DNA from: Sarcina sp. DSM 11001
GTDB lineage: Bacteria; Bacillota; Clostridia; Lachnospirales; Lachnospiraceae
Assembly: GCF_900101015.1 (NCBI RefSeq)
Contig: NZ_FNFZ01000023.1
Coordinates: forward strand, 1-64,000
Length of the DNA stretch: 64,000 nucleotides
Reading direction: 5' to 3'
Below are positions 1 to 64,000 of the stretch, piece after piece (within the stretch, counting starts at the first letter, position 1; each line of letters starts with the position of its first letter). The position numbers and the translations under genes were made by a program. The notes under the pieces were generated by a model. That model had not been told where the DNA came from and made no database searches. It saw nothing but the letters and a program-made list of their open reading frames with translations.

Positions 1-648
1 TTATACTTCCAGTCAAAGGGCCGCTCTGATTTCCTCTTAAAAACCAATCAGAAATCAGAGCGGCCGCACATTTTGGGCTTTCTGTCAACCCCCCTAAGGG
101 GAAAATTTTTCGGATTTTTACGATTTTTTTGAAACTGCCGTGGATGGAAAAAGACGGGCATGCGGTGCCGCCGACATTTGAGCAAGGGTGGGACCGCAGC
201 GTAGAGAAAACTGCCGGATTTGGTGGGTGGGCGAAAATGGAGGCGGCATAAGTACGCAGGACGAATAGCAAACTCGTGAATGAAGCCAGAAAATTTGGGG
301 TGGCCCCCCTACGGGAAACCACCCCTATAAACTAACTGATTGACATTGGGTATGTCAATTGACAAAATACATAAATTCGCTGCTTAAATTTGTGCACTAT
401 GTAAAGAAAGTGTGCCAAAAATCTTATTTTGACCCCAAGGTGCGATGCTGCCTTTTTCTGCTTTACTAGGTTTGCTCAGGATCCGGGCTCTGCGGTTTCT
501 CCGCTTCACCTGCGGGAGCCAGGGTGATGGAATCTTTCTTCACATCGGCTTTATGCCCCACTGCTTTGGCATTTGCTCTCTTTTTACATGAACACCCTGA
601 TTGCAGCAACTGTACCGCAATAACCTTTACTGTTCTTTGCGCATTTCA
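1..648. other. Intergenic region with a 15-bp-stem hairpin
   Basis: A perfect 15-bp inverted repeat lies at 19-33 and 51-65 (GGCCGCTCTGATTTC and its complement). It could be a terminator or a repeat end. The rest holds no convincing gene. On the minus strand about 60 codons are open from the stop of the next gene down to a TAG at 466-468, containing a CSCKKR motif, but the stretch has no start of its own and follows two in-frame stops, so it is at most a relic. Confidence 0.4.
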
Positions 649-1779
649 TCACGGACGATCCAGATAGTAATACGCCACGGAATACAGATCGTCATTCGTG
701 TAAAATTCTATAAGATCGGAGGGTTTTCCGCCACCCTCAGCGATGAACCTGCGTATATCGTCAAGCGACTGATCGCAATCGATCGCTTTTAGTCGGCTTT
801 CATCCACACTATACCATTCCACAAATTCAGTGACAGGAGCACCTTGACAGGATCGATAAGTCACGCTGCAGGATTCCTGGAAATAGAGAGGATCGCGGCG
901 GTGATAACAATAGACTGCATGTTCTCCTCCGCCCTCCTGAAAATACTCTGAGAACAGCAGTCCGCTATCCTGATGTTGATATACGCGATCATAATCCCAT
1001 GAAGAACCACAATAATCATCCAGAGTAGCGGTAAGCATGTTAGGCTGGTCAGAATCGATGCTGAAATCAAAACGTCCATGCTGCCATTCCAGGCCGTTTT
1101 CCGCTTTTACCCGGAACCCGAGATGCGTACCCATATACCGGCCTCGCCCCTTCACTACAGGAAGCACCGTATAGACCTGGCCAGGTTCGTCGGTAATCAA
1201 CTGGTTGTAATAAGCATGCAAATAGCCGGCATCTTCAGGCAGTTTCTCATCCATGGTACAGCGTACCTCGTGAAACATGGAAACGGGCAGATCAAAGTGG
1301 TTAATCACATCAATGCGAGCTTCCTTTCTGAACGGCATGGGCATATACGTCTGCAGACTGCGCCCTGACGGATCAGAGAAATAGTAGTTTTCAAAAGGCT
1401 GATCTCGTCCCATGATATGACCGAAGAAATCACCCACCGGTGCGCTGATCGCAGGCTGATCTGCCCCATCCCAGAAACATTCGATCCAGACCTGGCTATT
1501 GCGCTCCCGTGCTCGCGGATAGAGCGCTTTGCCGACATAATTCATGCTCATCCACAGTTTACGAATGACGCCGCAGCCCTGAATATCAACAATCGTGACG
1601 CGTTCACCTGGACGGATAACAAAGGGCGTCCCATCGTTGGTGGTTCTTGGGTTATCCCAGAGCGTCTGCTCACTCTGGCCAGGCAGAGAGTACTCTTCTG
1701 CACCTTCTGCGATACAAACTGAAAATGAAAACGTGGTAATTATGAAAAGAATGAAACAGATAGTAATACGCTTCTTCAT
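649..1779 (-). CDS. Secreted DUF2961 (GH172-like) protein
   Basis: The 376-residue product starts with a signal peptide (MKKR then a hydrophobic run to about residue 24) and then matches the DUF2961 family: 'LWDNPRTTNDGTPFVIRPGERVT', 'WDGADQPAISAPVGDFFG' and a Tyr/Phe-rich C-terminal half. DUF2961 is now known as glycoside hydrolase family 172, whose members act on fructofuranosyl or arabinofuranosyl linkages; that is family knowledge, and the substrate here is not deducible. Length is normal for the family. The start is set by the signal peptide; an AGGGGG motif lies about 12 bases upstream, slightly far. The gene is divergent from a GPH sugar symporter, which suggests an outside hydrolase and inside importer for one oligosaccharide. 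Confidence 0.85.
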   Translation of the reverse strand: MKKRITICFILFIITTFSFSVCIAEGAEEYSLPGQSEQTLWDNPRTTNDGTPFVIRPGERVTIVDIQGCGVIRKLWMSMNYVGKALYPRARERNSQVWIECFWDGADQPAISAPVGDFFGHIMGRDQPFENYYFSDPSGRSLQTYMPMPFRKEARIDVINHFDLPVSMFHEVRCTMDEKLPEDAGYLHAYYNQLITDEPGQVYTVLPVVKGRGRYMGTHLGFRVKAENGLEWQHGRFDFSIDSDQPNMLTATLDDYCGSSWDYDRVYQHQDSGLLFSEYFQEGGGEHAVYCYHRRDPLYFQESCSVTYRSCQGAPVTEFVEWYSVDESRLKAIDCDQSLDDIRRFIAEGGGKPSDLIEFYTNDDLYSVAYYYLDRP

Positions 1780-1959
1780 AAAATATCATTTCCCCCTATT
1801 CTGTAATTAACTACTGGACAGTTTACATAGACAGATTGGTGGACCATCGTCGACATGACCGACCCTGGCGACGATCCTATGCGGACCGACTTTTTAGATT
1901 TATATTAGCGCAATGTTCCAGCCCAATGCAATAAAGAAGCTGGAGATATAAGAAAAATA

Positions 1960-2073
1960 GTTACAGTACAGACCGGCTCGAAACTAGAGGCGTTTTTCGC
2001 GGTTTTTTCGCGAAAAACCCGAGTTCAACGGCGCGAACACACTCGCAGAGTGTGTTGTGCACAGCGAAGCATA
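1960..2073 (+). repeat. Family A modular palindromic repeat, copy 1
   Basis: Begins with GTTACAGTAC, then a GGCTCGAAAC segment, a long hairpin built on GCGTTTTTCGCG / CGCGAAAAAC, and a second hairpin AACACACTC-GCA-GAGTGTGTT. The same core recurs at 6225-6336 (inverted), 10385-10554 and 29097-29251. It sits in the promoter/leader zone of the GPH symporter gene. Confidence 0.85.
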
Positions 2074-2168
2074 TAACAAAGCTTGCTTTACTTGTTGTTT
2101 ATCCGTACTATAATGTAAACGCTGTCCGTAAAATGAATAAAAATTTCAATCAAAGAGAGGGGCTTGCG

Positions 2169-3572
2169 GTGGCAACAAGACGTTTAACAAAAAAAGAAAT
2201 GCGGATCTTTGCTATAGGCCAGCTTGGCTGGTCCACTCTGGGAGGCATCATCAATACCTGGCTGGTCACCTTCTATCTGCCGACCGCAGAATCTGTGAAG
2301 GCGGGTGCTGTCTTTTATATACCTACGGGGCTTGTTGTCTACGGACTTCTGACTGTTCTTGGACTGATCACCTTCATATGCAGGATTTTTGATGCGATTA
2401 CAGATCCTCTGATCGCAACTCTTTCCGACCGCAGTAACAATCCCGCAGGGAGAAGGATCCCCTTTATGAAAATAGCAGCTGTGCCCTTGGCAATCGTCAC
2501 TGTACTGGTTTTCTGCGCGCCGGTCGAGCGGATCAGCGGGATTAACATCGCCTGGATCTTGGTCTCTCTCATCATTTTCTATCTTTTTATGACAATGTAC
2601 TGTACGCCTTATAATGCGCTGATTTCCGAATTCGGAAAGACGCAGGATGACAGAATGTACATTTCGACGGCAATCTCGTTTACCTTTTTTATCGGCACGC
2701 TTTTGGCATACCTGCCTTTTGTTCTGGCAGGTCCTCTGCAGGCGCATATCAGTTACGCCTGGAGTTACAGGATCTGGTTCATCGTGCTGGCCATCATCGC
2801 CGTGATCTGCATGCTGACACCTGTTTTTCGCTTGAAGGAAAGGGATTTTGTGGATTCCAAAGCCAGCGAATCAGACGTCATGAAAAGCCTGGGAGCGACA
2901 TTCAAAAACAAAGAATTCCTGAAATTTGCCGCCTCGGATATCTCCTACTGGATCGGTCTGACCCTTTTCCAGACAGGTCTTCCTTTTTTTGTAAAAGTCT
3001 CCATGAAACTCGACGAATCGTTTACAATGATCTTCCTTGCCGGAATGACCATTCTGTCCGTCTGTTTCTACCCTGTTGTATCAAAACTTGTTGGAAAATT
3101 CGGTAAGAAAAAACTGGTGATAACAGGTTTTCTGGGGCTTGCGCTGGCTTATGTCATCACCGCCCTGATCGGAATACTGCCTCTGCCGGGAGTGGTATTC
3201 GGCATTCTGATCGTGGTCATCGCAGCCTTCCCGATGGCCCTCCTGGGCATCATTCCCCAGTCTATCGTTGCGGATGTAGCCGAGGAAGACGGCGTCAGGA
3301 CTGGAGAAAAACGGGAGGGAATGTTCTTTGCCGCCAGAACTTTTTCCATGAAAGCCGGTCAGTCCCTGGCTATGCTTGCCTTCACTTCCCTGGCGGTGCT
3401 CGGTACCACCCAGGATATCACCAGCAATGACCTGATGGCTTCTCCCACAGGCCTCAGGATCGTTTCCATCGTGGCAGTGGCTTTCTGCCTTTTGGGCGCT
3501 GCCATTCTGGGAACATACGATGAAAAGAAAGTCATGGGAGTGATCGAATCCGGGAAAGCCGAAAGAAATTAG
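2169..3572 (+). CDS. GPH-family sugar:cation symporter (MelB-like)
   Basis: Polytopic membrane protein of 467 residues with about 12 transmembrane helices, in the glycoside-pentoside-hexuronide:cation symporter family. Visible family marks are 'FDAITDPLIATLSDRSNNPAGRRIPFM' (the loop 2-3 signature with basic residues) and 'YNALISEF'. The GTG start at 2169 is preferred because AGAGAGGGG lies a few bases upstream; earlier in-frame ATGs at 2052 and 2133 fall in the repeat or lack a ribosome site. It would import a sugar, perhaps the product of the divergent DUF2961 enzyme (inference). Confidence 0.88.
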   Translation: MATRRLTKKEMRIFAIGQLGWSTLGGIINTWLVTFYLPTAESVKAGAVFYIPTGLVVYGLLTVLGLITFICRIFDAITDPLIATLSDRSNNPAGRRIPFMKIAAVPLAIVTVLVFCAPVERISGINIAWILVSLIIFYLFMTMYCTPYNALISEFGKTQDDRMYISTAISFTFFIGTLLAYLPFVLAGPLQAHISYAWSYRIWFIVLAIIAVICMLTPVFRLKERDFVDSKASESDVMKSLGATFKNKEFLKFAASDISYWIGLTLFQTGLPFFVKVSMKLDESFTMIFLAGMTILSVCFYPVVSKLVGKFGKKKLVITGFLGLALAYVITALIGILPLPGVVFGILIVVIAAFPMALLGIIPQSIVADVAEEDGVRTGEKREGMFFAARTFSMKAGQSLAMLAFTSLAVLGTTQDITSNDLMASPTGLRIVSIVAVAFCLLGAAILGTYDEKKVMGVIESGKAERN

Positions 3573-4018
3573 AGACTTATCTCTCCCTTATCACACAATG
3601 GATCCGGCACAGGCAATCGAGAGGATTCTGGAAGCCAGAGGGAAGGAGTCGGATCAGGGAAACGATATTATGCGGCAATATCAGATTTTCAGGGAAATAC
3701 CCAATGGTGTTATCAATTAATGGCTTGCAAAAATGCACACATGTCGAGGTCGTAGTTTTGATGACAGGAAATACATAAAACATGGGGACGGTCCTTTTGT
3801 ATCTGTCCCCGTGTTTCATTTTTGACATTTGAAACAAAGGGACAGAAACGAAAGGACCGTCCCTGCGTTTCTTGGCGGTTATTGTGTTTATGGCGACAAG
3901 GCAGCCTTATGCCGGTATCGTTTGTTTTGCTTTCCTGGTTATAAAGGGTTTCCTGATCGCCAAAACGAAATAACAATATGGAGCAGAAATCAGGCTGCAG
4001 GGCTTTGATGATAATGAA
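3573..4018. other. Intergenic region with short open stretch and Family B repeat
   Basis: A 40-codon open stretch (3598-3720, product MDPAQAIERILEARGKESDQ...) has no ribosome binding site and is not recognised. It may be a gene remnant. A Family B repeat follows at 3781-3870. A 27-codon stretch at about 3891-3971 is likewise unsupported. Confidence 0.35.
3781..3870. repeat. Family B REP-like repeat (GGGACGGTCCTTTTGT), copy 1
   Basis: An inverted pair: GGGGACGGTCCTTTTGT...CTGTCCCC followed by the complementary GGGACAGAAACGAAAGGACCGTCCC. Near-identical pairs occur at 13767-13846 and 38423-38631, with fragments at 17937-17962 and 43046-43059. Such GGGACGGTYCTTTTGT repeats are common in Clostridia and are reminiscent of REP/RAYT-mobilised sequences (family knowledge); no transposase is present here. 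Confidence 0.85.
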
Positions 4019-4020
4019 TC

Positions 4021-4070
4021 AGCCAGGACCAGACACCGGCTTTTGCCGGCAATAAGGTCCTGGCTTTTTT
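4021..4070 (+). terminator. Rho-independent terminator upstream of hcp operon
   Basis: AGCCAGGACC (4021-4030) pairs with GGTCCTGGCT (4056-4065), with an inner CCGGC-TTTT-GCCGG hairpin, and is followed by six T. It insulates the hcp operon from upstream transcription. Confidence 0.85.
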
Positions 4071-4113
4071 ATGGTTTTTGAAAAATGCTGTTTCTTTCTT
4101 AAAAGTTCCTTTT

Positions 4114-4156
4114 TGTTGTAAATACAACAGATATGTTTGATTTATCATTCTATAAT
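4114..4156 (+). promoter_or_regulatory. hcp promoter with CRP/FNR-type palindrome at -41.5
   Basis: A perfect inverted repeat TGTTGTA-AA-TACAACA (4114-4129) lies upstream of a consensus -10 TATAAT (4151-4156). With a start about 7 bases after the -10 (near 4163) the palindrome centre falls at -41.5, the class II position used by CRP/FNR activators. No good -35 box exists, as expected for an activated promoter. In other bacteria hcp is controlled by CRP/FNR-family regulators such as HcpR or FNR (known); assignment to a given regulator here is inference. Confidence 0.65.
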
Positions 4157-4206
4157 CAAGCCACAATAAGCCACGGAATAAAAGAAATCCAGGGAGGAAC
4201 AAGACC

Positions 4207-4398
4207 ATGATCCGCATAATCATGCAGACTACAGACAAAACAAAGCGTAAGGCGGCAATGACGAAGCATCTGACTGCCGGTGCAGACCATCCTGCCGGCG
4301 GACTGCAGAGGGCTGCTGAAAACGCTCTTAAGGCAAGCGGCAAATTCATTCCCTGGCAGGTCGTAACGATCTCCACGGACGGACGTATTTTGGATTAA
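4207..4398 (+). CDS. Small 63-residue protein upstream of hcp
   Basis: Not recognised. The 63-codon gene has a good ribosome site (AGGGAGG about 8 bases before the ATG), lies between the hcp promoter and hcp with a 13-base gap to it, and so is probably the first gene of the operon. The product is basic and starts MIRIIMQTTDKTKRK, with no transmembrane segment and no cysteine, so it is not an iron-sulfur partner. It could be a small accessory protein or a translated leader for hcp. Coding status rests on ribosome site and operon position only. Confidence 0.55.
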   Translation: MIRIIMQTTDKTKRKAAMTKHLTAGADHPAGGLQRAAENALKASGKFIPWQVVTISTDGRILD

Positions 4399-4411
4399 AG
4401 AGGAGGCAGTT

Positions 4412-6007
4412 ATGGAAAGAAAAATGTTTTGTTTTCAGTGTGAGCAGACAGCAGGATGCAAAGGATGTACCGGTGCCGCCGGTGTCTGCGGCAAGAAGGC
4501 AGATGTTGCAGACCTTCAGGACAAGCTGACAGGTGCTTTGATCGGTCTTGCCCGTACGACAGACGGCAGTACTCAGCCGACCGAAAATACCTATAAGCTG
4601 CTGATCAAAGGACTGTTTACGACCATTACTAACGTAAACTTCAATGAGACCACGATTCAGGCTCTGATCGATGAGGTACATGCAGAAAAACAGAATCTCG
4701 TTTCTGATTGCTCAACCTGTGCGTCTCCCTGCGGCAGAAACAATGATTATGATATGGCTGATCTCTGGAATGCAGACGAAGATATCCGCAGCCTGAAATC
4801 TCTGATCCTGTTCGGAATCCGCGGTATGGCGGCTTATGCATATCATGCCGGGGTGCTTGGATATTCCGACGAGCGGGTCAACGAGTTCATTGCCAGGGCT
4901 CTCTTTGCCATTGGTGAGGATCGGGATATGACTGAACTGCTTCCTATCGTCCTGGAGGTCGGTAAAGTGAACTTCTTATGTATGGAGATGCTGGATAAGG
5001 CGAATACCGGGACTTATGGCAATCCTGTACCGGTCACTGTACCTTTGATGGTCGAAAAGGGTCCCTTTATAGTGATTACCGGCCATGATCTCTATGATCT
5101 GAAGCAGCTGCTTGAACAGACGAAGGACAAGGGAATCAACATTTATACCCACGGTGAGATGCTTCCTGCGCACGCTTATCCCGAACTTCGTAAGTATCCT
5201 CATCTCAAGGGCAACTTCGGGACTGCCTGGCAGAACCAGCAGAAGGAGTTTGCGAATCTTCCGGCTCCGATTCTGTTTACAACCAACTGCCTGATGCCTC
5301 CGAAAGACAGCTACAAAGATCGTGTGTTTACCACAGAGGTGGTTTCCTATCCTGAGATCGTACATATCGGAGAGAATAAAGATTTCACTCCCGTTATCGA
5401 GAAAGCTCTTGAACTGGGCGGCTTTGCCGAAAATACGCAGTTCACCGGTATCAACGGCGGCACGACTGTCACCACCGGTTTCAGCCACAGCGCTGTTCTC
5501 GGTGTTGCGGATACAGTCATCGATGCTGTCAAGAGCGGTGCAATCCGTCACTTCTTCCTGGTCGGCGGCTGCGATGGCGCCAGGCCCGGAAGAAATTATT
5601 ACACCGAGTTCGTGAAGCAGGCTCCCGCAGATACTGTCATTCTGACTCTGGCATGCGGAAAGTATCGCTTCAACGACCTGGACATCGGTATGATCGGCGG
5701 ACTGCCTCGTATCATGGATATGGGGCAGTGCAACGACGCTTACAGCGCGATCCGCGTTGCGGTTGCTCTTGCAGATGCATTTGGCTGCGGTGTGAATGAA
5801 CTTCCGCTTTCAATGATCCTTTCCTGGTACGAACAGAAAGCGGTATGTATCCTGCTTACCCTTCTCTATCTTGGAATCAAGGACATCCGGCTCGGTCCTT
5901 CGCTCCCGGCGTTTATCTCTCCGAATGTGCTGAGCTGCCTTGTTGAAAACTACAACATTGCCCCGATCAGCACTCCGGAAGAGGATTTGAAATCAATTCT
6001 GAGCTGA
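4412..6007 (+). CDS. hcp: Hydroxylamine reductase / hybrid cluster protein
   Basis: The 531-residue product is a hybrid cluster protein, a cytoplasmic Fe-S protein that reduces hydroxylamine in vitro and is linked to nitric oxide and nitrosative stress in anaerobes. The N-terminal cysteines C7, C10, C19 and C26 ('CFQCEQTAGCKGCTGAAGVC') bind the cubane cluster. The hybrid cluster region is visible in 'HGEMLPAHAYPELRKYPHLKGNFGTAWQNQ', 'NCLMPP', 'GGCDGARPGRNYYTEF', 'LACGKYRFN' and 'SWYEQKAV'. AGAGGAGG precedes the ATG. The length is typical. No hcr reductase is adjacent, so the electron donor is elsewhere. Its upstream control site suggests induction by a CRP/FNR-type activator. Confidence 0.97.
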   Translation: MERKMFCFQCEQTAGCKGCTGAAGVCGKKADVADLQDKLTGALIGLARTTDGSTQPTENTYKLLIKGLFTTITNVNFNETTIQALIDEVHAEKQNLVSDCSTCASPCGRNNDYDMADLWNADEDIRSLKSLILFGIRGMAAYAYHAGVLGYSDERVNEFIARALFAIGEDRDMTELLPIVLEVGKVNFLCMEMLDKANTGTYGNPVPVTVPLMVEKGPFIVITGHDLYDLKQLLEQTKDKGINIYTHGEMLPAHAYPELRKYPHLKGNFGTAWQNQQKEFANLPAPILFTTNCLMPPKDSYKDRVFTTEVVSYPEIVHIGENKDFTPVIEKALELGGFAENTQFTGINGGTTVTTGFSHSAVLGVADTVIDAVKSGAIRHFFLVGGCDGARPGRNYYTEFVKQAPADTVILTLACGKYRFNDLDIGMIGGLPRIMDMGQCNDAYSAIRVAVALADAFGCGVNELPLSMILSWYEQKAVCILLTLLYLGIKDIRLGPSLPAFISPNVLSCLVENYNIAPISTPEEDLKSILS

Positions 6008-6020
6008 GTTCGCAAAGCTA

Positions 6021-6064
6021 AGGGGCTGTTGCATCCACTTTTTGAAGCAGAAACGACAGCCCCT
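6021..6064 (+). terminator. Hairpin after hcp
   Basis: AGGGGCTGT (6021-6029) pairs with ACAGCCCCT (6056-6064) around a large loop, 14 bases after the hcp stop. There is no strong T tract, so termination strength is uncertain. Confidence 0.5.
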
Positions 6065-6132
6065 ATAACTGAACAACGCTTCTATATTCCGGTGCACTGA
6101 TAGAGTTCTGTGATGATCTGTCCAAAGGAATA

Positions 6133-6397
6133 CCTGAATCCGTGAAGTTCATGATTTTTGATAACCAACTTGCCTATTGCAAGCTGTTCTTATTGGTGTT
6201 CAGCGTGATCCGGCGATTCCAATACGCTTCGCTGTGCGCAACACACTCTGCGAGTGTGTTCGCGCCGTTGCACTCGGGTTTTTCGCGAAAAAGCCGCGAA
6301 AAACGCCTCGAGTTTCGAGCCGGTCTGTACTGTAACATAAAAACTGTAACTATGGGCTTTTACGAGCCTTTGAAAAAATCAACTTCACGGATTCAGG
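6133..6397. mobile_element. MITE-like element with 17-bp inverted ends around Family A repeat
   Basis: CCTGAATCCGTGAAGTT (6133-6149) is exactly complementary to AACTTCACGGATTCAGG (6381-6397), and similarity continues inward through the A/T-rich ATGATTTTTGAT / GAAAAAATC flanks. Between them lies Family A copy 2. No transposase is encoded. This may be a non-autonomous element or a relic of an inverted duplication. Confidence 0.5.
6225..6336 (-). repeat. Family A modular palindromic repeat, copy 2
   Basis: Reverse-orientation copy ending in GTACTGTAAC, with the same AACACACTC...GAGTGTGTT side hairpin as copy 1 and the same TTTTTCGCG core hairpin. Confidence 0.85.
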
Positions 6398-6597
6398 GAA
6401 TAGTGTTTATCCCGTGCTTTACAGAAAAGTTCGTAGTCATGATGCCGCCGTTCTTTATTGCGCCGAATACGATACTATCCGTTGAAAAATCTCTGAAAAT
6501 CCGACGACTGCGGATCGCCTTGCATAATTTCCTCATAGCGATCAAGGCCAGGGCCACGTGCGGGCTGATTTTGCGGCACTTTGTCTGCATTAATCAT

Positions 6598-7786
6598 TTA
6601 CATGGATTGGAACAGTGCGCGGATGGCCTGCTCATTGGGAATGACGACGGGACGGAGCAAATTGTTCATGATCACATCCGCCAGACGCATCGCGTTCTCA
6701 CTGCCGCTTCCCGGTGTCAGTGAAACGTTGAACGCAAACAGGAGTCCGAGCTTTTTATAATAAGTCTCCAGCTCTGCGCGGTCCGTGATGCCGGTATATT
6801 TCTCAAGGAACATATTTCCCGCCCGCATAATTAATTCCGCGGGCATACCGACACTGCGCTCAATGGAGCCTGTCTGTGACTGCGGTGCGGAGATCATATC
6901 GCGGTAAATCGCAACAAGATCACAGACGGACGGTCCCATCGTGACTTCAGGCATGTCAATGAGCACCAGCTCTCCGTCCTGAATCATAATGTTGCCGGGA
7001 TGCAGATCATTGTGAGTCACGGTATCACTGTCAGGGATGGAATCGATAATCCTGTGCAGCAGCGCCATCTCCTCTTCAGAGCACCATTTGTTCAGATTAT
7101 CCGCTTTGGTGTGCATGACATCCTGGATGCGCGAGAAGCTGCCTGCCGGAACATGGGTTGAGTGCAGCGTCTTTGCAAGCTCCACATACTGATCTACATA
7201 TGCCTCCAGCTTGTCAGGATTATCCCGCATGGCGTGGCCCAGTGTATCGGACCGGAGCAGTTCGAACACCACGCCCAGGCAGTCGCCCACCTTTACCGTA
7301 TCATAGGGAATGACAGAGGGAATACCGTTAACAAAAGCAGTCTTTGCGAAACTGCGTTCCCTGTCGATCACATTCCACTGCATCCAGGGCTTATAAACCT
7401 TGACGATCTTATCCTCATCCAGCCGATAGACCGCACCGTTTCCGCCCTCCCCCAGCTTCTCACAGCCTTCCACGGAAATCTCCCGCAGACGCTTTTTCAC
7501 ATCCATAAGCTCTGTAAAGCCTGTCACCTCGAAGATCTCAAAGATCTCCAGCGACACATTCAGGACCGGCAATGCCTTCCCGGCTTTCTTCCGCAGTTTC
7601 ATCAGCACACGCAGTCCGGCAGATGAGATGTATTCCAGCCTATCCGCATCCAGGGTGACCGTCGCACCGGGACTGGCATTCACAGCCGCAAAGATCTCAT
7701 CCTTCCACAGCCGGAGCATTGTTTGAATCAATACGCCCCTCAAGGCAGAGCGTCAGGCTGCCGTTTTCAATCATTGTTTTCATCAT
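6598..7786 (-). pseudogene. STAS domain-kinase-like fusion, frameshifted
   Basis: Two overlapping frames encode one protein. The first begins at ATG 7786 behind AGGAAAGGG and reads MMKTMIENGSLTLCLEGRIDSNNAPAVEG before a TGA near 7698. The second continues the STAS fold (EIFAAVNASPGATVTLDADRLEYISSAGLRVLMKL) and then a phosphotransferase-like kinase domain with 'LGEGGNGAVYRLDEDKIVKVY' and the catalytic 'THNDLHPGNIMIQDGELVLIDM'. Removing one G in the GAAGGATGAG stretch joins them perfectly, so this is a +1 frameshift, either real or a sequencing error. The family resembles TIGR02172-type proteins. Function in signalling is inferred from the domains only. Confidence 0.8.
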
Positions 7787-7857
7787 TCTATCCCTTTCCT
7801 CAGTTCTTTGATGGAACCATGCCTGTCTGTTTCTTTGTTTCTTTTCTCAGGTACTGA

Positions 7858-7925
7858 TCTTTGCTTTCTTGTGGATTCCCTTTTTGACCAGTCTTTGCTT
7901 TCTTGTGGATTCCCTTTTTGACCAG
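7858..7925. repeat. Perfect 34-bp tandem duplication
   Basis: Two identical 34-bp units, 7858-7891 and 7892-7925, each starting TCTTTGCTTTCTTGTGGATT. They lie upstream of the STAS-kinase gene in an otherwise featureless gap (7787-8427). Confidence 0.9.
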
Positions 7926-8428
7926 CCATGTCTTAAATGCATTAAGAGATTATACGGAAACCGTGACCACAGCAATTGCTGCCGTACCGGTAAAGGCCTT
8001 ATCTCCAACCTTCTTTGCCGTCAGCTTCGTGCAGCCGCCGAAAGCGTTCTTTCCGATCGCTTTGTTTCTTCAGCGTAAGCCCTGCCCGGAAATAAGATTC
8101 CAGGAACCAACGCTGCAAGAGCGATTATAACAAATAAAGATCCGGGGGTGAATTTTTTTTTCACACCTTTTTCCAGTGCCTCCTAACTTTCTGCCGGATG
8201 TAATTGATGTGGCAAGCGATCGGAAAAAAGTCAGTACCCTTCTGGAGTATGTGGCATTAGCTTCAAAGACAGCTGAAGAACAACAGGTTTATTTTACTGG
8301 TCCCCTTGGTCTTTTGGAAAACCAAGGAGTACAGCAGGCTGAAAGTAATCTGGAGGTGAAGGATATTTCTTTATCATTCAAAAGGAAACCATCGGGCAAG
8401 AGCCCGGCTGTGTTTATGCTGCCAATTA

Positions 8429-8474
8429 TTGACATATGTCAGAAACTACGTATAATAGTATTTGACATATGTCG
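8429..8474 (+). promoter_or_regulatory. Promoter with two GACATATGTC operators
   Basis: A -35 TTGACA (8429-8434) and -10 TATAAT (8451-8456) are 16 bases apart. The palindrome GACATATGTC occurs at 8431-8440, covering the -35, and again at 8464-8473, covering the start site and the approach to the ribosome site; centres are 33 bp apart, about three helical turns. This is a classic repression layout. The following gene starts with an HTH-type DUF134 domain, so autoregulation is likely (inference). Confidence 0.8.
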
Positions 8475-8487
8475 GAAAGGAGGGATC

Positions 8488-9216
8488 ATGCCAAGACCCA
8501 TCAGATGCCGGAGAATAGAGCGGCTGCCGGTCTATCGCAGCTTCTCGCCCAACGATATAACAGCCGCCGAGAGTGTGCAAATGACGGTGGATGAGTTTGA
8601 AGCCTTACGCCTTCTTGATGACGAAGGACTCACGCAGGAAGCCTGTGCGGCCAGAATGAACATTGCCCGGACCACGGTCACATCGATCTACGACAGCGCA
8701 CGGAAAAAGGTCGCGGATGCCCTGGTTCATGGGAAAAGGCTGTTGATCACAGGCGGCCGCTGTGAATTCGCGCCGGTCGAAATTAAACAGCACATAATGG
8801 AGAAAGGAAGCAGTACCATGAGAATCGCAGTTACTTACGAAAACGGGGAGATCTTCCAGCATTTTGGGCATTCAGAACGGTTCAAACTGTATGATGTTGA
8901 GGACGGTAAGATCACAGGAGAACAGGTTGTAGATACAAACGGCAGCGGACATGGTGCACTGGCCGGTTTCCTGCAGGCGGCAAAGGCGGACGCGCTGATC
9001 TGCGGAGGCATTGGCATGGGAGCGCAGATGGCACTGGCAGATGCCGGGATTAAACTCTACGCCGGTGTCCGGGGCTCAGCGGATGCGGCGGCAAAGTCTC
9101 TCGCATCAGGAACATTGGAGTACGATCCGGATGCCCATTGCGATCACCACGGGCATCATCACGATGGCGATTGCGGACACGATCACTGCGCAGATCACCA
9201 CTGCCGCGGAAATTAA
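8488..9216 (+). CDS. DUF134 (UPF0251) HTH - NifX/NifB-like fusion with His-rich tail
   Basis: The 242-residue product has three parts. Residues 1 to about 100 are a DUF134/UPF0251 domain (MPRPIRCRRIERLPVYRSF...) with a helix-turn-helix ('LTQEACAARMNIARTTVTSIYDSARKKVADAL'). Residues about 111-215 are a dinitrogenase iron-molybdenum cofactor-type domain (RIAVTYENGEIFQHFGHSERF...ADALICGGIGMGAQ). The tail is a His/Cys/Asp-rich metal-binding stretch (HCDHHGHHHDGDCGHDHCADHHC). The ATG at 8488 follows GGAAAGGAGGG; the open frame extends further upstream but through the promoter. An internal ATG at 8818 with an AAAGGAAG site could yield the second domain alone. Probable metal- or oxyanion-responsive regulator of itself and of the chromate transporter genes behind it. 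Confidence 0.85.
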   Translation: MPRPIRCRRIERLPVYRSFSPNDITAAESVQMTVDEFEALRLLDDEGLTQEACAARMNIARTTVTSIYDSARKKVADALVHGKRLLITGGRCEFAPVEIKQHIMEKGSSTMRIAVTYENGEIFQHFGHSERFKLYDVEDGKITGEQVVDTNGSGHGALAGFLQAAKADALICGGIGMGAQMALADAGIKLYAGVRGSADAAAKSLASGTLEYDPDAHCDHHGHHHDGDCGHDHCADHHCRGN

Positions 9217-9219
9217 CGT

Positions 9220-9795
9220 ATGAATATTGTGCTTGATCTTTTTCTGACGTTCGCCAAAATCGGGCTTTTTACTTTTGGCGGAGGATATGCCATGATCTCC
9301 CTGATAGAGGATTCCTGTGTGGAAAAGAAGCAGTGGATCACTCACGATGAGATGATGAACGTCACGGTGATCGCAGAATCCACACCGGGTCCGATCGCTA
9401 TCAATTGTGCCACCTTTGTCGGTTATAAACAGAAAGGTCTGACCGGAGCTGTCGCAGCGACAATCGGCATGGTACTTCCCTCATTTTGCATCATATTCCT
9501 GGTTTCCATGTTTCTGGACAACTTTCTGGAGATTGCGTGGATCGCTCATGCTTTCATGGGGATCAGGATCGCAGTAGGCATATTGATTCTTGACGCTGCG
9601 CTCAAGATGATCAAAAAGATGCAGAAAAAGCCGATGCCGCTCACCATCATGATCTGCGCTTTTGTTTCTATGCTGGCGATCGACGTCTTTGCCCTGCGGG
9701 TATCCTCTATCACCCTGATGCTGATTGCGGCAGTCATCAGTCTCTCTATATTCCTGATCAGGCAGAATGCCGGAAAGGCAGGTGCAGCTAAATGA
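9220..9795 (+). CDS. chrA: Chromate transporter, first half of a split pair
   Basis: A 191-residue membrane protein of the CHR family, short-chain type, in which one half-transporter is encoded per gene and the pair acts together. Visible marks are 'FGGGYAMISLIED', 'ESTPGPIAINCATFVGYKQKG' and the hydrophobic C-terminal half. It starts 3 bases after the stop of the DUF134-NifX gene with no clear ribosome site, so translation is probably coupled. CHR proteins export chromate in some bacteria, but in anaerobes the natural substrate is often unknown. Confidence 0.9.
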   Translation: MNIVLDLFLTFAKIGLFTFGGGYAMISLIEDSCVEKKQWITHDEMMNVTVIAESTPGPIAINCATFVGYKQKGLTGAVAATIGMVLPSFCIIFLVSMFLDNFLEIAWIAHAFMGIRIAVGILILDAALKMIKKMQKKPMPLTIMICAFVSMLAIDVFALRVSSITLMLIAAVISLSIFLIRQNAGKAGAAK

Positions 9796-10355
9796 TATGC
9801 TTCGATTTGCTTATCGGCTTTTTGAAGGTTGGCCTGTTCGCTTTTGGCGGAGCATACGGCGCAATCCCTCTGATCAGAGACGTGGTGCTCTCATATGGCT
9901 GGATTGAGGATGAAATGCTTACATACATGATCGCGGTCAGTGAGAGTACACCGGGACCCATTATGGTTAATCTGGCAACGTATGTCGGCAGTTCACAGGC
10001 AGGCTTCCGGGGTGCTCTTATTGCCACAACTGCAGTGGTGCTTCCCTCTTTTATTATTATCCTGCTCATCATGGTCCTGTTGAAAAAACTGCTGAAGAAC
10101 CCCTATGTGCAAGCTGTTCTGCGAGGATTGAAACCGTGCATCATAGGTATCATTCTGGCAACAGGTGTCTTTATGATTTTGCAGCATAGCGTAGGAAGTC
10201 CTGGGGCACTTTCGTTCGATACGACTGCAATTATAATGACGATCGTTCTTGGAACTGTATACTTCGGTTCGAGAAAAGTTCTGAAGAATGGTATTTCACC
10301 GATTGGATTGATTGGAATATCGGCTTTAGCAGGATTAATCGTATACGGATTATAG
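9792..10355 (+). CDS. chrA: Chromate transporter, second half of a split pair
   Basis: The 187-residue partner half-transporter, with 'FGGAYGAIPLIRDVVLSYGW' and 'ESTPGPIMVNLATYVGSSQAG'. Its ATG overlaps the stop of the first half by 4 bases (ATGA), the sign of coupled translation and of a 1:1 heteromer. It is the last gene of the three-gene unit that starts at the double-operator promoter. A Family A repeat follows 29 bases later. Confidence 0.9.
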   Translation: MICFDLLIGFLKVGLFAFGGAYGAIPLIRDVVLSYGWIEDEMLTYMIAVSESTPGPIMVNLATYVGSSQAGFRGALIATTAVVLPSFIIILLIMVLLKKLLKNPYVQAVLRGLKPCIIGIILATGVFMILQHSVGSPGALSFDTTAIIMTIVLGTVYFGSRKVLKNGISPIGLIGISALAGLIVYGL

Positions 10356-10384
10356 ATTTGTATGCAGGGAAGGGGACGGCTTGA

Positions 10385-10554
10385 GTTACTGTACACGCCC
10401 CCTCGAGGGGCGGAATCATTGCTTCGCAATGCAGTAACTTGCGTTCGCCCATGCTGAATTCGCTTCGCGAATGGGGCGAACGCAGTTCCACTCGGGTTTT
10501 TCGCGAAAAATCCGCGAAAAACGCCTCGAATTTCGAGGGGGTCTGTACGGTAAC
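10385..10554 (+). repeat. Family A modular palindromic repeat, copy 3
   Basis: Bounded by inverted ends GTTACTGTAC (10385-10394) and GTACGGTAAC (10545-10554). It carries the TTTTTCGCG core hairpin but a different side hairpin, built on GCGTTCGCCC and GGGGCGAACGC. It also has a CCCCCTCGAGGGG palindrome. Confidence 0.85.
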
Positions 10555-10593
10555 CGGCTTGAACCCGATTTGAACCCGAAGCCTTGTGGAGTC

Positions 10594-10622
10594 TTGAATC
10601 AGAGTCTGAAAGAGGATATAAT
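10594..10622 (+). promoter_or_regulatory. Promoter of the GNAT leader RNA
   Basis: -35 TTGAAT (10594-10599), a 17-base spacer and -10 TATAAT (10617-10622). The predicted start is near 10629, about 160 bases before the GNAT start codon. Confidence 0.8.
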
Positions 10623-10628
10623 ATGCTC

Positions 10629-10773
10629 GTAATTTAATATAGGTCATCGGAGGACAGTACGCCGCAGCGTAGGGGATCGTAAAGCGAAAGCTTTGCAGGC
10701 CGCCTGTCGGATAAGATGTCGAGTGAGCTCGGAACAATTGGCTTAAAAAGCCTTTTGCTGCCGGGCTTTTTTG
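10629..10773 (+). ncRNA. Structured leader RNA with attenuator-like ending
   Basis: After a strong promoter the transcript can fold a three-way junction: GACAG (10653-10657) pairs with CTGTC (10704-10708) and encloses hairpins TACGC-CGCA-GCGTA and AAAGC-GAAA-GCTTT (a GNRA loop). A further CGAG-TGAG-CTCG hairpin follows. The end can form either GGCTT-AAA-AAGCC (10740-10752) or a terminator AAAAAGCC...GGGCTTTTTT (10745-10772); the two share bases and exclude each other. It is not a riboswitch class I recognise: TPP, T-box, SAM, c-di-GMP, guanidine and yybP-ykoY consensus elements are absent. It may be a cis-acting riboswitch for the GNAT gene or a stand-alone small RNA. Confidence 0.6.
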
Positions 10774-10791
10774 TTGAAGGAGATTGAAAAA

Positions 10792-11343
10792 TTGAAAGAA
10801 ATTACTCTTACTCTACTCACAGGGAATGATAGGGAACAATTCATTCTTGATAATCAGTGCGCATTCAAATACGGGGCAATGGAAGAATTTGGAGAAAGAG
10901 ACAGTCACTTTGAGGAAGACGGTGAGATCATTTCCCGAAAGACCATTGAAAACAGCATCGACCAGGGTGTTGCCTACCGGATTCGTGAGGATGGGAGGAT
11001 TGTCGGGGGTCTTGTGCTGCAAATCAATGAAAAGACACACCACAATCATCTGGATCTTTTGTTTGTCAGCCCGAATGCCCACAGTAAAGGCATTGGCACG
11101 GCTGCATGGAAGTGTGTCGAATCGCTTTATCCTGAGACAAAAGCGTGGGAAACATGTACTCCCTATTTTGAGAAAAGGAACATCCATTTCTATGTTAATA
11201 AATGCGGATTTCACATCGTGGAGTTTTTCAACAGCCTCCATCCTGATCCCCGGGATCCGGAAACAGGAAATGCGGCAGATTTTGAAAACGGCGGGGAGAT
11301 GTTCCGGTTTGAAAAGGTCGTGAACTTGAAGACACGAATTTAG
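10792..11343 (+). CDS. GNAT-family N-acetyltransferase
   Basis: The product has a GCN5-related acetyltransferase fold. The core acetyl-CoA site is in 'HLDLLFVSPNAHSKGIGTAAWKCVESLYP' (R/Q-x-x-G-x-A-type loop, here HSKGIGTAA), followed by 'ETCTPYFEKRNIHFYVNKCGFHIVEFF', typical of the C-terminal half. The TTG at 10792 is chosen because AAGGAG sits about 10 bases upstream; a TTG at 10771 lies inside the terminator's T tract. The ribosome site begins directly after that T tract, so expression depends on read-through of the leader terminator. The acceptor substrate is unknown. Confidence 0.85.
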   Translation: MKEITLTLLTGNDREQFILDNQCAFKYGAMEEFGERDSHFEEDGEIISRKTIENSIDQGVAYRIREDGRIVGGLVLQINEKTHHNHLDLLFVSPNAHSKGIGTAAWKCVESLYPETKAWETCTPYFEKRNIHFYVNKCGFHIVEFFNSLHPDPRDPETGNAADFENGGEMFRFEKVVNLKTRI

Positions 11344-12068
11344 TTTGATGATCGATGGTCCTGGCGACCTTTCTGTAAACGTAGATCAGGCAGAGCAGTA
11401 CGACCACAAACTGAATCAGATAGACAATCGTTGTGTCGACATTTCCTGTTGCTTTTCTGTTTTCCGTGAAGTTTTCTCTGAAGGCTTCTTTTTTTGAACG
11501 GTTTGATCTGTTTTATGGAAACGCCTTTTTTTACGAGATAAACCCGGTCGGAAATCTCCATCAAAGCCCGGTCATTGTAGGAGTCCGTGTAAAAGACATC
11601 TATGGGAGTATCACCGTAGAGTTCTTTGTAGCGCCTGACTTTATTGTCTTTAAAGTTCAAGTAGGTGAATCTGCCGCTGTTGAGATCCACTTCTGAGCTG
11701 ATGATGTGATCCGTGTGCAGCCTGTCCCTGATTCCATTGATCAAAACATCCGGCCCGGCAGTGATAATAATGTCCTCCGGGCCGATCAGTTTCAGGATCC
11801 TTTCGTTCAGCTTATGTGCGTGGGTCTGCCAGAACCTTTCAATGATCCGCGGCACCTCGTCCTTGTCTTCCATGACCGCCTGGCAGAAATCGTTCAGGAT
11901 GGTTTCCATCTCTTCTCTTCCGATCATACACAGTTTGTATTTGACCAGATTTGTGAAGATCATGGGAAGATAGAGGATGATCTTTTTGTTGTTCCTGATC
12001 ATATAAACTGCGAGGTCTATGGAACTTTCGCCGCGGTAAATGGTGTTATCGAAGTCAAAAGCCTTCAT
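11340..12068 (-). CDS. HAD-superfamily phosphatase (PSP-like, HAD-IB), probable frameshift at 3' end
   Basis: Residues 1 to about 190 match the HAD-IB phosphoserine-phosphatase-like group: motif I 'AFDFDNTIYRGES' (nucleophile Asp), motif II 'IITAGPDVLI', Lys near 'DNKVRRYKE' and motif IV 'DVFYTDSYNDRALM'. The last 50 residues (RSLQRKLHGKQKSNRKCRHNDC...) do not look like protein evolved in that frame. At a run of seven A (about 11493-11499) a shift of one base gives instead a tail ending in a clear transmembrane segment (TTIVYLIQFVVVLLCLIYVYRK). The other shift gives a short basic tail. The gene may be frameshifted, recoded or mis-sequenced. It converges on the GNAT gene with 4 bases of overlap. 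Confidence 0.8.
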   Translation of the reverse strand: MKAFDFDNTIYRGESSIDLAVYMIRNNKKIILYLPMIFTNLVKYKLCMIGREEMETILNDFCQAVMEDKDEVPRIIERFWQTHAHKLNERILKLIGPEDIIITAGPDVLINGIRDRLHTDHIISSEVDLNSGRFTYLNFKDNKVRRYKELYGDTPIDVFYTDSYNDRALMEISDRVYLVKKGVSIKQIKPFKKRSLQRKLHGKQKSNRKCRHNDCLSDSVCGRTALPDLRLQKGRQDHRSSN

Positions 12069-12179
12069 TGCCAGTCTCCTCCTGAATTAAAGCCGACAGA
12101 TGATTCATGTCTTTTTTCAAACGAGGTCTTCGGTAATTATATGCTTTTGCAGTGAAAAAGGGAACTGTACCGGGTAGAG

Positions 12180-12228
12180 AAAAGGACCTGTAAAGAAACA
12201 GCAAAGAGTTTCTTTACAGGTCCTTTTT
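12180..12228. terminator. Bidirectional terminator
   Basis: A 20-bp near-perfect stem, AAAAGGACCTGTAAAGAAAC (12180-12199) with its complement at 12208-12227, followed by a T run on the plus strand and by T on the minus strand. It separates the HAD gene promoter region from the next symporter gene. Confidence 0.85.
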
Positions 12229-12357
12229 CAGGGAGGCGGGTTACTATGTGTCCTGGAGATTGATTTTTCGTTTAAAATTGAACATAATTGGACGAAAAGG
12301 AAATTCGCTGGATGAAAGCAGATCATTTCACGAAAAAAATGTAGAGGAGAATTTGTC

Positions 12358-13755
12358 ATGATTCAATTGGCAACAAAACATGATGATCCCGAAATGAAAT
12401 TGAGTTGGGGAGAGCGGATCGGATTCGGAATGGCTTCCTGTGGAAATGGAATGCTCACGGGCGTTCTGGGTTCGTTCATTATGATTTATATGATGAACGT
12501 TGCCCTCATTGATGCAGGGATCCTTTCCATTATGTTCGGGCTCTCCAGGTTGATCGACGGATTATCTGATATTGTAATAGGAAACATTGTTGACCACACC
12601 CGGTCGAAAATGGGCAAAGCGAGGGTGTGGCTGCTGCGCATGTGTCTTCCGATGGCGGTCAGCCTGGTTCTGGTTTTCTTCGTTCCGAAGAGCTTTCCCT
12701 CGACGCTGAAATACATATACATTTTTGTTATTTACAATCTGGCAAATTCGGTTTTTTTGACGTTCATACAGGTACCGTATTTTTCCATGATTTCCCTGAT
12801 GACCCAAAACAGAGGAGAACGCGGCATACTGGGCAACATCCAGCAGCTTTTCCAGGCGATCGGTACTATTTTGATCAACACCTTCTTTATCCCTCTTCTG
12901 TTTTTGTTCAGCGATAGTGCTGACAATCCGAATACACAGGCAGGTTTTACCGGTGCGGTTATCGTAGTCAGTGTCTTTGTGCTTGTTTCGACACTGATTA
13001 CAGTCTTTACTACCAAAGAACGGGCAGGCGGCGTAGAGATGAAAATCGACAAAGTAAAGCCTTCAGCCGCGATCAAGGCGCTGTTCCAAAACAAGTACTG
13101 GGTCATGATGTTTTTTGCGGTTTTTTTTACCTTTCTCATCAAAATCTTTATGTCCGCAAGCGGCACCAATTATGCCCTGTATGTTCTCAATGACTATTCA
13201 AAATTCGGCCTGCTTGCAAACGCCTTTGCAGTATCCCAGCTGGGGGTCATGATTCTGACGCCGTTTTTGATGAAGAAGATCGGCAAGAGTTGGGTGTTCA
13301 TACTCGGAACGGGACTGATGGCCATGGGCTGCATAGCTTTCAATTTCTGTGAGCCCGGCCTGATACCCATCGTTCTGTGCAACATCGTGAAGGGCTGTGG
13401 TATGGGCATGTCTTCGGGAATGGCGATGGGCCTTGTGGCCGACTCGATCACCTACGGCAGATTAAAGACAGGTATCGAGGCAGTCGGTATGGGCAACGCC
13501 GGATCCTCCGCTGCGCAGAAACTCGGTCTCGGACTCGGCGTCGCCATATTCGGCGGAGCGATAGCATGGGCCGGCCTCGACGGCAGAAAAGCTGCTCAGG
13601 GGATTGCCCAGTCGAAAACTGTGATATTGACGATCCGCGCATTCTATAACTGGATACCAATGATTTTGTCTATTATCCTGTTTGTGGCCTTCGTAACTAC
13701 GTTTCATCTTGAACACGACTTGGAGGAATTGAGCAAGAGTAGACAAGGGGAGTAG
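12358..13755 (+). CDS. GPH-family sugar:cation symporter
   Basis: A 465-residue integral membrane protein of the glycoside-pentoside-hexuronide:cation symporter family, with 'FGLSRLIDGLSDIVIGNIVDHTRSKMGKARVW' as the family signature and about 12 hydrophobic helices. A good ribosome site (AGAGGAG) precedes ATG 12358. It is a paralogue of the 2169-3572 symporter at the family level but clearly diverged. No hydrolase is adjacent, so the substrate is unknown; glucuronides, xylosides and melibiose are known family substrates. A Family B repeat begins 11 bases after the stop. Confidence 0.88.
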   Translation: MIQLATKHDDPEMKLSWGERIGFGMASCGNGMLTGVLGSFIMIYMMNVALIDAGILSIMFGLSRLIDGLSDIVIGNIVDHTRSKMGKARVWLLRMCLPMAVSLVLVFFVPKSFPSTLKYIYIFVIYNLANSVFLTFIQVPYFSMISLMTQNRGERGILGNIQQLFQAIGTILINTFFIPLLFLFSDSADNPNTQAGFTGAVIVVSVFVLVSTLITVFTTKERAGGVEMKIDKVKPSAAIKALFQNKYWVMMFFAVFFTFLIKIFMSASGTNYALYVLNDYSKFGLLANAFAVSQLGVMILTPFLMKKIGKSWVFILGTGLMAMGCIAFNFCEPGLIPIVLCNIVKGCGMGMSSGMAMGLVADSITYGRLKTGIEAVGMGNAGSSAAQKLGLGLGVAIFGGAIAWAGLDGRKAAQGIAQSKTVILTIRAFYNWIPMILSIILFVAFVTTFHLEHDLEELSKSRQGE

Positions 13756-13766
13756 ACAAGGGGGTA

Positions 13767-13846
13767 GACAGGGGGACGGTCCTTTTGTTTCCGTCCCCCC
13801 TGATTCATGAAAACACAGGGGACAGAAACAAAAGGACCGTCCCCTT
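13767..13846. repeat. Family B REP-like repeat, copy 2
   Basis: The inverted pair GGGGGACGGTCCTTTTGT...CCGTCCCCCC and GGGGACAGAAACAAAAGGACCGTCCCC. Its right end directly abuts the truncated efflux gene. Confidence 0.85.
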
Positions 13847-13848
13847 GA

Positions 13849-14286
13849 ATGTTTGGGACAGGTTTAGGCTTTCCCACGTCGCTTTGCGTAGATGTGCCTC
13901 TGTCAACGATTCCGCCGCAGGTGCAGAACAGCTGCTCCGGATTAGTCTCAACAGGCCAAAGCCTGGGCATGTCTATGGGAACCGGCATCATTGGCGTTGT
14001 CCTGACTCTGGGAGCAGTCAGTGGACTACGGGAGGCGATCAACACCTATACACCTATGAATTTGTCTAATGAAGCATTCAGAGCTAATGCGGAAATGTAT
14101 ATGCAAAAGATGGGAAATGTCAATCCCTTAACTTTGACCGTAAGGGATCAGGATGCATACCAGAAAATTATCAATGCCGTCTATCAGAATGCCATGAGAG
14201 TGGTTATGATGGTGGCAGTGGGCTTGATCGTGCTGGGTGTCATTTTGACATTTTCACTAAACGATATTAAGAAGCAGAAAAGATGA
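13849..14286 (+). pseudogene. 5'-truncated MFS drug-efflux (EmrB/DHA2-like) gene
   Basis: Only about 145 codons remain, equal to the last quarter of a DHA2-type efflux protein: 'FPTSLCVDVPLSTIPPQVQNSCSGLVSTGQSLGMSMGTGIIGVVLTLG' (helices 10-11), a periplasmic-type loop and a final helix (VVMMVAVGLIVLGVILTFSLND). Homology begins within a few bases of the right edge of the Family B repeat, so the repeat marks the deletion or insertion junction. The ATG at 13849 has no ribosome site. Not expected to be functional. Confidence 0.8.
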
Positions 14287-14287
14287 T

Positions 14288-14364
14288 TTTTATTCTTCAT
14301 CGCGCGATACCCTCGACTGAATACATGGGTATTGCGCGATGAAAAATAAAAGATGAAGAATAAA
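14288..14364. repeat. Family C repeat (TTCTTCATCGCGCRATACC), copy 1
   Basis: TATTCTTCATCGCGCGATACC on the left is matched by GGTATTGCGCGATGAAAAAT and AAGATGAAGAATAAA on the right, giving a long hairpin. Related copies lie at 15600-15711, 34859-34892, 49223-49296 and 53525-53625. Confidence 0.8.
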
Positions 14365-14430
14365 TTCAGAGGGTTTCCGTCACCAGGAGCAGAGCGTGCT
14401 CCGGGTGCAGGAAACCCTTGTTCTGTGGAA

Positions 14431-14997
14431 TTACTTCTTCAGTGCCAGCCCATCCTTGAAGGCGTTGCCGACACGTTCCGTGACCTTGTAGTAACCGTGT
14501 GTGTAGGGGTCAAAGGCGATGGCATTGACCAATGACATATCAAGCTTTCCATTCACCATAACACTTTCATCGGCGGTGACATTGACGACTTTGCCGATTA
14601 CCCCGCAGCCGTATTCATTGGACTGGTATTCGATAAACTCGCATTCCAGACACAGCGGGAATTCATTGATAACAGGTGCGTCTACGGTTTCCGCCCTTTC
14701 GGCAGTCAGGCCGCTGCAGGCGAATTTGTCGGGTGTATTGTTTCCGGATACGACGCCGAAATAGTCTGCTTCTACCACATGAGCTGCATCAGCTATGCTC
14801 ACGGTGAAGGCGCCTCTGGCCTTGATATTTTTCACGGTCTTGTGGGACTCGGTGAGGTTCAGGGCGACAGTGCCCCTTTCCTGCATAGTGCCCCATGCTG
14901 CGTTCATTACGTTGACGCTGCCGTCTTCGTTATACGTTGCGACCATCAACACCGGCATCGGGAAAATACCTTCTGTGATCTTGAGTTTTGTTCTCAT
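14431..14997 (-). CDS. Flavin reductase-like domain protein
   Basis: A 188-residue cytoplasmic protein with the flavin reductase (FMN-binding split barrel) fold: 'PMPVLMVATYNEDGSVNVMNAAWGTMQERGTVALNLTESHKTVKNIKARGAFTVSIAD' is typical. Such proteins bind FMN and reduce flavins or act as small flavoproteins in anaerobes. It is divergent from an HxlR-family regulator 126 bases away, a common arrangement in which the regulator controls the flavoprotein in response to redox or electrophile stress (inference). Confidence 0.9.
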   Translation of the reverse strand: MRTKLKITEGIFPMPVLMVATYNEDGSVNVMNAAWGTMQERGTVALNLTESHKTVKNIKARGAFTVSIADAAHVVEADYFGVVSGNNTPDKFACSGLTAERAETVDAPVINEFPLCLECEFIEYQSNEYGCGVIGKVVNVTADESVMVNGKLDMSLVNAIAFDPYTHGYYKVTERVGNAFKDGLALKK

Positions 14998-15042
14998 AAC
15001 TGCTTCCTCTTTTTTGTGCTTGGATTGACAGGAACGTGTGTC

Positions 15043-15102
15043 GTACCTAAAATTATAGCCGGTGTGGGAACAGATACAAGTACTGATATCTAAGTAAGGT
15101 AC
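15043..15102. promoter_or_regulatory. Divergent flavin reductase / hxlR control region
   Basis: On the minus strand a -35 TTGTAT and a -10 TATAAT (15052-15057) are 16 bases apart, serving the flavin reductase. GTACCT (15043-15048) and AGGTAC (15097-15102) form an inverted pair around it, and AGTACT (15079-15084) adds a third related site. These are candidate HxlR-family operators; the binding is inferred. Confidence 0.5.
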
Positions 15103-15123
15103 TATCTTTGGAGAAAGCTTATC

Positions 15124-15456
15124 ATGATCAGAAATTATATAGAAGACGCCAATTTCGAAGATACCGGTTTCAGTTATACGCTGTCACTCATTTCCGGCAA
15201 GCATAAGATGAAGATCCTGTACTGCCTGATGGAATTTGAGCCCGTACGGTTCAATGAGCTCAGACGGTATTTAAAGACGATTTCAGATAAAACCCTCAGC
15301 GCAAATCTGAAAGAGCTGGAGGCCGACCATCTGATTGTGAGAAAGGAATATCCCCAGATCCCGCCAAAGGTGGAGTACAGCCTGAGCGAACGGGGAAAAT
15401 CGCTGATGGCGGTGCTGGATCAGCTGTGTGTATGGGGTGAGGATAACAAAGAATAA
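15124..15456 (+). CDS. HxlR-family winged-helix regulator
   Basis: A 110-residue DNA-binding protein with the HxlR fold: 'TLSLISGKHKMKILYCLMEFEPVRFNELRRYLKTISDKTLSANLKELEADHLIVRKEYPQIPPKVEYSLSERGKSL' covers the winged helix. Family members act as dimers sensing electrophiles or redox change, often through a conserved N-terminal Cys. Here no Cys is present at the N terminus (Cys residues are at about 36 and 105), so sensing may differ. It is divergent from the flavin reductase gene, its likely target. Confidence 0.9.
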   Translation: MIRNYIEDANFEDTGFSYTLSLISGKHKMKILYCLMEFEPVRFNELRRYLKTISDKTLSANLKELEADHLIVRKEYPQIPPKVEYSLSERGKSLMAVLDQLCVWGEDNKE

Positions 15457-15599
15457 ACGAGTGCTTCCGGCTCAAAGACGTGCAATGAACCCGGCGGCGT
15501 TGCTGCCATTAACGCCGAAGCGGACAGGTACGACAAAATCTTAAATTCGTTCGGCAAAACCGACGGGGAGTAGACGATACAGACAGTCGGCAGTTTTCT

Positions 15600-15711
15600 T
15601 ATTTTTTATTCTTCATCGCGTAATACCTGTGTCTTCAGACGTGGGATAAACGCGCAGAAAGGGAAACCCGCACGCGGGGCGCAAGACTCGCAAGCGAGTC
15701 TTCAATTCTGA
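15600..15711. repeat. Family C repeat, copy 2
   Basis: TTTTTATTCTTCATCGCGTA followed by a middle segment and the CAAGACTCGCAAGCGAGTCTT palindrome. The rest of the 15457-15852 gap holds no gene. Confidence 0.75.
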
Positions 15712-15752
15712 TGGAATATCCCATCCCATTCTTCCTCAACATCGATATCTGT

Positions 15753-15839
15753 GATAAGATAAAGAACTGATAAGGAAAAAATTGATAAGAAAAAAGATAA
15801 GTATGCCGCCTTTTGACGGAGGCCGCACTCTTATCATAA
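15753..15839. promoter_or_regulatory. Array of GATAAG boxes before a membrane protein gene
   Basis: GATAAG occurs at 15753, 15769, 15784 and 15796 on the plus strand, spaced 12 to 16 bases apart, and once inverted at 15830-15835. This could be a degenerate tandem repeat or a multi-site operator. No regulator can be assigned. Confidence 0.35.
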
Positions 15840-15852
15840 GGGGGAGAAAAAG

Positions 15853-16380
15853 ATGAAAGGTTGTGCGAAATTTCTTAATTTTATTGCATTTTTTGTGTTT
15901 CTGTCCATTTTAATCGTTTTCATCGGCGCCTGCGCAGCAATTGCGGTCGTCGGTTTTAAACCAGACATGATTACGGAGGATCTGCTTGACGCATTCAAAG
16001 CACTTACGATCAACGGAAAGCCTGTCACGATGGAGATTTTGACAGGGTTCAGGACTCCATTGCTCATTATGTTTGGAGCAACTATTCTGTGCCTGTTGAT
16101 CACACTTTTTACAATCGCGAACATCCGTGCCGCCTTAACAGAGGTCGGCCGTGGAGAACCCTTCTCATTCCGCTGCAGCAAGGCGCTTAATACGGCAGCG
16201 CTGCTGGTAGTTATCAACGGTCTTGCAGGTATTGCCTTAAGCACATACTCTGCCTGTATCTTTGGCGGGCTCTCTTTAGATGGAGGAACTGTACTTGGCT
16301 ATACAGTCAATCTTTCCTTTATTCTGGTCGCCGTTTTACTGAAGATGCTGTCCGGGATCTCTGAATTCGGCCGCGGATGA
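15853..16380 (+). CDS. DUF2975-like membrane protein
   Basis: A 175-residue protein with four predicted transmembrane helices (about residues 9-34, 72-95, 118-140 and 148-170). The 'ALTEVGRGEPFSFRCSKALNTAALLVVINGLAG' segment between helices 2 and 3 matches the GEPF motif of DUF2975 proteins. Function is unknown; DUF2975 genes often sit beside a small Cro-like repressor, which is not present here. The ATG follows AAGGGGGAG. The adjacent gene at 16454 is also a membrane protein but no joint role can be deduced. Confidence 0.65.
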   Translation: MKGCAKFLNFIAFFVFLSILIVFIGACAAIAVVGFKPDMITEDLLDAFKALTINGKPVTMEILTGFRTPLLIMFGATILCLLITLFTIANIRAALTEVGRGEPFSFRCSKALNTAALLVVINGLAGIALSTYSACIFGGLSLDGGTVLGYTVNLSFILVAVLLKMLSGISEFGRG

Positions 16381-16453
16381 TCTGTCTGTCCCGGGAAAGG
16401 TTTAATACATTCGGGGACATGGTCTCCTTCCACTATGATTAAGGAGAGATAAC

Positions 16454-17293
16454 GTGAAAGCAATAAACAATTACCTGAAAAGACTTCATAACAGGATCAA
16501 GGAAAATAAGGGTACGTTTATCCTGTACACGATCCTGCGGCTCATGGTGCTTGCCGCGCTGATCCGCAGCATCCTCATCCATAACTATGAGGGCGCGGCA
16601 GTATGCCTGCTGACTCTTGTATTGTTCATCCTCCCCAGCTTCCTGGAGGGTTCGCTGCAGGTGGAGATCCCCGGGCTCTTCCAGGGCATCATCTACTGTT
16701 TCATTTTCGCAGCGATGATCCTGGGAGAACTGCATAATTATTATACTAAAATCCCGATCTGGGACACGGCGCTTCATACTCTCAACGGCTTTCTGTTTGC
16801 GGCTGTGGGCTTTGTCACCATTGATCTGCTTAACCGGAACAGTAAAAATGTCCATCTTTCGCCGCTGTATCTGACCATGGTAGCCTTCTGCTTCTCTATG
16901 ACGATCGGTGTGCTTTGGGAGTTTATTGAGTGTGCCGGGGACCTGTTCTTTGGCCAGGACATGCAGAAGGACTTCATTGTGCAGGTCTTCCAGTCGTGTA
17001 AGCTGGATCCGACGAACAACCAGCAGGCGATCAAAGTGGCAGATATCATAAAAACTCAGATATTTACCGCCTCCGGCCAGGTTTTTGAAGTGGAGGGCGG
17101 CTATCTGGACATCGGTATCCTGGACACAATGAAGGACCTGCTGGTCAACCTCATCGGGGCGGTCGTTTTCTGCATCTTCGGTTTTGTTTATCTTCATTTC
17201 GGTTCCAAGAAGAAATTGGCAGCCTCTGTGGTAGAGGGACTGCGCATCCAGCCTGCGCCGGAAGAACCTGCTGAAGAGGAAGAAGAGGCTTAA
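16454..17293 (+). CDS. DUF2238/YjdF-like integral membrane protein
   Basis: A 279-residue protein with about six transmembrane helices. Conserved features are 'WDTALHTLNGFLFAAVGFVTIDLLNR' and 'FCFSMTIGVLWEFIECAGDLFFGQDMQKD', which resemble DUF2238 (YjdF-type) proteins. The C terminus is a very acidic tail (EEPAEEEEEA). AAGGAGAG lies before the ATG. Function is unknown. Confidence 0.65.
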   Translation: MKAINNYLKRLHNRIKENKGTFILYTILRLMVLAALIRSILIHNYEGAAVCLLTLVLFILPSFLEGSLQVEIPGLFQGIIYCFIFAAMILGELHNYYTKIPIWDTALHTLNGFLFAAVGFVTIDLLNRNSKNVHLSPLYLTMVAFCFSMTIGVLWEFIECAGDLFFGQDMQKDFIVQVFQSCKLDPTNNQQAIKVADIIKTQIFTASGQVFEVEGGYLDIGILDTMKDLLVNLIGAVVFCIFGFVYLHFGSKKKLAASVVEGLRIQPAPEEPAEEEEEA

Positions 17294-17471
17294 AAGCTGG
17301 CTGCAGAATATGCCGGAGATCTTTGCTGCTGTGGAGTGATACAGCTGTACAGGGATGATAAATCACGGGGCAGGGGTCTGGTCCGGCTGGTTCTGAGACT
17401 GGCCGGGCCGGTCACGCTTTTGCTGTGATCAGGAATCCGCACTGATCCCATCTGTATGGAGGGCATATTGG

Positions 17472-17936
17472 ATGAAACACCACTGTAACAGGGACCTCTT
17501 TGTGTCTGAACTGAATGATCTTCTGAATAATCCGGAGATCCAGCGCATGGCAGGATATGAACAGCATCAGGGAAATACCACGCTGCAGCATGTCCTCAAT
17601 GTCGCGATGGTCAGCTTCAGAATCGCGGACCGGCTGGGACTGGATATTGACGAGAGGGCGCTGGCAAAGGGCGCGGTCCTGCACGACTTTTATCTCTACA
17701 ATATCCCGGAAACAGGACTCAGCGACTACCGCCACGGCGTCAGCCACCCGGAACTGGCGGTCAGGAACGCGAAAAAGGTGATGTCCCTCAACAAAAAAGA
17801 GGAAAATATCATCCGCAGCCATATGTGGCCGCTGACACTTTTTCATCCGCCGCAGTCCAAAGAGGCAGTGGTTGTGATGATGGCGGATAAATACTGTGCG
17901 GTCCGGGAAATGGTTTTCCGGAAGAAAACGGTCTGA
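17472..17936 (+). CDS. HD-domain phosphohydrolase-like protein
   Basis: A 154-residue HD-domain protein. The metal-binding pattern is visible as His in 'TTLQHVLNVA', the His-Asp pair in 'KGAVLHDFYLYN', His in 'GVSHPELA' and Asp in 'MADKYCA'. HD proteins are metal-dependent phosphohydrolases acting on nucleotides or cyclic dinucleotides; the substrate is unknown. The ATG at 17472 follows GGAGGG by about 8 bases. It stands alone between a membrane protein gene and a large gap. Confidence 0.85.
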   Translation: MKHHCNRDLFVSELNDLLNNPEIQRMAGYEQHQGNTTLQHVLNVAMVSFRIADRLGLDIDERALAKGAVLHDFYLYNIPETGLSDYRHGVSHPELAVRNAKKVMSLNKKEENIIRSHMWPLTLFHPPQSKEAVVVMMADKYCAVREMVFRKKTV

Positions 17937-18476
17937 CAAGGTCCGTCCCCTTCTTTTGTGACGGTTTTCCGCGCTCAGAGCGCAGGTAGATTGACTGGAA
18001 TTTCATTTTTGTAATCATTTCTTCAACTGAATAGTGAATATAGCAAAAAGCGTTTGTTTTCAATCATTTTTGAAGACGGGCGCTTTCTTTTTTTACAAAG
18101 TCAGAAAGAAGATGAGACCGATGACAGAGCGGCGAGTTTTGAATACTCAAAACCGGCCACTATGGTGTTTTTCATCATGGAACGGTACCAGGAGAACGGC
18201 GCTTTGCCGGGGACCTGAAAATGGAACATCTTGGACTGAACCTGGGACTCCCGCTTGACAGCTTGGACAGCAGATGCTAATATGCACATGTTAGATAAGA
18301 CTAACTATCTTCTACTGTTAACTTTCTGTTTTCATTAAAATCGTCGATCGATACCATCGGGTGATTATCGAGCAGGAACTGGAATTTGTACAAACAGGAA
18401 CCGGGCAGCGGTAAAGCCCGGACCGGGATAAGGGTCTGTAACTGTAAACAGGTATAAAGAAAAGAAAGGAGACAAT
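17937..18476. other. Gap before the giant surface protease gene
   Basis: Starts with a Family B fragment (GGTCCGTCCCCTTCTTTTGT, 17940-17959). At about 18110-18260 a plus-strand stretch reads DETDDRAASFEYSKPATMVFFIMERYQENGALPG and then, one base out, KMEHLGLNLGLPLD; it looks like a decayed coding fragment but is not recognised. A CCGGGC-AGCGGTAAA-GCCCGG hairpin (about 18402-18422) lies in the leader. AAAGAAAGGAG is the ribosome site for the next gene. Confidence 0.4.
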
Positions 18477-21400
18477 ATGAGACGAAAAGGCTTGGCATTG
18501 AGCAGAAGGCTGGCATCGTGCCTCCTGGCCGCCACCCTGGCTGCGGGGCTGGCGGCGCCTCAGGCTGCCGTTTATGCCGGCGAACCGGATGCGGTTTTGG
18601 AGGAGGAAACAGGGTCGGGAGAAGACATGTACACAGACCCGGATGAGGACGTGCCCGAGGAAACGGAAGATCCCTCTTTGGATCTGTATCCTGATGCAGC
18701 GGAAGATTCCTATTCCGAACCGTATTCTGATCCATATGTCGATGCTTCTCCGTATATTGATCCTTCGGAAGATGCAGAGAATACAGATGCGCCGATAGAA
18801 GATACGGCGCAGGAAGGTCTGGTGCCGGAGGGCGCGTCAGAGGATGAACCGCAGTATGAAGAAGCGCCGGAGAATGATGAGTATCAGGAAGGCGCTGTGG
18901 ATGCAGAGTCTGCCGGGAACGAGGAAGATGCAGAATTTGACGGAAATGACGAGGACGCAGAGCCTGTCGGAAGCGGCGAAGAAGCCGACAGCCCGGAGGA
19001 AGTCTCGTCCGAAGACGCAGCCGTGAGTGCTGATCCGGAAGCGTCTCCCGGAGAAATCTTTTCCTACGGGAGAGGCACTGAGGAGGATCCTTACGTGATC
19101 GATAACGCGGACCAGATGTACGCCTTCGCCGCGTCCCTGGGAGCGGAACTTGACTACAGCGGCTGCACCATCGTCCTGAGCGCGGATATCGACCTCTCCG
19201 ACAGGGAATGGACGCCGGTCGGCCTCGGTGAATATGCCTTTGCGGGAACCTTTGATGGAATGGGGTACTGCATCAGCGGTATGCACCTGGGGACGCAGGA
19301 GGCAGCCGCGCAGGCGGAGCCGGAGCACCCTTGCTTTGGTTTGTTCGGCACCTTGGGAGAGACCGCCGTCGTCAGGAACGTGAATCTGGTAAACGTCTTC
19401 GTCAACGGACAATGGCCGGGCTCCTCCTGTGTCGCGGGCATTGCGGGCAATATGGACGCTGTGCAGGATGACTCCCCCGCAGGGGCATGGGTGGATAACT
19501 GCCACGTGGATGGCATGATCACTGCTGTCCAGGACAGCGGCGAGCTTTTCATCGGCGGCATCGCGGCCTGCCAGAACGAGGGCGCAATCACAAACTGCAG
19601 CACGGAACTCATCCTGTCCGGAACGGTCGTGGAAGGAGACGCGGCTAAGGTCGGCGGTATTGTGGCCCAGGTCAACAGCGGCCTGGTCGCCAACTGCTGG
19701 TCCGACAGCGAGCTCAGCGGCAGTGCTGAGAGCGAAAACGGACTCGAAGGCATTACGGCTGTCGGCGGACTGGCCGCCGTGGATGCGGGCGACGTCGTGG
19801 GCTGCCGTGTCAGCGGCAGTATTACTGCAGAAAAAGGCTCCTCTTATACGGGCATGGTTTCCGGCTTGGTAGAGGCCGGAGGCAGGGCCTGCAGCAGCTG
19901 GTTTGACGGGGACAGCGTCATGACGGCCGGCGGGGAGGCGGTCACACCTCCCGCACCGATTGGCGGGGGAGTCCCTGTGAGTACATCCGGAGACGGGGCA
20001 GACTACAGCGACGAAGCCGAATCAATCGCGGCCATTGACGCGGAAGACGCTGCCGGCGCTCCCGCGGGTGAAATGTACTACGACGGGATTGCGGAGGGCC
20101 TCCAGGCTTACGCGCCGGCGGATTGCGAGCAGGTCGCTGATGCGCTGAACGCGGAATTTGCCGAGTATCCGGTCAATATCACCTTATACGAGATCCCTGA
20201 TGACGCACTGTTTACCTGGGCCTTTATCGATGGCAGGGTGGTCCTGACGGGCGAAAGGATCGTCGCATCCTATATGGAACCCGCGGCGGAAACAGATGCG
20301 CAGCCCGGGGAGGATTTCCGGGACGACATCGACGGCTCTGCCGAAGATGCCGGGGAGATCATCACGAATGCCGGGGAGGATTTCGAAGAGAAAGACGGCT
20401 CCGGAGAAGAGGAAACTGCCGCTGTCATCTCCGGGACTGATGAAGATGCCAGGGAGATCATCGCCGATTCCGGGGAGGATGTCGAGGATAAAGACGGCTC
20501 CGGAGAGGAGGAAGCTGCCGGCGCCATCCCCGGGACTGATGAAGATGCCGCGGAGAGCGTCACAGGTTCCGGAAAGGATGATAAGGAAAAGGATAAGGAC
20601 GGCTCCGGAGACGGGGAAACTGCCGACGTAGTCCCCGAAATCGACGAAGAACAGGCCTTCGGAGAAGCCCTTTCCGGCGCGGCTGGCGGCCCGCGGGGGG
20701 AGGCCCCTGTGTTCCAGTCCGGGAAAAATTTCGGCGGGATACAGACGGATTCTTTGCTGAGCGCGGCACAGACACTGGACGGGGGCTTTGTGGCCATGGG
20801 TTATTCCATGGGCGAAAGCCAGGATCCGGAGTGGACGCACAGCGGAAAAGCTTCCAACAACGACGCGATCCTGCTCAAATTTGACCAGGACCACAAGCTT
20901 CAGTGGTCGAAGGCATACGGCGGAGAAGGAGTGGAGGTCTTCAACAGCATGGACGTTCTCGCCGATGGGCGCATCGCGGCCCTCGGGCGGGCATCCTTCG
21001 AGAGCGCGGATCAGAACATCAAGGGTGTTTCCTGGTATCTGCTCCTCGTCAACCCTGACGATCCGGACGACTATGTGGATTACCGCATCGGCGGTACTTC
21101 GGGAGACCAGGGTTATGGCGTCGCGGCGACGGCGGACGGGGGCTTCGTGCTGGCAGGATGGAGCGCCAGCAAGTCCGGTTTCTTCACCTCGTCCGAAGAC
21201 CAGACGAATTACAGGGACACGGTCCAGCTCTGGGAACCGCAGGACGGCACGGATGACGGGATCCCCAACCGCGTAGCGGGGAGTGGTTCCGACACAATCG
21301 TGGTGAAATTCGACAGCAGCGGCGAGCCGGTATTTACATCTCTGCACAACTACGGCGTCATGGAGGACGCCTATAACATGTCGAGTCCCAGTGAGCGCCT

Positions 21401-24400
21401 GACGGATATGACAGTGGATGCGAATGGCGACATCTATATCGTGGGCTACCACAACGTGGCGAAGAACGTTCAGGACGCGTTCGTTGCGAAACTGGACGGC
21501 TCTGACGGATCCCTTATCTGGCACCGCTCCGCGGGGCGCGACAATAACAAGATGACAGAGGTTCCTGCCACTGAGCTCGAGAAGATCAAGGCGGAGTACA
21601 ATGGCGTTGCCGTGCTGGCCGACGGGACCATCGTGGTATCCGGCGAGGCGGACAACGATGCGGCGAGTGAGGAGGCCTGGAGGGTCTACGGTGCCAACGA
21701 TGCCCTCTGGGTGCATTACAGCGCTGACGGCGAGGTGCTCGGCTCTCATTGCCTGGGGACCATCTGCTACCGCACGACGGACGACATCGGCAGCAAGCAC
21801 GCCAGCGTCACGGCGACCCCGGACGGGGGCTTTATCTTCGCGGGCACGCAGTCCGGCGTCATGCAGTCGGACGAGCTGGTGGCGGAAGGCTACGATTTCG
21901 GCAACTATGGCGCGCAGGACGGCGTGCTGGTCAAATATGACGTCGACGGCCATGTCGAGTGGTCCGAGAATTACGGCACCCGCCAGGGCGACTGGATCAA
22001 CTGCGTCCTTGCTTTTGACGACGGCGAGCTGCTCGTCGTGGGCGAGTCCAACGGGCGCAACGGGATCCCCGCCTGGAGTAATAACGGCGGTATCGACGGT
22101 GTGATCATGTCCACCGGCTTCTATCCCGACGCCTATACCGAGCCTGTCAATACAGCATCGAATGGAGATGTCGTCTGGGCAGACGGCAGCTATACCGCCA
22201 CCGGAGACGGCCATGGCGGAAAAGACGCCATCCGCGTGACCACCCGGGTCGAGGACGGGAAAATTGCCTCCGTGACCGGTGAGAGCCTGCTCGAGACGGA
22301 AAGTTACTACTCCAGAGCGGCTGCTCTGTACGAGATCATCGTGGAGAGGCAGACCACCGACATCGACGTCGTGTCGAGGGCAACCATGTCCTCCCGGGGT
22401 ATTCTGGAGGCCACGGAAAAGACGCTGGGCCAGGCCGCGGCCGCCCATACGGACGCCCTGATCGCCGCCATTGACGGGGCCGAGGACACGGAAGCCGCCG
22501 TCAGGGCCGCTGCCGCCGCTTACGCCGAGCTGGGAAGCTATGCCGCCGGCCTGGTCCAGGGCCTGGATGAGCTGAAGGCTGCCGCCGCCGGGTTCGGCAT
22601 CGTGATCGAGTCGAGGGCAGACAGATACGAAGCCATCACGGAGACCCGCCCCGAGGCCGGGACTGACCTTAGCCACAACGACACATATTACAAGCTGCAG
22701 GAAAAATATCTCAACCTCATCAATGCCCAGGTTTTTGAAAAGAAGGGCCTGGACGGTGATGGCATCACCATTGCCGTGATCGACAGTGGTGTAACTCCCG
22801 CGCATCGGGACATCGACTACGATCGGATCCTGGACGGTTACAATTATGACGACGGTGCTGAAATGAAGGCGGACGCCCTTATAGATGAATCCGGGCACGG
22901 GACTGCCGTAACCGGGATCCTGACGGCGAAGGCGGACAACGGCATCGGAGTAGCGGGCCTGTTCCCGAAGCTGAAGGTAGTCCCCCTGAAGGTCACGCCC
23001 AGCAAGAAGCTCGACGATGCCTCCAGCCTCATGATCGCACAGGCCATCAATGACGCAGTCGACATTTACCATGTCGACGTGATCACCACCAGCCTCGAGG
23101 TCAAGGACACGGACGAACTCGCGGCCGCAGTCCGGCACGCCGAGGAAAGCAAGGTCATTGTCACCGGCGCCGCAGGCAACAGCTCCAAGGCGGAAAACAA
23201 CGGCGAAGATCCTTACGTGTATCCGGCTGCCTACGACGAGGTCATCAGCGTCGGCGCGGTGGATCTGAACGGAACGGTCCGTTCCACCTCGCAGAAAAAC
23301 GACAAGGTCCTGGTCACTGCCCCCGGTGAGGGCATTGCGGTTCTGGATCTGAGCCGGAATGACCGCTGCAAGCTGGCGGAGGGTACATCCTACGCATCCC
23401 CTCTGGCTGCCGCTATGGCTGTCGCCGCAAAACAGCATGACAGGGACATCACACCCGAACAGTTCAGGGAAATGCTGAAGGCTACTGCCCGCGATGCGGG
23501 TCCGGAGGGCTTCGACAATTCCTACGGCTACGGCATCGTGGACTACGCCGCGTTCTACCGCGCCCTTTTCGGGATCACAACGCAGTATGAGATTACCCTG
23601 AACAGGACGGAGCTTACGATCACGGAAGGAAAGAGCATGCCGCTCAGTGCGGTCGTGGCTCCTGCGGACGCGGAAAACAGAAAGGTTCTCTGGAGCAGCA
23701 GCGACGAAGCAGTCGCAACAGTGGACGGGCAGGGCAGAGTCACCGCCATCGCCCCCGGGGAGGCGAAGATCACCGCAGCCTGCGACGGCGACGACACGGT
23801 ATTCGCAGTCTGCGCGGTCACGGTCGAAAAGGCTCCTGAGATTGAGAAGCTCGAAGTTCCCTCCAACGGGACCCCGAATGACGGTACGTATGAAGGAACC
23901 GCCGTCGTGGAGGACTTCGGATACTCCGTTACCTTCAAGGCCGCTTTCAGCGGCGGTAAGCTCGCTTCGCTGACGGATTTCTCTTTAAAGAATAACGATG
24001 ATGAGGACAATGAGGACTTTGCGGGCTATGCCTGGGATACCATCAGGGAGAAACTCCTCGGGCAGCCGGCGTCCGTGGACATCGTCTCCGGCGCGACCCA
24101 CTCCTCCAGGGCCATAATGGAAGCCTATAAGGATGCTTACGCCAAGGCCATTGCCATCAGATACGGGATCACACTGAACAAAACGAAGCTTTCGCTCACG
24201 GCAGGAAAAAGCGAGACACTTGCCGCTACTGTCACCCCCGCTGATGCGGAAAACAAAGAGGTTCTCTGGAGCACAAGCAATGCCGCTGTCGCTACAGTAG
24301 ACGCGGCCGGAAAGATCACCGCTGTCGCCCCCGGCAGGGCTACGATCACCGCGACAGCCGCCGCGGCAGACGCAGCCGATACCGGAGCTACGGCAGCCTG

Positions 24401-25427
24401 CGAAGTGACAGTCACGAAGCCTGTCTCCTCGATCAAACTGGACAAGACCAGCGCCTCCATTCTCAGAGGAAAGACAGTCACACTCAAAGCGACTGTATCT
24501 CCCTCTGACGCCGGAAACAAGGCAGTCGCCTGGTCCAGCAGCGACAAGAAGATCGCGACTGTGGACTCCAAGGGCCTTGTCAAGGGCGTTGCAAAGGGTA
24601 CCGCTACGATCACGGCTAAGGCAAAAGACGGCAGCGGCGTGAAAGCCGCCTGCAAGATCACAGTCAGACAGCCTGTCACCAAGATCACCCTCAGCAAGAC
24701 ATCAGCCTCGATCCTGAGGAACAAGACAATTACCCTCAAGGCCACCGCAGGCCCTTCCTCCGCCAACGACAAGTCTGTCGCCTGGACGACCAGCAACAAG
24801 AAGGTCGCTACAGTGAACTCCAAGGGTGTCGTCAAGGGTATCGCCAAGGGAACCGCGACGATCACGGCGACGGCCAGAGACGGCAGCAAGGTCAAGGCTG
24901 CCTGCAAGATCACGGTCAGACAGCCCGTCACCAAGATCACACTCAATAAGAAATCGGCCTCGATCCTGAGGAATAAGACAATTACCCTCAAGGCCACCGC
25001 GGGCCCTTCCTCCGCCAATGACAAGTCTGTCACCTGGACGACCAGCAACAAGAAGATTGCCACAGTGAACTCCAAGGGTGTCGTCAAGGGCATCGCCAAG
25101 GGAACCGCGACGATCACAGCGACCGCAAAGGACGGCAGCAAGGTCAAGGCCGCCTGCAAGATCACGGTCAGACAGCCCGTCACGAAACTGACGATCAACA
25201 AGACCAAACTCACTGTGAAGAAGGGTAAGACCACCACCCTCAAAGTGACAGTCGCACCTTCCTCCGCCAATGACAAATCCCTCAAGTGGACCACCAGCAA
25301 TAAGAATATTGCGACCGTGACCCAGAAGGGTGTCGTCAAGGGTATAAAGAAGGGAACCGTGACGATCACAGCCGCCGCACGGGACGGCAGCGGTAAAAAA
25401 GTCACCTGCAAGGTAACTGTCAATTGA
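18477..25427 (+). CDS. Giant secreted subtilase with two FMN-binding domains and Big_2 repeats
   Basis: A 2316-residue exported protein. Order: signal peptide (1 to about 36); acidic Glu/Asp/Tyr-rich stretch to about 190; a GLUG/beta-helix-like region (GRGTEEDPYVIDNADQMYAFA...) to about 480; three imperfect acidic repeats at about 610-720; a beta-propeller-like region with repeated 'DGGFVLAGWS' motifs to about 1230; an FMN-binding domain (about 1236-1330, SRATMSS); a subtilisin-type S8 protease domain with Asp1436 (DSG), His1474 (GHGT) and Ser1638 (GTSYASP); one Big_2 domain; a second FMN-binding domain (about 1800-1890) with SGATHSS; and about five further Big_2 domains, the last four nearly identical. 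SGAT[ST] motifs can hold covalent FMN. No LPXTG motif or terminal transmembrane segment is present. It stands alone. A role combining proteolysis with surface redox chemistry is inference. Confidence 0.9.
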   Translation: MRRKGLALSRRLASCLLAATLAAGLAAPQAAVYAGEPDAVLEEETGSGEDMYTDPDEDVPEETEDPSLDLYPDAAEDSYSEPYSDPYVDASPYIDPSEDAENTDAPIEDTAQEGLVPEGASEDEPQYEEAPENDEYQEGAVDAESAGNEEDAEFDGNDEDAEPVGSGEEADSPEEVSSEDAAVSADPEASPGEIFSYGRGTEEDPYVIDNADQMYAFAASLGAELDYSGCTIVLSADIDLSDREWTPVGLGEYAFAGTFDGMGYCISGMHLGTQEAAAQAEPEHPCFGLFGTLGETAVVRNVNLVNVFVNGQWPGSSCVAGIAGNMDAVQDDSPAGAWVDNCHVDGMITAVQDSGELFIGGIAACQNEGAITNCSTELILSGTVVEGDAAKVGGIVAQVNSGLVANCWSDSELSGSAESENGLEGITAVGGLAAVDAGDVVGCRVSGSITAEKGSSYTGMVSGLVEAGGRACSSWFDGDSVMTAGGEAVTPPAPIGGGVPVSTSGDGADYSDEAESIAAIDAEDAAGAPAGEMYYDGIAEGLQAYAPADCEQVADALNAEFAEYPVNITLYEIPDDALFTWAFIDGRVVLTGERIVASYMEPAAETDAQPGEDFRDDIDGSAEDAGEIITNAGEDFEEKDGSGEEETAAVISGTDEDAREIIADSGEDVEDKDGSGEEEAAGAIPGTDEDAAESVTGSGKDDKEKDKDGSGDGETADVVPEIDEEQAFGEALSGAAGGPRGEAPVFQSGKNFGGIQTDSLLSAAQTLDGGFVAMGYSMGESQDPEWTHSGKASNNDAILLKFDQDHKLQWSKAYGGEGVEVFNSMDVLADGRIAALGRASFESADQNIKGVSWYLLLVNPDDPDDYVDYRIGGTSGDQGYGVAATADGGFVLAGWSASKSGFFTSSEDQTNYRDTVQLWEPQDGTDDGIPNRVAGSGSDTIVVKFDSSGEPVFTSLHNYGVMEDAYNMSSPSERLTDMTVDANGDIYIVGYHNVAKNVQDAFVAKLDGSDGSLIWHRSAGRDNNKMTEVPATELEKIKAEYNGVAVLADGTIVVSGEADNDAASEEAWRVYGANDALWVHYSADGEVLGSHCLGTICYRTTDDIGSKHASVTATPDGGFIFAGTQSGVMQSDELVAEGYDFGNYGAQDGVLVKYDVDGHVEWSENYGTRQGDWINCVLAFDDGELLVVGESNGRNGIPAWSNNGGIDGVIMSTGFYPDAYTEPVNTASNGDVVWADGSYTATGDGHGGKDAIRVTTRVEDGKIASVTGESLLETESYYSRAAALYEIIVERQTTDIDVVSRATMSSRGILEATEKTLGQAAAAHTDALIAAIDGAEDTEAAVRAAAAAYAELGSYAAGLVQGLDELKAAAAGFGIVIESRADRYEAITETRPEAGTDLSHNDTYYKLQEKYLNLINAQVFEKKGLDGDGITIAVIDSGVTPAHRDIDYDRILDGYNYDDGAEMKADALIDESGHGTAVTGILTAKADNGIGVAGLFPKLKVVPLKVTPSKKLDDASSLMIAQAINDAVDIYHVDVITTSLEVKDTDELAAAVRHAEESKVIVTGAAGNSSKAENNGEDPYVYPAAYDEVISVGAVDLNGTVRSTSQKNDKVLVTAPGEGIAVLDLSRNDRCKLAEGTSYASPLAAAMAVAAKQHDRDITPEQFREMLKATARDAGPEGFDNSYGYGIVDYAAFYRALFGITTQYEITLNRTELTITEGKSMPLSAVVAPADAENRKVLWSSSDEAVATVDGQGRVTAIAPGEAKITAACDGDDTVFAVCAVTVEKAPEIEKLEVPSNGTPNDGTYEGTAVVEDFGYSVTFKAAFSGGKLASLTDFSLKNNDDEDNEDFAGYAWDTIREKLLGQPASVDIVSGATHSSRAIMEAYKDAYAKAIAIRYGITLNKTKLSLTAGKSETLAATVTPADAENKEVLWSTSNAAVATVDAAGKITAVAPGRATITATAAAADAADTGATAACEVTVTKPVSSIKLDKTSASILRGKTVTLKATVSPSDAGNKAVAWSSSDKKIATVDSKGLVKGVAKGTATITAKAKDGSGVKAACKITVRQPVTKITLSKTSASILRNKTITLKATAGPSSANDKSVAWTTSNKKVATVNSKGVVKGIAKGTATITATARDGSKVKAACKITVRQPVTKITLNKKSASILRNKTITLKATAGPSSANDKSVTWTTSNKKIATVNSKGVVKGIAKGTATITATAKDGSKVKAACKITVRQPVTKLTINKTKLTVKKGKTTTLKVTVAPSSANDKSLKWTTSNKNIATVTQKGVVKGIKKGTVTITAAARDGSGKKVTCKVTVN

Positions 25428-25606
25428 TCTGGTCTGCAGATTTGACTAAAATAGAAGGGAAGCTTCAAGACGAGTGGAATTCAGATTTATCCTGGATACA
25501 GACTGATTATATATCGCCGAAATCTGATATTTCACGGCAGGGTTCAACAGCTTTTCATCAAACCCGCTCTTTTGTCCATACTGGATAAATTTGAAAAATA
25601 AATATT

Positions 25607-25677
25607 GAAAAGCCCCTCGCGACGGTACTGAAAGGGCAGAACAAAATCTGCATCAGAACTGCCGTGAAGGGCTTTCT
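25607..25677. repeat. Family D hairpin repeat, copy 1
   Basis: GAAAAGCCCCTCGCGACGGT pairs roughly with ACTGCCGTGAAGGGCTTTC. Related copies, more alike to each other, lie at 49119-49180 and 49788-49850. It is placed where a terminator for the giant gene and the convergent gene would be expected. Confidence 0.6.
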
Positions 25678-25743
25678 CCATTTTGTATAAAACTCCCCCC
25701 GCCGCGTTTTAAACACGGATCAAATCATGTGGTTTTCGGCAGC

Positions 25744-27123
25744 TCATGCCATTCCAACACTGAATTGATAGTAATGGCGGAAATGATCCAGATTAAAACC
25801 TTTTACCATATCTATACCGTTACTTAATCCTGAAGCAATAAAACTGTCGCATTTGGAGAGAACGTACATTGCGTAAAAATAGTTTACAGTCATATCTTCG
25901 ATATGTTCTTCTTTTTCATCGGGAGCATACTTTTCGTTTTCGAGCTCCGCAATAAGCTTTACCGTCTTAAACTCTTCCACACTGAACCGTTCCTGCGCAA
26001 CGATTTTTACGAGTGAGCCGAATTCGGCTCTCATATCCCGCAAAATACCTTCGTCCTCTGTGGCAAGGAAGATCCCATCAAAACTGTACTCATCCATCCA
26101 GTTCCTGATCATAGGGATCATTTCCGGAACGGTGGCCTGTTTGCTGATACCGTATATATTTGTAGTGATATAGTCCGTGCCTCTGATATAGACACCCAGT
26201 ATTTTTTTATCCCCGATCACGGCCTCCGCGTATTCATCCATTTCCGAAATCAACTGGTCCTTAAACCATTTTCTTTCGATGATTCTGTCAGCATGCTGGC
26301 CGTTGTAGGTGACTGAAAGCCTGGAGAGCAGTATCTCGTCATATATGATTGTGTTTTCATCATCCGCATCTTCGGGAACATCGGGCAGATTCAATAAGCT
26401 GCGCACAAATCTGCCGGAATACTTGCCTATGTAATCACCTTCGATATATGCTTTCCAGCCTGCGTGTGAAAAAATACTCTCCATGCGGATAACATGAGAC
26501 ATGATCATTCCGATTCCTGTCAATCCGGAATCAAAGTGCATATGTATGTACTTGATCTTGTCAAGCGGCTTTTCCGTAACAGCCTGCAGGTAAAACATAC
26601 TTTGGAAGACTGCGAGCACGCTCAGCTTATTCCCGGTTGTATTTTGATAACTGTTGCCGAGGGGGGCGGTAACAAAAAGCACTTCCTCCGTATCCTCCGG
26701 AACCTCTCCGCCCACATGCAGATGTTCTGATTCGGATAAGAACCACAGTATCCGGGGATCCTGATAATAAAGATCCATATCCTTCCTGTCGCGAAGAAGA
26801 ATGCGCCCGATCACTATGGTATATTCATTGGTTTCCAGGAATACGACCTTCTTCCGGTTCTGAAACTGATCCAGGACTATGTGGGCTGTATCTTCTTCAT
26901 CATAGGTAAGGAAATCCCAGTATATTACCAAGTGTCTGTAGGCTTCCGGCATGGCCGGAAGTACATAATCAAAGTTCCTGGTATAGACGATATCATAATC
27001 ATCACCGTTTTCTCTGGTGACATGACAGGCTTTCCGGCCCCCGGAAAGAGCCTCATGAAAAAGGTTCATTCCGTGCTGCAGAGTATCAAGCTGTTCATTC
27101 GTTTTTTCTCTGATCTCAAACAC
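25744..27123 (-). CDS. Fucosyltransferase-like glycosyltransferase (putative)
   Basis: A 459-residue cytoplasmic protein. The C-terminal half resembles the alpha-1,6/O-fucosyltransferase (GT23/NodZ-like) fold: 'KILGVYIRGTDYITTN' matches the RGTD donor-binding motif, followed by 'DGIFLATEDEGILRDMRAEFG' and 'NYFYAMYVLSKCDSFIASGLSNG', as in GDP-fucose-dependent enzymes. The N-terminal half is not recognised. The start is a GTG behind AAAGGAT. It stands alone, away from an obvious capsule cluster, so the acceptor is unknown. Assignment rests on motifs only. Confidence 0.6.
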   Translation of the reverse strand: MFEIREKTNEQLDTLQHGMNLFHEALSGGRKACHVTRENGDDYDIVYTRNFDYVLPAMPEAYRHLVIYWDFLTYDEEDTAHIVLDQFQNRKKVVFLETNEYTIVIGRILLRDRKDMDLYYQDPRILWFLSESEHLHVGGEVPEDTEEVLFVTAPLGNSYQNTTGNKLSVLAVFQSMFYLQAVTEKPLDKIKYIHMHFDSGLTGIGMIMSHVIRMESIFSHAGWKAYIEGDYIGKYSGRFVRSLLNLPDVPEDADDENTIIYDEILLSRLSVTYNGQHADRIIERKWFKDQLISEMDEYAEAVIGDKKILGVYIRGTDYITTNIYGISKQATVPEMIPMIRNWMDEYSFDGIFLATEDEGILRDMRAEFGSLVKIVAQERFSVEEFKTVKLIAELENEKYAPDEKEEHIEDMTVNYFYAMYVLSKCDSFIASGLSNGIDMVKGFNLDHFRHYYQFSVGMA

Positions 27124-27281
27124 TTGTGCTAATCCTTTCTTATTGTGGACATGGCCTTAAACCTGCAGATCTGTATGAATTTTGTCTGCGCGCTGCGACG
27201 TGCGTCCTGAATACTTTTTTGCCATTATTCTATAATAGTATGCTATGTGTTTTCAAGGACAGACCGGGTATTACTACTGAC

Positions 27282-27358
27282 GCTATTATTACTGACAGGA
27301 TTATTACTGACAGGATTATTACTGACAGGATTATTACTGACAGAATTATTACTGAAAG
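27282..27358. repeat. 15-bp tandem array (GGATTATTACTGACA)
   Basis: About five units of the 15-mer GGATTATTACTGACA in a row, with drift in the outer units. It lies upstream of the glycosyltransferase-like gene on the minus strand. Confidence 0.85.
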
Positions 27359-27404
27359 CATATGACTGAAAGATCAGATCGCTGCAGTACGGGACACTAA
27401 GAAA

Positions 27405-27466
27405 AAATGCTCCCTTCCGGACGGACAGGCAATAGAAAAAAGCCTGTTTTCCGGAAGGGAGCATTT
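27405..27466. terminator. Terminator of larA (bidirectional)
   Basis: AAATGCTCCCTTCCGG (27405-27420) pairs exactly with CCGGAAGGGAGCATTT (27451-27466), with an inner ACAGGC/GCCTGT stem. On the minus strand the stem is followed by six T, so it ends larA transcription. Confidence 0.88.
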
Positions 27467-27527
27467 CATATGTTTCAATTTGTGTTTCAATTTGGATCGT
27501 GTATTGATCCAACAGAAGGGGAGTCGA

Positions 27528-28805
27528 TTATTCTCTGACAACGACGGAGATGCCGTTCGGGATGCAGGTCAGGGATGCATCCTCTCCCTTGATCTCTCTG
27601 GCGCGCTTGTAAGCGGCTTCAAGGGTGGGGGCGTATTCCATCTTCAGGCCTTCGATCATATCCTTCTGGTTTTCATCAGCGACGAAAATGACCTTGTATT
27701 TACGGACAATACGGGCCAGAACCTGGCTGCACCACTGGTCGGGAGAGGTCTTTTCCTGGGGCGTCGCAAGGAATTTCTGATAAGCAGTCTCGATATCGGG
27801 CTCATCCGCGATAATGTGATAGAAGTAATCACCACCTGTTCCGTCCATGCAGGAAGCCAGCATGATAATGACCGCACCGTCCTTCGCGCACGCTTCGCCG
27901 GCAGTCATACCCTTGGGAGACTGGTAGGCGTTCTGATCCAGAGGGTAACCGCCGTTGGTGGTTATGACGATGTCCGCATAAGCGGGCTTCACACACACAT
28001 AATCCGAGATGAAATCGCAGCCCTTGCGGTGCGCGGTCTCAAAATTACCGGCAAAGGCAGCAACGGGCTTCTGGCTTCCATCGATAACAACATTTACGAT
28101 ATAGGCAAGCTTTGCCATTCTCGCTGCGGCAAGCATATCCTCGTGGATGGGGTTATGATCCAGAATACCGGGGCGGGAATAAGGGCTGTCGACAAACTTG
28201 GAGCAGTGGTTGCCCATGACGGTGACAGCGTCCGCAATACCGGGCAGGATGCTCTTTCGGCCTCCGGAAAAACCGGCGAAGAAATGAGGCTCAATGAAGC
28301 CTTCCGCTACCAGGAGCTGTGTTTCCATCGCCAGTTTGTCGATGATGCAGTCGGGACCGCTGGGGAGTGATCCTACTTTGACATTTCTGGAAGGATCATG
28401 GGCGTCATGGACGACGATATCGTCCTTGAACTCCTCATAAAGCGCATCGCCGAGCTTATTCTTGAGTTCCTCGATAGACGTAGGACGGTGGAAACCGGTG
28501 GCGACCAGCAGCTTGATCTTAATGTCGGGGCTGCCTTCGCGCAGCTCACGGACCATATTGGGGAGAATATCCTTGCTGGGGACAGGTCTTGTATGATCAC
28601 TGATGATGATAACACAGTTATCTTTTCCTTTTGCGAGTTCGCTCAGACGAGGACTGTCAATGGGATTCTCCATCGCCTCGCGAACAATATCGAGTCCTGT
28701 CCGGTCGCTCGTAAGCTGCTCTACCTTGCTGGTCAGGACTGGTGTATCGTCCGGAACCTGCAGATCCTGTGTTGTGTTTGCGTAAGAAAATTTGACTGTT
28801 TTCAT
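27528..28805 (-). CDS. larA: Nickel-dependent lactate racemase family protein
   Basis: A 425-residue LarA-family protein, which interconverts D- and L-lactate or related 2-hydroxyacids using a nickel-pincer cofactor tethered to a lysine. Conserved features are 'IIISDHTRPVPSKDILP' (His and Arg of the active site), 'DIVVHDAHD', 'EPHFFAGFSGGRKSILPGIA' (the cofactor lysine in GGRKS) and 'GNHCSKFVDSPYSRPGILDHNP'. Length is typical. The larB, larC and larE genes that build the cofactor are not nearby. A lactate permease lies 23 kb away. Many LarA paralogues act on other hydroxyacids, so lactate is the default rather than a proven substrate. Confidence 0.9.
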   Translation of the reverse strand: MKTVKFSYANTTQDLQVPDDTPVLTSKVEQLTSDRTGLDIVREAMENPIDSPRLSELAKGKDNCVIIISDHTRPVPSKDILPNMVRELREGSPDIKIKLLVATGFHRPTSIEELKNKLGDALYEEFKDDIVVHDAHDPSRNVKVGSLPSGPDCIIDKLAMETQLLVAEGFIEPHFFAGFSGGRKSILPGIADAVTVMGNHCSKFVDSPYSRPGILDHNPIHEDMLAAARMAKLAYIVNVVIDGSQKPVAAFAGNFETAHRKGCDFISDYVCVKPAYADIVITTNGGYPLDQNAYQSPKGMTAGEACAKDGAVIIMLASCMDGTGGDYFYHIIADEPDIETAYQKFLATPQEKTSPDQWCSQVLARIVRKYKVIFVADENQKDMIEGLKMEYAPTLEAAYKRAREIKGEDASLTCIPNGISVVVRE

Positions 28806-28882
28806 AAATCCGCCTGTTCTCCTTTCTGCAAAAGAGGCATTGTTATATGCAGCGCTCTTTGGTAGGATTAACTGATCAATGT

Positions 28883-28936
28883 GGATAAGTTCCAGTTATT
28901 TAAGTGACAAATTTTTAACAGTTATTAAGTGATAAT
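28883..28936 (-). promoter_or_regulatory. Direct repeat upstream of larA
   Basis: CAGTTATTTAAGTGACAA and CAGTTATTAAGTGATAA (plus-strand reading, starting near 28892 and 28920) form a near-perfect direct repeat about 28 bases apart in the A/T-rich larA upstream region. It is a candidate regulator site; the regulator is unknown. Confidence 0.4.
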
Positions 28937-29096
28937 ATTTTAACATAGAAGTATCGTGGTGCAGCATATATTTATATAAAATATTGTACAATAATACGTA
29001 CGATGTCCTGTACAACATAGAGCATTCTCTTTTTTCAGAGGAATTTAAGAGTTACAGACCGCCTCAAATTTCGTGGCGGTCTGTGCCGGGAGATGA

Positions 29097-29251
29097 GTTA
29101 CAGTACAGACCGGCTCGAAACTCGAGGCGTTTTTCGCGGCTTTTTCGCGAAAAACCCGAGTTCAACGGCGCGCGGTGCACGCGAAGCGTATTGGAATCAC
29201 CGCGCGCAAGCGTTACATGTCCACGCCCTTCGAGGGGGCGTGGACAGTAAC
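29097..29251 (+). repeat. Family A modular palindromic repeat, copy 4
   Basis: Bounded by GTTACAGTAC (29097-29106) and GGACAGTAAC (29242-29251). It holds the same TTTTTCGCG core hairpin as copy 1, then a different side arm with CGCGCGGTG / CACCGCGCG. A partial extra piece (GTTACAGACCGCC...GGCGGTC) lies at 29051-29083. Confidence 0.85.
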
Positions 29252-29291
29252 GGGAGATGATCACGGCGGGGACAATCCACACCGGAAAGGA

Positions 29292-29320
29292 TTGAACAAT
29301 ACTCTGAGCTGTGGTATTGT
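29292..29320 (+). promoter_or_regulatory. Promoter of the thi operon
   Basis: -35 TTGAAC (29292-29297), a 17-base spacer and -10 TATTGT (29315-29320), just before the TPP riboswitch. Confidence 0.65.
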
Positions 29321-29332
29321 ATAGACAATTTA

Positions 29333-29416
29333 AAGGGGAGCTTGCGCAGGCAGGCTGAGAACGGGAGGTATGTCCCGGACCCATAACCTGATTTGGATAA
29401 TGCCAACGTAGGGAAA
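29333..29416 (+). ncRNA. TPP (thiamin pyrophosphate) riboswitch
   Basis: The THI element is clear: AGGGGAG at the 5' side, CTGAGA (29354-29359), ACCC before 'ATAACCTGATTTGGATAATG' and the closing CCAACGTAGGGAA. It is followed by a terminator hairpin and then thiM, the standard arrangement for repression of thiamin salvage and synthesis genes by TPP. Confidence 0.95.
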
Positions 29417-29448
29417 TATGCTGCTGCTTTTCATATGCAGGATTTCAG

Positions 29449-29481
29449 GCAGATATGACCTATTGGCATATCTGCTTTTTT
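29449..29481 (+). terminator. Riboswitch-controlled terminator before thiM
   Basis: GCAGATATG (29449-29457) pairs with CATATCTGC (29467-29475), followed by six T. It lies between the TPP aptamer and the thiM ribosome site GGGAGG, as the expression platform. Confidence 0.9.
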
Positions 29482-29495
29482 GTCGGGAGGTAGAA

Positions 29496-30317
29496 ATGCT
29501 GGGTAATTGTATTGAGAATGTAAGAAAGAGTATACCGCTGGTCCACAATATCACTAACTATGTGACTGTCAATGATGTGGCGAATGTGCTGCTTGCGTGC
29601 GGAGCAAGTCCGATCATGTCGGATGAGCCGGATGATGTGGAAGACATCACGACTATTTGCGGAGGCCTCAACATTAACATCGGCACTTTGAACAAGAGCA
29701 GCATAGAGGGCATGTACCGCGCGGGCCGCAGGGCTGCTGCGCTGGGACATGTTGTTCTGCTCGATCCTGTAGGCGCGGGAGCGTCGGCTCTTCGCACCAA
29801 TACTGCTGTAGGACTCATGGACGAGATCAGATTCACTGTGATCCGCGGAAACATCTCCGAGATCAAGACACTTGCTCTGGGCAGCGGCACCACCAAGGGT
29901 GTTGACGCAGACGTTGCGGATGCTGTAACCGAGGAATCCCTTGACGGTGCTGTGAAATTTGCCAGGGAACTTGCAGCGAAGACAGGCGCCATAATCGCCA
30001 TAACAGGAGCGATCGATCTTGTGGCCGACGCTGACAGATGCTATGTCATCCGGAACGGAAGACCTGAAATGGGCAGGATCACAGGCACCGGATGCCAGCT
30101 GTCGGGAATGATGACAGCCTTCCTTGTTGCCAATCCGGACTCACCTCTTGACGCTGCCGCGGCAGCTGTCTGCACAATGGGCCTTGCCGGAGAGATCGGT
30201 TGGAGCAGGATGCAGGAAGGCGACGGCAACTCGACTTACAGGAACCGCATAATCGACGCGATCTATAACATGGACGGCGCAGCACTGGATGCCGGCGCGA
30301 AGTACGAGATCCGATAA
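29496..30317 (+). CDS. thiM: Hydroxyethylthiazole kinase
   Basis: The product (273 residues) phosphorylates 4-methyl-5-(2-hydroxyethyl)thiazole with ATP for thiamin salvage. ThiM marks are 'PLVHNITNYVTVNDVANVLLACGASPIMSDEP', 'LNINIGTL', 'VVLLDPVGAGASALRTNT', 'VIRGNISEI' and the anion-hole/catalytic 'GRITGTGCQLSGM'. The ATG at 29496 follows CGGGAGG; the open frame extends upstream through the terminator and is not translated there. First gene of the TPP-controlled operon; thiE starts 16 bases after its stop. Confidence 0.96.
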   Translation: MLGNCIENVRKSIPLVHNITNYVTVNDVANVLLACGASPIMSDEPDDVEDITTICGGLNINIGTLNKSSIEGMYRAGRRAAALGHVVLLDPVGAGASALRTNTAVGLMDEIRFTVIRGNISEIKTLALGSGTTKGVDADVADAVTEESLDGAVKFARELAAKTGAIIAITGAIDLVADADRCYVIRNGRPEMGRITGTGCQLSGMMTAFLVANPDSPLDAAAAAVCTMGLAGEIGWSRMQEGDGNSTYRNRIIDAIYNMDGAALDAGAKYEIR

Positions 30318-30333
30318 AGGAGAAAGGCAGCAG

Positions 30334-30990
30334 ATGAAAAGAGATATGAGAGATAAACTTGCGGAATCCCTGCTCCTTTACGCAGTTACAGACCGGCACT
30401 GGCTGGGGGACCGCACGCTGTATGACGTGGTGCGCGAAAGCCTGGATGGGGGCGTGACCTTCCTGCAGCTGCGGGAAAAGGACCTTGATGATGAAACATT
30501 CTTCCAGGAGGCGGTCCGCCTCCGGGACATGGCCAGGGAATACGGTGTTCCCTTCGTGATCAATGACAATGTGGACATCGCGGTCAGGATGGATGCTGAC
30601 GGGGTGCATGTCGGGCAAAGTGACATGGAAGCCGGTGATGTGCGCGCCCTCATCGGACCGGACAAGATACTGGGAGTATCCGCCCAGACGGTGGAGCAGG
30701 CCGTCCTCGCGGAGAAACGCGGCGCGGACTATCTGGGCGTGGGCGCTGTATTTCCGACCGGATCAAAGGATGATGCGGATGACGTGTCCTTCGAAACACT
30801 CAGAGCCATCTGTGAAGCAGTGTCGATTCCGGTCGTTGCCATCGGCGGCATCACTGCGGATAACACACCTGAACTTGCCGGGAGCGGTATCTGCGGCATT
30901 GCTGTAATAAGCGCCATCTATGGTCAGAAGGACATCTGTAAAGCAGCCGCTTCACTAAAGAAAATCACAGCGGAAATGGTCAGAGCATGA
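30334..30990 (+). CDS. thiE: Thiamine-phosphate synthase
   Basis: The 218-residue TIM-barrel enzyme joins hydroxymethylpyrimidine diphosphate and thiazole phosphate into thiamin phosphate. Visible marks are 'TFLQLREKDLDDETF', 'FVINDNVDIAVRMDADGVHVGQSDM', 'GVSAQTVEQA', 'ADYLGVGAVFPTGSKDDADD' and 'VVAIGGITADN'. The ATG at 30334 follows AAGGAGAAAGG. With thiM it forms a salvage pair; thiD is not present here. Its stop overlaps the start of a broken HAD gene (ATGATGA). Confidence 0.96.
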   Translation: MKRDMRDKLAESLLLYAVTDRHWLGDRTLYDVVRESLDGGVTFLQLREKDLDDETFFQEAVRLRDMAREYGVPFVINDNVDIAVRMDADGVHVGQSDMEAGDVRALIGPDKILGVSAQTVEQAVLAEKRGADYLGVGAVFPTGSKDDADDVSFETLRAICEAVSIPVVAIGGITADNTPELAGSGICGIAVISAIYGQKDICKAAASLKKITAEMVRA

Positions 30991-31165
30991 TGAGCTTCAT
31001 ACAGAATATCAAAGGCGTAATATTTGATATCGACGGAGTGCTCCTGGACTCCCTGGAAATATGAACGGATCTGGGGGAGAGATATCTTGTCAGCATCGGC
31101 AAAGCATCGGAGGAAGGGCTTGCGGACACACTTTTCTCCATGAGCATGGAGCGGGGAGCGGTACC
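30987..31165 (+). pseudogene. HAD-superfamily hydrolase remnant in the thi operon
   Basis: The frame starts ATGATGAGC at 30987, overlapping the thiE stop, and reads MMSFIQNIKGVIFDIDGVLLDSLEI, a perfect HAD motif I. A TGA at 31062-31064 then stands where Trp is expected. Beyond it the same frame continues as a HAD cap domain (TDLGERYLVSIGKASEEGLADTLFSMSMERG) and then loses similarity. So the gene has a nonsense change and has lost most of its 3' end. Intact relatives occur beside thi genes in other Clostridia and may dephosphorylate thiamin phosphate (family knowledge, substrate uncertain). Confidence 0.75.
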
Positions 31166-31206
31166 GGGCAGACAGCAGCCGCCAGTGACAAAGGAAATGG
31201 GAAAAG

Positions 31207-31326
31207 CCGACTCGAAGCATTGGAGCAGAGAGTCGGCTTTCCTTCTCATGTTTACGGACGCAGCAGACCGCAGGCGGTCTGCGTCAAATGTCTGCAAATG
31301 CTCATGCGAGCATGGCATTTGCAGAC
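31207..31326 (+). terminator. Three stacked hairpins ending the thi operon
   Basis: GCCGACTC...GAGTCGGCTTT (31207-31240) is a terminator. It is followed by GACGCAGCAGACCGC...GCGGTCTGCGTC (31257-31285) and GTCTGCAAATGC...GCATTTGCAGAC (31290-31326). The last two may serve the convergent galM gene. Confidence 0.7.
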
Positions 31327-31363
31327 GCTTGACTCGCTGTTTATTCATCCTATAGTTTTAATC

Positions 31364-32407
31364 TCAGGTAAATTGATAGACGGTTTTCTGGTAATAGGTT
31401 TCGTCCTTTTTCAGGACAGTGGAAGGAAAGTCGGGATAATTCGGTGAACAGGGATAATGCTGTGTTTCCAGACAGAAGCCGCCGTACCTGGGATAGCGGA
31501 TGCCTCCTTTTCCGAAAGGCGCTTTATCTTCGTCAGCATAGTTTCCGGTGTAGAGCTGCACGGCCGGCTGAGTCGTATAGCAGGAGAGTTCTATGCCGGA
31601 ACTAGGTGATTTTGCTTTGGCAAAAAGCGTCAATCCGCCAGAACCGGAGCGGTTAAGAATCAGGTTGTGGTCAAACCCTTTACAGAACTTTAACTGATCG
31701 TAATCTGTTTCAATATCCCGTCCGATCGGCTTTGCCGCACGGAAATCCATCGGCGTTCCGCTGACGGAAAGAATCTTTCCTGTAGGCAGGGTCTCACGAT
31801 CTGTTTCGGTGAAGTGATCGGCGTCAATGAACAGCTCATGGTCAAGGATCGTTGAACCGTCGTTTCCGTTCAGATTGAAGTAAGAGTGATTTGTAAGATT
31901 AACGACAGTATCTTCATCGGTCGTCGCTTTATATTCGATTTCCAATGCATTTTTTTCAGTGAGCGTATACCGGACCTCAATGGAGAGATTTCCGGGATAT
32001 CCCTCTTCAAAGGCAGGGCTGAGCTTCCTGAAAACAACAGAGTTACCGTCGATCTGTCCGTCAAAGACCTGGTAACAATATATACCATGCAGGTGATTGC
32101 TGCCGTCGTTCTTAGATAAATGACAGGTCCTGCCGTTCAATTCAAATTCAGCATTCTTGATACGGTTGGCATACCTTCCGACAAAAGCGCCGAAAAAGGA
32201 GGAACCAGTCTCATAGCCCTCCAGTGTATCGTAACCTAAAACAACGTCCCGGATCGTTCCGTTTTGATCGGGAACGAGTATATTCTGAACTACGCAGGCA
32301 TAGCTGATGATCTTAACGCACATACCGTTACTGTTTGTTAGAATATACTGCGTAACGGGTTCACCTTTTTTTGTGGTCCCGAAGGGCTGAGAAAAGATTT
32401 CTATCAT
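31364..32407 (-). CDS. galM: Aldose 1-epimerase
   Basis: A 347-residue mutarotase that interconverts alpha and beta anomers of glucose or galactose in the cytoplasm. Conserved marks are 'DVVLGYDTLEGYETGSSFFGAFVGRYANRI', 'NHLHG' (His), 'NLTNHSYFNLNG' (catalytic His) and 'YTGNYADEDKAPFGKGGIRYPRYGGFCLETQHYPCSPN' with the catalytic Glu. Length is normal. AGAGAGG precedes the ATG. It stands alone, with no gal or lac genes next to it. Confidence 0.95.
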   Translation of the reverse strand: MIEIFSQPFGTTKKGEPVTQYILTNSNGMCVKIISYACVVQNILVPDQNGTIRDVVLGYDTLEGYETGSSFFGAFVGRYANRIKNAEFELNGRTCHLSKNDGSNHLHGIYCYQVFDGQIDGNSVVFRKLSPAFEEGYPGNLSIEVRYTLTEKNALEIEYKATTDEDTVVNLTNHSYFNLNGNDGSTILDHELFIDADHFTETDRETLPTGKILSVSGTPMDFRAAKPIGRDIETDYDQLKFCKGFDHNLILNRSGSGGLTLFAKAKSPSSGIELSCYTTQPAVQLYTGNYADEDKAPFGKGGIRYPRYGGFCLETQHYPCSPNYPDFPSTVLKKDETYYQKTVYQFT

Positions 32408-32663
32408 AATCGAACCTCTCTAAAATGATTTATTATTGCTGCGCATTCATCAGTCAAACGCAGCAAACTGCTGCATTTCAACTGAGAATCAGTTGCTTAC
32501 TTGATCGCAGTATAACAAATCCAAATTCATATTTTTAGAGAGAAGACTGACATATTCTTCTCTCCGGATGTCGTTTTCACGCAAGTTTTTTATAATCTCA
32601 AACCACCAGCGGAGCTGGCAGCCCCGACCTGGCGAACAGGAGCTGCCCTTTCAGTTGACTTTG

Positions 32664-33104
32664 CTACATCTCCTTGCTTTCCTGTCTCTTTCCCCAGATT
32701 ATGAAAACTGCGAGCAGCAGGATTATGACTGCACAGACGAAGGGGATATGGAGCAGGATGCTGCGCGTGTCTTTTTCCGGCTCTTCCTGCACCTGTGCCA
32801 GGGCGTCTTCTTCCGGCTCTTCCTGCGCCTGCGCCAGGGCGTCTTTTTCCGGCTCTTCCTGCGCCTGCGTCAGGGCGTCTTCTTCCGGCTCTCCCTGCGC
32901 CTGCGCCAGGGCAGTTTCATCAGGCTCTTCCTGCGCCTGCGCCAGGGCGTCGGATTTTTCTTCAAATACTGTTTTATAAACAGCTTTTTCCTGCACCTGG
33001 TCTGCAGTCTGTGAAACCGTCTGTCCGGCAAAAGCCCTGGCAGGGGTCACAGAAAAAACCAGGCACAAAGCCAGCAGGATAAATAACCATTTTCCGGATT
33101 TCAT
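32664..33104 (-). CDS. Repeat-rich membrane-anchored surface protein
   Basis: A 146-residue protein with a signal peptide (MKSGKWLFILLALCLVFSVTPARAFA), a middle of about five 12-residue repeats (EEPEKDALAQAQ) and a C-terminal transmembrane segment (ILLHIPFVCAVIILLLAVFIIW) with a short basic tail. The ATG at 33104 is chosen because GGAGGAG lies just upstream. The repeats are 36-bp units at DNA level (32772-32951), prone to copy-number change. Function unknown; a small wall-facing or spacer protein. Confidence 0.7.
   Translation of the reverse strand: MKSGKWLFILLALCLVFSVTPARAFAGQTVSQTADQVQEKAVYKTVFEEKSDALAQAQEEPDETALAQAQGEPEEDALTQAQEEPEKDALAQAQEEPEEDALAQVQEEPEKDTRSILLHIPFVCAVIILLLAVFIIWGKRQESKEM
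32772..32951. repeat. 36-bp in-frame tandem repeats, five units
   Basis: Units contain the core CTGCGCCTGCGCCAGGGCGT with drift in the fourth unit. They encode the EEPEKDALAQAQ repeats of the surface protein; 36 is a multiple of three, so copy-number change keeps the frame. Confidence 0.85.
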
Positions 33105-33547
33105 AAAAATCTCCTCCACATCTGATATTTGATACTAAAATTGATACTAAAATATTAAAAGAATCTGTAAAAAAATCCCATGGGTATATTGCACATGTGA
33201 GTCCTGACTTGAATGCACGTTACTGATAGTCACTCATTGACCAGAAACGATTGCACTTCTGAATTCCCATTCATATGTGCCATGATTTTAGCAATACAAG
33301 TGATTATACTATAGTCGGGCGAGTTCAACCAGATATTAGTGCCGGGAAAGGGGCCTGAAAAGGGAACCTGGAAAGGGAAATCTGAAAGGAGAAAATCTGG
33401 AAAACCCGGAAAATCCGGAAAAACAAAATGCGTTCGTAGAAGATTTAGATTCCGTGTGATACACTCATTTCCAGAGAAACGACCATTGACTATTTTTTAC
33501 ACCGGAATCATTGGTGGATGAAAATAATAATCGAGAGGGGAAAACAT
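33105..33547. other. Intergenic region between the surface protein and TPR/SEC-C genes
   Basis: No gene is seen. A purine-rich stretch of short near-repeats (GGGAAAGG, CCTGGAAAGG, CCGGAAAATCCGGAAAA) spans about 33340-33425. CTCATTGACCAGAAACGA (33233-33250) recurs almost exactly at 55132-55149 as CTCGTTGACCGGAAACGA. Confidence 0.4.
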
Positions 33548-34843
33548 ATGTCGACATCAAAGAAACAATTGATCGTAAAACCGGAGTTCAATGATTTTCT
33601 GCAGGCAGTGGATGAGTATACGGAACAGATTCCCGCTGTGATCCGCCAGACCTTTCGCCAGGCACTCCACAATGAATATGAGGGAAATTTCGAAAAGATG
33701 GAGGAACACTGCAGAGACATGATGATAAGTCATCCGGATAATGTGGAAGTTCTCGCTCTTTTGGCGAGAGCCCAGCTGGCGCAGCGGAAGTATAAAGAGG
33801 CAGAAGAGACTCTGCGGGAAGTTCTGGAAAAAGACCCGGCGCTGAATTTTGAGCGTATAGAGCACGGTATTACTTTCCATGCGCTCGGCAAGTATCATGA
33901 AGCGCTCGGGGAACTGCTGAAAGCGGATCCGAATGAGGACTACCATCCCTTCTACTATTCCACTCTCGGCAACTGCTATGAGAATACCGGCAACCGGAGA
34001 AAAGCCAGAAATGCTTACCGGATAGAGATCACACGGTGGGAGGAGACCGGGGAGATGGCATCCCCGGAGAATCTGGACGGCTGCTTCTGCAACCTGATCT
34101 ATCTGGACGCCGCCCTCTCCCTCCCGGAGCTGTCAGCTGATCTTGACCTCTACAGAAAATTTCTGAGAGAAACAGAGATGACACAGACAATGAAGGGTCA
34201 CCTCGCGAACAACATCGCTTACTGGAGTGCGCTTCTGACTTTGCCGGCCTTCCGTGATCCCTTTGTAAAGTTCGTAAGGGATGTGGAGCAGGAGGGGTAT
34301 CTGCTGGACAGTCCGGGATACAGCATTATTGCCAGTGCCTACCGCGCGGCGGAGTCTTACCGATACCACGAGGACCGGAATATAGATGCTTTCATGGAGT
34401 CATTTCTGTCAGCGGAAGCCGGGGATCAGAATGGAAACGGGAGCGGCAGCGAATCCGGACGGGCAGTACAGCTGGCGCACGAGTGGTATATGTCCCGGTG
34501 CGTCGATGAATACGCGCAGATGCTTCTGTATGCCGCAGAACAGTACCCCTATTCCTACGCCCGTTCAGTGACCTTCCTTGAACAGCTGCAGATCCTCGGC
34601 CCTGAGAAAATGAGAGAGAACATCCTCGACCGCTTCGAAGAGGAAAAACTCATAAAAGCCGGAAGAGATGAGATCACCGTAGAACTGGATCTGGCCTATA
34701 AGAAGGTGCGCGCTGCCAAAAAACAGCCTGTCTATGTTGCGGAAGGCGGGATAACCTACAAAAGAAGCGGTAAAAAGATCATGCCCAACGATCCGTGCCC
34801 GTGCGGCTCGGGAAAAAAATACAAGAAGTGCCATGGCAGGTGA
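33548..34843 (+). CDS. TPR-repeat protein with C-terminal SEC-C motif
   Basis: A 431-residue cytoplasmic protein. Residues about 50-170 hold tetratricopeptide-like helices ('EVLALLARAQLAQRKYKEAEETLREVLEKDPALNFERIEHGITFHALGKYHEALGELLKADPNEDYHPFYYSTLGNCYENTGNRRKARNAYR'). The last 20 residues are a zinc-binding SEC-C motif (PNDPCPCGSGKKYKKCHGR). SEC-C ends occur on SecA and on many proteins that touch ribosomes or nucleic acids. Start at 33548 follows GAGAGGGG. The domain pair suggests an adaptor; no partner is evident nearby. Confidence 0.85.
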   Translation: MSTSKKQLIVKPEFNDFLQAVDEYTEQIPAVIRQTFRQALHNEYEGNFEKMEEHCRDMMISHPDNVEVLALLARAQLAQRKYKEAEETLREVLEKDPALNFERIEHGITFHALGKYHEALGELLKADPNEDYHPFYYSTLGNCYENTGNRRKARNAYRIEITRWEETGEMASPENLDGCFCNLIYLDAALSLPELSADLDLYRKFLRETEMTQTMKGHLANNIAYWSALLTLPAFRDPFVKFVRDVEQEGYLLDSPGYSIIASAYRAAESYRYHEDRNIDAFMESFLSAEAGDQNGNGSGSESGRAVQLAHEWYMSRCVDEYAQMLLYAAEQYPYSYARSVTFLEQLQILGPEKMRENILDRFEEEKLIKAGRDEITVELDLAYKKVRAAKKQPVYVAEGGITYKRSGKKIMPNDPCPCGSGKKYKKCHGR

Positions 34844-34858
34844 TCGGCAGCTTTTTGT

Positions 34859-34892
34859 TCTTCATCGCGCAAGACTCGCGGGCGAGTCTTGA
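34859..34892. repeat. Family C repeat, copy 3 (short)
   Basis: TTCTTCATCGCGC joined directly to AAGACTCGCGGGCGAGTCTT, a compact version of the longer copies. It lies just after the TPR/SEC-C gene. Confidence 0.8.
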
Positions 34893-34982
34893 ATCTGGTG
34901 TATAAGGATCAGATTCTTCAGGCAGTTTTTGCTGTTTTGCAGTTTTATCCGCTGTTATCTGATAGTCCCGGAGGGTGTGTAA

Positions 34983-37900
34983 ATGAAACAAATAACAGGT
35001 AGAATGAAACAAATAACATTTAGTTTTGTACTTGTTGCCGTATTATCGCTTTCAAATATAACACAGATGACTTTTGCCGCATCATCTGAAAATCAGGTGA
35101 TGTACGATTTTCAAGACCCGGGTGCGGAGGCAGCTGCAGGAGAAACAGCCGATGAAGAGCTGGCCGATGAAGAGTTTTTTGCGGGGGAAGCGGTTGACGA
35201 AGAGCTGACTGATGAAGATGCTTTTGCAGGAGAAGCGGTTGACGAAGAGCTGACCGATGAAGAAGCTTTTGCAGGGGAAGCGGTTGACGAAGATCTGGCC
35301 GATGAAGAAGCTTTTGCAGGGGAAGCGGTTGACGAAGAGCTGACCGATGAAGAAGCAGCTGCAGGAGAAATGCCTGATGAGGAAGTGACCGGTGAAGGAA
35401 CGACAGGCGGGGAAGCTGCTTATATAGACGTGACTGGAGAGGAAGCTGCTGTTGCTGAAGCGGCAGACAGTGACAGCGGTGCAGAGGATGAAGATGACAG
35501 ACAGCTGCCGGATAATGGTATTCCTGTAGTTGTTATTGAAATTGACGAGTCAGACGGTCACACGATAGACGATATGAATTCCAGCAGTGATCACAGTGTG
35601 GATTGCTATGGAACGATGCAGATTATTGTTCCTGGCGGATTCATGTACTGCGATATGGCAAAAGCTCCTTCAAGCCTTCGGCCTGTTCAGCTCGAATATA
35701 TCCGAGGCCGCGGCAACTCAACATGGACCTTTGAAAAGAAGCCGTATAAGATCAAGTTGAGCAAAAAAGTAAATATATTAGAACTGGGCAAAAACAAGCA
35801 TTGGGTGCTGCTTGCAAATACCCTTGATCCGACTGGTTTCAAGAACCGGTTTACCGGAGTCCTGGGAGATGCGCTGGGATTCGAGTTTACCCCCAATGGT
35901 TTACCGGTCGACGTCGTTATGGTGGCCAAAAGGGACGGAGAAGAATACGCCCGGATCAATCTGGGCAATTACCTGCTTGCCGAACAGGTCAGAGTCGACG
36001 ACAACCGATTAGAGATCAGGGAGCTTTCTGCTGATGACACTGCTCCGGAGGACATTACCGGCGGCTATCTGATCCATTTCGGGTCTCAGGTCGCGGAAGA
36101 TGACCCTGATAAGTTTTATACGGATCGTGGGATTAATCTGGCAAACGACATTCCGACTTTCAATCCTGATGATTCTGACTACACGAACGAGGCGCAGAAA
36201 GAATATATACGCGATTACATTCAGAAAATGGAAAACGCGCTTTTCGGAGAAGGCGTTGATGACGGGGATCCCTTTGCTGATCAAGACGGGATCAGATACA
36301 ACGAGTATATGGATATGGAGTCGGCAGCCCTTTTCTGGCTGATCCAGGAAGTATCCAATAACACGGATAAGTATACAACCGGAAGCAATTATTTTTATAA
36401 GACGGAAGATAAGTTCGACGATTCCGGCAATTTATCAGAAACCGGCAGGATCTTCTGGGGACCGCTCTGGGATATGGATCAGGGCTGGAGCATTCCTGGA
36501 ATGCCGGATATGAATATTGAGGGATTTCATTTAATAAATGAATGGCTGACTGCCATGGTATACGATGACAATGAGGAGGGATTTCGTGAAACGGCAAAAA
36601 GACTGTGGCCGGCTGTCCGCGATGAGATCCTTACGTTATTGGAGGAAAGAGGCCTGGTCGATAAGTATTTTGCGGAAACAGAACTCTCCTGTGTGAGAGA
36701 TTATGAGATCTGGGGAGATAGGATCCCCGGCTATCGTGAGGGAGGAGACTTCTCAGAAAACAAAGAAAACTTTAAATCGTGGACCAGGGCAAGGATAGAA
36801 TGGATGGATGCCCATATCCTCGGAGAGGGAGGTGACGAGTATCCGAACATTGACAATGCAGCCTGCAGGGTCACCTACATTGCAGATGAACGGATCATCC
36901 GCCGTGAGTACTATCAAAAAGGCGGGTTTTGCAAATTGTACTCGCCCGATGGCGACAACGAGGACGTCTTTATACCGCAAAAAGAGGGATATGTCTTCCT
37001 TGGCTGGGAGGGAGAAGATGGATGCATCCTGACTTCAGGGGAGGACATCGAAACGGACAGGACTTTCTATGCTGCCTTTGTCAAAGAAGGTGAAACGATA
37101 AAGGCCGAAAAAATCCTGTTTCGTTCAGAGGCAGAAGGGTGCTCCCTTGATCGGGAATTTTTCACAAGTCATTATACGATCCTGCCTTATGACGCCCAGG
37201 ATAAAGAGGTGGTCTGGACATCCTCCGACCCGGACATAGCTGCAGTGGATGAGAATGGAAAAGTGGAACTGCTGGGAACAGGTACAGTTATGATCACTGC
37301 GACACTCAGCTCAGGAGCAGCCGGTTCTTATCAGCTGACAATTTTTGATGAACCTCAGCCGGAACCGGAAAGCCTGGAGCCCGATTCGGACCAGATCCTA
37401 CTTAAACCCGGCGAATACGGACATGTTGATTACCGCATACTTCCGGGATATCCATCGGCGTACGAGGTTTCCTTCCGCCCGGAAGACAGCAGTATAGCGA
37501 CAGTCGACGGTAACGGAGTTGTCACTGCCCTCCAGCCTGGAAGCACAAGGATCATCATAGAAGCAAAATACTATGATACAGATGATAATGAGCGCAGCAT
37601 CGAAGGATCCTATATTGTTACAGTGACAGACACGAACACAAACACTGAAGAAGCCACGATCACTTACATACTGGCCGGCGGCTCTTATGACGGCAGCACA
37701 GCGGATATTGTGGAGACCCATAACATCGGAGACATAATTTCGATCCGCGAAGCTCCTTCGAGGGAAGGGTATACCTTCAGCTACTGGATGGGGTCAGAGT
37801 ATTATCCGGGCGACTCCTACAAAGTCAGCGGCGACCACACATTCACGGCAGTCTGGACGAAAAATGAAGAAGGCGGCGATGGGGACGGCACCCCTGCCGA

Positions 37901-38405
37901 CGAGGGTGGTACCCCCGCTGACGAGGGCGACACCCCTGCCGAGGAGAACGACACCCCTGGTGACGAAGGAGGCGACAAAAGCGACGAGCCTGAAGACAAA
38001 CCTGTGAGCGGCGACGACGGGGATGACACCCCCGCTGACGAGGGCGATACCCCTGCTGACGAAGGAGGCGGCAAAAGCGGCGAGCCTGAAGACAAACCTG
38101 TGAGCGGCGACGACGGGGATGACATGCACACCCCTGCTGACGGGGACGACACCCCTGCCGACGAGGACGACAGTAAGAATACCTCCGACAAAAACCATGA
38201 CTCGTCCCAGACAAGCCAGGTTTCATCCACAAAAACCATTGTCAAAAGCAAAACCATTGTCAAAAGTAATAAGTCTTCCAAATCACCATCGACCGGCGAT
38301 GAAAGCGAAGCTGTGGAATGGCTTGCGTTGATGCTGATTGCAGGCGCAGGAGCATTGTTCATCGCACTATCGGGACGAAAGCATAGAAGCAAGAGCGGTG
38401 ATTAA
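34983..38405 (+). CDS. CotH-kinase-like surface protein with sortase-type anchor
   Basis: A 1140-residue exported protein. Order: signal peptide (to about 33); 15-residue acidic repeats (EAVDEELTDEEAFAG, about four units, 55-135); a CotH kinase-like domain (about 180-610) with 'YIRGRGNSTWTFEKKPYKIKL', 'HWVLLANTLDPTGFKNRF', 'GNYLLAEQVRVDDNRLEI' and 'WGPLWDMDQGW'; an InlB/Flg_new repeat (about 625-700); two Big_2-like domains (about 705-890); a second Flg_new repeat; a DTPADEG low-complexity stalk; then SPSTGDE, a hydrophobic helix and a basic tail. The end is a sortase signal of SPxTG type. CotH proteins phosphorylate spore-coat or surface proteins in known cases. No sortase gene is in the window. 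Confidence 0.9.
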   Translation: MKQITGRMKQITFSFVLVAVLSLSNITQMTFAASSENQVMYDFQDPGAEAAAGETADEELADEEFFAGEAVDEELTDEDAFAGEAVDEELTDEEAFAGEAVDEDLADEEAFAGEAVDEELTDEEAAAGEMPDEEVTGEGTTGGEAAYIDVTGEEAAVAEAADSDSGAEDEDDRQLPDNGIPVVVIEIDESDGHTIDDMNSSSDHSVDCYGTMQIIVPGGFMYCDMAKAPSSLRPVQLEYIRGRGNSTWTFEKKPYKIKLSKKVNILELGKNKHWVLLANTLDPTGFKNRFTGVLGDALGFEFTPNGLPVDVVMVAKRDGEEYARINLGNYLLAEQVRVDDNRLEIRELSADDTAPEDITGGYLIHFGSQVAEDDPDKFYTDRGINLANDIPTFNPDDSDYTNEAQKEYIRDYIQKMENALFGEGVDDGDPFADQDGIRYNEYMDMESAALFWLIQEVSNNTDKYTTGSNYFYKTEDKFDDSGNLSETGRIFWGPLWDMDQGWSIPGMPDMNIEGFHLINEWLTAMVYDDNEEGFRETAKRLWPAVRDEILTLLEERGLVDKYFAETELSCVRDYEIWGDRIPGYREGGDFSENKENFKSWTRARIEWMDAHILGEGGDEYPNIDNAACRVTYIADERIIRREYYQKGGFCKLYSPDGDNEDVFIPQKEGYVFLGWEGEDGCILTSGEDIETDRTFYAAFVKEGETIKAEKILFRSEAEGCSLDREFFTSHYTILPYDAQDKEVVWTSSDPDIAAVDENGKVELLGTGTVMITATLSSGAAGSYQLTIFDEPQPEPESLEPDSDQILLKPGEYGHVDYRILPGYPSAYEVSFRPEDSSIATVDGNGVVTALQPGSTRIIIEAKYYDTDDNERSIEGSYIVTVTDTNTNTEEATITYILAGGSYDGSTADIVETHNIGDIISIREAPSREGYTFSYWMGSEYYPGDSYKVSGDHTFTAVWTKNEEGGDGDGTPADEGGTPADEGDTPAEENDTPGDEGGDKSDEPEDKPVSGDDGDDTPADEGDTPADEGGGKSGEPEDKPVSGDDGDDMHTPADGDDTPADEDDSKNTSDKNHDSSQTSQVSSTKTIVKSKTIVKSNKSSKSPSTGDESEAVEWLALMLIAGAGALFIALSGRKHRSKSGD

Positions 38406-38422
38406 TGGGGAAACAAGGGAAA

Positions 38423-38631
38423 CAAGGGACGGTCCTTTTGTATCTGTCCCCCTGTTTTACCTTGTTGATTTTTTGAATTGTTGGGAGAGGAGTGATCTAA
38501 CATTACCCCGGAGGTAGAAATACCTGCCGGGGTAATTTCTCACACATCAGAGGAGGAGACAAGGGACGGTCATCATATAACTTAATTAAAGAAAACATGG
38601 GGACGGATACAAAAGGACCGTCCCCATGTTT
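38423..38631. repeat. Family B REP-like repeats, copies 3 and 4, around a hairpin
   Basis: AAGGGACGGTCCTTTTGTAT...CTGTCCCCCTG (38423-38453), a separate hairpin ATTACCCCGG...CCGGGGTAAT (38502-38537), and an inverted, partly deleted copy ending GGACGGATACAAAAGGACCG (38559-38631). Lies between the CotH gene and clpX. Confidence 0.8.
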
Positions 38632-38833
38632 TTATTTTTACCCATGTTTTTATACCAGAGGTAGATAGCATTTCCGCCGGGCGGGTGTTATGTTTCTTAT
38701 GTAGGAAATGAAATTTTCAGAAATTATCGAAATCTGCCGGTCAGAGGCCGGAATGTCCGGAAATTATCGAGATCGGCCATTTAGAGGCGATCGGGCAGGC
38801 CTGCCGACAGATGTAGATAGAAAGGAGGCGGAA

Positions 38834-40084
38834 ATGGGAGATAAGGACCAGAAATGTCTGTTTTGCGGAAAACCAAAGTCGGCGACAAATAAAAGATTCA
38901 TTGGAGGCGGCGGCGCTATCATCTGCGAGGACTGCATCAAGGCATCCAATGATATTCTGATCCGCCTCAGGAAGTCGGATGAGGAGAAAAAGCGGGGCAG
39001 CTTTCTTAAAGAAGAAGATAAGAAAAAGCCGCGTGAGATCGTAGAATTCCTGAATCAATATGTGGTCGGGCAGGACAGAGCCAAAAGATCCATCGCAGTG
39101 GCTGTTTACAACCACTACAAAAGGATCCTGGGCAAGGGTGATCCAAATGTTGATATTGAGAAGAGCAATATCCTGATGATTGGCCCCACCGGTTCCGGCA
39201 AGACCTACATCGCGCGGTCGCTGGCAAAGATTCTGGGTGTTCCTTTCGCAATTGCTGACGCCACGACACTGACAGAAGCCGGTTATGTCGGTGAAGATGT
39301 CGAAAATGTGCTTCTGAAGCTGATCAATGCGGCAGACAATGACATCAAGCGGGCTGAAAAAGGTATTGTCTACATTGATGAGATTGACAAAATTGCCAGA
39401 AAAGGAGAAAACACATCCATCACAAGGGATGTATCCGGCGAAGGTGTGCAGCATGCCCTGCTAAAGATCCTTGAGGGTACTGTGGCTTCGGTCCCTCCTC
39501 AGGGAGGACGTAAGCACCCGCAGCAGGAAATGCTGAAGATTGATACGAGCAACATTCTCTTCATCTGCGGCGGTGCGTTTGCAGGTATTGAAAAGGTCCT
39601 CGCAAAGGAAACGAAAAAAAATGCAATCGGATTCGGTGCCGCATTTGAGGAGAAAAGGGAGATGACCCTTTCGGAGCAGCTCAGAGGTCTCACACCTCAG
39701 GACCTCATGAAATTCGGTCTGACACCGGAATTTGTCGGCAGACTTCCCGTCTTCGTTGCCCTCGATGAGCTGGACGAAGAAGCAATGGTAAGGATCCTGA
39801 CTGAACCCAGGAACTCACTGGTGAAACAGTACCAGAAGCTCCTGGAGATCGACGGTGTCGAACTCGAATTTGAACCGGAGGCACTCAGGGAGATCGCGCA
39901 GACCGCTATGCGTAAGAATACGGGCGCGAGAGGCCTGAGAGCGATCATGGAAAACGTGATGGAGGACATCATGTTCGACATGCCGGATGAAGAAAACGTC
40001 AAAAAATGTATCGTAACAAAAGCGGCTGTTCTCGGGGAGGAAAAGCCTGTGCTCGTGCGAGGTAAACAGGACATATCTGCCTGA
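38834..40084 (+). CDS. clpX: ATP-dependent Clp protease ATP-binding subunit ClpX
   Basis: A 416-residue AAA+ unfoldase. The N-terminal zinc domain has C8, C11, C31 and C34. Walker A is 'GPTGSGKT', Walker B '[11 protein letters not shown]', the pore loop 'GYVGED' and sensor 2 region '[11 protein letters not shown]'. Length is normal. The ATG at 38834 follows AAAGGAGG; upstream codons in frame lack a ribosome site. ClpX feeds substrates to ClpP, but clpP is not adjacent and no tig or lon is here, which is unusual for this gene. Confidence 0.97.
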
Positions 40085-40160
40085 GACAGGCGGCAGATCA
40101 GACAGGCGGGGAAGGGAGACATCGCTTTCCTGCCGTACTAAAAAAACACTAAAGAAACTG

Positions 40161-40213
40161 AAGGCGGCCGCTGGCAGCTGTTCCCTCCCGGGAGCTGCAC
40201 GGGCCGCCTTTTT
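40161..40213 (+). terminator. clpX terminator
   Basis: AAGGCGGCC pairs with GGCCGCCTT, with inner GCAGCTGTTCCC / GGGAGCTGC, followed by five T. Confidence 0.85.
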
Positions 40214-40493
40214 ACTGTTTTAAAATTGTCACTTCGTACGATTTCGGATATATTATGGGTATGGACTGCACACGGGTAGCCGTCGCTGGCAGTTTTTATG
40301 ATTTCCTTTGGGATTATCGACATGGACTGTGCCCGGGCAGCCATCGCCCGGACTAAGGAATATACCCTGGTCCAATGATATATATGGATAACAGGGCCGG
40401 TTCAAAAAACGATTAATAAAAGTAATTAATCAAATAAATCAAGAGAGCAGACTTATGGAATAAACTTATGAAACAAAAGGAAGAAGACAGTTT
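40214..40493. other. Gap with a 30-bp-class direct repeat
   Basis: ATGGACTGCACACGGGTAGC and ATGGACTGTGCCCGGGCAGC (starting near 40260 and 40322) each continue into CGTCGC or CATCGC, giving two diverged direct copies about 62 bases apart. No gene is visible. Confidence 0.5.
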
Positions 40494-41216
40494 ATGAAAA
40501 AGCAGTACGCAGCCGGGGCCGACAGCGGGTCCTCGTGTGAGAAAATGATCGTGACAGGTCCTGAACAGGAAGCCCTGCGGCAGGATCTGGGACCGAAAGT
40601 CGATACCGTGATATTTGATATCGGAGGTGTTCTGGTAGAGCTGGGACGGTTTCGCTTTCTGGAGAAAAAAGGATTTACCGGGGAGCTGGCACAGCGGGTT
40701 ATGCAGGCTACAATGCGTTCAGAGGACTGGGTACAGCTGGATCTGAATATCCTTTCAGAAGATCAGATCCTCCGCAGCTTTATCAGGAATGACCCGGAAA
40801 TCGAAAAAGAGATCCGGCATATGTTTGAGAATGTCCGTGGAATTGTCGAACCCAGGGAAGAGAGTCTTCCGTGGCTTCGCCATGTGAAATCTCTCGGCAG
40901 GAAAGTTCTGTACCTCTCCAACTATTCCCCCAAAATCATGCGTGAATGTACAGATGCGCTTTATTTCCTGCCGGAGATGGACGGGGGTCTCTTTTCCTGC
41001 GATGTCCATCTCGCAAAACCCGATCCCGCATTTTACCGGATGCTGATCGACACTTATCATCTTGATCCTGCCCGCTGTGTATTTATTGATGACCTTGAGT
41101 CAAATCTCGTGCCGGCCAGGAAGATCGGCATGAAAACAATTCGATTTGAAGCATTGAAACAGGCGCAGGAAGAACTGGACCGCTTGTTGTCGTTTTTTCC
41201 TCCGGTTCAGAGTTGA
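40494..41216 (+). CDS. HAD-superfamily hydrolase (HAD-IA)
   Basis: A 240-residue phosphatase-like protein. Motif I 'DTVIFDIGGVLVELG', a small helical cap, motif II 'KVLYLSNYS', the lysine in 'DVHLAKPDPAFY' and motif IV 'CVFIDDLESNLVPARKIGM' are all present. The pattern fits the YihX/epoxide-hydrolase-N-like HAD-IA group, sugar-phosphate phosphatases. About 35 extra residues precede motif I, so the true start may lie later; the 40494 ATG has a GGAAGAAG site. Substrate unknown. Confidence 0.88.
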   Translation: MKKQYAAGADSGSSCEKMIVTGPEQEALRQDLGPKVDTVIFDIGGVLVELGRFRFLEKKGFTGELAQRVMQATMRSEDWVQLDLNILSEDQILRSFIRNDPEIEKEIRHMFENVRGIVEPREESLPWLRHVKSLGRKVLYLSNYSPKIMRECTDALYFLPEMDGGLFSCDVHLAKPDPAFYRMLIDTYHLDPARCVFIDDLESNLVPARKIGMKTIRFEALKQAQEELDRLLSFFPPVQS

Positions 41217-41307
41217 CCGGTTTCCCGGATAGTACAGATATGCCGGCATATCCAGGCTGTTGATGTTCAGCTCTTTTGTGAAGTCTTAATTAAAGGAAAG
41301 GAATAAG

Positions 41308-41775
41308 ATGGAAGAAAACAGACAAAGGCCATCCGGTTCCAAACCCTTCCGGGATTCGAGGCTTGTTTCGCGGAGGCCGGTGCGGTTTTTCCTAACTGCT
41401 GCCGCGAGCGCTGTTGTGGACTGGACACTGTTTCTTTTACTGATCAGGATATTTGGCAGTTCCGCCTGGGCAGCGTACAGATTGGCGGTGGCAGAAGACG
41501 CAGCCGCCGCGTCGGCTCTTTCCAGGGTGGGCTCAGGGATATTGAATTTTACACTCAACCGGAAATGGAGCTTTCAGAGCACAGGACGCGTCGGGATTGA
41601 AGCCGTCCGCTATCTTGTTCTGTTCAGCGCAAATCTTCTCTGTAATGCCAGTGCTGTTGCGTGGCTGACGCTGGCAGGTGTCCCCGCGGCACTCGGAAAA
41701 TTTATGGTGGATGTCATTCTTTTCTTTATCAATTACCAGGTGCAGAAGCGATGGGTTTTCAGGAGAAGAGAATAA
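41308..41775 (+). CDS. GtrA-family membrane protein
   Basis: A 155-residue protein with four transmembrane helices in the GtrA pattern: 'VRFFLTAAASAVVDWTLFLLLI', 'SRVGSGILNFTLNRKWSFQS' (the conserved FxxNRxWxF), 'VRYLVLFSANLLCNASAVAWLTL' and 'KFMVDVILFFINYQVQKRWVF'. GtrA proteins are thought to flip lipid-linked sugars for wall or teichoic acid glycosylation. No partner glycosyltransferase is adjacent. The ATG follows AAAGGAAAGG. Confidence 0.9.
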   Translation: MEENRQRPSGSKPFRDSRLVSRRPVRFFLTAAASAVVDWTLFLLLIRIFGSSAWAAYRLAVAEDAAAASALSRVGSGILNFTLNRKWSFQSTGRVGIEAVRYLVLFSANLLCNASAVAWLTLAGVPAALGKFMVDVILFFINYQVQKRWVFRRRE

Positions 41776-41913
41776 ATTCAGGAGAACTGAATTAAATTAA
41801 GAGAAGCGAATAATCAGGAGAAGCAGATAATTATCCAAAAGCGATAAATCATCACGATGCCTTCTACAGGAGGCCGTTGATTTACGAACTGATTCGATAA
41901 TGGAGGAGCAAAA

Positions 41914-42927
41914 ATGGCGGAGAAAAAACCTGTGATTGCAGTACCGACCGGTGATCCCGCCGGCGTAGGACCCGAGATCGTGGCAAAGGCGTGTGCCCGG
42001 GAAAAAGTCAGTGATGCAGCAGATGTGATCGCCATAGGCGACCGTCAGGTCATGGAAAAAGCGATCCGCATTGTGGGCGCGGACCTCAGGATCAATGTCG
42101 TTGAAAAACCTGCGGACGGCGATTATCGCCCCGGCATCCTGAACCTGATCGACCTCGACAACATCGACCAGTCTCAGTTCTCCTACGGCGTTGTACAGGC
42201 TATGTGCGGGAAGGCGGCTTTTGACTACATCAAGAAGAGTATCGAGCTTGCCATGAACGGCGAGGCGGATGCCGTCGCCACAACCCCGATCAACAAGGAA
42301 GCTCTCCACGCTGCGGAAGTCCCCTTCATCGGCCACACCGAGATCTTCGGTGCCTTGACCAATACACCTGATCCGCTGACCATGTTCGAGACGAACGGTC
42401 TGCGTGTCTTTTTCCTGACCCGACACAAATCTCTGCGGGCTATGCTTGATGACATCACAAAAGACAACATCAAAACCTGCGTCAGGGAGAGCCTTGCAGC
42501 CCTCAGGCGCCTGGGCGTCACAGAGGGGACCATGGCTGTTGCCGGCCTCAACCCTCATTGCGGAGAGCACGGCCTCTTCGGCTGGGAGGAGGTCAACGAG
42601 ATCACACCTGCTGTAGAAGAACTCAAGGCGGAAGGCTTTCCCGTGACAGGTCCCATAGGCGCGGACTCTGTCTTCCATCAGGCAGCCCTGGGCCGCTATA
42701 ACAGCGTCCTGTCTCTGTATCATGACCAGGGCCACATCGCGACCAAGACCCTCGACTTTGACCGCACCATCTCTATTACCAACGGCATGCCCATCCTCCG
42801 CACCTCTGTGGACCATGGCACAGCCTTCGATATCGCCGGCAAGGGTACTGTCAGCGAGATCAGCATGGCGGAGGCTGTCCTGCTCGCTGCCAAATACGCG
42901 CCCTTCTTTAAAAGCGCTCAGTTGTGA
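41914..42927 (+). CDS. pdxA: PdxA-family 4-phospho-hydroxyacid dehydrogenase
   Basis: A 337-residue enzyme of the PdxA family with 'IAVPTGDPAGVGPEIVAKA', 'VATTPINKEALHAAEVPFIGHTEIFG' (metal His), 'LSLYHDQGHIATKTL' (metal His) and 'ISITNGMPILRTSVDHGTAFDIAGKG'. Classical PdxA oxidises 4-phosphohydroxythreonine in vitamin B6 synthesis; the PdxA2 branch acts on 4-phospho-D-threonate or erythronate in sugar-acid use. No pdxJ, and no DUF1537 kinase typical of the PdxA2 route, is nearby, so the role is open. ATGGAGGAG gives a good ribosome site. Confidence 0.92.
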   Translation: MAEKKPVIAVPTGDPAGVGPEIVAKACAREKVSDAADVIAIGDRQVMEKAIRIVGADLRINVVEKPADGDYRPGILNLIDLDNIDQSQFSYGVVQAMCGKAAFDYIKKSIELAMNGEADAVATTPINKEALHAAEVPFIGHTEIFGALTNTPDPLTMFETNGLRVFFLTRHKSLRAMLDDITKDNIKTCVRESLAALRRLGVTEGTMAVAGLNPHCGEHGLFGWEEVNEITPAVEELKAEGFPVTGPIGADSVFHQAALGRYNSVLSLYHDQGHIATKTLDFDRTISITNGMPILRTSVDHGTAFDIAGKGTVSEISMAEAVLLAAKYAPFFKSAQL

Positions 42928-43068
42928 TCGGAATCCCTGGGCAGGTCTCCGGATCTTCACCCGTACCCAGCCAGGGGCCGCTTCTTCGTCCCTGTATTCT
43001 GATAAATCAAGGACTTTCTTCTTAAAATCTAAAAAAAAGAGACGAAGAACCGTCCCTTATCTCTTTTC

Positions 43069-43100
43069 AGGAGCTGTGTTTGAGACACAGCTCCTTTTTT
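43069..43100 (+). terminator. pdxA-side terminator
   Basis: AGGAGCTGTGT (43069-43079) pairs with ACACAGCTCCT (43085-43095), followed by five T. A Family B fragment (GAACCGTCCC) lies just before it, and degenerate TTTAGAAGAGTGTATTT-like repeats follow to 43165. Confidence 0.85.
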
Positions 43101-43166
43101 AGAAGAATGTGTTTGTTTAGAAGAGTGTATTTTTTTAGATTAGTATATTTGTTTAGATCAGTATAT

Positions 43167-44483
43167 TTATTTCCGCTCATGAACCACGCCGTTTTCATCG
43201 ATGGTTACGTTTATCGAGATATTCTCCAGATCTTGCAGGATCCGGGACTTCCATTCCGGTGTGTCGGCGAGTCCGGTGTAGACGCCGGTCTGGGTGCCCG
43301 GATATAGTTTGAGTTCAATCCTGGCATTTTCCAGGGATGTGTCGTCCGGGCTGGCTTTTCTGCCCTTTATGCGGAGCTGGGCTACAAGCGTATCGATGTC
43401 ATAATCATCGAACCAGAAGTTTCCCAGGCTGTACAGAATGGGCTTTCCCTTATAGTATTCGATTCCCTGCAGGATATGGGGGTGGGCACCGATCACGGCA
43501 TCCGCCCCGGCATCAATGTAGGCGTGGGCTCCGTCGATCTGTGCATCCTCGAGTTCTGTGCTGTGTTCCACACCCCAGTGGGGGAGGGCAATGACGAAGT
43601 CGGCATTTGCGGCCGCAGTGCGTATGGATTCCAGGAAGCGGGTATTGTCATAGCACCAGAGGATCCCGGGCTTCGTATCGGTCGCTTCCGGCGTATAGAT
43701 CGTGTACTCCGCGCGCGACGCGGCGACATAGGCGATTTTGAATCCCCTGGCCTGCAGGTAAACGGGCGCTTCTGCCTGCTCCATTGTCCGGCCGGCACCG
43801 ACATAGGGGATCCCCGCACCCTCTAGCGTGGACAGGGTATCCAGGAAAGACTCCTCTCCGAAATCGAAGGTATGGTTATTGGCCAGTCCGACAATATCCA
43901 CTCCCAGATCCTTCAGATACGACACGTGGGCGGGATCTCCGCAGAAGGTCCAGGCCTTCCCAGGCAGAGGCGCCCCGCGGAGGCTGTAGACAAATTCATT
44001 ATTGATCCACATCAGGTCCATGCCCTTCATGATCTTGATATAGCGGGGATCGATCCCGTCAGAGATATCCTCTGACCCGATCGCTTTCAAATGCTGCATG
44101 GGGATATAATTATCCCCGAAGCAGATATCCCCGGCAAAGCCCAGGGAAATATCATATCTGCGCGCTTTCTCCTCCGCTTTATTTTCTCCGGCTTCTTCTG
44201 CGGTATTTGTTTTCTCCAGAGCCATGGAAACCAGCTTCTGCACGCCGGAGGCAACTTCAGAGACCGCCTGAGCTGCCATCTTTCCGGCAGCGTCCGAAGG
44301 AGGCTCCGATTTCATCAGACTGCCGGCATACACCTCCTGCGGCAGCGTACCGGTCATCATCAGGCATGCAAGAATAAGACCGGTTATCAGCTGTTTCTTG
44401 TTTTTTATACCGTGTGTTATACCTTCCCTTATACTTTTTATACCGATTTTTCTTAAACCGGTTTTTTTTATACCGAGTTTCAT
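43167..44483 (-). CDS. CapA-family (poly-gamma-glutamate synthesis-type) metallophosphatase-fold protein
   Basis: A roughly 438-residue exported protein. An N-terminal segment (LITGLILACLMMTGTLPQEVYA) is a signal peptide or anchor. The CapA/PGA_cap domain from about residue 110 shows 'LGFAGDICFGDNYIP', 'MWINNEFVY', 'LGVDIVGLANNHTFDFGEESFLDTL', 'ALPHWGVEH', 'VIGAHPHILQGIEYYKGKPILYSLGNFWFDD'. CapA proteins take part in polyglutamate capsule assembly, but many stand alone as here with unknown substrate. The start at 44483 (ATGAAACTCGG) is preferred for its CAGGAAA site; an ATG at 44501 is possible. The N-terminal basic stretch is encoded by short ATACC-rich repeats. Confidence 0.88.
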   Translation of the reverse strand: MKLGIKKTGLRKIGIKSIREGITHGIKNKKQLITGLILACLMMTGTLPQEVYAGSLMKSEPPSDAAGKMAAQAVSEVASGVQKLVSMALEKTNTAEEAGENKAEEKARRYDISLGFAGDICFGDNYIPMQHLKAIGSEDISDGIDPRYIKIMKGMDLMWINNEFVYSLRGAPLPGKAWTFCGDPAHVSYLKDLGVDIVGLANNHTFDFGEESFLDTLSTLEGAGIPYVGAGRTMEQAEAPVYLQARGFKIAYVAASRAEYTIYTPEATDTKPGILWCYDNTRFLESIRTAAANADFVIALPHWGVEHSTELEDAQIDGAHAYIDAGADAVIGAHPHILQGIEYYKGKPILYSLGNFWFDDYDIDTLVAQLRIKGRKASPDDTSLENARIELKLYPGTQTGVYTGLADTPEWKSRILQDLENISINVTIDENGVVHERK

Positions 44484-44591
44484 ATAGTTTCCTGATCTCA
44501 TAACCTTTTCTATGTAAAAAGCAAATAAATAAAAAATAAATGAAGACGTCTTCCGCCTGTATCTATACCATCTGCACTATCTGATGTACGG

Positions 44592-44705
44592 TATAATCTT
44601 TAACGTACAGACGCTCGTACAGACGCCCGTACAGACGCCCGTCCAGACCGCCCGTCCAGACACTTGTGCAGACACTCGTGCAGACGTTCGTGCAGACGCT
44701 CGTAC
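44592..44705 (+). repeat. 12-bp tandem array in the leader of a phosphatase gene
   Basis: Starting at 44604, just after a TATAAT (44592-44597), about eight drifting units of GTACAGACGCTC / GTGCAGACACTC run to 44705. It lies in the likely 5' untranslated region of the histidine phosphatase gene. Confidence 0.8.
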
Positions 44706-44907
44706 TGATGTCAGTATGGATGCCAGTCTGATTAACGCTCTCTGGTACTGGTTAAAAAAGCCGCCTTATGATATCATAACGAAAATCGAAAGTACAGATA
44801 TCTGTTTGCAGATATCCGGCCAGGGACAGAAATTTCGCAGAAATTTCTTCATCAGAGATTTTCATGAGAAGTTTTTTTACGAGAGGCAGTACCCGCGCGG
44901 AGGTAAT

Positions 44908-45444
44908 ATGGGACACGTATTTTTTATCAGACACGGTGAATCCAGTTGGAACGTGGAGGACAGGATTTGCGGCGCGACAGATGTTCCCCTTACGGAAAAA
45001 GGACATGAGCAGGCGGTTTTGGCAGGAGAGAAGTTTCTGAAGCTCGGGTATTCAGCGGATGAAATCTTGTGTTCACCGCTGATGCGGGCTGCGGATACAG
45101 CGAGACATATCTCGGATATTACCGGGATTCCTGTCCGGCCGGATCTCCGTCTCATTGAGCAGAATTTCGGAATCTGGGAGGGAACGAGTCCCCGCAACAG
45201 CCCGGGGTTTTTCGCCGCAAAGCAGTGCTTTATCAACTCTTTTGGCACCGGTGAGTCTATGTTCCGTGTGGCCCAGCGAGTCTATAACCTTTTGGATGAG
45301 CTGAAGGAAGATAAGAAGACCTATATTCTGGTCGCGCACAACGGCATCGTGCGCTTCGTGAAATCATACTTCTCAGACATGACAAATGAGGAATTCGCCG
45401 CGGGCAAGATCGGGAACGGCGAGATCATCAGATTCGATTTTTGA
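44908..45444 (+). CDS. Histidine phosphatase family protein (phosphoglycerate mutase-like)
   Basis: A 178-residue cytoplasmic enzyme. The catalytic motif 'VFFIRHGESSWN' holds the phosphohistidine, 'CSPLMRAADTARHI' the second Arg, 'EQNFGIWEG' the Glu region and 'VAHNGIVRF' the second His. Substrates in this family range from sugar phosphates to alpha-ribazole phosphate; none can be chosen here. The ATG at 44908 follows GCGGAGG; the long upstream open frame crosses the tandem array and is not likely to be translated. glgB follows after a tandem repeat. Confidence 0.9.
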   Translation: MGHVFFIRHGESSWNVEDRICGATDVPLTEKGHEQAVLAGEKFLKLGYSADEILCSPLMRAADTARHISDITGIPVRPDLRLIEQNFGIWEGTSPRNSPGFFAAKQCFINSFGTGESMFRVAQRVYNLLDELKEDKKTYILVAHNGIVRFVKSYFSDMTNEEFAAGKIGNGEIIRFDF

Positions 45445-45470
45445 CGAGGAGAGGCGGTTTAGAATAGAAT

Positions 45471-45590
45471 AACGAGGCAGTTTCAGGATCAATTAACGAG
45501 GCAGTTTCAGGATGAATTAACGAGACGGTTTCAGGATCAATTAACGAGGCAGTTTCAGGATGTATTAACGAGGTGGTTTCAGGATGGATT
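45471..45590 (+). repeat. 24-bp tandem array carrying the glgB start codon
   Basis: Five units of 24 bp begin at 45471, 45495, 45519, 45543 and 45567 (AACGAGGCAGTTTCAGGATC-type). Position 18-20 of each unit is ATC, ATG, ATC, ATG and finally the ATG of glgB at 45584. Units 2 and 4 thus give two-codon reading frames ending in TAA. GAGGTGG or GAGGCAG in each unit acts as the ribosome site. Confidence 0.92.
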
Positions 45591-47359
45591 TTCAAAAATT
45601 TTATGCCGGCAATTCCTTTGATGCCCATTCTTACCTTGGAGCGCATGCTATAGACGAGGGTTATGTCTTCAGGGTATATGCTCCTGCTGCGCTCAGGGTT
45701 TCTCTGATCGGCGAATTTTCCGACTGGAAAGAGATCCCGATGCAGAAAATCTATGACGGGCAGTTTTATGAAGTGCTGGTTCCTTCAGCAAAGGAGAAGC
45801 AGTTATACAAGTACAGAATCTTCAAGAAGGACGGGAGCTTTATAGATCATGCGGATCCGTATGCTTTCTGGAGTGAAAAACGTCCCGGTACGGCGTCTGC
45901 TCTCTATGATCTTCGATACCAGTTCTCTGACGATTTCTGGATGAACACCCGGAACGATCAGAAGCGGTCCGCGCTCAATATTTATGAGATACATGCCGGA
46001 TCCTGGGTCAGAAAGATCAAATGGGACGGAGAAACGGATCCTGCTGCCGGATGGCTCACCTATGCAGAGCTGGCAGACAGGCTGATCCCCTATCTGAAAG
46101 AAAATCATTTTAATGCCGTAGAGCTGATGCCTCTGGCAGAGTATCCGGCAGATGAGTCATGGGGCTATCAGGAGACAGGATTTTACAGTGCGACCTCCCG
46201 CTACGGAGAGCCGCACGGTCTTCAGTATCTGGTGGATCAGTGCCATCAGAATGGCATTTCCGTGATCCTGGATGTTGTCACTGTTCACTTTGCGGTAAAT
46301 GACTATGCCCTGTGGAATTTTGACGGAACAGCATTATATGAGTATCCGCACCCCGCAGTCGGGTACAGCGAATGGGGCAGCTGCAACTTCATGCACTCCC
46401 GCGGGGATGTGCGCTCCTTCCTGCAGTCTGCCTGCGCATTCTGGCTTGACCAGTATCATTTCGATGGACTTCGATTCGATGCCGTCGGGAACCTGATTTA
46501 CTGGCAGGGAAACAGCGGAAGAGGGGTCAATCATGACGCCGTGAACTTTATGCAGCGCATGAATGAAGGCCTGAAGAGTCTTTATCCTGATGCAATGCTG
46601 ATCGCGGAGGACTCCACTTCTTTTCCCGGGACAACAAAACCTGCATCGCAGAATGGCCTGGGCTTCGACTACAAATGGGACCTTGGCTGGATGAACGATA
46701 CGCTGAAATACATGAGTGAGCAGCCTGCTGACCGCGGAAGGGATATCGGAAAGCTTCTGTTTTCGATGGAGTATTTCTTTAACGAAACTTATCTCCTGCC
46801 CCTCTCCCATGATGAGGTCGTTCATGGCAAAGGAACGATCGTCAATAAGATGGCGGGGGATTTTGACACGCGGCTTCAACAGGCCAGGCTGCTTTACCTG
46901 TATATGTTCACGCATCCCGGAAAGAAACTGAATTTCATGGGCAATGAGCTCGCCCGGACCCGGGAATGGGATGAGAAAACAGACCTGGACTGGGAGGCCT
47001 TAAACAGCCCGGTTCATTCCGGATTCCAGGCTTATTTTCGCCGCCTGAACGATGTCTATCTGAAAAATCCTGCCTTGTGGCAGGATGATTATGAAAAATC
47101 ATCATTCCGCTGGAACCGCAAAGCAGAAGGCGGGGATGCCCTGCTGGCATTCACCCGCACTGCCGGCGGCCAGAGACTTCTTGTGATCCTGAATTTCTCA
47201 GATCAGGAAGTCTGCTTCACGGACGAAACAGCAGACAAGGCTTCCCTGCTGCTCGATACATATGAATTCGATCCATCTGAAAAAAAGAGTATGGCATTTT
47301 CAGGCAGGGAGATCCGCCTGATGCCATACGAGGGAATGCTGCTCGAACTGAATGATTAA
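45584..47359 (+). CDS. glgB: 1,4-alpha-glucan branching enzyme (GH13)
   Basis: A 591-residue enzyme that makes alpha-1,6 branches in glycogen. Residues about 15-110 form the CBM48 domain (YLGAHAIDEGYVFRVYAPAALRVSLIGEFSDWK). The GH13 barrel has 'ALNIYEIHAGSW', 'NAVELMPLAEYPADESWGYQETGFYSATSRYG', the nucleophile Asp in 'GLRFDAVGNLIY' (about 297), the acid Glu in 'LIAEDST' (about 341) and 'LPLSHDEVVHGKG'. Slightly shorter than enterobacterial GlgB because the N1 domain is absent. Other glycogen genes are not adjacent. Its start codon sits in the last unit of a 24-bp tandem repeat. Confidence 0.95.
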   Translation: MDFQKFYAGNSFDAHSYLGAHAIDEGYVFRVYAPAALRVSLIGEFSDWKEIPMQKIYDGQFYEVLVPSAKEKQLYKYRIFKKDGSFIDHADPYAFWSEKRPGTASALYDLRYQFSDDFWMNTRNDQKRSALNIYEIHAGSWVRKIKWDGETDPAAGWLTYAELADRLIPYLKENHFNAVELMPLAEYPADESWGYQETGFYSATSRYGEPHGLQYLVDQCHQNGISVILDVVTVHFAVNDYALWNFDGTALYEYPHPAVGYSEWGSCNFMHSRGDVRSFLQSACAFWLDQYHFDGLRFDAVGNLIYWQGNSGRGVNHDAVNFMQRMNEGLKSLYPDAMLIAEDSTSFPGTTKPASQNGLGFDYKWDLGWMNDTLKYMSEQPADRGRDIGKLLFSMEYFFNETYLLPLSHDEVVHGKGTIVNKMAGDFDTRLQQARLLYLYMFTHPGKKLNFMGNELARTREWDEKTDLDWEALNSPVHSGFQAYFRRLNDVYLKNPALWQDDYEKSSFRWNRKAEGGDALLAFTRTAGGQRLLVILNFSDQEVCFTDETADKASLLLDTYEFDPSEKKSMAFSGREIRLMPYEGMLLELND

Positions 47360-47426
47360 AATTGTATCATTGAATGAATTATTTGAATCGGATCAATAGA
47401 ATCAGGGTAATTTATTCTTTATAAAA

Positions 47427-47468
47427 ATAACCGTCCCGGTACCCTTTACAGGCAGTCGGGGCGGTTAT
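47427..47468 (+). terminator. Hairpin after glgB
   Basis: ATAACCGTCCCG (47427-47438) pairs with CGGGGCGGTTAT (47457-47468), followed by AATTTT. A probable terminator. Confidence 0.6.
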
Positions 47469-47613
47469 AATTTTGCACCGGCATGTGAGGTGAGGTCCAC
47501 CCGGCGGATGCCGCAGCAGTGGGCTCACATGGCGTGAGCACGTCAGGCCAATTTACTGCTCCCGGTTCAGGGTAAAGGATTCCCTGTGGACCTGTGGCAG
47601 TTTAGCGGCAGGT

Positions 47614-48966
47614 TTACTCCTCCCAGTCCAGAGTGAAGGAGTCCTCAGAAACTTTGAGATGTGCTTTTTCTCCCATCAGCAGCGGATAATTGGTGTCCGC
47701 GTGCCCGGCGGGGAAGCCGAAAGCGACCGGAATGTCCAGTCCATCCAGAAACTGTCTGCTGATCATGTCAGATACAGAAGTAAATGTCCCGCCCCGGGAA
47801 TTCCCGTCGTAGTCAGCCAGGTCTGTGGGTATGTCCGCCCATTCGCCAAATACAATACCTGCCGCGCGGTCCAGCACGCCGTGGTGCTTCAGGATCGTCA
47901 GATAGCGGTGGATATGCTGCAGGTTTTCAGATTCGTCTTCTAAAAAGAGGATATAGGGCTGGTCTGTCTTTGTGCTGTCATATTCTGTTCCGATGACAGA
48001 GGTAAAGGTGGAAAGGTTGCCTCCGATCAGGATCCCCTCAGTTTCTCCTGTGCGGCACAGAGGGGTAGAGGGGCATGTATATGCGGGGAGCTCGCCTCGG
48101 AGCATCTTCTGCTCTGCATCCCTGCAGGGCGCCGGAAGATCCATAAATGCCGCGCTCATAGATGCATGTACGGAGGGTATCCCGGCCATGGTCCACGCGC
48201 TGTGGTAGACGGTGATGTCACTGTAGCCGATGATGAGCTTACCGGCCGAAGAAATGCTGTCCAGCGCCATGTCATCCATCACTTCTGAAGACGCGTAACC
48301 TCCGCGGACGCAGAAAACGGCTTTTACGGACGGATCCTCCAGAGCCCACAGCAGGTCTTCTTTGCAATCATCAAGTGTGCGGGTCTCTTCGCAGACATGC
48401 TTTCCTTCTACAGGGATATAACCCCACTCCTTCAGCCCGTTCACCACTGCATCCACCTGCTTTCTGGAAGGAAGCGAAGAAGGAGAGATCACAGCCACTG
48501 TATCTCCCTCTGAAAGGAACATGGAACTGAAGCTGCCGGTGTACTGCGTACTGCGCACTTCACAGGGGGTGTCGGTGCCCTCTGACATTGTTTCTTCCGC
48601 GTCTGCCTCCGTTTCCTCCGATGCCGGGTCCTGTGTGGCGCCCGCCTGTACGGCTGCTGCTTTTTCCGAAGTCACGGCGTCCTGCCCTGCAGCCTCATTG
48701 CCCGGTGCAGCGGCTTTCTGGCTTTCATCTGCATTGCCCGGTGCAGCGGCTTCCTGGCTTTCATCTGCATTGCCCGGTGCAGCGGCTTCCTGCCCTGCAT
48801 CTGTGTTTTCCGATACCACGGCATTCTGGGCGTTACTGCCGCTTTTCTGTTTCGGGGCACAGGAAGCACATAGTACTGCACATAAAAGAGCCAGGCAGAT
48901 TGCAGCAGGTGCTTTTCTTGTCACCGGTTTTTCTTGCGGCTGCATTTTTCTTATTTCTTTTTTCAT
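47614..48966 (-). CDS. Secreted LD-carboxypeptidase (peptidase S66)
   Basis: A 450-residue exported protein. The N terminus (APAAICLALLCAVLCASC) is a signal peptide with a Cys that may be lipid-modified, though the lipobox is not canonical. Residues about 40-130 are a low-complexity spacer with AAAPGNADESQE repeats. The S66 domain follows: 'AVISPSSLPSRKQVDAVVNGLKEWGY', 'AVFCVRGGYASSEVM', 'LIIGYSDITVYHSA' (Ser), 'ILFLEDESENLQHIHRYL' (Glu) and 'GFPAGHADTNYPLLMG' (His). S66 enzymes trim D-Ala from tetrapeptides in wall recycling or cleave microcin C7. Its secretion is unusual, since classical LdcA is cytoplasmic. GGGAGG precedes the ATG. Confidence 0.9.
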   Translation of the reverse strand: MKKEIRKMQPQEKPVTRKAPAAICLALLCAVLCASCAPKQKSGSNAQNAVVSENTDAGQEAAAPGNADESQEAAAPGNADESQKAAAPGNEAAGQDAVTSEKAAAVQAGATQDPASEETEADAEETMSEGTDTPCEVRSTQYTGSFSSMFLSEGDTVAVISPSSLPSRKQVDAVVNGLKEWGYIPVEGKHVCEETRTLDDCKEDLLWALEDPSVKAVFCVRGGYASSEVMDDMALDSISSAGKLIIGYSDITVYHSAWTMAGIPSVHASMSAAFMDLPAPCRDAEQKMLRGELPAYTCPSTPLCRTGETEGILIGGNLSTFTSVIGTEYDSTKTDQPYILFLEDESENLQHIHRYLTILKHHGVLDRAAGIVFGEWADIPTDLADYDGNSRGGTFTSVSDMISRQFLDGLDIPVAFGFPAGHADTNYPLLMGEKAHLKVSEDSFTLDWEE

Positions 48967-49100
48967 CCTCTATACCTCCCAGTGATTTTTGTTTGTGCTG
49001 CAGTAATTGATACTTTATTTGATGTTTTTGACTTTCATCAAACATAATACCATAGCTGCTGTCTTTCCAAACCGCTTTTTTCACAAACAATACTTGAGGG

Positions 49101-49225
49101 AATGATGGTTGAGAGACTGAAAAGCCCTTCACAGTGGCTCTGATGCGGGGGACAATCAGAATCACTATGGAGGGCTTTCCTATTTAAAAAATTTAACAAG
49201 AGGCTTATGAATTATTGCGGTTTAT
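49101..49225. repeat. Family D repeat, copy 2, with flanks shared with copy 3
   Basis: The hairpin GAAAAGCCCTTCACAGTG...CACTATGGAGGGCTTTCC (49119-49180) and its flanks AATGATGGTTGAGAGA and GGCTTATGAATTATTGCGGT match the block at 49770-49902, including bases that there form the end of the cytidylate-kinase-like gene. Confidence 0.75.
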
Positions 49226-49296
49226 TCTTCATCGCGCAATACCCATGACTTCAGTCGTAGGATATGCGCCCAAGACTCGCGAGCGAGTCTTGAATT
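49223..49296. repeat. Family C repeat, copy 4
   Basis: TTCTTCATCGCGCAATACCC followed by a short loop and CAAGACTCGCGAGCGAGTCTTG. Confidence 0.85.
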
Positions 49297-49433
49297 CAGG
49301 GAAACCGCTGTATTGTTTCGCAGGGTTACCTGTGACTGTTCCACATTACCGCCAGCACCCTGCAGGCTGACATCGGATGATGGTTGTCCACTTAAATAAA
49401 AAGTGTATCCGCCAAGATAATATATAGAGATAA

Positions 49434-49587
49434 GTGGTAGACCACATTTTGTGATTTGAATATACTTAGAAAGTCCATTGTTGTCAAGCGAAATTTTAAA
49501 AATAATTACATTAATTTATAAAATGGTATACCATTAATTGTATATGCGGAAAATCGGGAAATTGTAGTTGTGCAAAATGGTCAACCA
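49434..49587. promoter_or_regulatory. Relic of the lactate permease control region
   Basis: GTGGTAGACCAC (49434-49445), TGGTATACCA (49524-49533) and TGGTCAACCA (49578-49587) have spacings of 89 and 54 bases, against 89 and 55 before lctP. The linking sequence (TTTGAATATAC..., TTGTCAAG...) is also alike. No gene follows: 49600-49770 looks empty. Confidence 0.8.
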
Positions 49588-49787
49588 AAACCGAAAATCC
49601 AGATCTTTTATTCAGCATACCGTCATGGAGCTCTTTGTCTCCCTTGAAAGCATTCGGCGGATCAGGAGACGATCCTCCCGCCCCCTGTTTCCTTTACCTG
49701 ATGCTGTGGTTACCTGATGCTGTGGTCTCATGCTTTCACAAAAGCAAATTACGCCTGCAGTAGTGTTCAATGATGGCTGAACGAGCG

Positions 49788-49850
49788 GAAAAGCCCTCCA
49801 CAGTGTCCATGACATCTGATCAAGGGCAGGATCATTGTGAAGGGCTTTCC
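49788..49850. repeat. Family D repeat, copy 3
   Basis: GAAAAGCCCTCCACAGTG...CATTGTGAAGGGCTTTCC, immediately after the 3' end of the first cytidylate-kinase-like gene, where it may act as terminator. Confidence 0.75.
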
Positions 49851-49885
49851 GCTTATAAATATTAATTAGGGGGGGGCTTATGAAT

Positions 49886-50539
49886 TTATGCGGTCTTTGT
49901 AATGGAGACCACCTTGCTGTTGAATTTGCGGTCCGCGATTCCGAGGATGACGTCGACGGTGTCATCGATACCCAGAAGGCTGGTGTCGATCATGAAGTCG
50001 TGGGCATCGCTGGAAGCCCAGACCTTGTCGGAATAATAGTTGAAATAGTTCCGGCGTACTTTGTCGACATTCCGGATCTTGCGGAGGAGTTCTTCATCGC
50101 TGTTGAGATTGAAGCGTTTCCTGGCCTGTACGAGCCGGAATTCCTGGGAGGCGTAGACATAGACGCGGAGTACATCCGGGTTGTCCGCGAGGATCGCGTT
50201 GGCGGCTCTTCCGACGATTACAAAGGATTCTTTTTGAGCCAGCTCTCTGATCAGATTTCTCTCCATCATGAAAAGACGGTCGGATTTCGTGAATGCATTC
50301 ATAAGAGAGCCGTACTGTTTTGCAAAGCCATTTTGCCGGGCCGGGAGAAGGTGTCCTGTCACTCGCTCTTCAAGCGCCATAAGTTTCTCCTGATCCAGGT
50401 CATAGCGCTTTGCGAGGATTTCCACCAGATTGCTGTCGTACAGCTTGAGGCCGTAATGCTCCGCGATCTTTTCTCCGATTTCATGGCCGCCGCAGCCGCA
50501 TTCTCTGCCGATTGAAATGATCATATGTTTTTTAGTCAT
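49886..50539 (-). CDS. Cytidylate kinase-like family protein (copy A)
   Basis: A 217-residue P-loop protein of the cytidylate-kinase-like family (PF13189 type). The P-loop is the variant 'ISIGRECGCGGHEIGEKIA' rather than the GxxGSGK of true Cmk. 'FVIVGRAANAILADNPDVLRVYVYA', 'RKRFNLNSDEELLRKIRNVDKVRRNYFNYYSDKVW' and 'DAHDFMIDTSLLGIDDTVDVI' complete the kinase fold. The ATG at 50539 follows AAAGGAGC. It is a tandem paralogue of the next gene. True substrates are not known; both lie upstream of lctP on the opposite strand. Confidence 0.88.
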   Translation of the reverse strand: MTKKHMIISIGRECGCGGHEIGEKIAEHYGLKLYDSNLVEILAKRYDLDQEKLMALEERVTGHLLPARQNGFAKQYGSLMNAFTKSDRLFMMERNLIRELAQKESFVIVGRAANAILADNPDVLRVYVYASQEFRLVQARKRFNLNSDEELLRKIRNVDKVRRNYFNYYSDKVWASSDAHDFMIDTSLLGIDDTVDVILGIADRKFNSKVVSITKTA

Positions 50540-50721
50540 GTCAGCTCCTTTCTCTGCCGCTTCCTGCGGCATTTTTGTGCACAGGACTAATTGTTTTTTA
50601 AATACCGGCCCTCCATATCCCCCAGAGGGTCGGCTGCCAAAAGTGAAAGCGGATTTTTTTTTCTGAAAACCCGTAAAAAACCCTAAAACATGTCTGTTGC
50701 CGGATTTCTGTGATTCCCGTC

Positions 50722-51348
50722 TCAGACCCCGAATTTCTTTTTGATGATCCCGTTGATGATCTCCACTGCACCGTCAATTCCGAAGACGCTGGTGTCGATC
50801 ATGAAGTCGTGGGCATCGCTGGTTCCCCAGGCTTTGTCGGAGTAGTACTCAAAATAGGCTTTCCTCTCCTTGTCCACCTGCTTCATCTTCTCAATGGCTT
50901 CTTTATCTGTATCCAGATGGAAGCGCTCTTTGACGCGCGGGATCTTGAACTCCTCGGAAGCGTACACGTACAGCTTCAGCGTATCGGGATTGTCCGCCAG
51001 GATAGCATTACCGGCGCGGCCGATGAGAACGAAAGATTCTTTCCCGGCCAGGGTCAGGATCAGATCCTTTTCCAGAAGAAAGAAGCGGTCTGTCTTTGTT
51101 AAAGAGCTCATGAGCTCATGCCTGTGTGCGGCAAAACCATCCCGCTGGACAGGAAGAATACCGCTTTTTACCTTTTCTTCCAGCTTTACCAGATAATCGG
51201 CATCCTTGCCGGTGTGTGCGGCAATGGCCCCGATCATGTTCTTGTCGTAGAGCTTGAGCCCATACATTGCTGCGAGCTTTTCGCCGATTTCATGTCCGCC
51301 GCTTCCGCATTCTCTTCCGATCGAGATGATCATATGTCTTCCTTCCAT
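50722..51348 (-). CDS. Cytidylate kinase-like family protein (copy B)
   Basis: A 208-residue paralogue of copy A, with the same altered P-loop 'ISIGRECGSGGHEIGEKLA', 'FVLIGRAGNAILADNPDTLKLYVYA' and 'DAHDFMIDTSVFGIDGAVEII'. AAAGGAG precedes ATG 51348. The 180-base gap between the copies has no strong terminator. The two products differ through their lengths at the level of a fairly old duplication. The gene is divergent from lctP, so its promoter region faces the lactate operators. Confidence 0.88.
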   Translation of the reverse strand: MEGRHMIISIGRECGSGGHEIGEKLAAMYGLKLYDKNMIGAIAAHTGKDADYLVKLEEKVKSGILPVQRDGFAAHRHELMSSLTKTDRFFLLEKDLILTLAGKESFVLIGRAGNAILADNPDTLKLYVYASEEFKIPRVKERFHLDTDKEAIEKMKQVDKERKAYFEYYSDKAWGTSDAHDFMIDTSVFGIDGAVEIINGIIKKKFGV

Positions 51349-51487
51349 TTTGTTCTCCTTTCTTCTTATTTTTTACAGGAATATGTTTGACCGGCTCGCG
51401 GCCCCGGCATTTTCCTGCAGGTCACATTTGATATTGGTTGACCTATTGATATTTGATTAACATCCACTATTTTCTGTTTCCTTTCAA

Positions 51488-51642
51488 GTGGTTGACCACT
51501 TATGATGGTTCGAATATACTCCGTAAATATGCTGTTGTCAAGTGCTTTTTTGAAAAATAATTTAAAAATTTCAAAAATGGTAAACCAATATTGACAAGAA
51601 AAGAAATGCGGGGTTATAATATCAGCGGTCAATGGTCAACCA
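51488..51642 (+). promoter_or_regulatory. lctP promoter with three TGGTNNACCA operators
   Basis: AAGTGGTTGACCACTT (51486-51501), TGGTAAACCA (51578-51587, just upstream of the -35) and TGGTCAACCA (51633-51642, just after the start region). The promoter is TTGACA (51591-51596) and TATAAT (51615-51620), spacer 18. The sites fit FadR/LldR-type GntR operators; the GntR gene downstream of lctP is the likely binder. The 89-base spacing suggests DNA looping (inference). Confidence 0.85.
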
Positions 51643-51701
51643 ATAATCACAATCATATCAACCCACATATTCTAAACATATTCAAAAAGGAGGTAAGGAG
51701 T

Positions 51702-53288
51702 ATGGTACTCAATTTTGTCCTGGCAATGCTGCCGATCATATGGCTGTTTGTCGCATTTCTTATTATTAAGATGCCCGGTTATATCGGCTGTCTGATCGCG
51801 CTTCTCATTTCGATCGTTGAGAGCTTTGTTTTCCGGGCTGCCGGTTTCAGCGATATTCTGGCCGGCCTCAGCTTCGGGGAGGCTCTGACGGCCACACTTG
51901 AGGGTGTGATCACAGCCCTCTGGCCCATCGGCATCATCATTATTGCAGCGATGTTTACCTATAATCTGTGTGTAGAAACCGGTGCGATGGACCTTATCAA
52001 AAAAATGCTGACTTCTGTTACTAATGATAAGCGCGTGCTGGTCCTGATCCTCGCCTGGGGCTTTGGCGGTTTCATGGAAGCAGTCGCCGGCTTTGGAACT
52101 GCAGTCGCGATCCCTGCCGCTATGATGGTGGCACTGGGGTTTGATCCCCTGTTTTCCGCTGTTGCCTGCCTTGTGGCAAATGCGGCACCGCCGACCTTTG
52201 GCTCCATCGGTATTCCCACAACGACAGCCGCCGGTCTGGTAGGCGTCGATTCTCTCGTCCTTTCCGGTCCCGCAATGAATATGCTGGCCATTCCTGCTTT
52301 CCTTTCTCCCTTTATTATCGTCTGGCTGACAGGAAAGTCTGTAAAAGGAAAGAATGCCTTCAAGGGCATGCTGGGCTTCACGATCCTGGCTGCTGCTTCC
52401 TATGTTGTCCCTGCGCTTGTTGTCGCCCACTTTGTAGGGGCGGAATTTGTAGATCTGGTGGGTAATACTGTGAGCCTGCTGGTCATGGTCATCGCCGCCC
52501 GGATGATGAAGCCCGTGTCTGATCCGGACTATGCGATGGAAGAAGTCTCTGCAGATTCCGGAAAAGATGCTGCAGATTCTAAAGCAAAGTTCGGTTACGG
52601 GACTGCATGGGCACCTTATATTCTCATGCTGATCTTCCTGATCCTGTCTTCCAAGCTGGTTGCACCGGTCAATGCCTTCCTGGGGCAGTTCACCTCTAAA
52701 TTTGTCGTCTATTCAGGTGAGGGCGGAGCGACGATCAGTCTGGCGTGGATCGGCAACGGCGGAGTCATGATTTTCCTGGCCGGTGTGATCGGAGGATTGA
52801 TTCAGGGCGCATCCCCGGCTGATATGTGCCGTGTCATGGGAAACACCTGCAAGAGCATGTGGAAGGCCATCACGACCATCGTATTCATCATTGCAGTCGC
52901 CAAGGTCATGGGCTACAGCGGCATGACGTCGAGCATCGCTACCCTTCTGGCTGCACTGACCGGTTCTTTCTTCCCGGCGCTTGCTCCCGTGGTCGGAATC
53001 ATCGGAACCTTCGTTACCGGTTCCACGACATCCTCCGGCATCCTGTTTGCCAAGATGCAGACAGAAGTCGCGCAGCAGATCGGAGCCAACGCGATCCAGC
53101 TGGTCGCGGCGAACATGGCAGGCGGTGCCATCGGCAAGCTGATCTCTCCTCAGAGCATCGCTGTTGCGATCGCGGCGATCGGCCTGGACGGCGCCGACGG
53201 CAAGATCATGTCGCAGACCGTGAAATACTGCGTGGTATTCGGTATTATCGTATGCGTGATCTCCTATGTCTCTGCTGTCCTGCTGTAA
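51702..53288 (+). CDS. lctP: L-lactate permease (LctP family)
   Basis: A 528-residue membrane protein with about 13 transmembrane helices, importing lactate or glycolate with protons. Conserved features are 'GFGGFMEAVAGFGTAVAIPAAMM', 'CLVANAAPPTFGSIGIPTTTAAG', 'GNGGVMIFLAGVIGGLIQG', 'GIIGTFVTGSTTSSGILFAKMQ' and 'ANMAGGAIGKLISPQSIAVA'. The ATG at 51702 follows AAAGGAGGTAAGGAG; an upstream open stretch runs through the operators and is not coding. It is regulated by the three TGGTNNACCA sites and probably by the GntR protein at 53646. Confidence 0.95.
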   Translation: MVLNFVLAMLPIIWLFVAFLIIKMPGYIGCLIALLISIVESFVFRAAGFSDILAGLSFGEALTATLEGVITALWPIGIIIIAAMFTYNLCVETGAMDLIKKMLTSVTNDKRVLVLILAWGFGGFMEAVAGFGTAVAIPAAMMVALGFDPLFSAVACLVANAAPPTFGSIGIPTTTAAGLVGVDSLVLSGPAMNMLAIPAFLSPFIIVWLTGKSVKGKNAFKGMLGFTILAAASYVVPALVVAHFVGAEFVDLVGNTVSLLVMVIAARMMKPVSDPDYAMEEVSADSGKDAADSKAKFGYGTAWAPYILMLIFLILSSKLVAPVNAFLGQFTSKFVVYSGEGGATISLAWIGNGGVMIFLAGVIGGLIQGASPADMCRVMGNTCKSMWKAITTIVFIIAVAKVMGYSGMTSSIATLLAALTGSFFPALAPVVGIIGTFVTGSTTSSGILFAKMQTEVAQQIGANAIQLVAANMAGGAIGKLISPQSIAVAIAAIGLDGADGKIMSQTVKYCVVFGIIVCVISYVSAVLL

Positions 53289-53466
53289 ACCATACCTGCA
53301 GGCAGACACCCGTCTGTGATTGATGCAGGCTATACTTACAACCCGGACCTGCCTGCGGCTGCAGGGGAACTTACTTGCTGACCCAGACTTGTCTGTGATT
53401 GATGCAGGCCTTGTGCAGGGCATCCTTTCGCATGATATATAATCAACAAATGATCAACACAAAAAA

Positions 53467-53508
53467 GACTCTGAAAAACTCAATAGAATAACTGAGTTTT
53501 TCAGAGCC
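53467..53508. terminator. Terminator between lctP and the GntR gene
   Basis: A 16-bp stem, GACTCTGAAAAACTCA with its complement TGAGTTTTTCAGAGCC, closes the lctP and lldR units, which converge here. The preceding 180 bases contain two copies of GTCTGTGATTGATGCAGGC (53312-53330, 53391-53409). Confidence 0.8.
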
Positions 53509-53524
53509 TTATTAGTTCTTATAA

Positions 53525-53625
53525 TATTCAAGACCCGCCCGTGAATCCTGTGCGCCGAAAATTCAAGACTCGCTCGCGAGTCTTGCGCGCCGGATGCGGG
53601 TATTACGCTATAAAGAATAAAATGT
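53525..53625. repeat. Family C repeat, copy 5 (inverted)
   Basis: ATTCAAGACTCGCTCGCGAGTCTTG at its centre (two halves of a palindrome), with GGGTATTACGC and AAAGAATAAA as the reverse of the TTCTTCATCGCG end. Confidence 0.75.
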
Positions 53626-53645
53626 GTTTTGGAGAATCCAGACCG

Positions 53646-54332
53646 TCAGGTATCAAAGTCCTTTGTGATGAAAACAAAGTGTTCTTCCAGGGCATCCCGT
53701 CCCATCTCACAGTTTCCTTCCAGCACGGACTCCACAAGCTTCCGGTGGACATCCTGGAACTTCTCATAATCCTCCTGGCTTTCCTCCTGGATCCTTCGGC
53801 GGACGTCCCGGATAAAGCGGTTGATCACACGGTTCAGGGCCAGGTAATTTGCAATGACCAGACGGTTTCCGGACATCTGAACCAGTGTCAGGTGCAGCAT
53901 ACGGTCATTTTCCGCCCGTTCTTCCTCAGACTCCGCGTACAGCATCCCGTCCAGGTATTTTTTCAGCTCTTTCTTTCCGCTGTCGTCTGCATTCCGGACC
54001 GCCAGAACCAGCGCCTGCCGTTCCACCACATAGCGGAATTCCCGAATCTCTTCGTAACGCAGGTCGTCCAGCGCATACATCATCGTCAGCACCTGCTCCA
54101 GCGTCTGGTCAAAGTGCGTCGTGATATAATTGCCGCTTCCCTGCCTGCTCTCAACGATTCCGATCACTTCCAGCAGTCGGATCCCTTCACGAACTGCCGT
54201 CCTGCTGACATTCAGGATCCTGGCCAATTCTCTTTCCGCCGGAAGACGGTCATCCGCCTTAAAGATTCCTGCGAGAATACGGGTTTCTATATATTCAATT
54301 ACTTTTTCAGAGGCTTTTTCATTTTCTTTCAT
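53646..54332 (-). CDS. lldR: GntR-family (FadR subfamily) transcriptional regulator
   Basis: A 228-residue regulator. Residues about 5-75 are a GntR winged helix ('KVIEYIETRILAGIFKADDRLPAERELARILNVSRTAVREGIRLLEVIGIVESRQGSGNYI'). The rest is an all-helical FCD effector domain with the metal/acid-binding His and Asp pattern ('RMLHLTLVQMSGN', 'DVHRKLVESVLEG', 'LEEHF'). It is convergent with lctP. FadR/LldR-type proteins bind TGGTNNACCA sites and respond to lactate, which matches the three sites before lctP. The symbol is by context. Confidence 0.88.
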   Translation of the reverse strand: MKENEKASEKVIEYIETRILAGIFKADDRLPAERELARILNVSRTAVREGIRLLEVIGIVESRQGSGNYITTHFDQTLEQVLTMMYALDDLRYEEIREFRYVVERQALVLAVRNADDSGKKELKKYLDGMLYAESEEERAENDRMLHLTLVQMSGNRLVIANYLALNRVINRFIRDVRRRIQEESQEDYEKFQDVHRKLVESVLEGNCEMGRDALEEHFVFITKDFDT

Positions 54333-54449
54333 AATAGAATAAATATATCATAACGGCTTGACACTGTCTAACGCCGCCGGAGCCACAGATTGTACAAAAA
54401 AACATCACCTGAAAAAACATTATTTGGGCGGGCCGGAAGCCACAGAGGG

Positions 54450-54870
54450 ACAGCCTGTCCTGGTTCACAGGTTAAAAAAACCGCGCTGCTTTGGCTGCAG
54501 CGCGATCGGCGGCCGCTTTGCCCCCGCTGTCATCATCCGGATCCTGTCCGCGGGTATTCTCGCCTTTCTCTGCATCGTCCTGTTCACAAACAGCCTTCCT
54601 TTGATGCTGGCCGGTACTATCGGACTGGGACTTTCCCTCTCCGGCATGTACGGCACGACTGTCGCAAATGCCGGTGACGTCTTTGGCCGCTACCCGCTCG
54701 CCATGGGAATCTTTGTCACCTTGTCGGGGATCGGCTCCATCGTGACCCCGTCCGTGATCGGGACTGTCGCCGAAAGCACCGGCATCCGCACGGGGATGCG
54801 TATCCTGCTGGCTCCCGCAGCTGTTCTCCTGGTTGTGGCGATTCTGAACCGCGCCTCCTGTCGTCAATGA
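54450..54870 (+). pseudogene. 5'-truncated MFS transporter fragment
   Basis: About 130 codons remain, equal to the last four helices of an MFS transporter: 'FGCSAIGGRFAPAVIIRILSAGILAFLCIVLFTNSLPLMLAGTIGLGLSLSGMYGTTVANAGDVFGRYPLAMGIFVTLSGIGSIVTPSVIGTVAESTGIRTGMRILLAPAAVLLVVAILN'. The first two-thirds are missing and no start or ribosome site fits. The upstream 90 bases are not related. Not expected to be functional. Confidence 0.75.
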
Positions 54871-54995
54871 AAGGATACTCCCTTCCGGGGAAAGATATTC
54901 TCTTTCGGGCAAAATATACTTCCTTTTGGGGAAATATGTCCTTCCGGGGAATATTTACTCCTTTCCGGAAAAATACGCTCTCTTCCGGGCAACAG
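54871..54995. repeat. Degenerate 22-24-bp tandem repeats
   Basis: About five drifting units of CTTCCGGGGAAATATACTCC-like sequence follow the truncated transporter. They end before a terminator-like hairpin (AATCCTCCCTGTTTGTCCGGAGGGGAGC then six T, about 55000-55037). Confidence 0.75.
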
Positions 54996-55037
54996 GCTTT
55001 TAATCCTCCCTGTTTGTCCGGAGGGGAGCTTTTTTAA

Positions 55038-55365
55038 TTGTGCTTTATATGCGGTCAAGGTTATGTGGGTTTTTGTTGTTCGCAGCGGCCTGGTATATTA
55101 AAATTTAAAGAAGAATAGAGGGTATTCGGCCGCTCGTTGACCGGAAACGAACAAAGATGTTTTGGAATGACATAAAAATGCCTCAGAAGGAGGTTCCGCA
55201 GCGTAAAGAAGCATCTGAACATCTATCTGTATCGTCTGTCATGAAAATAGCTCTCTGAGAGCCTTCCTGAAAAGAACTGTCATAAAGAAATCGTCATGGA
55301 AAAAGCTTTATGAGTGCTGTCCCATCCCTTTTAAAAGGGAGTGAATGTCGAGAAAAGGAGAAAAA
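55038..55365. other. Upstream region of xylB
   Basis: No gene is seen. CTCGTTGACCGGAAACGA (55132-55149) repeats a motif at 33233-33250. CATCCCTTTTAAAAGGGAGTG (55323-55343) forms a small hairpin just before the xylB ribosome site. Confidence 0.4.
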
Positions 55366-56823
55366 ATGTATTACGTCGGAATTGACCTCGGAACCTCTGC
55401 CGTCAAACTTGTGCTGATGGATGAAAAAGGCAGCGTACAGCACATTGTGTCAAAAGAATATGAACTGCGCTTTCCGCAGGCGGGATGGGCAGAGCAGGAT
55501 CCGGAGGACTGGTGGGCCCAGACTGTCGCAGGTCTGGAGGATCTGCTGGCGGGCGTGGACAAAAGCCTTGTCCGGGCAATCAGCTTCGGAGGCCAGATGC
55601 ACGGACTTGTCGCCCTGGATGAAAATGACCGGGTGATCCGGCCGGCCATCCTCTGGAATGACGGGCGCTCGCAGGAGGAGACCGACTATCTGAACCAGGT
55701 CATCGGTAAAAAAAGGCTGACGGAGCTGACGGGAAACATTGCCTTTGCAGGCTTTACCGCGCCCAAGATCCTGTGGATGAAAAAGCATGAGCCGGAGAAT
55801 TTTGCGAGGATCCGCCGGATTATGCTGCCCAAGGATTATCTGGCTTACCGGATGACCGGCGTACACAGCTGTGACTACTCCGATGCATCCGGTATGCTGC
55901 TGCTGGACGTGCGAAACAAATGCTGGTCCAGGGAAATGATGGAAATCTGCTCTGTACAGGAGAGCTGGATGCCTGCTCTTTTCGAGAGCTATGAAATGAC
56001 AGGGACCCTGCCCCCGGAGGCGGCAAAGCTCCTGGGCCTCTCTTCATCGGTAAAGATCGCCGCCGGGGCGGGAGACAATGCGGCAGCCGCCGTCGGGACC
56101 GGCACAGTCGGACCAGACCGCTGCAACCTCTCCCTGGGAACAAGCGGCACTCTCTTTATCACGACTTCCACCTTCGGCGTAGATCCGGCCAATGCTCTCC
56201 ACTCGTTTGCCCACGCGGACGGATCTTTCCACTACATGGGCTGCATGCTGTCGGCGGCCAGCTGCAACAACTGGTGGATGACAGATATCCTGCGGACATC
56301 CGACTTTGCGGCCGAGCAGGAGGAGATCACGGCACTGGGAGAAAACAGCGTCTATTTCCTCCCCTACCTGATGGGAGAGCGCTCCCCTCACAACGATCCC
56401 TCCGCAAGGGCAGCTTTCATCGGTATGAGCATGGACACCAGCCGCGCGGACCTGCTCCAGGCTGTGTTTGAAGGCGTGGCCTTCGGACTGAGGGATTCCC
56501 TGGAGGCCGCCCGCAGCATGGGCGTCGCACCTGAGACCGCCACGATCTGCGGAGGCGGGGCAAAGAGCCCTCTCTGGAAGACGATCATCGCCAATATCCT
56601 GAATCTGAGCGTCCAGACCGTAGAAGTGGAGGAGGGTCCCGGATACGGGGCTGCTATATTGGCCGCAGTGTCCGACGGTGCCTTTGCCAACGTGGAAGAG
56701 GCATGCAGAAAGATTGTACGCGTCAGCGGGACCACAGAGCCTGACCCGGTCCTCGCGGAAAAATACCAGAACAGATATGAGACATTCAGAAAACTGTACC
56801 CCGCCCTGAAGGGGATTCTGTAA
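55366..56823 (+). CDS. xylB: Xylulokinase (FGGY family)
   Basis: A 485-residue FGGY kinase. 'YYVGIDLGTSAVKLVLMDEKG' is the first phosphate motif; 'AISFGGQMHGLVALDENDRVIRPAILWNDGRSQEE' holds the xylulose-type QMHG and WNDGR motifs; 'LPKDYLAYRMTG', 'AGAGDNAAAAVGTGTV' and 'LGTSGTLF' complete the pattern, with 'TICGGGAKSPLWKTIIAN' near the end. The MHG motif supports xylulose over glycerol. The ATG at 55366 follows AAAAGGAG. No xylA is adjacent, so the gene appears detached from a pentose operon. Confidence 0.93.
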   Translation: MYYVGIDLGTSAVKLVLMDEKGSVQHIVSKEYELRFPQAGWAEQDPEDWWAQTVAGLEDLLAGVDKSLVRAISFGGQMHGLVALDENDRVIRPAILWNDGRSQEETDYLNQVIGKKRLTELTGNIAFAGFTAPKILWMKKHEPENFARIRRIMLPKDYLAYRMTGVHSCDYSDASGMLLLDVRNKCWSREMMEICSVQESWMPALFESYEMTGTLPPEAAKLLGLSSSVKIAAGAGDNAAAAVGTGTVGPDRCNLSLGTSGTLFITTSTFGVDPANALHSFAHADGSFHYMGCMLSAASCNNWWMTDILRTSDFAAEQEEITALGENSVYFLPYLMGERSPHNDPSARAAFIGMSMDTSRADLLQAVFEGVAFGLRDSLEAARSMGVAPETATICGGGAKSPLWKTIIANILNLSVQTVEVEEGPGYGAAILAAVSDGAFANVEEACRKIVRVSGTTEPDPVLAEKYQNRYETFRKLYPALKGIL

Positions 56824-56935
56824 GACCGGCTGGAGTGAAGATTCTCCTCCAGAAGAGTTGTCACCGGGAATGTAATCTTATATAATCGACTGGATTGCGC
56901 ATGACAATAATGACTCTTTTGAAAGGAGATAATGA

Positions 56936-57688
56936 ATGTACAAGGAAGAAATAACCCATTACAGTGAGTGCCTCAGCAGAGATATGCATATCATGGTTTA
57001 CGGTCACGACGGAGTTCCGTTTCTGGCTTTTCCCACTCAGGATTCTCTCTGCCACAATTATGAAGAATTCGGAATGATCAATGAGCTGAGCGGGTATCTG
57101 GAAGCAGGGAAGATCCAGTATTTTGTCGTGGATACGATCGACAAGGAAAGCTGGTCAGAGGGTGACCCGGATCTTGGCCGCAGAGCCTGGAAGCAGGAGC
57201 TGTATTTCCGTTATATCGTGGACGAAGCGATGCCGATCATCCTGGAGAGGACCGGCGGCAAACTTCCCATGACAACCGGCTGCAGCCTCGGCGCGAATCA
57301 TGCCGTGCTCACTCTGCTGAGAAGGCCCGATCTCTTTTCCGGATGCGTAGCCCTGTCCGGTCTGTATGACAGCAAGTACTTTTTCAACGGTTGGATGAAC
57401 GAGACACTCTACGACAACTCTCCGGAATGCTTTTTGCCCAACATGCCTGCAGACCACCCCTATATCAACGAGTATAATCAGAAGCAGATCATTATCTGCG
57501 TCGGTCAGGGCGCATGGGAAGACGACGGCATCCGCTCTCTCAGATATCTCGAGAGCGTTTTCCGCGAGAAAGGCATCAATGCATGGTGCGACTTCTGGGG
57601 TTATGATGTCAACCACGACTGGCCGTGGTGGTTCAAACAGATGCACTATTTCCTCCCGTTCATTTTCGAGAGATGGGGGATCCAGTAA
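56936..57688 (+). CDS. Esterase-family alpha/beta hydrolase
   Basis: A 250-residue protein of the putative esterase (esterase D-like, PF00756) family. The nucleophile elbow is 'TTGCSLGANHAV' with Ser, a likely acid lies in 'GQGAWEDDGIRS', and the His in 'WGYDVNHDWPWW', matching the typical G-H/N-H-D-W end. No signal peptide is present, so it is cytoplasmic. GAAAGGAG precedes the ATG. Substrate unknown; such proteins occur beside carbohydrate genes and may remove acetyl or other acyl groups. Confidence 0.85.
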   Translation: MYKEEITHYSECLSRDMHIMVYGHDGVPFLAFPTQDSLCHNYEEFGMINELSGYLEAGKIQYFVVDTIDKESWSEGDPDLGRRAWKQELYFRYIVDEAMPIILERTGGKLPMTTGCSLGANHAVLTLLRRPDLFSGCVALSGLYDSKYFFNGWMNETLYDNSPECFLPNMPADHPYINEYNQKQIIICVGQGAWEDDGIRSLRYLESVFREKGINAWCDFWGYDVNHDWPWWFKQMHYFLPFIFERWGIQ

Positions 57689-57689
57689 G

Positions 57690-57771
57690 TTTTTCCGGAA
57701 GCACCCATACAGATGGGCAGGATGAGTAACTTTTCCGGAAGCATCCATACAGGAGGAGCAGGATGGGTATT
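57690..57771 (+). repeat. 41-bp tandem duplication carrying the start of the AAA-ATPase gene
   Basis: TTTTCCGGAAGCACCCATAC (57691) and TTTTCCGGAAGCATCCATAC (57731) start two ~41-base units. Each ends in GCAGGATG; in the first the ATG is followed by AGT and then a frame that does not join the gene, while in the second it is the gene's start (57763) behind GAGGAG. Confidence 0.85.
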
Positions 57772-59346
57772 TACCTGAATCCCGGAAATGAAGTTTTCCG
57801 GCAAATAGTGAATGCGGATCTATATATCGACAAGACGATGCTGCTCAGGGAGACAAACCGCCTGCTCGACTCCGCCAACAAATATATCTGTATGTCCAGA
57901 CCCCGGAGGTTTGGCAAAACCGTCACGGGAAATATGCTGTGCAGTTACTATTCCAGGGGATGTGATTCAAGGGAGTTGTTCGAGCCGTTCAGGATCAGCA
58001 GAGATCCTGGTTTTTTGAAGAACCTGAATCGATACCATGTGATCAAGATCGACATGAACAGTGAGTATCAGTCAGCGCAGGAAAAAAAAGACGTGTTGAA
58101 GATACTGACAGAAGAGGTTCGGGAGGAGATGAAAACAGCATTTCCGGATGTTGTATTTCGCGGCAGCGACTCTCTTGCAAGATGTATCCTCCGGGTCTAC
58201 GCTGCAAAACAGGAGACCTTTATCATTCTGCTGGATGAATACGATGTATTTGTAAGAGAGCAGGTCAGTGATGAACTGTTTCAGGAATACCTTGCCTTCC
58301 TGAACAGCCTCTTCAAGAGCGATACCCTGCGGCCGGCGATTTCCCTCGCTTATCTCACAGGAATCCTTCCGATCGTGCGGGACAAGGTACAGTCAAAACT
58401 GAACAATTTCCGGGAATATACGATTTTGAATGCAGGCGTGTTTGCGGAATATGTAGGCTTTACAGCCCGGGAGACCGAAGAGGTCTGTGCAGAGAGAGGC
58501 ATCGATTTTAATGAATGCCGGCGCTGGTATAACGGATACCGGCAGAAGGGCTTTGAGATCTATAACCCGGAGTCTGTGGCCCGCTGCGTCGAAACGCATA
58601 TTTTTGACAGCTACTGGGGACAGACATCCTCCTATGAAGTGATATCAGACCGTATCCGACTGGATTTCGCCGGAACAAAGGAAGCGGTGATCCAGATGCT
58701 GGCAGGCGGGAGCGCAGAGGTCGATGTGAACGCTTACCTGAATACTATGAAAAATTTTTCCAGCCGGGATGATATTTTCGGGTACCTGCTGCATCTGGGC
58801 TATCTTGCCTATGATCAGGAAACGCGGACCTGCCATATCCCTAACAAGGAGGTGCGCGAGGAGTGGTTCCGGGCTTTGAAGAAGTTACCAGAGTATTCAG
58901 TTACGGACCGGATTATCGGATCCTCAAAGGCTCTGCTCACAGAAACCTGGCAGGGAAATGCAGACACAGTGGCAAAAGCGCTGGACGTCTCCCACATTCA
59001 TGTTACATCCAACCGGAGTTACAACAATGAGGATGCTTTGCAGAGTGCTATTTACCTTGCCTATATTTACGCACTCAACCGTTATACCGTGGTCAGGGAA
59101 ATGACCGCCGGCAAAGGTTATGCGGACGTCGTCTTTATCCCCTTTATGGAAGGCGACCCGGCGATGATCGTCGAGCTCAAGCGAAATGACTCAGCCGGGA
59201 GCGCGATTGACCAGATTCGAAGGAAACAATATTTCGACAGCCTGGAGCATTACAGCGGAAATCTTTTGTTTGTCGGGATAAATTACGACGAAAAAAAGAA
59301 GATTCACACCTGCGTGATCGAGAAGATGGGAAAAACAGGTGTATGA
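57763..59346 (+). CDS. AAA-ATPase-like / PD-(D/E)XK nuclease-like protein (DUF1703 type)
   Basis: A 527-residue protein of the AAA-ATPase_like plus PDDEXK_9 group. The N-terminal part has 'FRQIVNADLYIDKTMLLRE', the P-loop 'RPRRFGKTVTGNMLCSYYSRG' and Walker B 'FIILLDEYDV'. The C-terminal part has the nuclease-like core 'GKGYADVVFIPFMEGDPAMIVELKRN' (Asp ... Glu-x-Lys) and 'AIDQIRRKQYFDSL'. This family is abundant in Lachnospiraceae and Bacteroidetes, often in many copies; its role is unknown and defence or mobile-element links have been suggested. Confidence 0.92.
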   Translation: MGIYLNPGNEVFRQIVNADLYIDKTMLLRETNRLLDSANKYICMSRPRRFGKTVTGNMLCSYYSRGCDSRELFEPFRISRDPGFLKNLNRYHVIKIDMNSEYQSAQEKKDVLKILTEEVREEMKTAFPDVVFRGSDSLARCILRVYAAKQETFIILLDEYDVFVREQVSDELFQEYLAFLNSLFKSDTLRPAISLAYLTGILPIVRDKVQSKLNNFREYTILNAGVFAEYVGFTARETEEVCAERGIDFNECRRWYNGYRQKGFEIYNPESVARCVETHIFDSYWGQTSSYEVISDRIRLDFAGTKEAVIQMLAGGSAEVDVNAYLNTMKNFSSRDDIFGYLLHLGYLAYDQETRTCHIPNKEVREEWFRALKKLPEYSVTDRIIGSSKALLTETWQGNADTVAKALDVSHIHVTSNRSYNNEDALQSAIYLAYIYALNRYTVVREMTAGKGYADVVFIPFMEGDPAMIVELKRNDSAGSAIDQIRRKQYFDSLEHYSGNLLFVGINYDEKKKIHTCVIEKMGKTGV

Positions 59347-59439
59347 GTGACAGGATATGCCGGATATCTGCGGGCTTTTACTTAAGGGTGATACACTCAG
59401 GGACAGGTAAGTGAATCCAGTGATCGGGAGGATTATATA

Positions 59440-60009
59440 ATGCCGATGACAATTGAGGAAAAAGCAAAACAAATCGTTGAGGATATCCGACAGGAAAAAG
59501 GAACCAATCCTGTTCATATCTTTAAAAACATGGCAAAAAAAGACTACATCAGTATCCACGGGCCGGAGCACCATATTCTGGACGGCGCCTGTATACTGAC
59601 CGCCTTTTACAATGCAGGAGGAGAGATCAGTCTGGACGAAAGCCTGCATAAGATCGCCCGCGGGGGCCTCCGGATGCCCGGTGCCATGTGCGGCCTCTGG
59701 GGAGTCTGCGGCGCCGTCGCATCCGTCGGGGCAGCCCTCGCGGTCATCGACGGGACAGGTCCTTTATCGGACGACGGATCCTGGGGTGAGCATATGAAGT
59801 TTACTTCGGAAGCGATTGCAGAACTCGGCAGGATCAACGGCCCGAGATGCTGTAAACGGGACGCCATGATCGCTTTCAAAAAAGGGATCGAATATATAAA
59901 CGAGCACTACAGTGTTGCACTCGAATATGAAGAACAGAAGTGTGAGTTTTCAGATCAGAACCGGCAATGTATAAAAGAGAAATGTCCTTTCTACGGGATA
60001 CATGCTTAA
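59440..60009 (+). CDS. DUF5714-domain protein
   Basis: A 189-residue cysteine-containing protein matching DUF5714: 'HHILDGACILTAFYNAGGE', 'MPGAMCGLWGVCGAVASVGAALAVIDGTGPLS' and 'INGPRCCKRDAMIAFKKGIEYI'. The paired cysteines (AMCGLWGVCGA and RCCKR) and the C-terminal 'CEFSDQNRQCIKEKCPFYG' suggest metal or cluster binding. In other anaerobes this domain is often linked to a radical SAM protein, which is not adjacent here. Function unknown. Confidence 0.75.
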   Translation: MPMTIEEKAKQIVEDIRQEKGTNPVHIFKNMAKKDYISIHGPEHHILDGACILTAFYNAGGEISLDESLHKIARGGLRMPGAMCGLWGVCGAVASVGAALAVIDGTGPLSDDGSWGEHMKFTSEAIAELGRINGPRCCKRDAMIAFKKGIEYINEHYSVALEYEEQKCEFSDQNRQCIKEKCPFYGIHA

Positions 60010-60060
60010 GACCACGGGACGGCTCCCGTCACCCTGCTTTTTACTATATGCAAAAATGTA

Positions 60061-60100
60061 AAACAGTCTGTGCAGATTGAAAACCGCACAGACTGTTTCT
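60061..60100 (+). terminator. Terminator after the DUF5714 gene
   Basis: AAACAGTCTGTGC (60061-60073) pairs with GCACAGACTGTTT (60085-60097), followed by CTTT. The region after it, to 60537, has no larger gene. Confidence 0.85.
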
Positions 60101-60330
60101 TTATCTGATTGAGAGTTAACTTTGCGTTAGAGAGTTAACTCTTTCTCTTTCTATACCCTTCTATACCCTCTCTATACCCGCGTCATACTTTTTCCATCAG
60201 CTTTGTCAGGCAGAGCGCCGGCTGATTGCATCATAAAATATCAGATAATACTAATATTTAAATAGAATTTTCAGACATCTAAAAAGCGTCAGTGTCCGCG
60301 TGGAGGGACACCTGTTTTGAGACTATATAC

Positions 60331-60394
60331 TCAACAAGAACACAACGAGAGCACAACGAGGGCACAACGAAGAGCACAACGAAAGCATAACGAC
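60331..60394. repeat. Tandem GAGCACAACGA array before the micropeptide gene
   Basis: About six drifting 11-14-base units with the core CACAACGA. It lies upstream of the 33-residue gene. Confidence 0.8.
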
Positions 60395-60537
60395 GAAGAG
60401 TACAGCAACACATTACGGGCCGGCAGGGCGTAAAAAAATCGTAAACAAATCCGTAAAGTGACTCAACAAATCTGCCAACAGCTGCGAAACAACCGAAATA
60501 TATCAGATGTTCGTTCATGCGGAAAGGAAGGTGTGAA

Positions 60538-60639
60538 ATGAAAGGATATGATACAGATTCTGGTTACATGGGATACGTAAACGGCAGATACGTCCTCTTT
60601 GCAAGTGAGAGCGACTATATTGATTACTGCAGCGAATAA
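60538..60639 (+). CDS. 33-residue conserved-looking micropeptide
   Basis: MKGYDTDSGYMGYVNGRYVLFASESDYIDYCSE, too short for most gene finders. AAGGAAGG sits about 7 bases before the ATG. The product is acidic and Tyr-rich, with the GYMGYVNGRYVLFASESDYIDY core that I recall from tiny Clostridia proteins of unknown function. It is the first gene of a compact cluster with a small membrane protein, a Sel1/TPR protein, a J-domain-like protein and a HIRAN protein. Function unknown. Confidence 0.7.
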   Translation: MKGYDTDSGYMGYVNGRYVLFASESDYIDYCSE

Positions 60640-60667
60640 CACACACCTGATCCACGGAGGCGGCGAA

Positions 60668-61237
60668 ATGAAAAAAGAGAATAGAAGAAAAGAAAATCAT
60701 AATGAAAAAACAAACCATAATGGAAGAACAAACCCTAACGACAAAGATACAAGAGCGATGCGCAGCAGCGGAAATACAATGACGCCTCATAAGACTCTAT
60801 GGCATCCCATAAGCACTCCCATCTTCTTTTTCTACACCATTATGTCGGTCATAAACGGGAGCGCATCGCTTATGCTCCTGGGAACAGCCGCAGCTTTCGG
60901 GGCATGGATCCTGGAGGAGATTTTCATGGCAACATCAGGTCCGGCACAATCCGGAAAGTGTTTCAGACACAGGAGATACAGGAAGGATTCAGACGTCTCC
61001 GGGGCGGGGCTGGCACAGTCCGGAAAGCATTTCAGTCACAGAATCAGTCACAGAAACGGTTTGTCGGAGACAGGAGTATCCGGGACAGAAGTCTACGAAG
61101 TATCCGTGTCAGAAGTATCCTGTTCAGGGCAAGAATCCTACACGGGTTCAAGACACCAAATGTTTTCTCACCCCGGCGAACTGCTTTCAATGTCAAACCC
61201 GGGAAGGATTGTGTTTTTGAGAAAAAGAGCGTCTTAA
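60668..61237 (+). CDS. Small membrane protein with variable tail
   Basis: A 189-residue product. After a basic, Asn-rich start (MKKENRRKENHNEKTNHNGR) come two transmembrane stretches (ISTPIFFFYTIMSVINGSASLMLLGTAAAFGAWILEEIF). The rest is low-complexity with two AQSGKxFxHR repeats and may be encoded only because the frame stays open; another frame is also open here. The ATG at 60668 follows CGGAGGCGG and lies 28 bases after the micropeptide stop. The hydrophobic part is likely real; the tail may reflect an old frameshift. Function unknown. Confidence 0.55.
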   Translation: MKKENRRKENHNEKTNHNGRTNPNDKDTRAMRSSGNTMTPHKTLWHPISTPIFFFYTIMSVINGSASLMLLGTAAAFGAWILEEIFMATSGPAQSGKCFRHRRYRKDSDVSGAGLAQSGKHFSHRISHRNGLSETGVSGTEVYEVSVSEVSCSGQESYTGSRHQMFSHPGELLSMSNPGRIVFLRKRAS

Positions 61238-61283
61238 GAGAAAGAGGTTTGACCACATAAAGCTCCGGAGCCAGCTATATCCG

Positions 61284-61360
61284 GAATCGAATAAATCCCG
61301 CAAACGGATAAACCACCGAACGAATAACCCCCGAACGAATAACCCCCGAACGGATAAATC
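61284..61360. repeat. 15-18-bp tandem repeats before the Sel1/TPR gene
   Basis: Units of CGAACGAATAACCCC and CGAACGGATAAATCC alternate about five times. They lie between the small membrane protein gene and the Sel1/TPR gene. Confidence 0.8.
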
Positions 61361-61421
61361 CCGAAGCCAGATGAAACACCGGAATCGGGTAAATGAATCG
61401 GATAAACAAGGAGGTGTTGCC

Positions 61422-62303
61422 ATGACTATTTTGGAGGCGAGGAATATATGCCGGAATTATTATGACCTTACAAATCCTTCAGAGGAAGACCGTTTCCTGC
61501 TTGCAGAGGCTCTGGACTTTCTGATCACCGAGACAAAGGAGCCTGATTACATGGTGGAGCTCGGCGGTATGTACTATGAGCAGCGCCGCTTTGATCTTGC
61601 CCTGAAATATTACGAGATGGCAGCGGAATATGACAATCTTTACGCGATCTCCGACCTCGGGTATATCTGGTATTACGGCCGCACCGGCGAAAAGAATTAC
61701 GAAAAGGCCTTCCACTATTTTGACAAGGCCAGGAAAATGGGGGAACTGATCGCCGCCTACAAGGTGGCGGACATGTATAAAAACGGCTATTATGTAGAAA
61801 AGGACTATGAGAAATACAAGGAGATCATCGAAGATCTCTATCCGCAGGTGGCGGATACCTGCAACCTGGAAGATCCCCTGCCGGAAGTGTTTACCCGGCT
61901 TGCGAAGATCCGGTCGGAGGAAGGAAGTGCAGAGGAAGCTCTGAGACTGTACGATATCGCAAGAGATTTTCTTTCCCAGCGTATTCAGTATCACCCGTTT
62001 TTTGGCAATCTGAACATCATGAAATGGATGATTGCCGATATCTATAAACTCCGGAAATTTGATCCTTCGGTGATGAGCCTGTTTGATCTGTATCATGTTC
62101 TTTCCGCCCCTGCGAAGGTGCAGTTTACCTTCGAAGGACTTCCCCATGAAGTCGAGTCCGTTCCTGAAGACGGAAACCTCTCCATCCGCTTCGATGATAA
62201 ATGGTACCGCACAGTGGATGATTTCTTTAAGAAAGCGGAGATTGACGGAGAGCTGGTCACAACGCTTTACGAGGAGCTTTATGATTTTAAAATGATCGGC
62301 TGA
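61422..62303 (+). CDS. Sel1/TPR-repeat protein
   Basis: A 293-residue cytoplasmic protein. Residues about 45-135 hold Sel1/TPR-like helical repeats ('YMVELGGMYYEQRRFDLALKYYEMAAEYDNLYAISDLGYIWYYGRTGEKNYEKAFHYFDKARKMGELIAAYKVADMYKNGYYVEKDYEKYKEI'). The C-terminal third is a mixed domain I do not recognise (VQFTFEGLPHEVESVPEDGNLSIRFDDKWYRTVDDFFKKA). The ATG at 61422 follows AAGGAGG. It is followed 49 bases later by the J-like gene. Probably a protein-interaction adaptor within the cluster. Confidence 0.82.
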   Translation: MTILEARNICRNYYDLTNPSEEDRFLLAEALDFLITETKEPDYMVELGGMYYEQRRFDLALKYYEMAAEYDNLYAISDLGYIWYYGRTGEKNYEKAFHYFDKARKMGELIAAYKVADMYKNGYYVEKDYEKYKEIIEDLYPQVADTCNLEDPLPEVFTRLAKIRSEEGSAEEALRLYDIARDFLSQRIQYHPFFGNLNIMKWMIADIYKLRKFDPSVMSLFDLYHVLSAPAKVQFTFEGLPHEVESVPEDGNLSIRFDDKWYRTVDDFFKKAEIDGELVTTLYEELYDFKMIG

Positions 62304-62352
62304 TCAGCCACTGACTTCAAAGAAAACCGGATAAACGAACGGAGGTGCCGCC

Positions 62353-63135
62353 ATGGAACTGATCAGAAGCACACACACGAACTATGACGAATACGAATCC
62401 CTCCTTCTCGAACGGGATCAGGCCCAGAAGGAGGCCGGTCAGATCTGGACCTGCTATATCCAGACTTTTGGAAAACTGATTGCAGATGTTTATGAGGAAA
62501 AAATCGAGTGTATCAAATGCAGAAAGACGATCGATTTTTATCAGCGTGCCCTGAATCACGGCGGAATTGTTGATCAAGACGCCATGCAGGAATACCTGGA
62601 CCGGGAAATGGCGCTCTACTACGTAAATCTCAAACGCATGCAGGACGACTTTCAGAAATGTAAAAAGGCCGGTACCTCCACCAGCTATGAAGTCCAGCGG
62701 TCGAGAACCCTGTACAGGCGGCTTGCCAAACTGATCCATCCGGATATCAATCCGGAAACAGACCGGCAGGAAGTTCTTAAGGAACTCTGGCAGCGCATCC
62801 TGACCACCTACGGTCATAACGATATTAAGGCCTTGTCCGAGTTGGAAGTCCTCGTCAGAAAGGCATTGAAAGACCTCGGGAAGGAAGAGATCAAAATAGA
62901 CATTCCGGACATCTCGGAACGGATCGATGCCCTGAAAAAGGAGATTCTTGACATTACCAGTACCGAACCCTACACCTACAGAGAACTGTTGGAAAACGAC
63001 GACGCGGTTGAAAAGAAAAAGACCGCGCTGCAGGAGGAACTGGACACTTATAAGAAGTATCACGAAGAGCTGAAAGAAGCCATCCTGCAGATCGTAAGCA
63101 AGGGAGGAATCGAAATAAAATGGCGAATGAACTGA
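62353..63135 (+). CDS. J-domain-like (DnaJ-type) coiled-coil protein
   Basis: A 260-residue cytoplasmic protein. 'TLYRRLAKLIHPDINPETDRQEVLKELWQRILTTYGHND' carries the HPD motif (residues 129-131) of J-domains in the right helix context, so it probably stimulates an Hsp70. The rest is mostly charged helix and likely coiled coil (about 10-115 and 195-250). Unlike DnaJ, the J part is internal and there is no zinc region. Two cysteine residues in 'IECIKCRK' are notable. Start follows GGAGG. It overlaps the HIRAN gene by 16 bases. The Hsp70 partner, if any, is outside the window. Confidence 0.7.
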   Translation: MELIRSTHTNYDEYESLLLERDQAQKEAGQIWTCYIQTFGKLIADVYEEKIECIKCRKTIDFYQRALNHGGIVDQDAMQEYLDREMALYYVNLKRMQDDFQKCKKAGTSTSYEVQRSRTLYRRLAKLIHPDINPETDRQEVLKELWQRILTTYGHNDIKALSELEVLVRKALKDLGKEEIKIDIPDISERIDALKKEILDITSTEPYTYRELLENDDAVEKKKTALQEELDTYKKYHEELKEAILQIVSKGGIEIKWRMN

Positions 63136-63515
63136 GCACACAGCAGACCGGCGCGCTGATCCAGACGATCGACCAGCAGGGGCTCGGCGAAATGCTGAAG
63201 CCCCTGATCCGGGATATCCACCTCTTTGACACTTACGTCGCCGGGACAACCCATCTGGAGGACAAATCCATTCTTAATGAAATAAAGACTGGAGATAAGC
63301 TCAGCCTCCAGCGGGAAAAGAACAAATTTGATGAAAATGCCATCCTGATCTACACAGAAGACAGGAAGAAACTCGGATACATCCCGGAAAAAGACAACCT
63401 GATCTTCGCCCGCCTCATGGATGCCGGGAAACTCCTGGCGGCCAAGATAAAGAAAATAGACAAAAAAGGAAGCTTCACCCAGATCAGCATAGGGATATAT
63501 CTTGTAGATTTTTGA
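63120..63515 (+). CDS. HIRAN-domain protein
   Basis: A 131-residue protein. Residues about 35-125 form a HIRAN domain ('DIHLFDTYVAGTTHLEDKSILNEIKTGDKLSLQREKNKFDENAILIYTEDRKKLGYIPEKDNLIFARLMDAGKLLAAKI'). HIRAN domains recognise 3' ends or damaged DNA in fork-remodelling proteins such as HLTF, and stand-alone bacterial ones are little studied. It overlaps the J-like gene (shared reading in different frames), so the two are translated together. AAGGGAGG lies just before the ATG. The pairing with a J-like protein suggests a stress or genome-maintenance role (inference). Confidence 0.85.
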   Translation: MANELSTQQTGALIQTIDQQGLGEMLKPLIRDIHLFDTYVAGTTHLEDKSILNEIKTGDKLSLQREKNKFDENAILIYTEDRKKLGYIPEKDNLIFARLMDAGKLLAAKIKKIDKKGSFTQISIGIYLVDF

Positions 63516-63741
63516 AGAAAACCGAACCCCGGGGAGTTGTTTTACGACTTTTGGGAAAGCCGCTCGCCGGGCTTATTTTTGTGGCAGATCAGAGGCCGGT
63601 TCCTCAGCCCGCTTCAGGGGATAAGGAGACAAAGAACCATCCCCTGATCCCATTCCTGGCCCGTTATATTGATAAATGTGTGTGATATAGTTATATTATG
63701 TTTGATAAAAATATTTCCAGTATTAAGGCGGGAGAAAGCAC

Positions 63742-64000
63742 ATGAAAAACCAATTTGCCGGTGACACTGGCGACAACGGGAACTACTATTCTGCGCACCA
63801 TCGGTCAAATCATGAAGCCAACATTATTCTGGAACCCCTTAAGTATCGGTTTTCCGTATGCAAGGTTATGGATTATTCCGGCATAGATCTGATGAAGCCA
63901 TTCTGCTTCACGGGAACAACGGATGAAGAGAATTCCCTGGTATGTCCGGAAGAGACTGTCCCGGATAATACAACCGAGAGAGATGACGGCTGGAGTGCTT
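63742..64000 (+). CDS. ACT-domain protein, partial (runs off the window)
   Basis: Only the first 86 codons are present. 'LEPLKYRFSVCKVMDYSGIDLMKPFCFTGTTDEENSLVCPEETVPDNTTERDDGWSA' matches the N-terminal part of small stand-alone ACT-domain proteins of Clostridia, whose C-terminal half (not in the window) continues the fold. About 25 extra N-terminal residues precede it. GGGAGAAAG precedes the ATG at 63742. Ligand unknown. The 63516-63741 gap before it holds no gene. Confidence 0.75.
   Translation, partial: MKNQFAGDTGDNGNYYSAHHRSNHEANIILEPLKYRFSVCKVMDYSGIDLMKPFCFTGTTDEENSLVCPEETVPDNTTERDDGWSA

Follow-up and report, generated by a model that had tools for sequence, protein, structure and literature searches.

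A structured leader RNA before acetyltransferase and exporter genes of gut bacteria, a candidate riboswitch class outside Rfam 15

Riboswitches of the yjdF class control efflux or detoxification genes. Genes of the same kind are targets of the guanidine-I, -II and -III riboswitches (PMC9788692). Guanidine-IV, also known as the mepA motif or GGAM-1, has been described (PMC7736828; PMC11611296) as a short leader aptamer that overlaps an intrinsic terminator; it is a proven ON switch (PMC7736828) and has two hairpins, an ACC:GGU kissing loop and a conserved terminator tip, GGUCUUAG. Its variant Gd4v, extremely similar to it in sequence and fold (features D1-D4), precedes a PRK07324 transaminase gene in over half of the cases and also GNAT and MATE genes, and is reported to be enriched in the gut (PMC9788692).

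Here we analyze a leader RNA that precedes a GNAT acetyltransferase gene in the window, the 64,000-nucleotide stretch of Sarcina sp. DSM 11001 under study. The leader RNA resembles the guanidine-I, -II and -III and yjdF riboswitches in having efflux or detoxification targets. With guanidine-IV, it shares the aptamer/terminator overlap, MATE targets and common occurrence in Lachnospiraceae, and with Gd4v, GNAT and MATE targets, gut habitat and, in the case of the window, a hairpin-topped terminator. We consider it a putative transcription attenuator that acts in cis, most probably a riboswitch whose class is outside Rfam 15, and assign this reading a rough probability of 0.78. A first-pass annotation of this DNA had likewise proposed an unclassified riboswitch-like attenuator before the GNAT gene, a proposal that the comparisons below support in all but the detail of the attenuator, with no Rfam 15 match at the cut-off.

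Layout and conserved fold of the leader

The leader comprises about 145 bases between the promoter and the end of the T tract (Table 1). The promoter proposed in the first-pass annotation is present, as is the T tract that it placed directly before the GNAT ribosome site. Near P1, a -10 box with at least 5 of 6 matches was present in 45 of 72 long-type loci (see below; drawn from the first 80), compared to 21 of 216 control windows. The most likely start codon of the GNAT gene aligns with the ATG of the orthologue in genome G043. The encoded protein has a single NCBIfam match (PRK10562, E 0.002, far below the cut-off) and none in PDB up to E 0.01.

Table 1. Features of the leader RNA and the regulated gene in the window
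Feature	Position	Strand	Evidence or remark
Promoter: -35 TTGAAT 10594-10599, 17-base spacer, -10 TATAAT 10617-10622	10594..10622	+	sequence
P1 5' arm CATC	10645..10648	+	partner 10715-10718; T-A to C-G in 10/73 long-type sequences
P2 5' arm GACAG	10653..10657	+	partner 10704-10708; covariation in both alignments
P3 hairpin TACGC-CGCA-GCGTA, loop CGYA near-invariant	10658..10671	+	comparative alignments
P4 hairpin GTAAAGC-GAAA-GCTTTGC, absent from short type	10679..10696	+	comparative alignments
Junction strand AGGCCGC, long type	10697..10703	+	alignment of relatives
P2 3' arm CTGTC	10704..10708	+	comparative alignments
P1 3' arm GATG	10715..10718	+	comparative alignments
P5 hairpin CGAG-TGAG-CTCG, proposed anti-terminator	10720..10731	+	A-U to G-C in 16/73 and 22/51 sequences
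Predicted intrinsic terminator, overlapping P5: GAGCTCGG 10725-10732 with CCGGGCTT 10761-10768; T tract 10767-10772	10725..10772	+	terminator score 18 in the window
Terminator tip GGCTT-AAA-AAGCC	10740..10752	+	part of the terminator 10725..10772
Ribosome site AAGGAG of the GNAT gene	10777..10782	+	sequence
Regulated GNAT acetyltransferase gene, start most likely TTG 10792	10792..11343	+	Pfam PF00583, E 5e-11

The fold occupies window positions 10645-10731 and consists of P1, P2, a three-way junction with P3 and P4, and the small hairpin P5. The three-way junction closed by GACAG/CTGTC, with its two enclosed hairpins, and the CGAG-TGAG-CTCG hairpin had already been drawn from the single sequence, and comparative alignments confirm both; P1 and two further pairs of P4, however, had been missed. 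When folded alone, the window leader is unremarkable (z = -1.21, with 22 of 200 shuffles folding equally well), so the case for the RNA rests on comparison.

Two alignments were analyzed. In A4, which consists of 53 model-aligned matches (51 distinct) and accordingly leans toward the model, 95.6% of the cells form standard pairs, compared to 75.7% in shuffles and 29-39% with the partners slid; both partners vary in 23 of the 25 pairs (13.5 on average in shuffles, 23 reached in 0 of 500), and the covariation score is 0.411 versus 0.149. One A4 row, the 70-base partial copy L006, was nonetheless not taken as evidence, and neither was a 30-base match, L007. A7 consists of 73 pattern-selected long-type cores aligned with plain MAFFT, with no structure given. 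Here, 98.3% of the cells are paired, the covariation score is 0.346 versus 0.171, and both partners vary in 12 pairs (9.1 on average in shuffles; 12 reached in 2 of 500); further pair types are no more numerous than in shuffles (32 vs 31.5). The informative changes fall in P1, P3, P4 and P5 (Table 1), and RNAalifold predicts P1-P5 from A7 unaided. Thirteen of 80 loci were left out of A7: nine duplicates, one with an N and three where the start of P1 was not found, two of these being cut at the edge of the stretch and one carrying CGTC for CATC. Covariation and conservation in relatives, which the first-pass annotation had named as the check on its fold, are found in both the 51 distinct model-aligned and the 73 MAFFT-aligned sequences. 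On this comparative evidence, which is strong, the leader is a real structured cis-regulatory RNA.

The search pattern dictates many 3' columns of A7, the invariance of which is therefore not evidence. The pattern likewise fixes the junction bases AGGCCGC in loci L060-L178; the same bases are present in L002, L003, L008, L011, L057, L058 and L059, all found without it. A contact between the P3 loop (CGYA) and the P5 loop (UGMG) has no covariation support. By reading, the two loops of the usual short type, CGCA and UGCG, are perfectly complementary; we do not claim a kissing interaction, as the long type has CGUA with UGAG in 58 of 73 sequences.

Terminator and proposed switch

Of 118 long-type loci that could be scored (119 minus one too short), 114 have a terminator stem that starts inside P5 and scores at least 15, compared to 134 of 2360 shuffles. 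Because 15 was the lowest score among the first 79 loci (all 79 pass), a stricter limit of 20 was applied as well, which is reached in 74 of 118 loci and 14 of 2360 shuffles. A terminator of score 15 is lacking in L141, L158, L164 and L173. An earlier, lenient criterion was dropped, given that 513 of 790 shuffles passed it. When downstream sequence is included in the short-type alignment, RNAalifold chooses the terminator over P5. P5 and the terminator are both conserved and, as predicted stems, cannot coexist.

The switch stated in the first-pass annotation opposed GGCTT-AAA-AAGCC to a terminator formed by AAAAAGCC/GGGCTTTTTT, whereas relatives keep the stem GAGCTCGG/CCGGGCTT instead. GGCTT-AAA-AAGCC is only the tip of this conserved terminator, variable across the relatives of the window RNA, and the true competitor of the terminator is P5, through CTCG 10728-10731. 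In G043, a base change from CCGGGC to CCGAGC strengthens the pairing of GAGCTCGG, and for this reason we do not consider AAAAAGCC/GGGCTTTTTT to be the conserved stem.

Because the 5' arm of the terminator begins in P5, the folded aptamer and the terminator would be mutually exclusive, and the element is probably a ligand-induced ON switch. Under this scheme, transcription would start near 10629. Without ligand, the CTCG(G) strand would leave P5 and pair with CCGGGCTT, and RNA polymerase would stop near 10772; a small molecule bound by the core of P1, P2 and the junction would hold P1 and P5, block the terminator and allow the gene to be read. The candidate ligand would probably be an amine, toxic or a waste product, for which the downstream protein serves as acetylating enzyme or exporter.

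Some relatives (L039, L054, L056, L202 and L203) have another expression platform; by reading, their terminators use the core strand GATAA as pairing partner. In both platforms, a stable aptamer would mean read-through. The RNA in L202 and L203 (1501-1570) is deviant and precedes an MFS transporter gene; its terminator pairs with the core strand GGATAA.

Distribution and downstream genes

Within the genus, a search with a 171-base query detected the RNA in 5 of 62 genomes, one of them the genome of the window. In G043, G050 and G048, it precedes an orthologue of the window GNAT gene, and the copy in G054 is cut by the contig end. G048 also contains a partial copy elsewhere (L006, 1505-1591), with a 3' half unlike the usual core and terminator. 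In distant BLAST searches, the core was matched by the Selenomonas ruminantium plasmid pSRC2 (L008; E 2e-13, 80% over 97 bases). A weak match (E 0.1) came from a gut contig with a phage label; by reading, this contig has the same conserved strands, a simple hairpin replacing the three-way junction and a MATE-like frame downstream. On pSRC2 (L008, 3005-3232), the RNA is followed by an apparent short, broken MATE reading frame, and no gene is annotated there.

Model R1, built from five such sequences including that of the window, yielded 46 matches in 37 of 397 genomes of the family. The matches fall into two types: the long one contains P4 and measures about 93 bases, the short or medium one about 60-88 bases. 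A few matches have larger inserts. The long-type search pattern, CAGGCCGCNTGNYNGATAAGRTGTCG, matched at least 119 stretches (L060-L178) in the collection of bacterial and archaeal genomes; the viral collection gave no match. These matches are chiefly from gut Bacillota, many of them from ruminant gut samples, and include Oscillospiraceae, Lachnospiraceae, Erysipelotrichaceae with Solobacterium, Selenomonas and Gemmiger. Also among them are three Clostridium records, three Coriobacteria and one bin each of Anaerolineaceae and Victivallales; the last two could be misbinned. Six of the at least 119 stretches apparently coincide with family genomes already counted, so the two sets cannot count as fully independent. 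When the phylum was sampled evenly, model R2 found the RNA in 5 of 299 genomes, own genome included, which indicates that it is uncommon outside the favoured families.

The targets of 119 long-type loci (out of at least 119), assigned by motif, are GNAT in 83, MATE in 16 and without assignment in 20; the same count on the first 80 loci gave 60, 10 and 10, respectively. Pfam searches with 75 first downstream proteins, one from the window and 74 from the first 80 loci, identified Acetyltransf_1 in 50 and MatE in 10. For the short type, a gene was found for 44 of 45 hits, and 43 proteins were scanned, one gene serving two hits: ABC_membrane was detected in 19, MatE in 7, YunG-like in 6, Cytidylate_kin2 in 3 and MFS_1 in 2, with the proviso that these genes were chosen automatically as the longest frame, so some loci may be credited with the wrong gene. 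The targets are non-homologous (GNAT, MATE, ABC and MFS) but share one theme, acetylation or export.

Several individual loci deserve mention. A second GNAT family (motif MQEAF) is encoded downstream of the long-type RNA in L090, L107, L111, L123 and L124. The gene order in L041 is MarR, RNA, MarR, cytidylate-kinase-like, MATE, RNA, ABC, ABC. On the minus strand of L040, tandem copies of the RNA (2151-2233 and 2407-2469) precede one ABC exporter gene and are a possible tandem riboswitch; a third copy is located at 4078-4140. In the long type, the P5 loop is UGCG in 6 of 16 MATE loci and 5 of 83 GNAT loci, and UGAG in nearly all others, a bias that perhaps reflects lineage or ligand.

Searches of the genus and family produced 27 hits to homologues of the window GNAT. 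The RNA is present at 5 of these and absent from the 330 bases upstream of the 19 others that were read, one of which has a lone match to the 5' core; the remaining 3 hits are partial. The homologues without the RNA include hits of 76% and 71% identity, so the enzyme does not need the switch.

As the long and short types share the core, they may sense the same or related molecules. We regard as likely, if somewhat less so than the assignment of the window RNA itself, that the family is a new riboswitch class widespread in gut and rumen, a sensor of a toxic amine or xenobiotic with two subtypes, one with a three-way junction associated with GNAT and MATE genes, the other compact and located inside MarR/ABC/MATE export operons; the ligands of the subtypes may differ. 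If so, a class that governs both acetylation and export would suggest that a compound common in animal guts has to be neutralised by bacteria, and it would provide a testable substrate for GNAT and exporter genes that are as yet uncharacterised.

Known RNA classes and the nature of the effector

Searched against Rfam 15 at the cut-off, the whole window yields nothing except a TPP riboswitch elsewhere (29324-29432, above the Rfam gathering score). Unlike guanidine-I, -II and -III and yjdF, the leader alone has, up to E 5, a sole Rfam 15 match to a chance-level microRNA model (MIR2933, 14.9 bits vs a cut-off of 70, E 2.1). Two relatives, L008 and L009, have no match up to E 1, and nothing was found on the RNA in 16 further loci up to E 0.05. 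The same kind of search recognised SAM, cobalamin, tRNA and Guanidine-I, the latter in 7 of 10 sugE loci. No family reaches its cut-off on the leader or the tested relatives, and membership in Rfam 15 is accordingly rejected. No description of the motif was found in the main text of CC-licensed papers in PMC. Within these searches, the leader is a strong candidate for an orphan riboswitch absent from Rfam 15.

An RNA-binding protein rather than a small molecule could be the effector. Some copies adjoin MarR genes, as in L041, and proteins could contact the near-invariant loops CGYA and UGMG. We consider this unlikely, given that the contexts read have no regulator gene in common and that the conserved unpaired segments GGAG, GGGGAU, AGGCCGC and GAUAAG, although partly fixed by the search pattern, resemble a ligand pocket. 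Control of several unrelated target families is also more typical of riboswitches.

Assignment of the leader RNA to guanidine-IV as a divergent member, or to Gd4v, appears still less probable, even though the GNAT and MATE targets and gut habitat of the leader RNA are those reported for Gd4v (PMC9788692). Guanidine-IV-like RNAs were recovered before sugE, and three that fit the published guanidine-IV positions were used to build model R3, which matches in 51 of 299 genomes of the family, often, by reading, before MATE-like frames; in some genomes (for example, G166), such an RNA and the leader RNA occur side by side. There is a faint likeness between CAYCGGAG plus AAGRUGUCGAG of the leader RNA and CUACCGAG plus UUAGGUCUUAG of the sugE leaders. 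When run up to E 1 on 56 sources, 37 of them with the leader RNA, R3 nevertheless recovered only its own three members, two of them also in antisense, and R1 misses the three sugE leaders (best E 1, elsewhere). The guanidine-IV kissing loop with the conserved G-U and the G six positions later was not detected in the R3 and R1 searches. Guanidine-IV, first suspected from the mepA motif, was rejected on these two-way searches. A loose guanidine-IV regular expression matched 7 of 80 long-type loci, which by reading are P1 variants CACC/GGTG with no kissing loop.

The folds differ as well: guanidine-IV consists of two kissing hairpins and has a conserved terminator tip, whereas the leader RNA has a nested P1, a three-way junction, P5 and a variable tip. 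sugE is a guanidine-IV target, but the SugE family (PF00893) is absent among the 75 long-type and 43 short-type first downstream proteins. Gd4v, compared here by its description rather than letter by letter, is found mainly before the transaminase, whereas the transaminase Pfam family was detected at E 0.001 in 0 of 75 and 0 of 43 of these proteins. Given that the published description places Gd4v extremely close to guanidine-IV and that R3 misses the leader RNA, the latter is unlikely to be Gd4v. Because the targets overlap and the fold differs, the leader RNA could help identify what Gd4v binds, or reveal that RNA has solved a related chemical problem in a second way.

Ribosome-mediated attenuation through a leader peptide starting at RUG 10716, for which the RTG in the pattern-fixed P1 arm GRTG offers a possible start codon followed by conserved first codons, is highly improbable and was rejected on the widely varying length of the frame in 80 loci (median 31.5 codons, 10th-90th percentile 9 to 213), which often runs into the gene with no conserved stop or codon run seen, while the covariation of the helices is of the RNA type.

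Just upstream of the promoter, the window contains a GC-rich palindromic stretch (10385-10555) that belongs to a repeat family, with 47 matches in its own genome including itself, four long ones at 94-97%; the alignment with G043 starts only downstream of this repeat.
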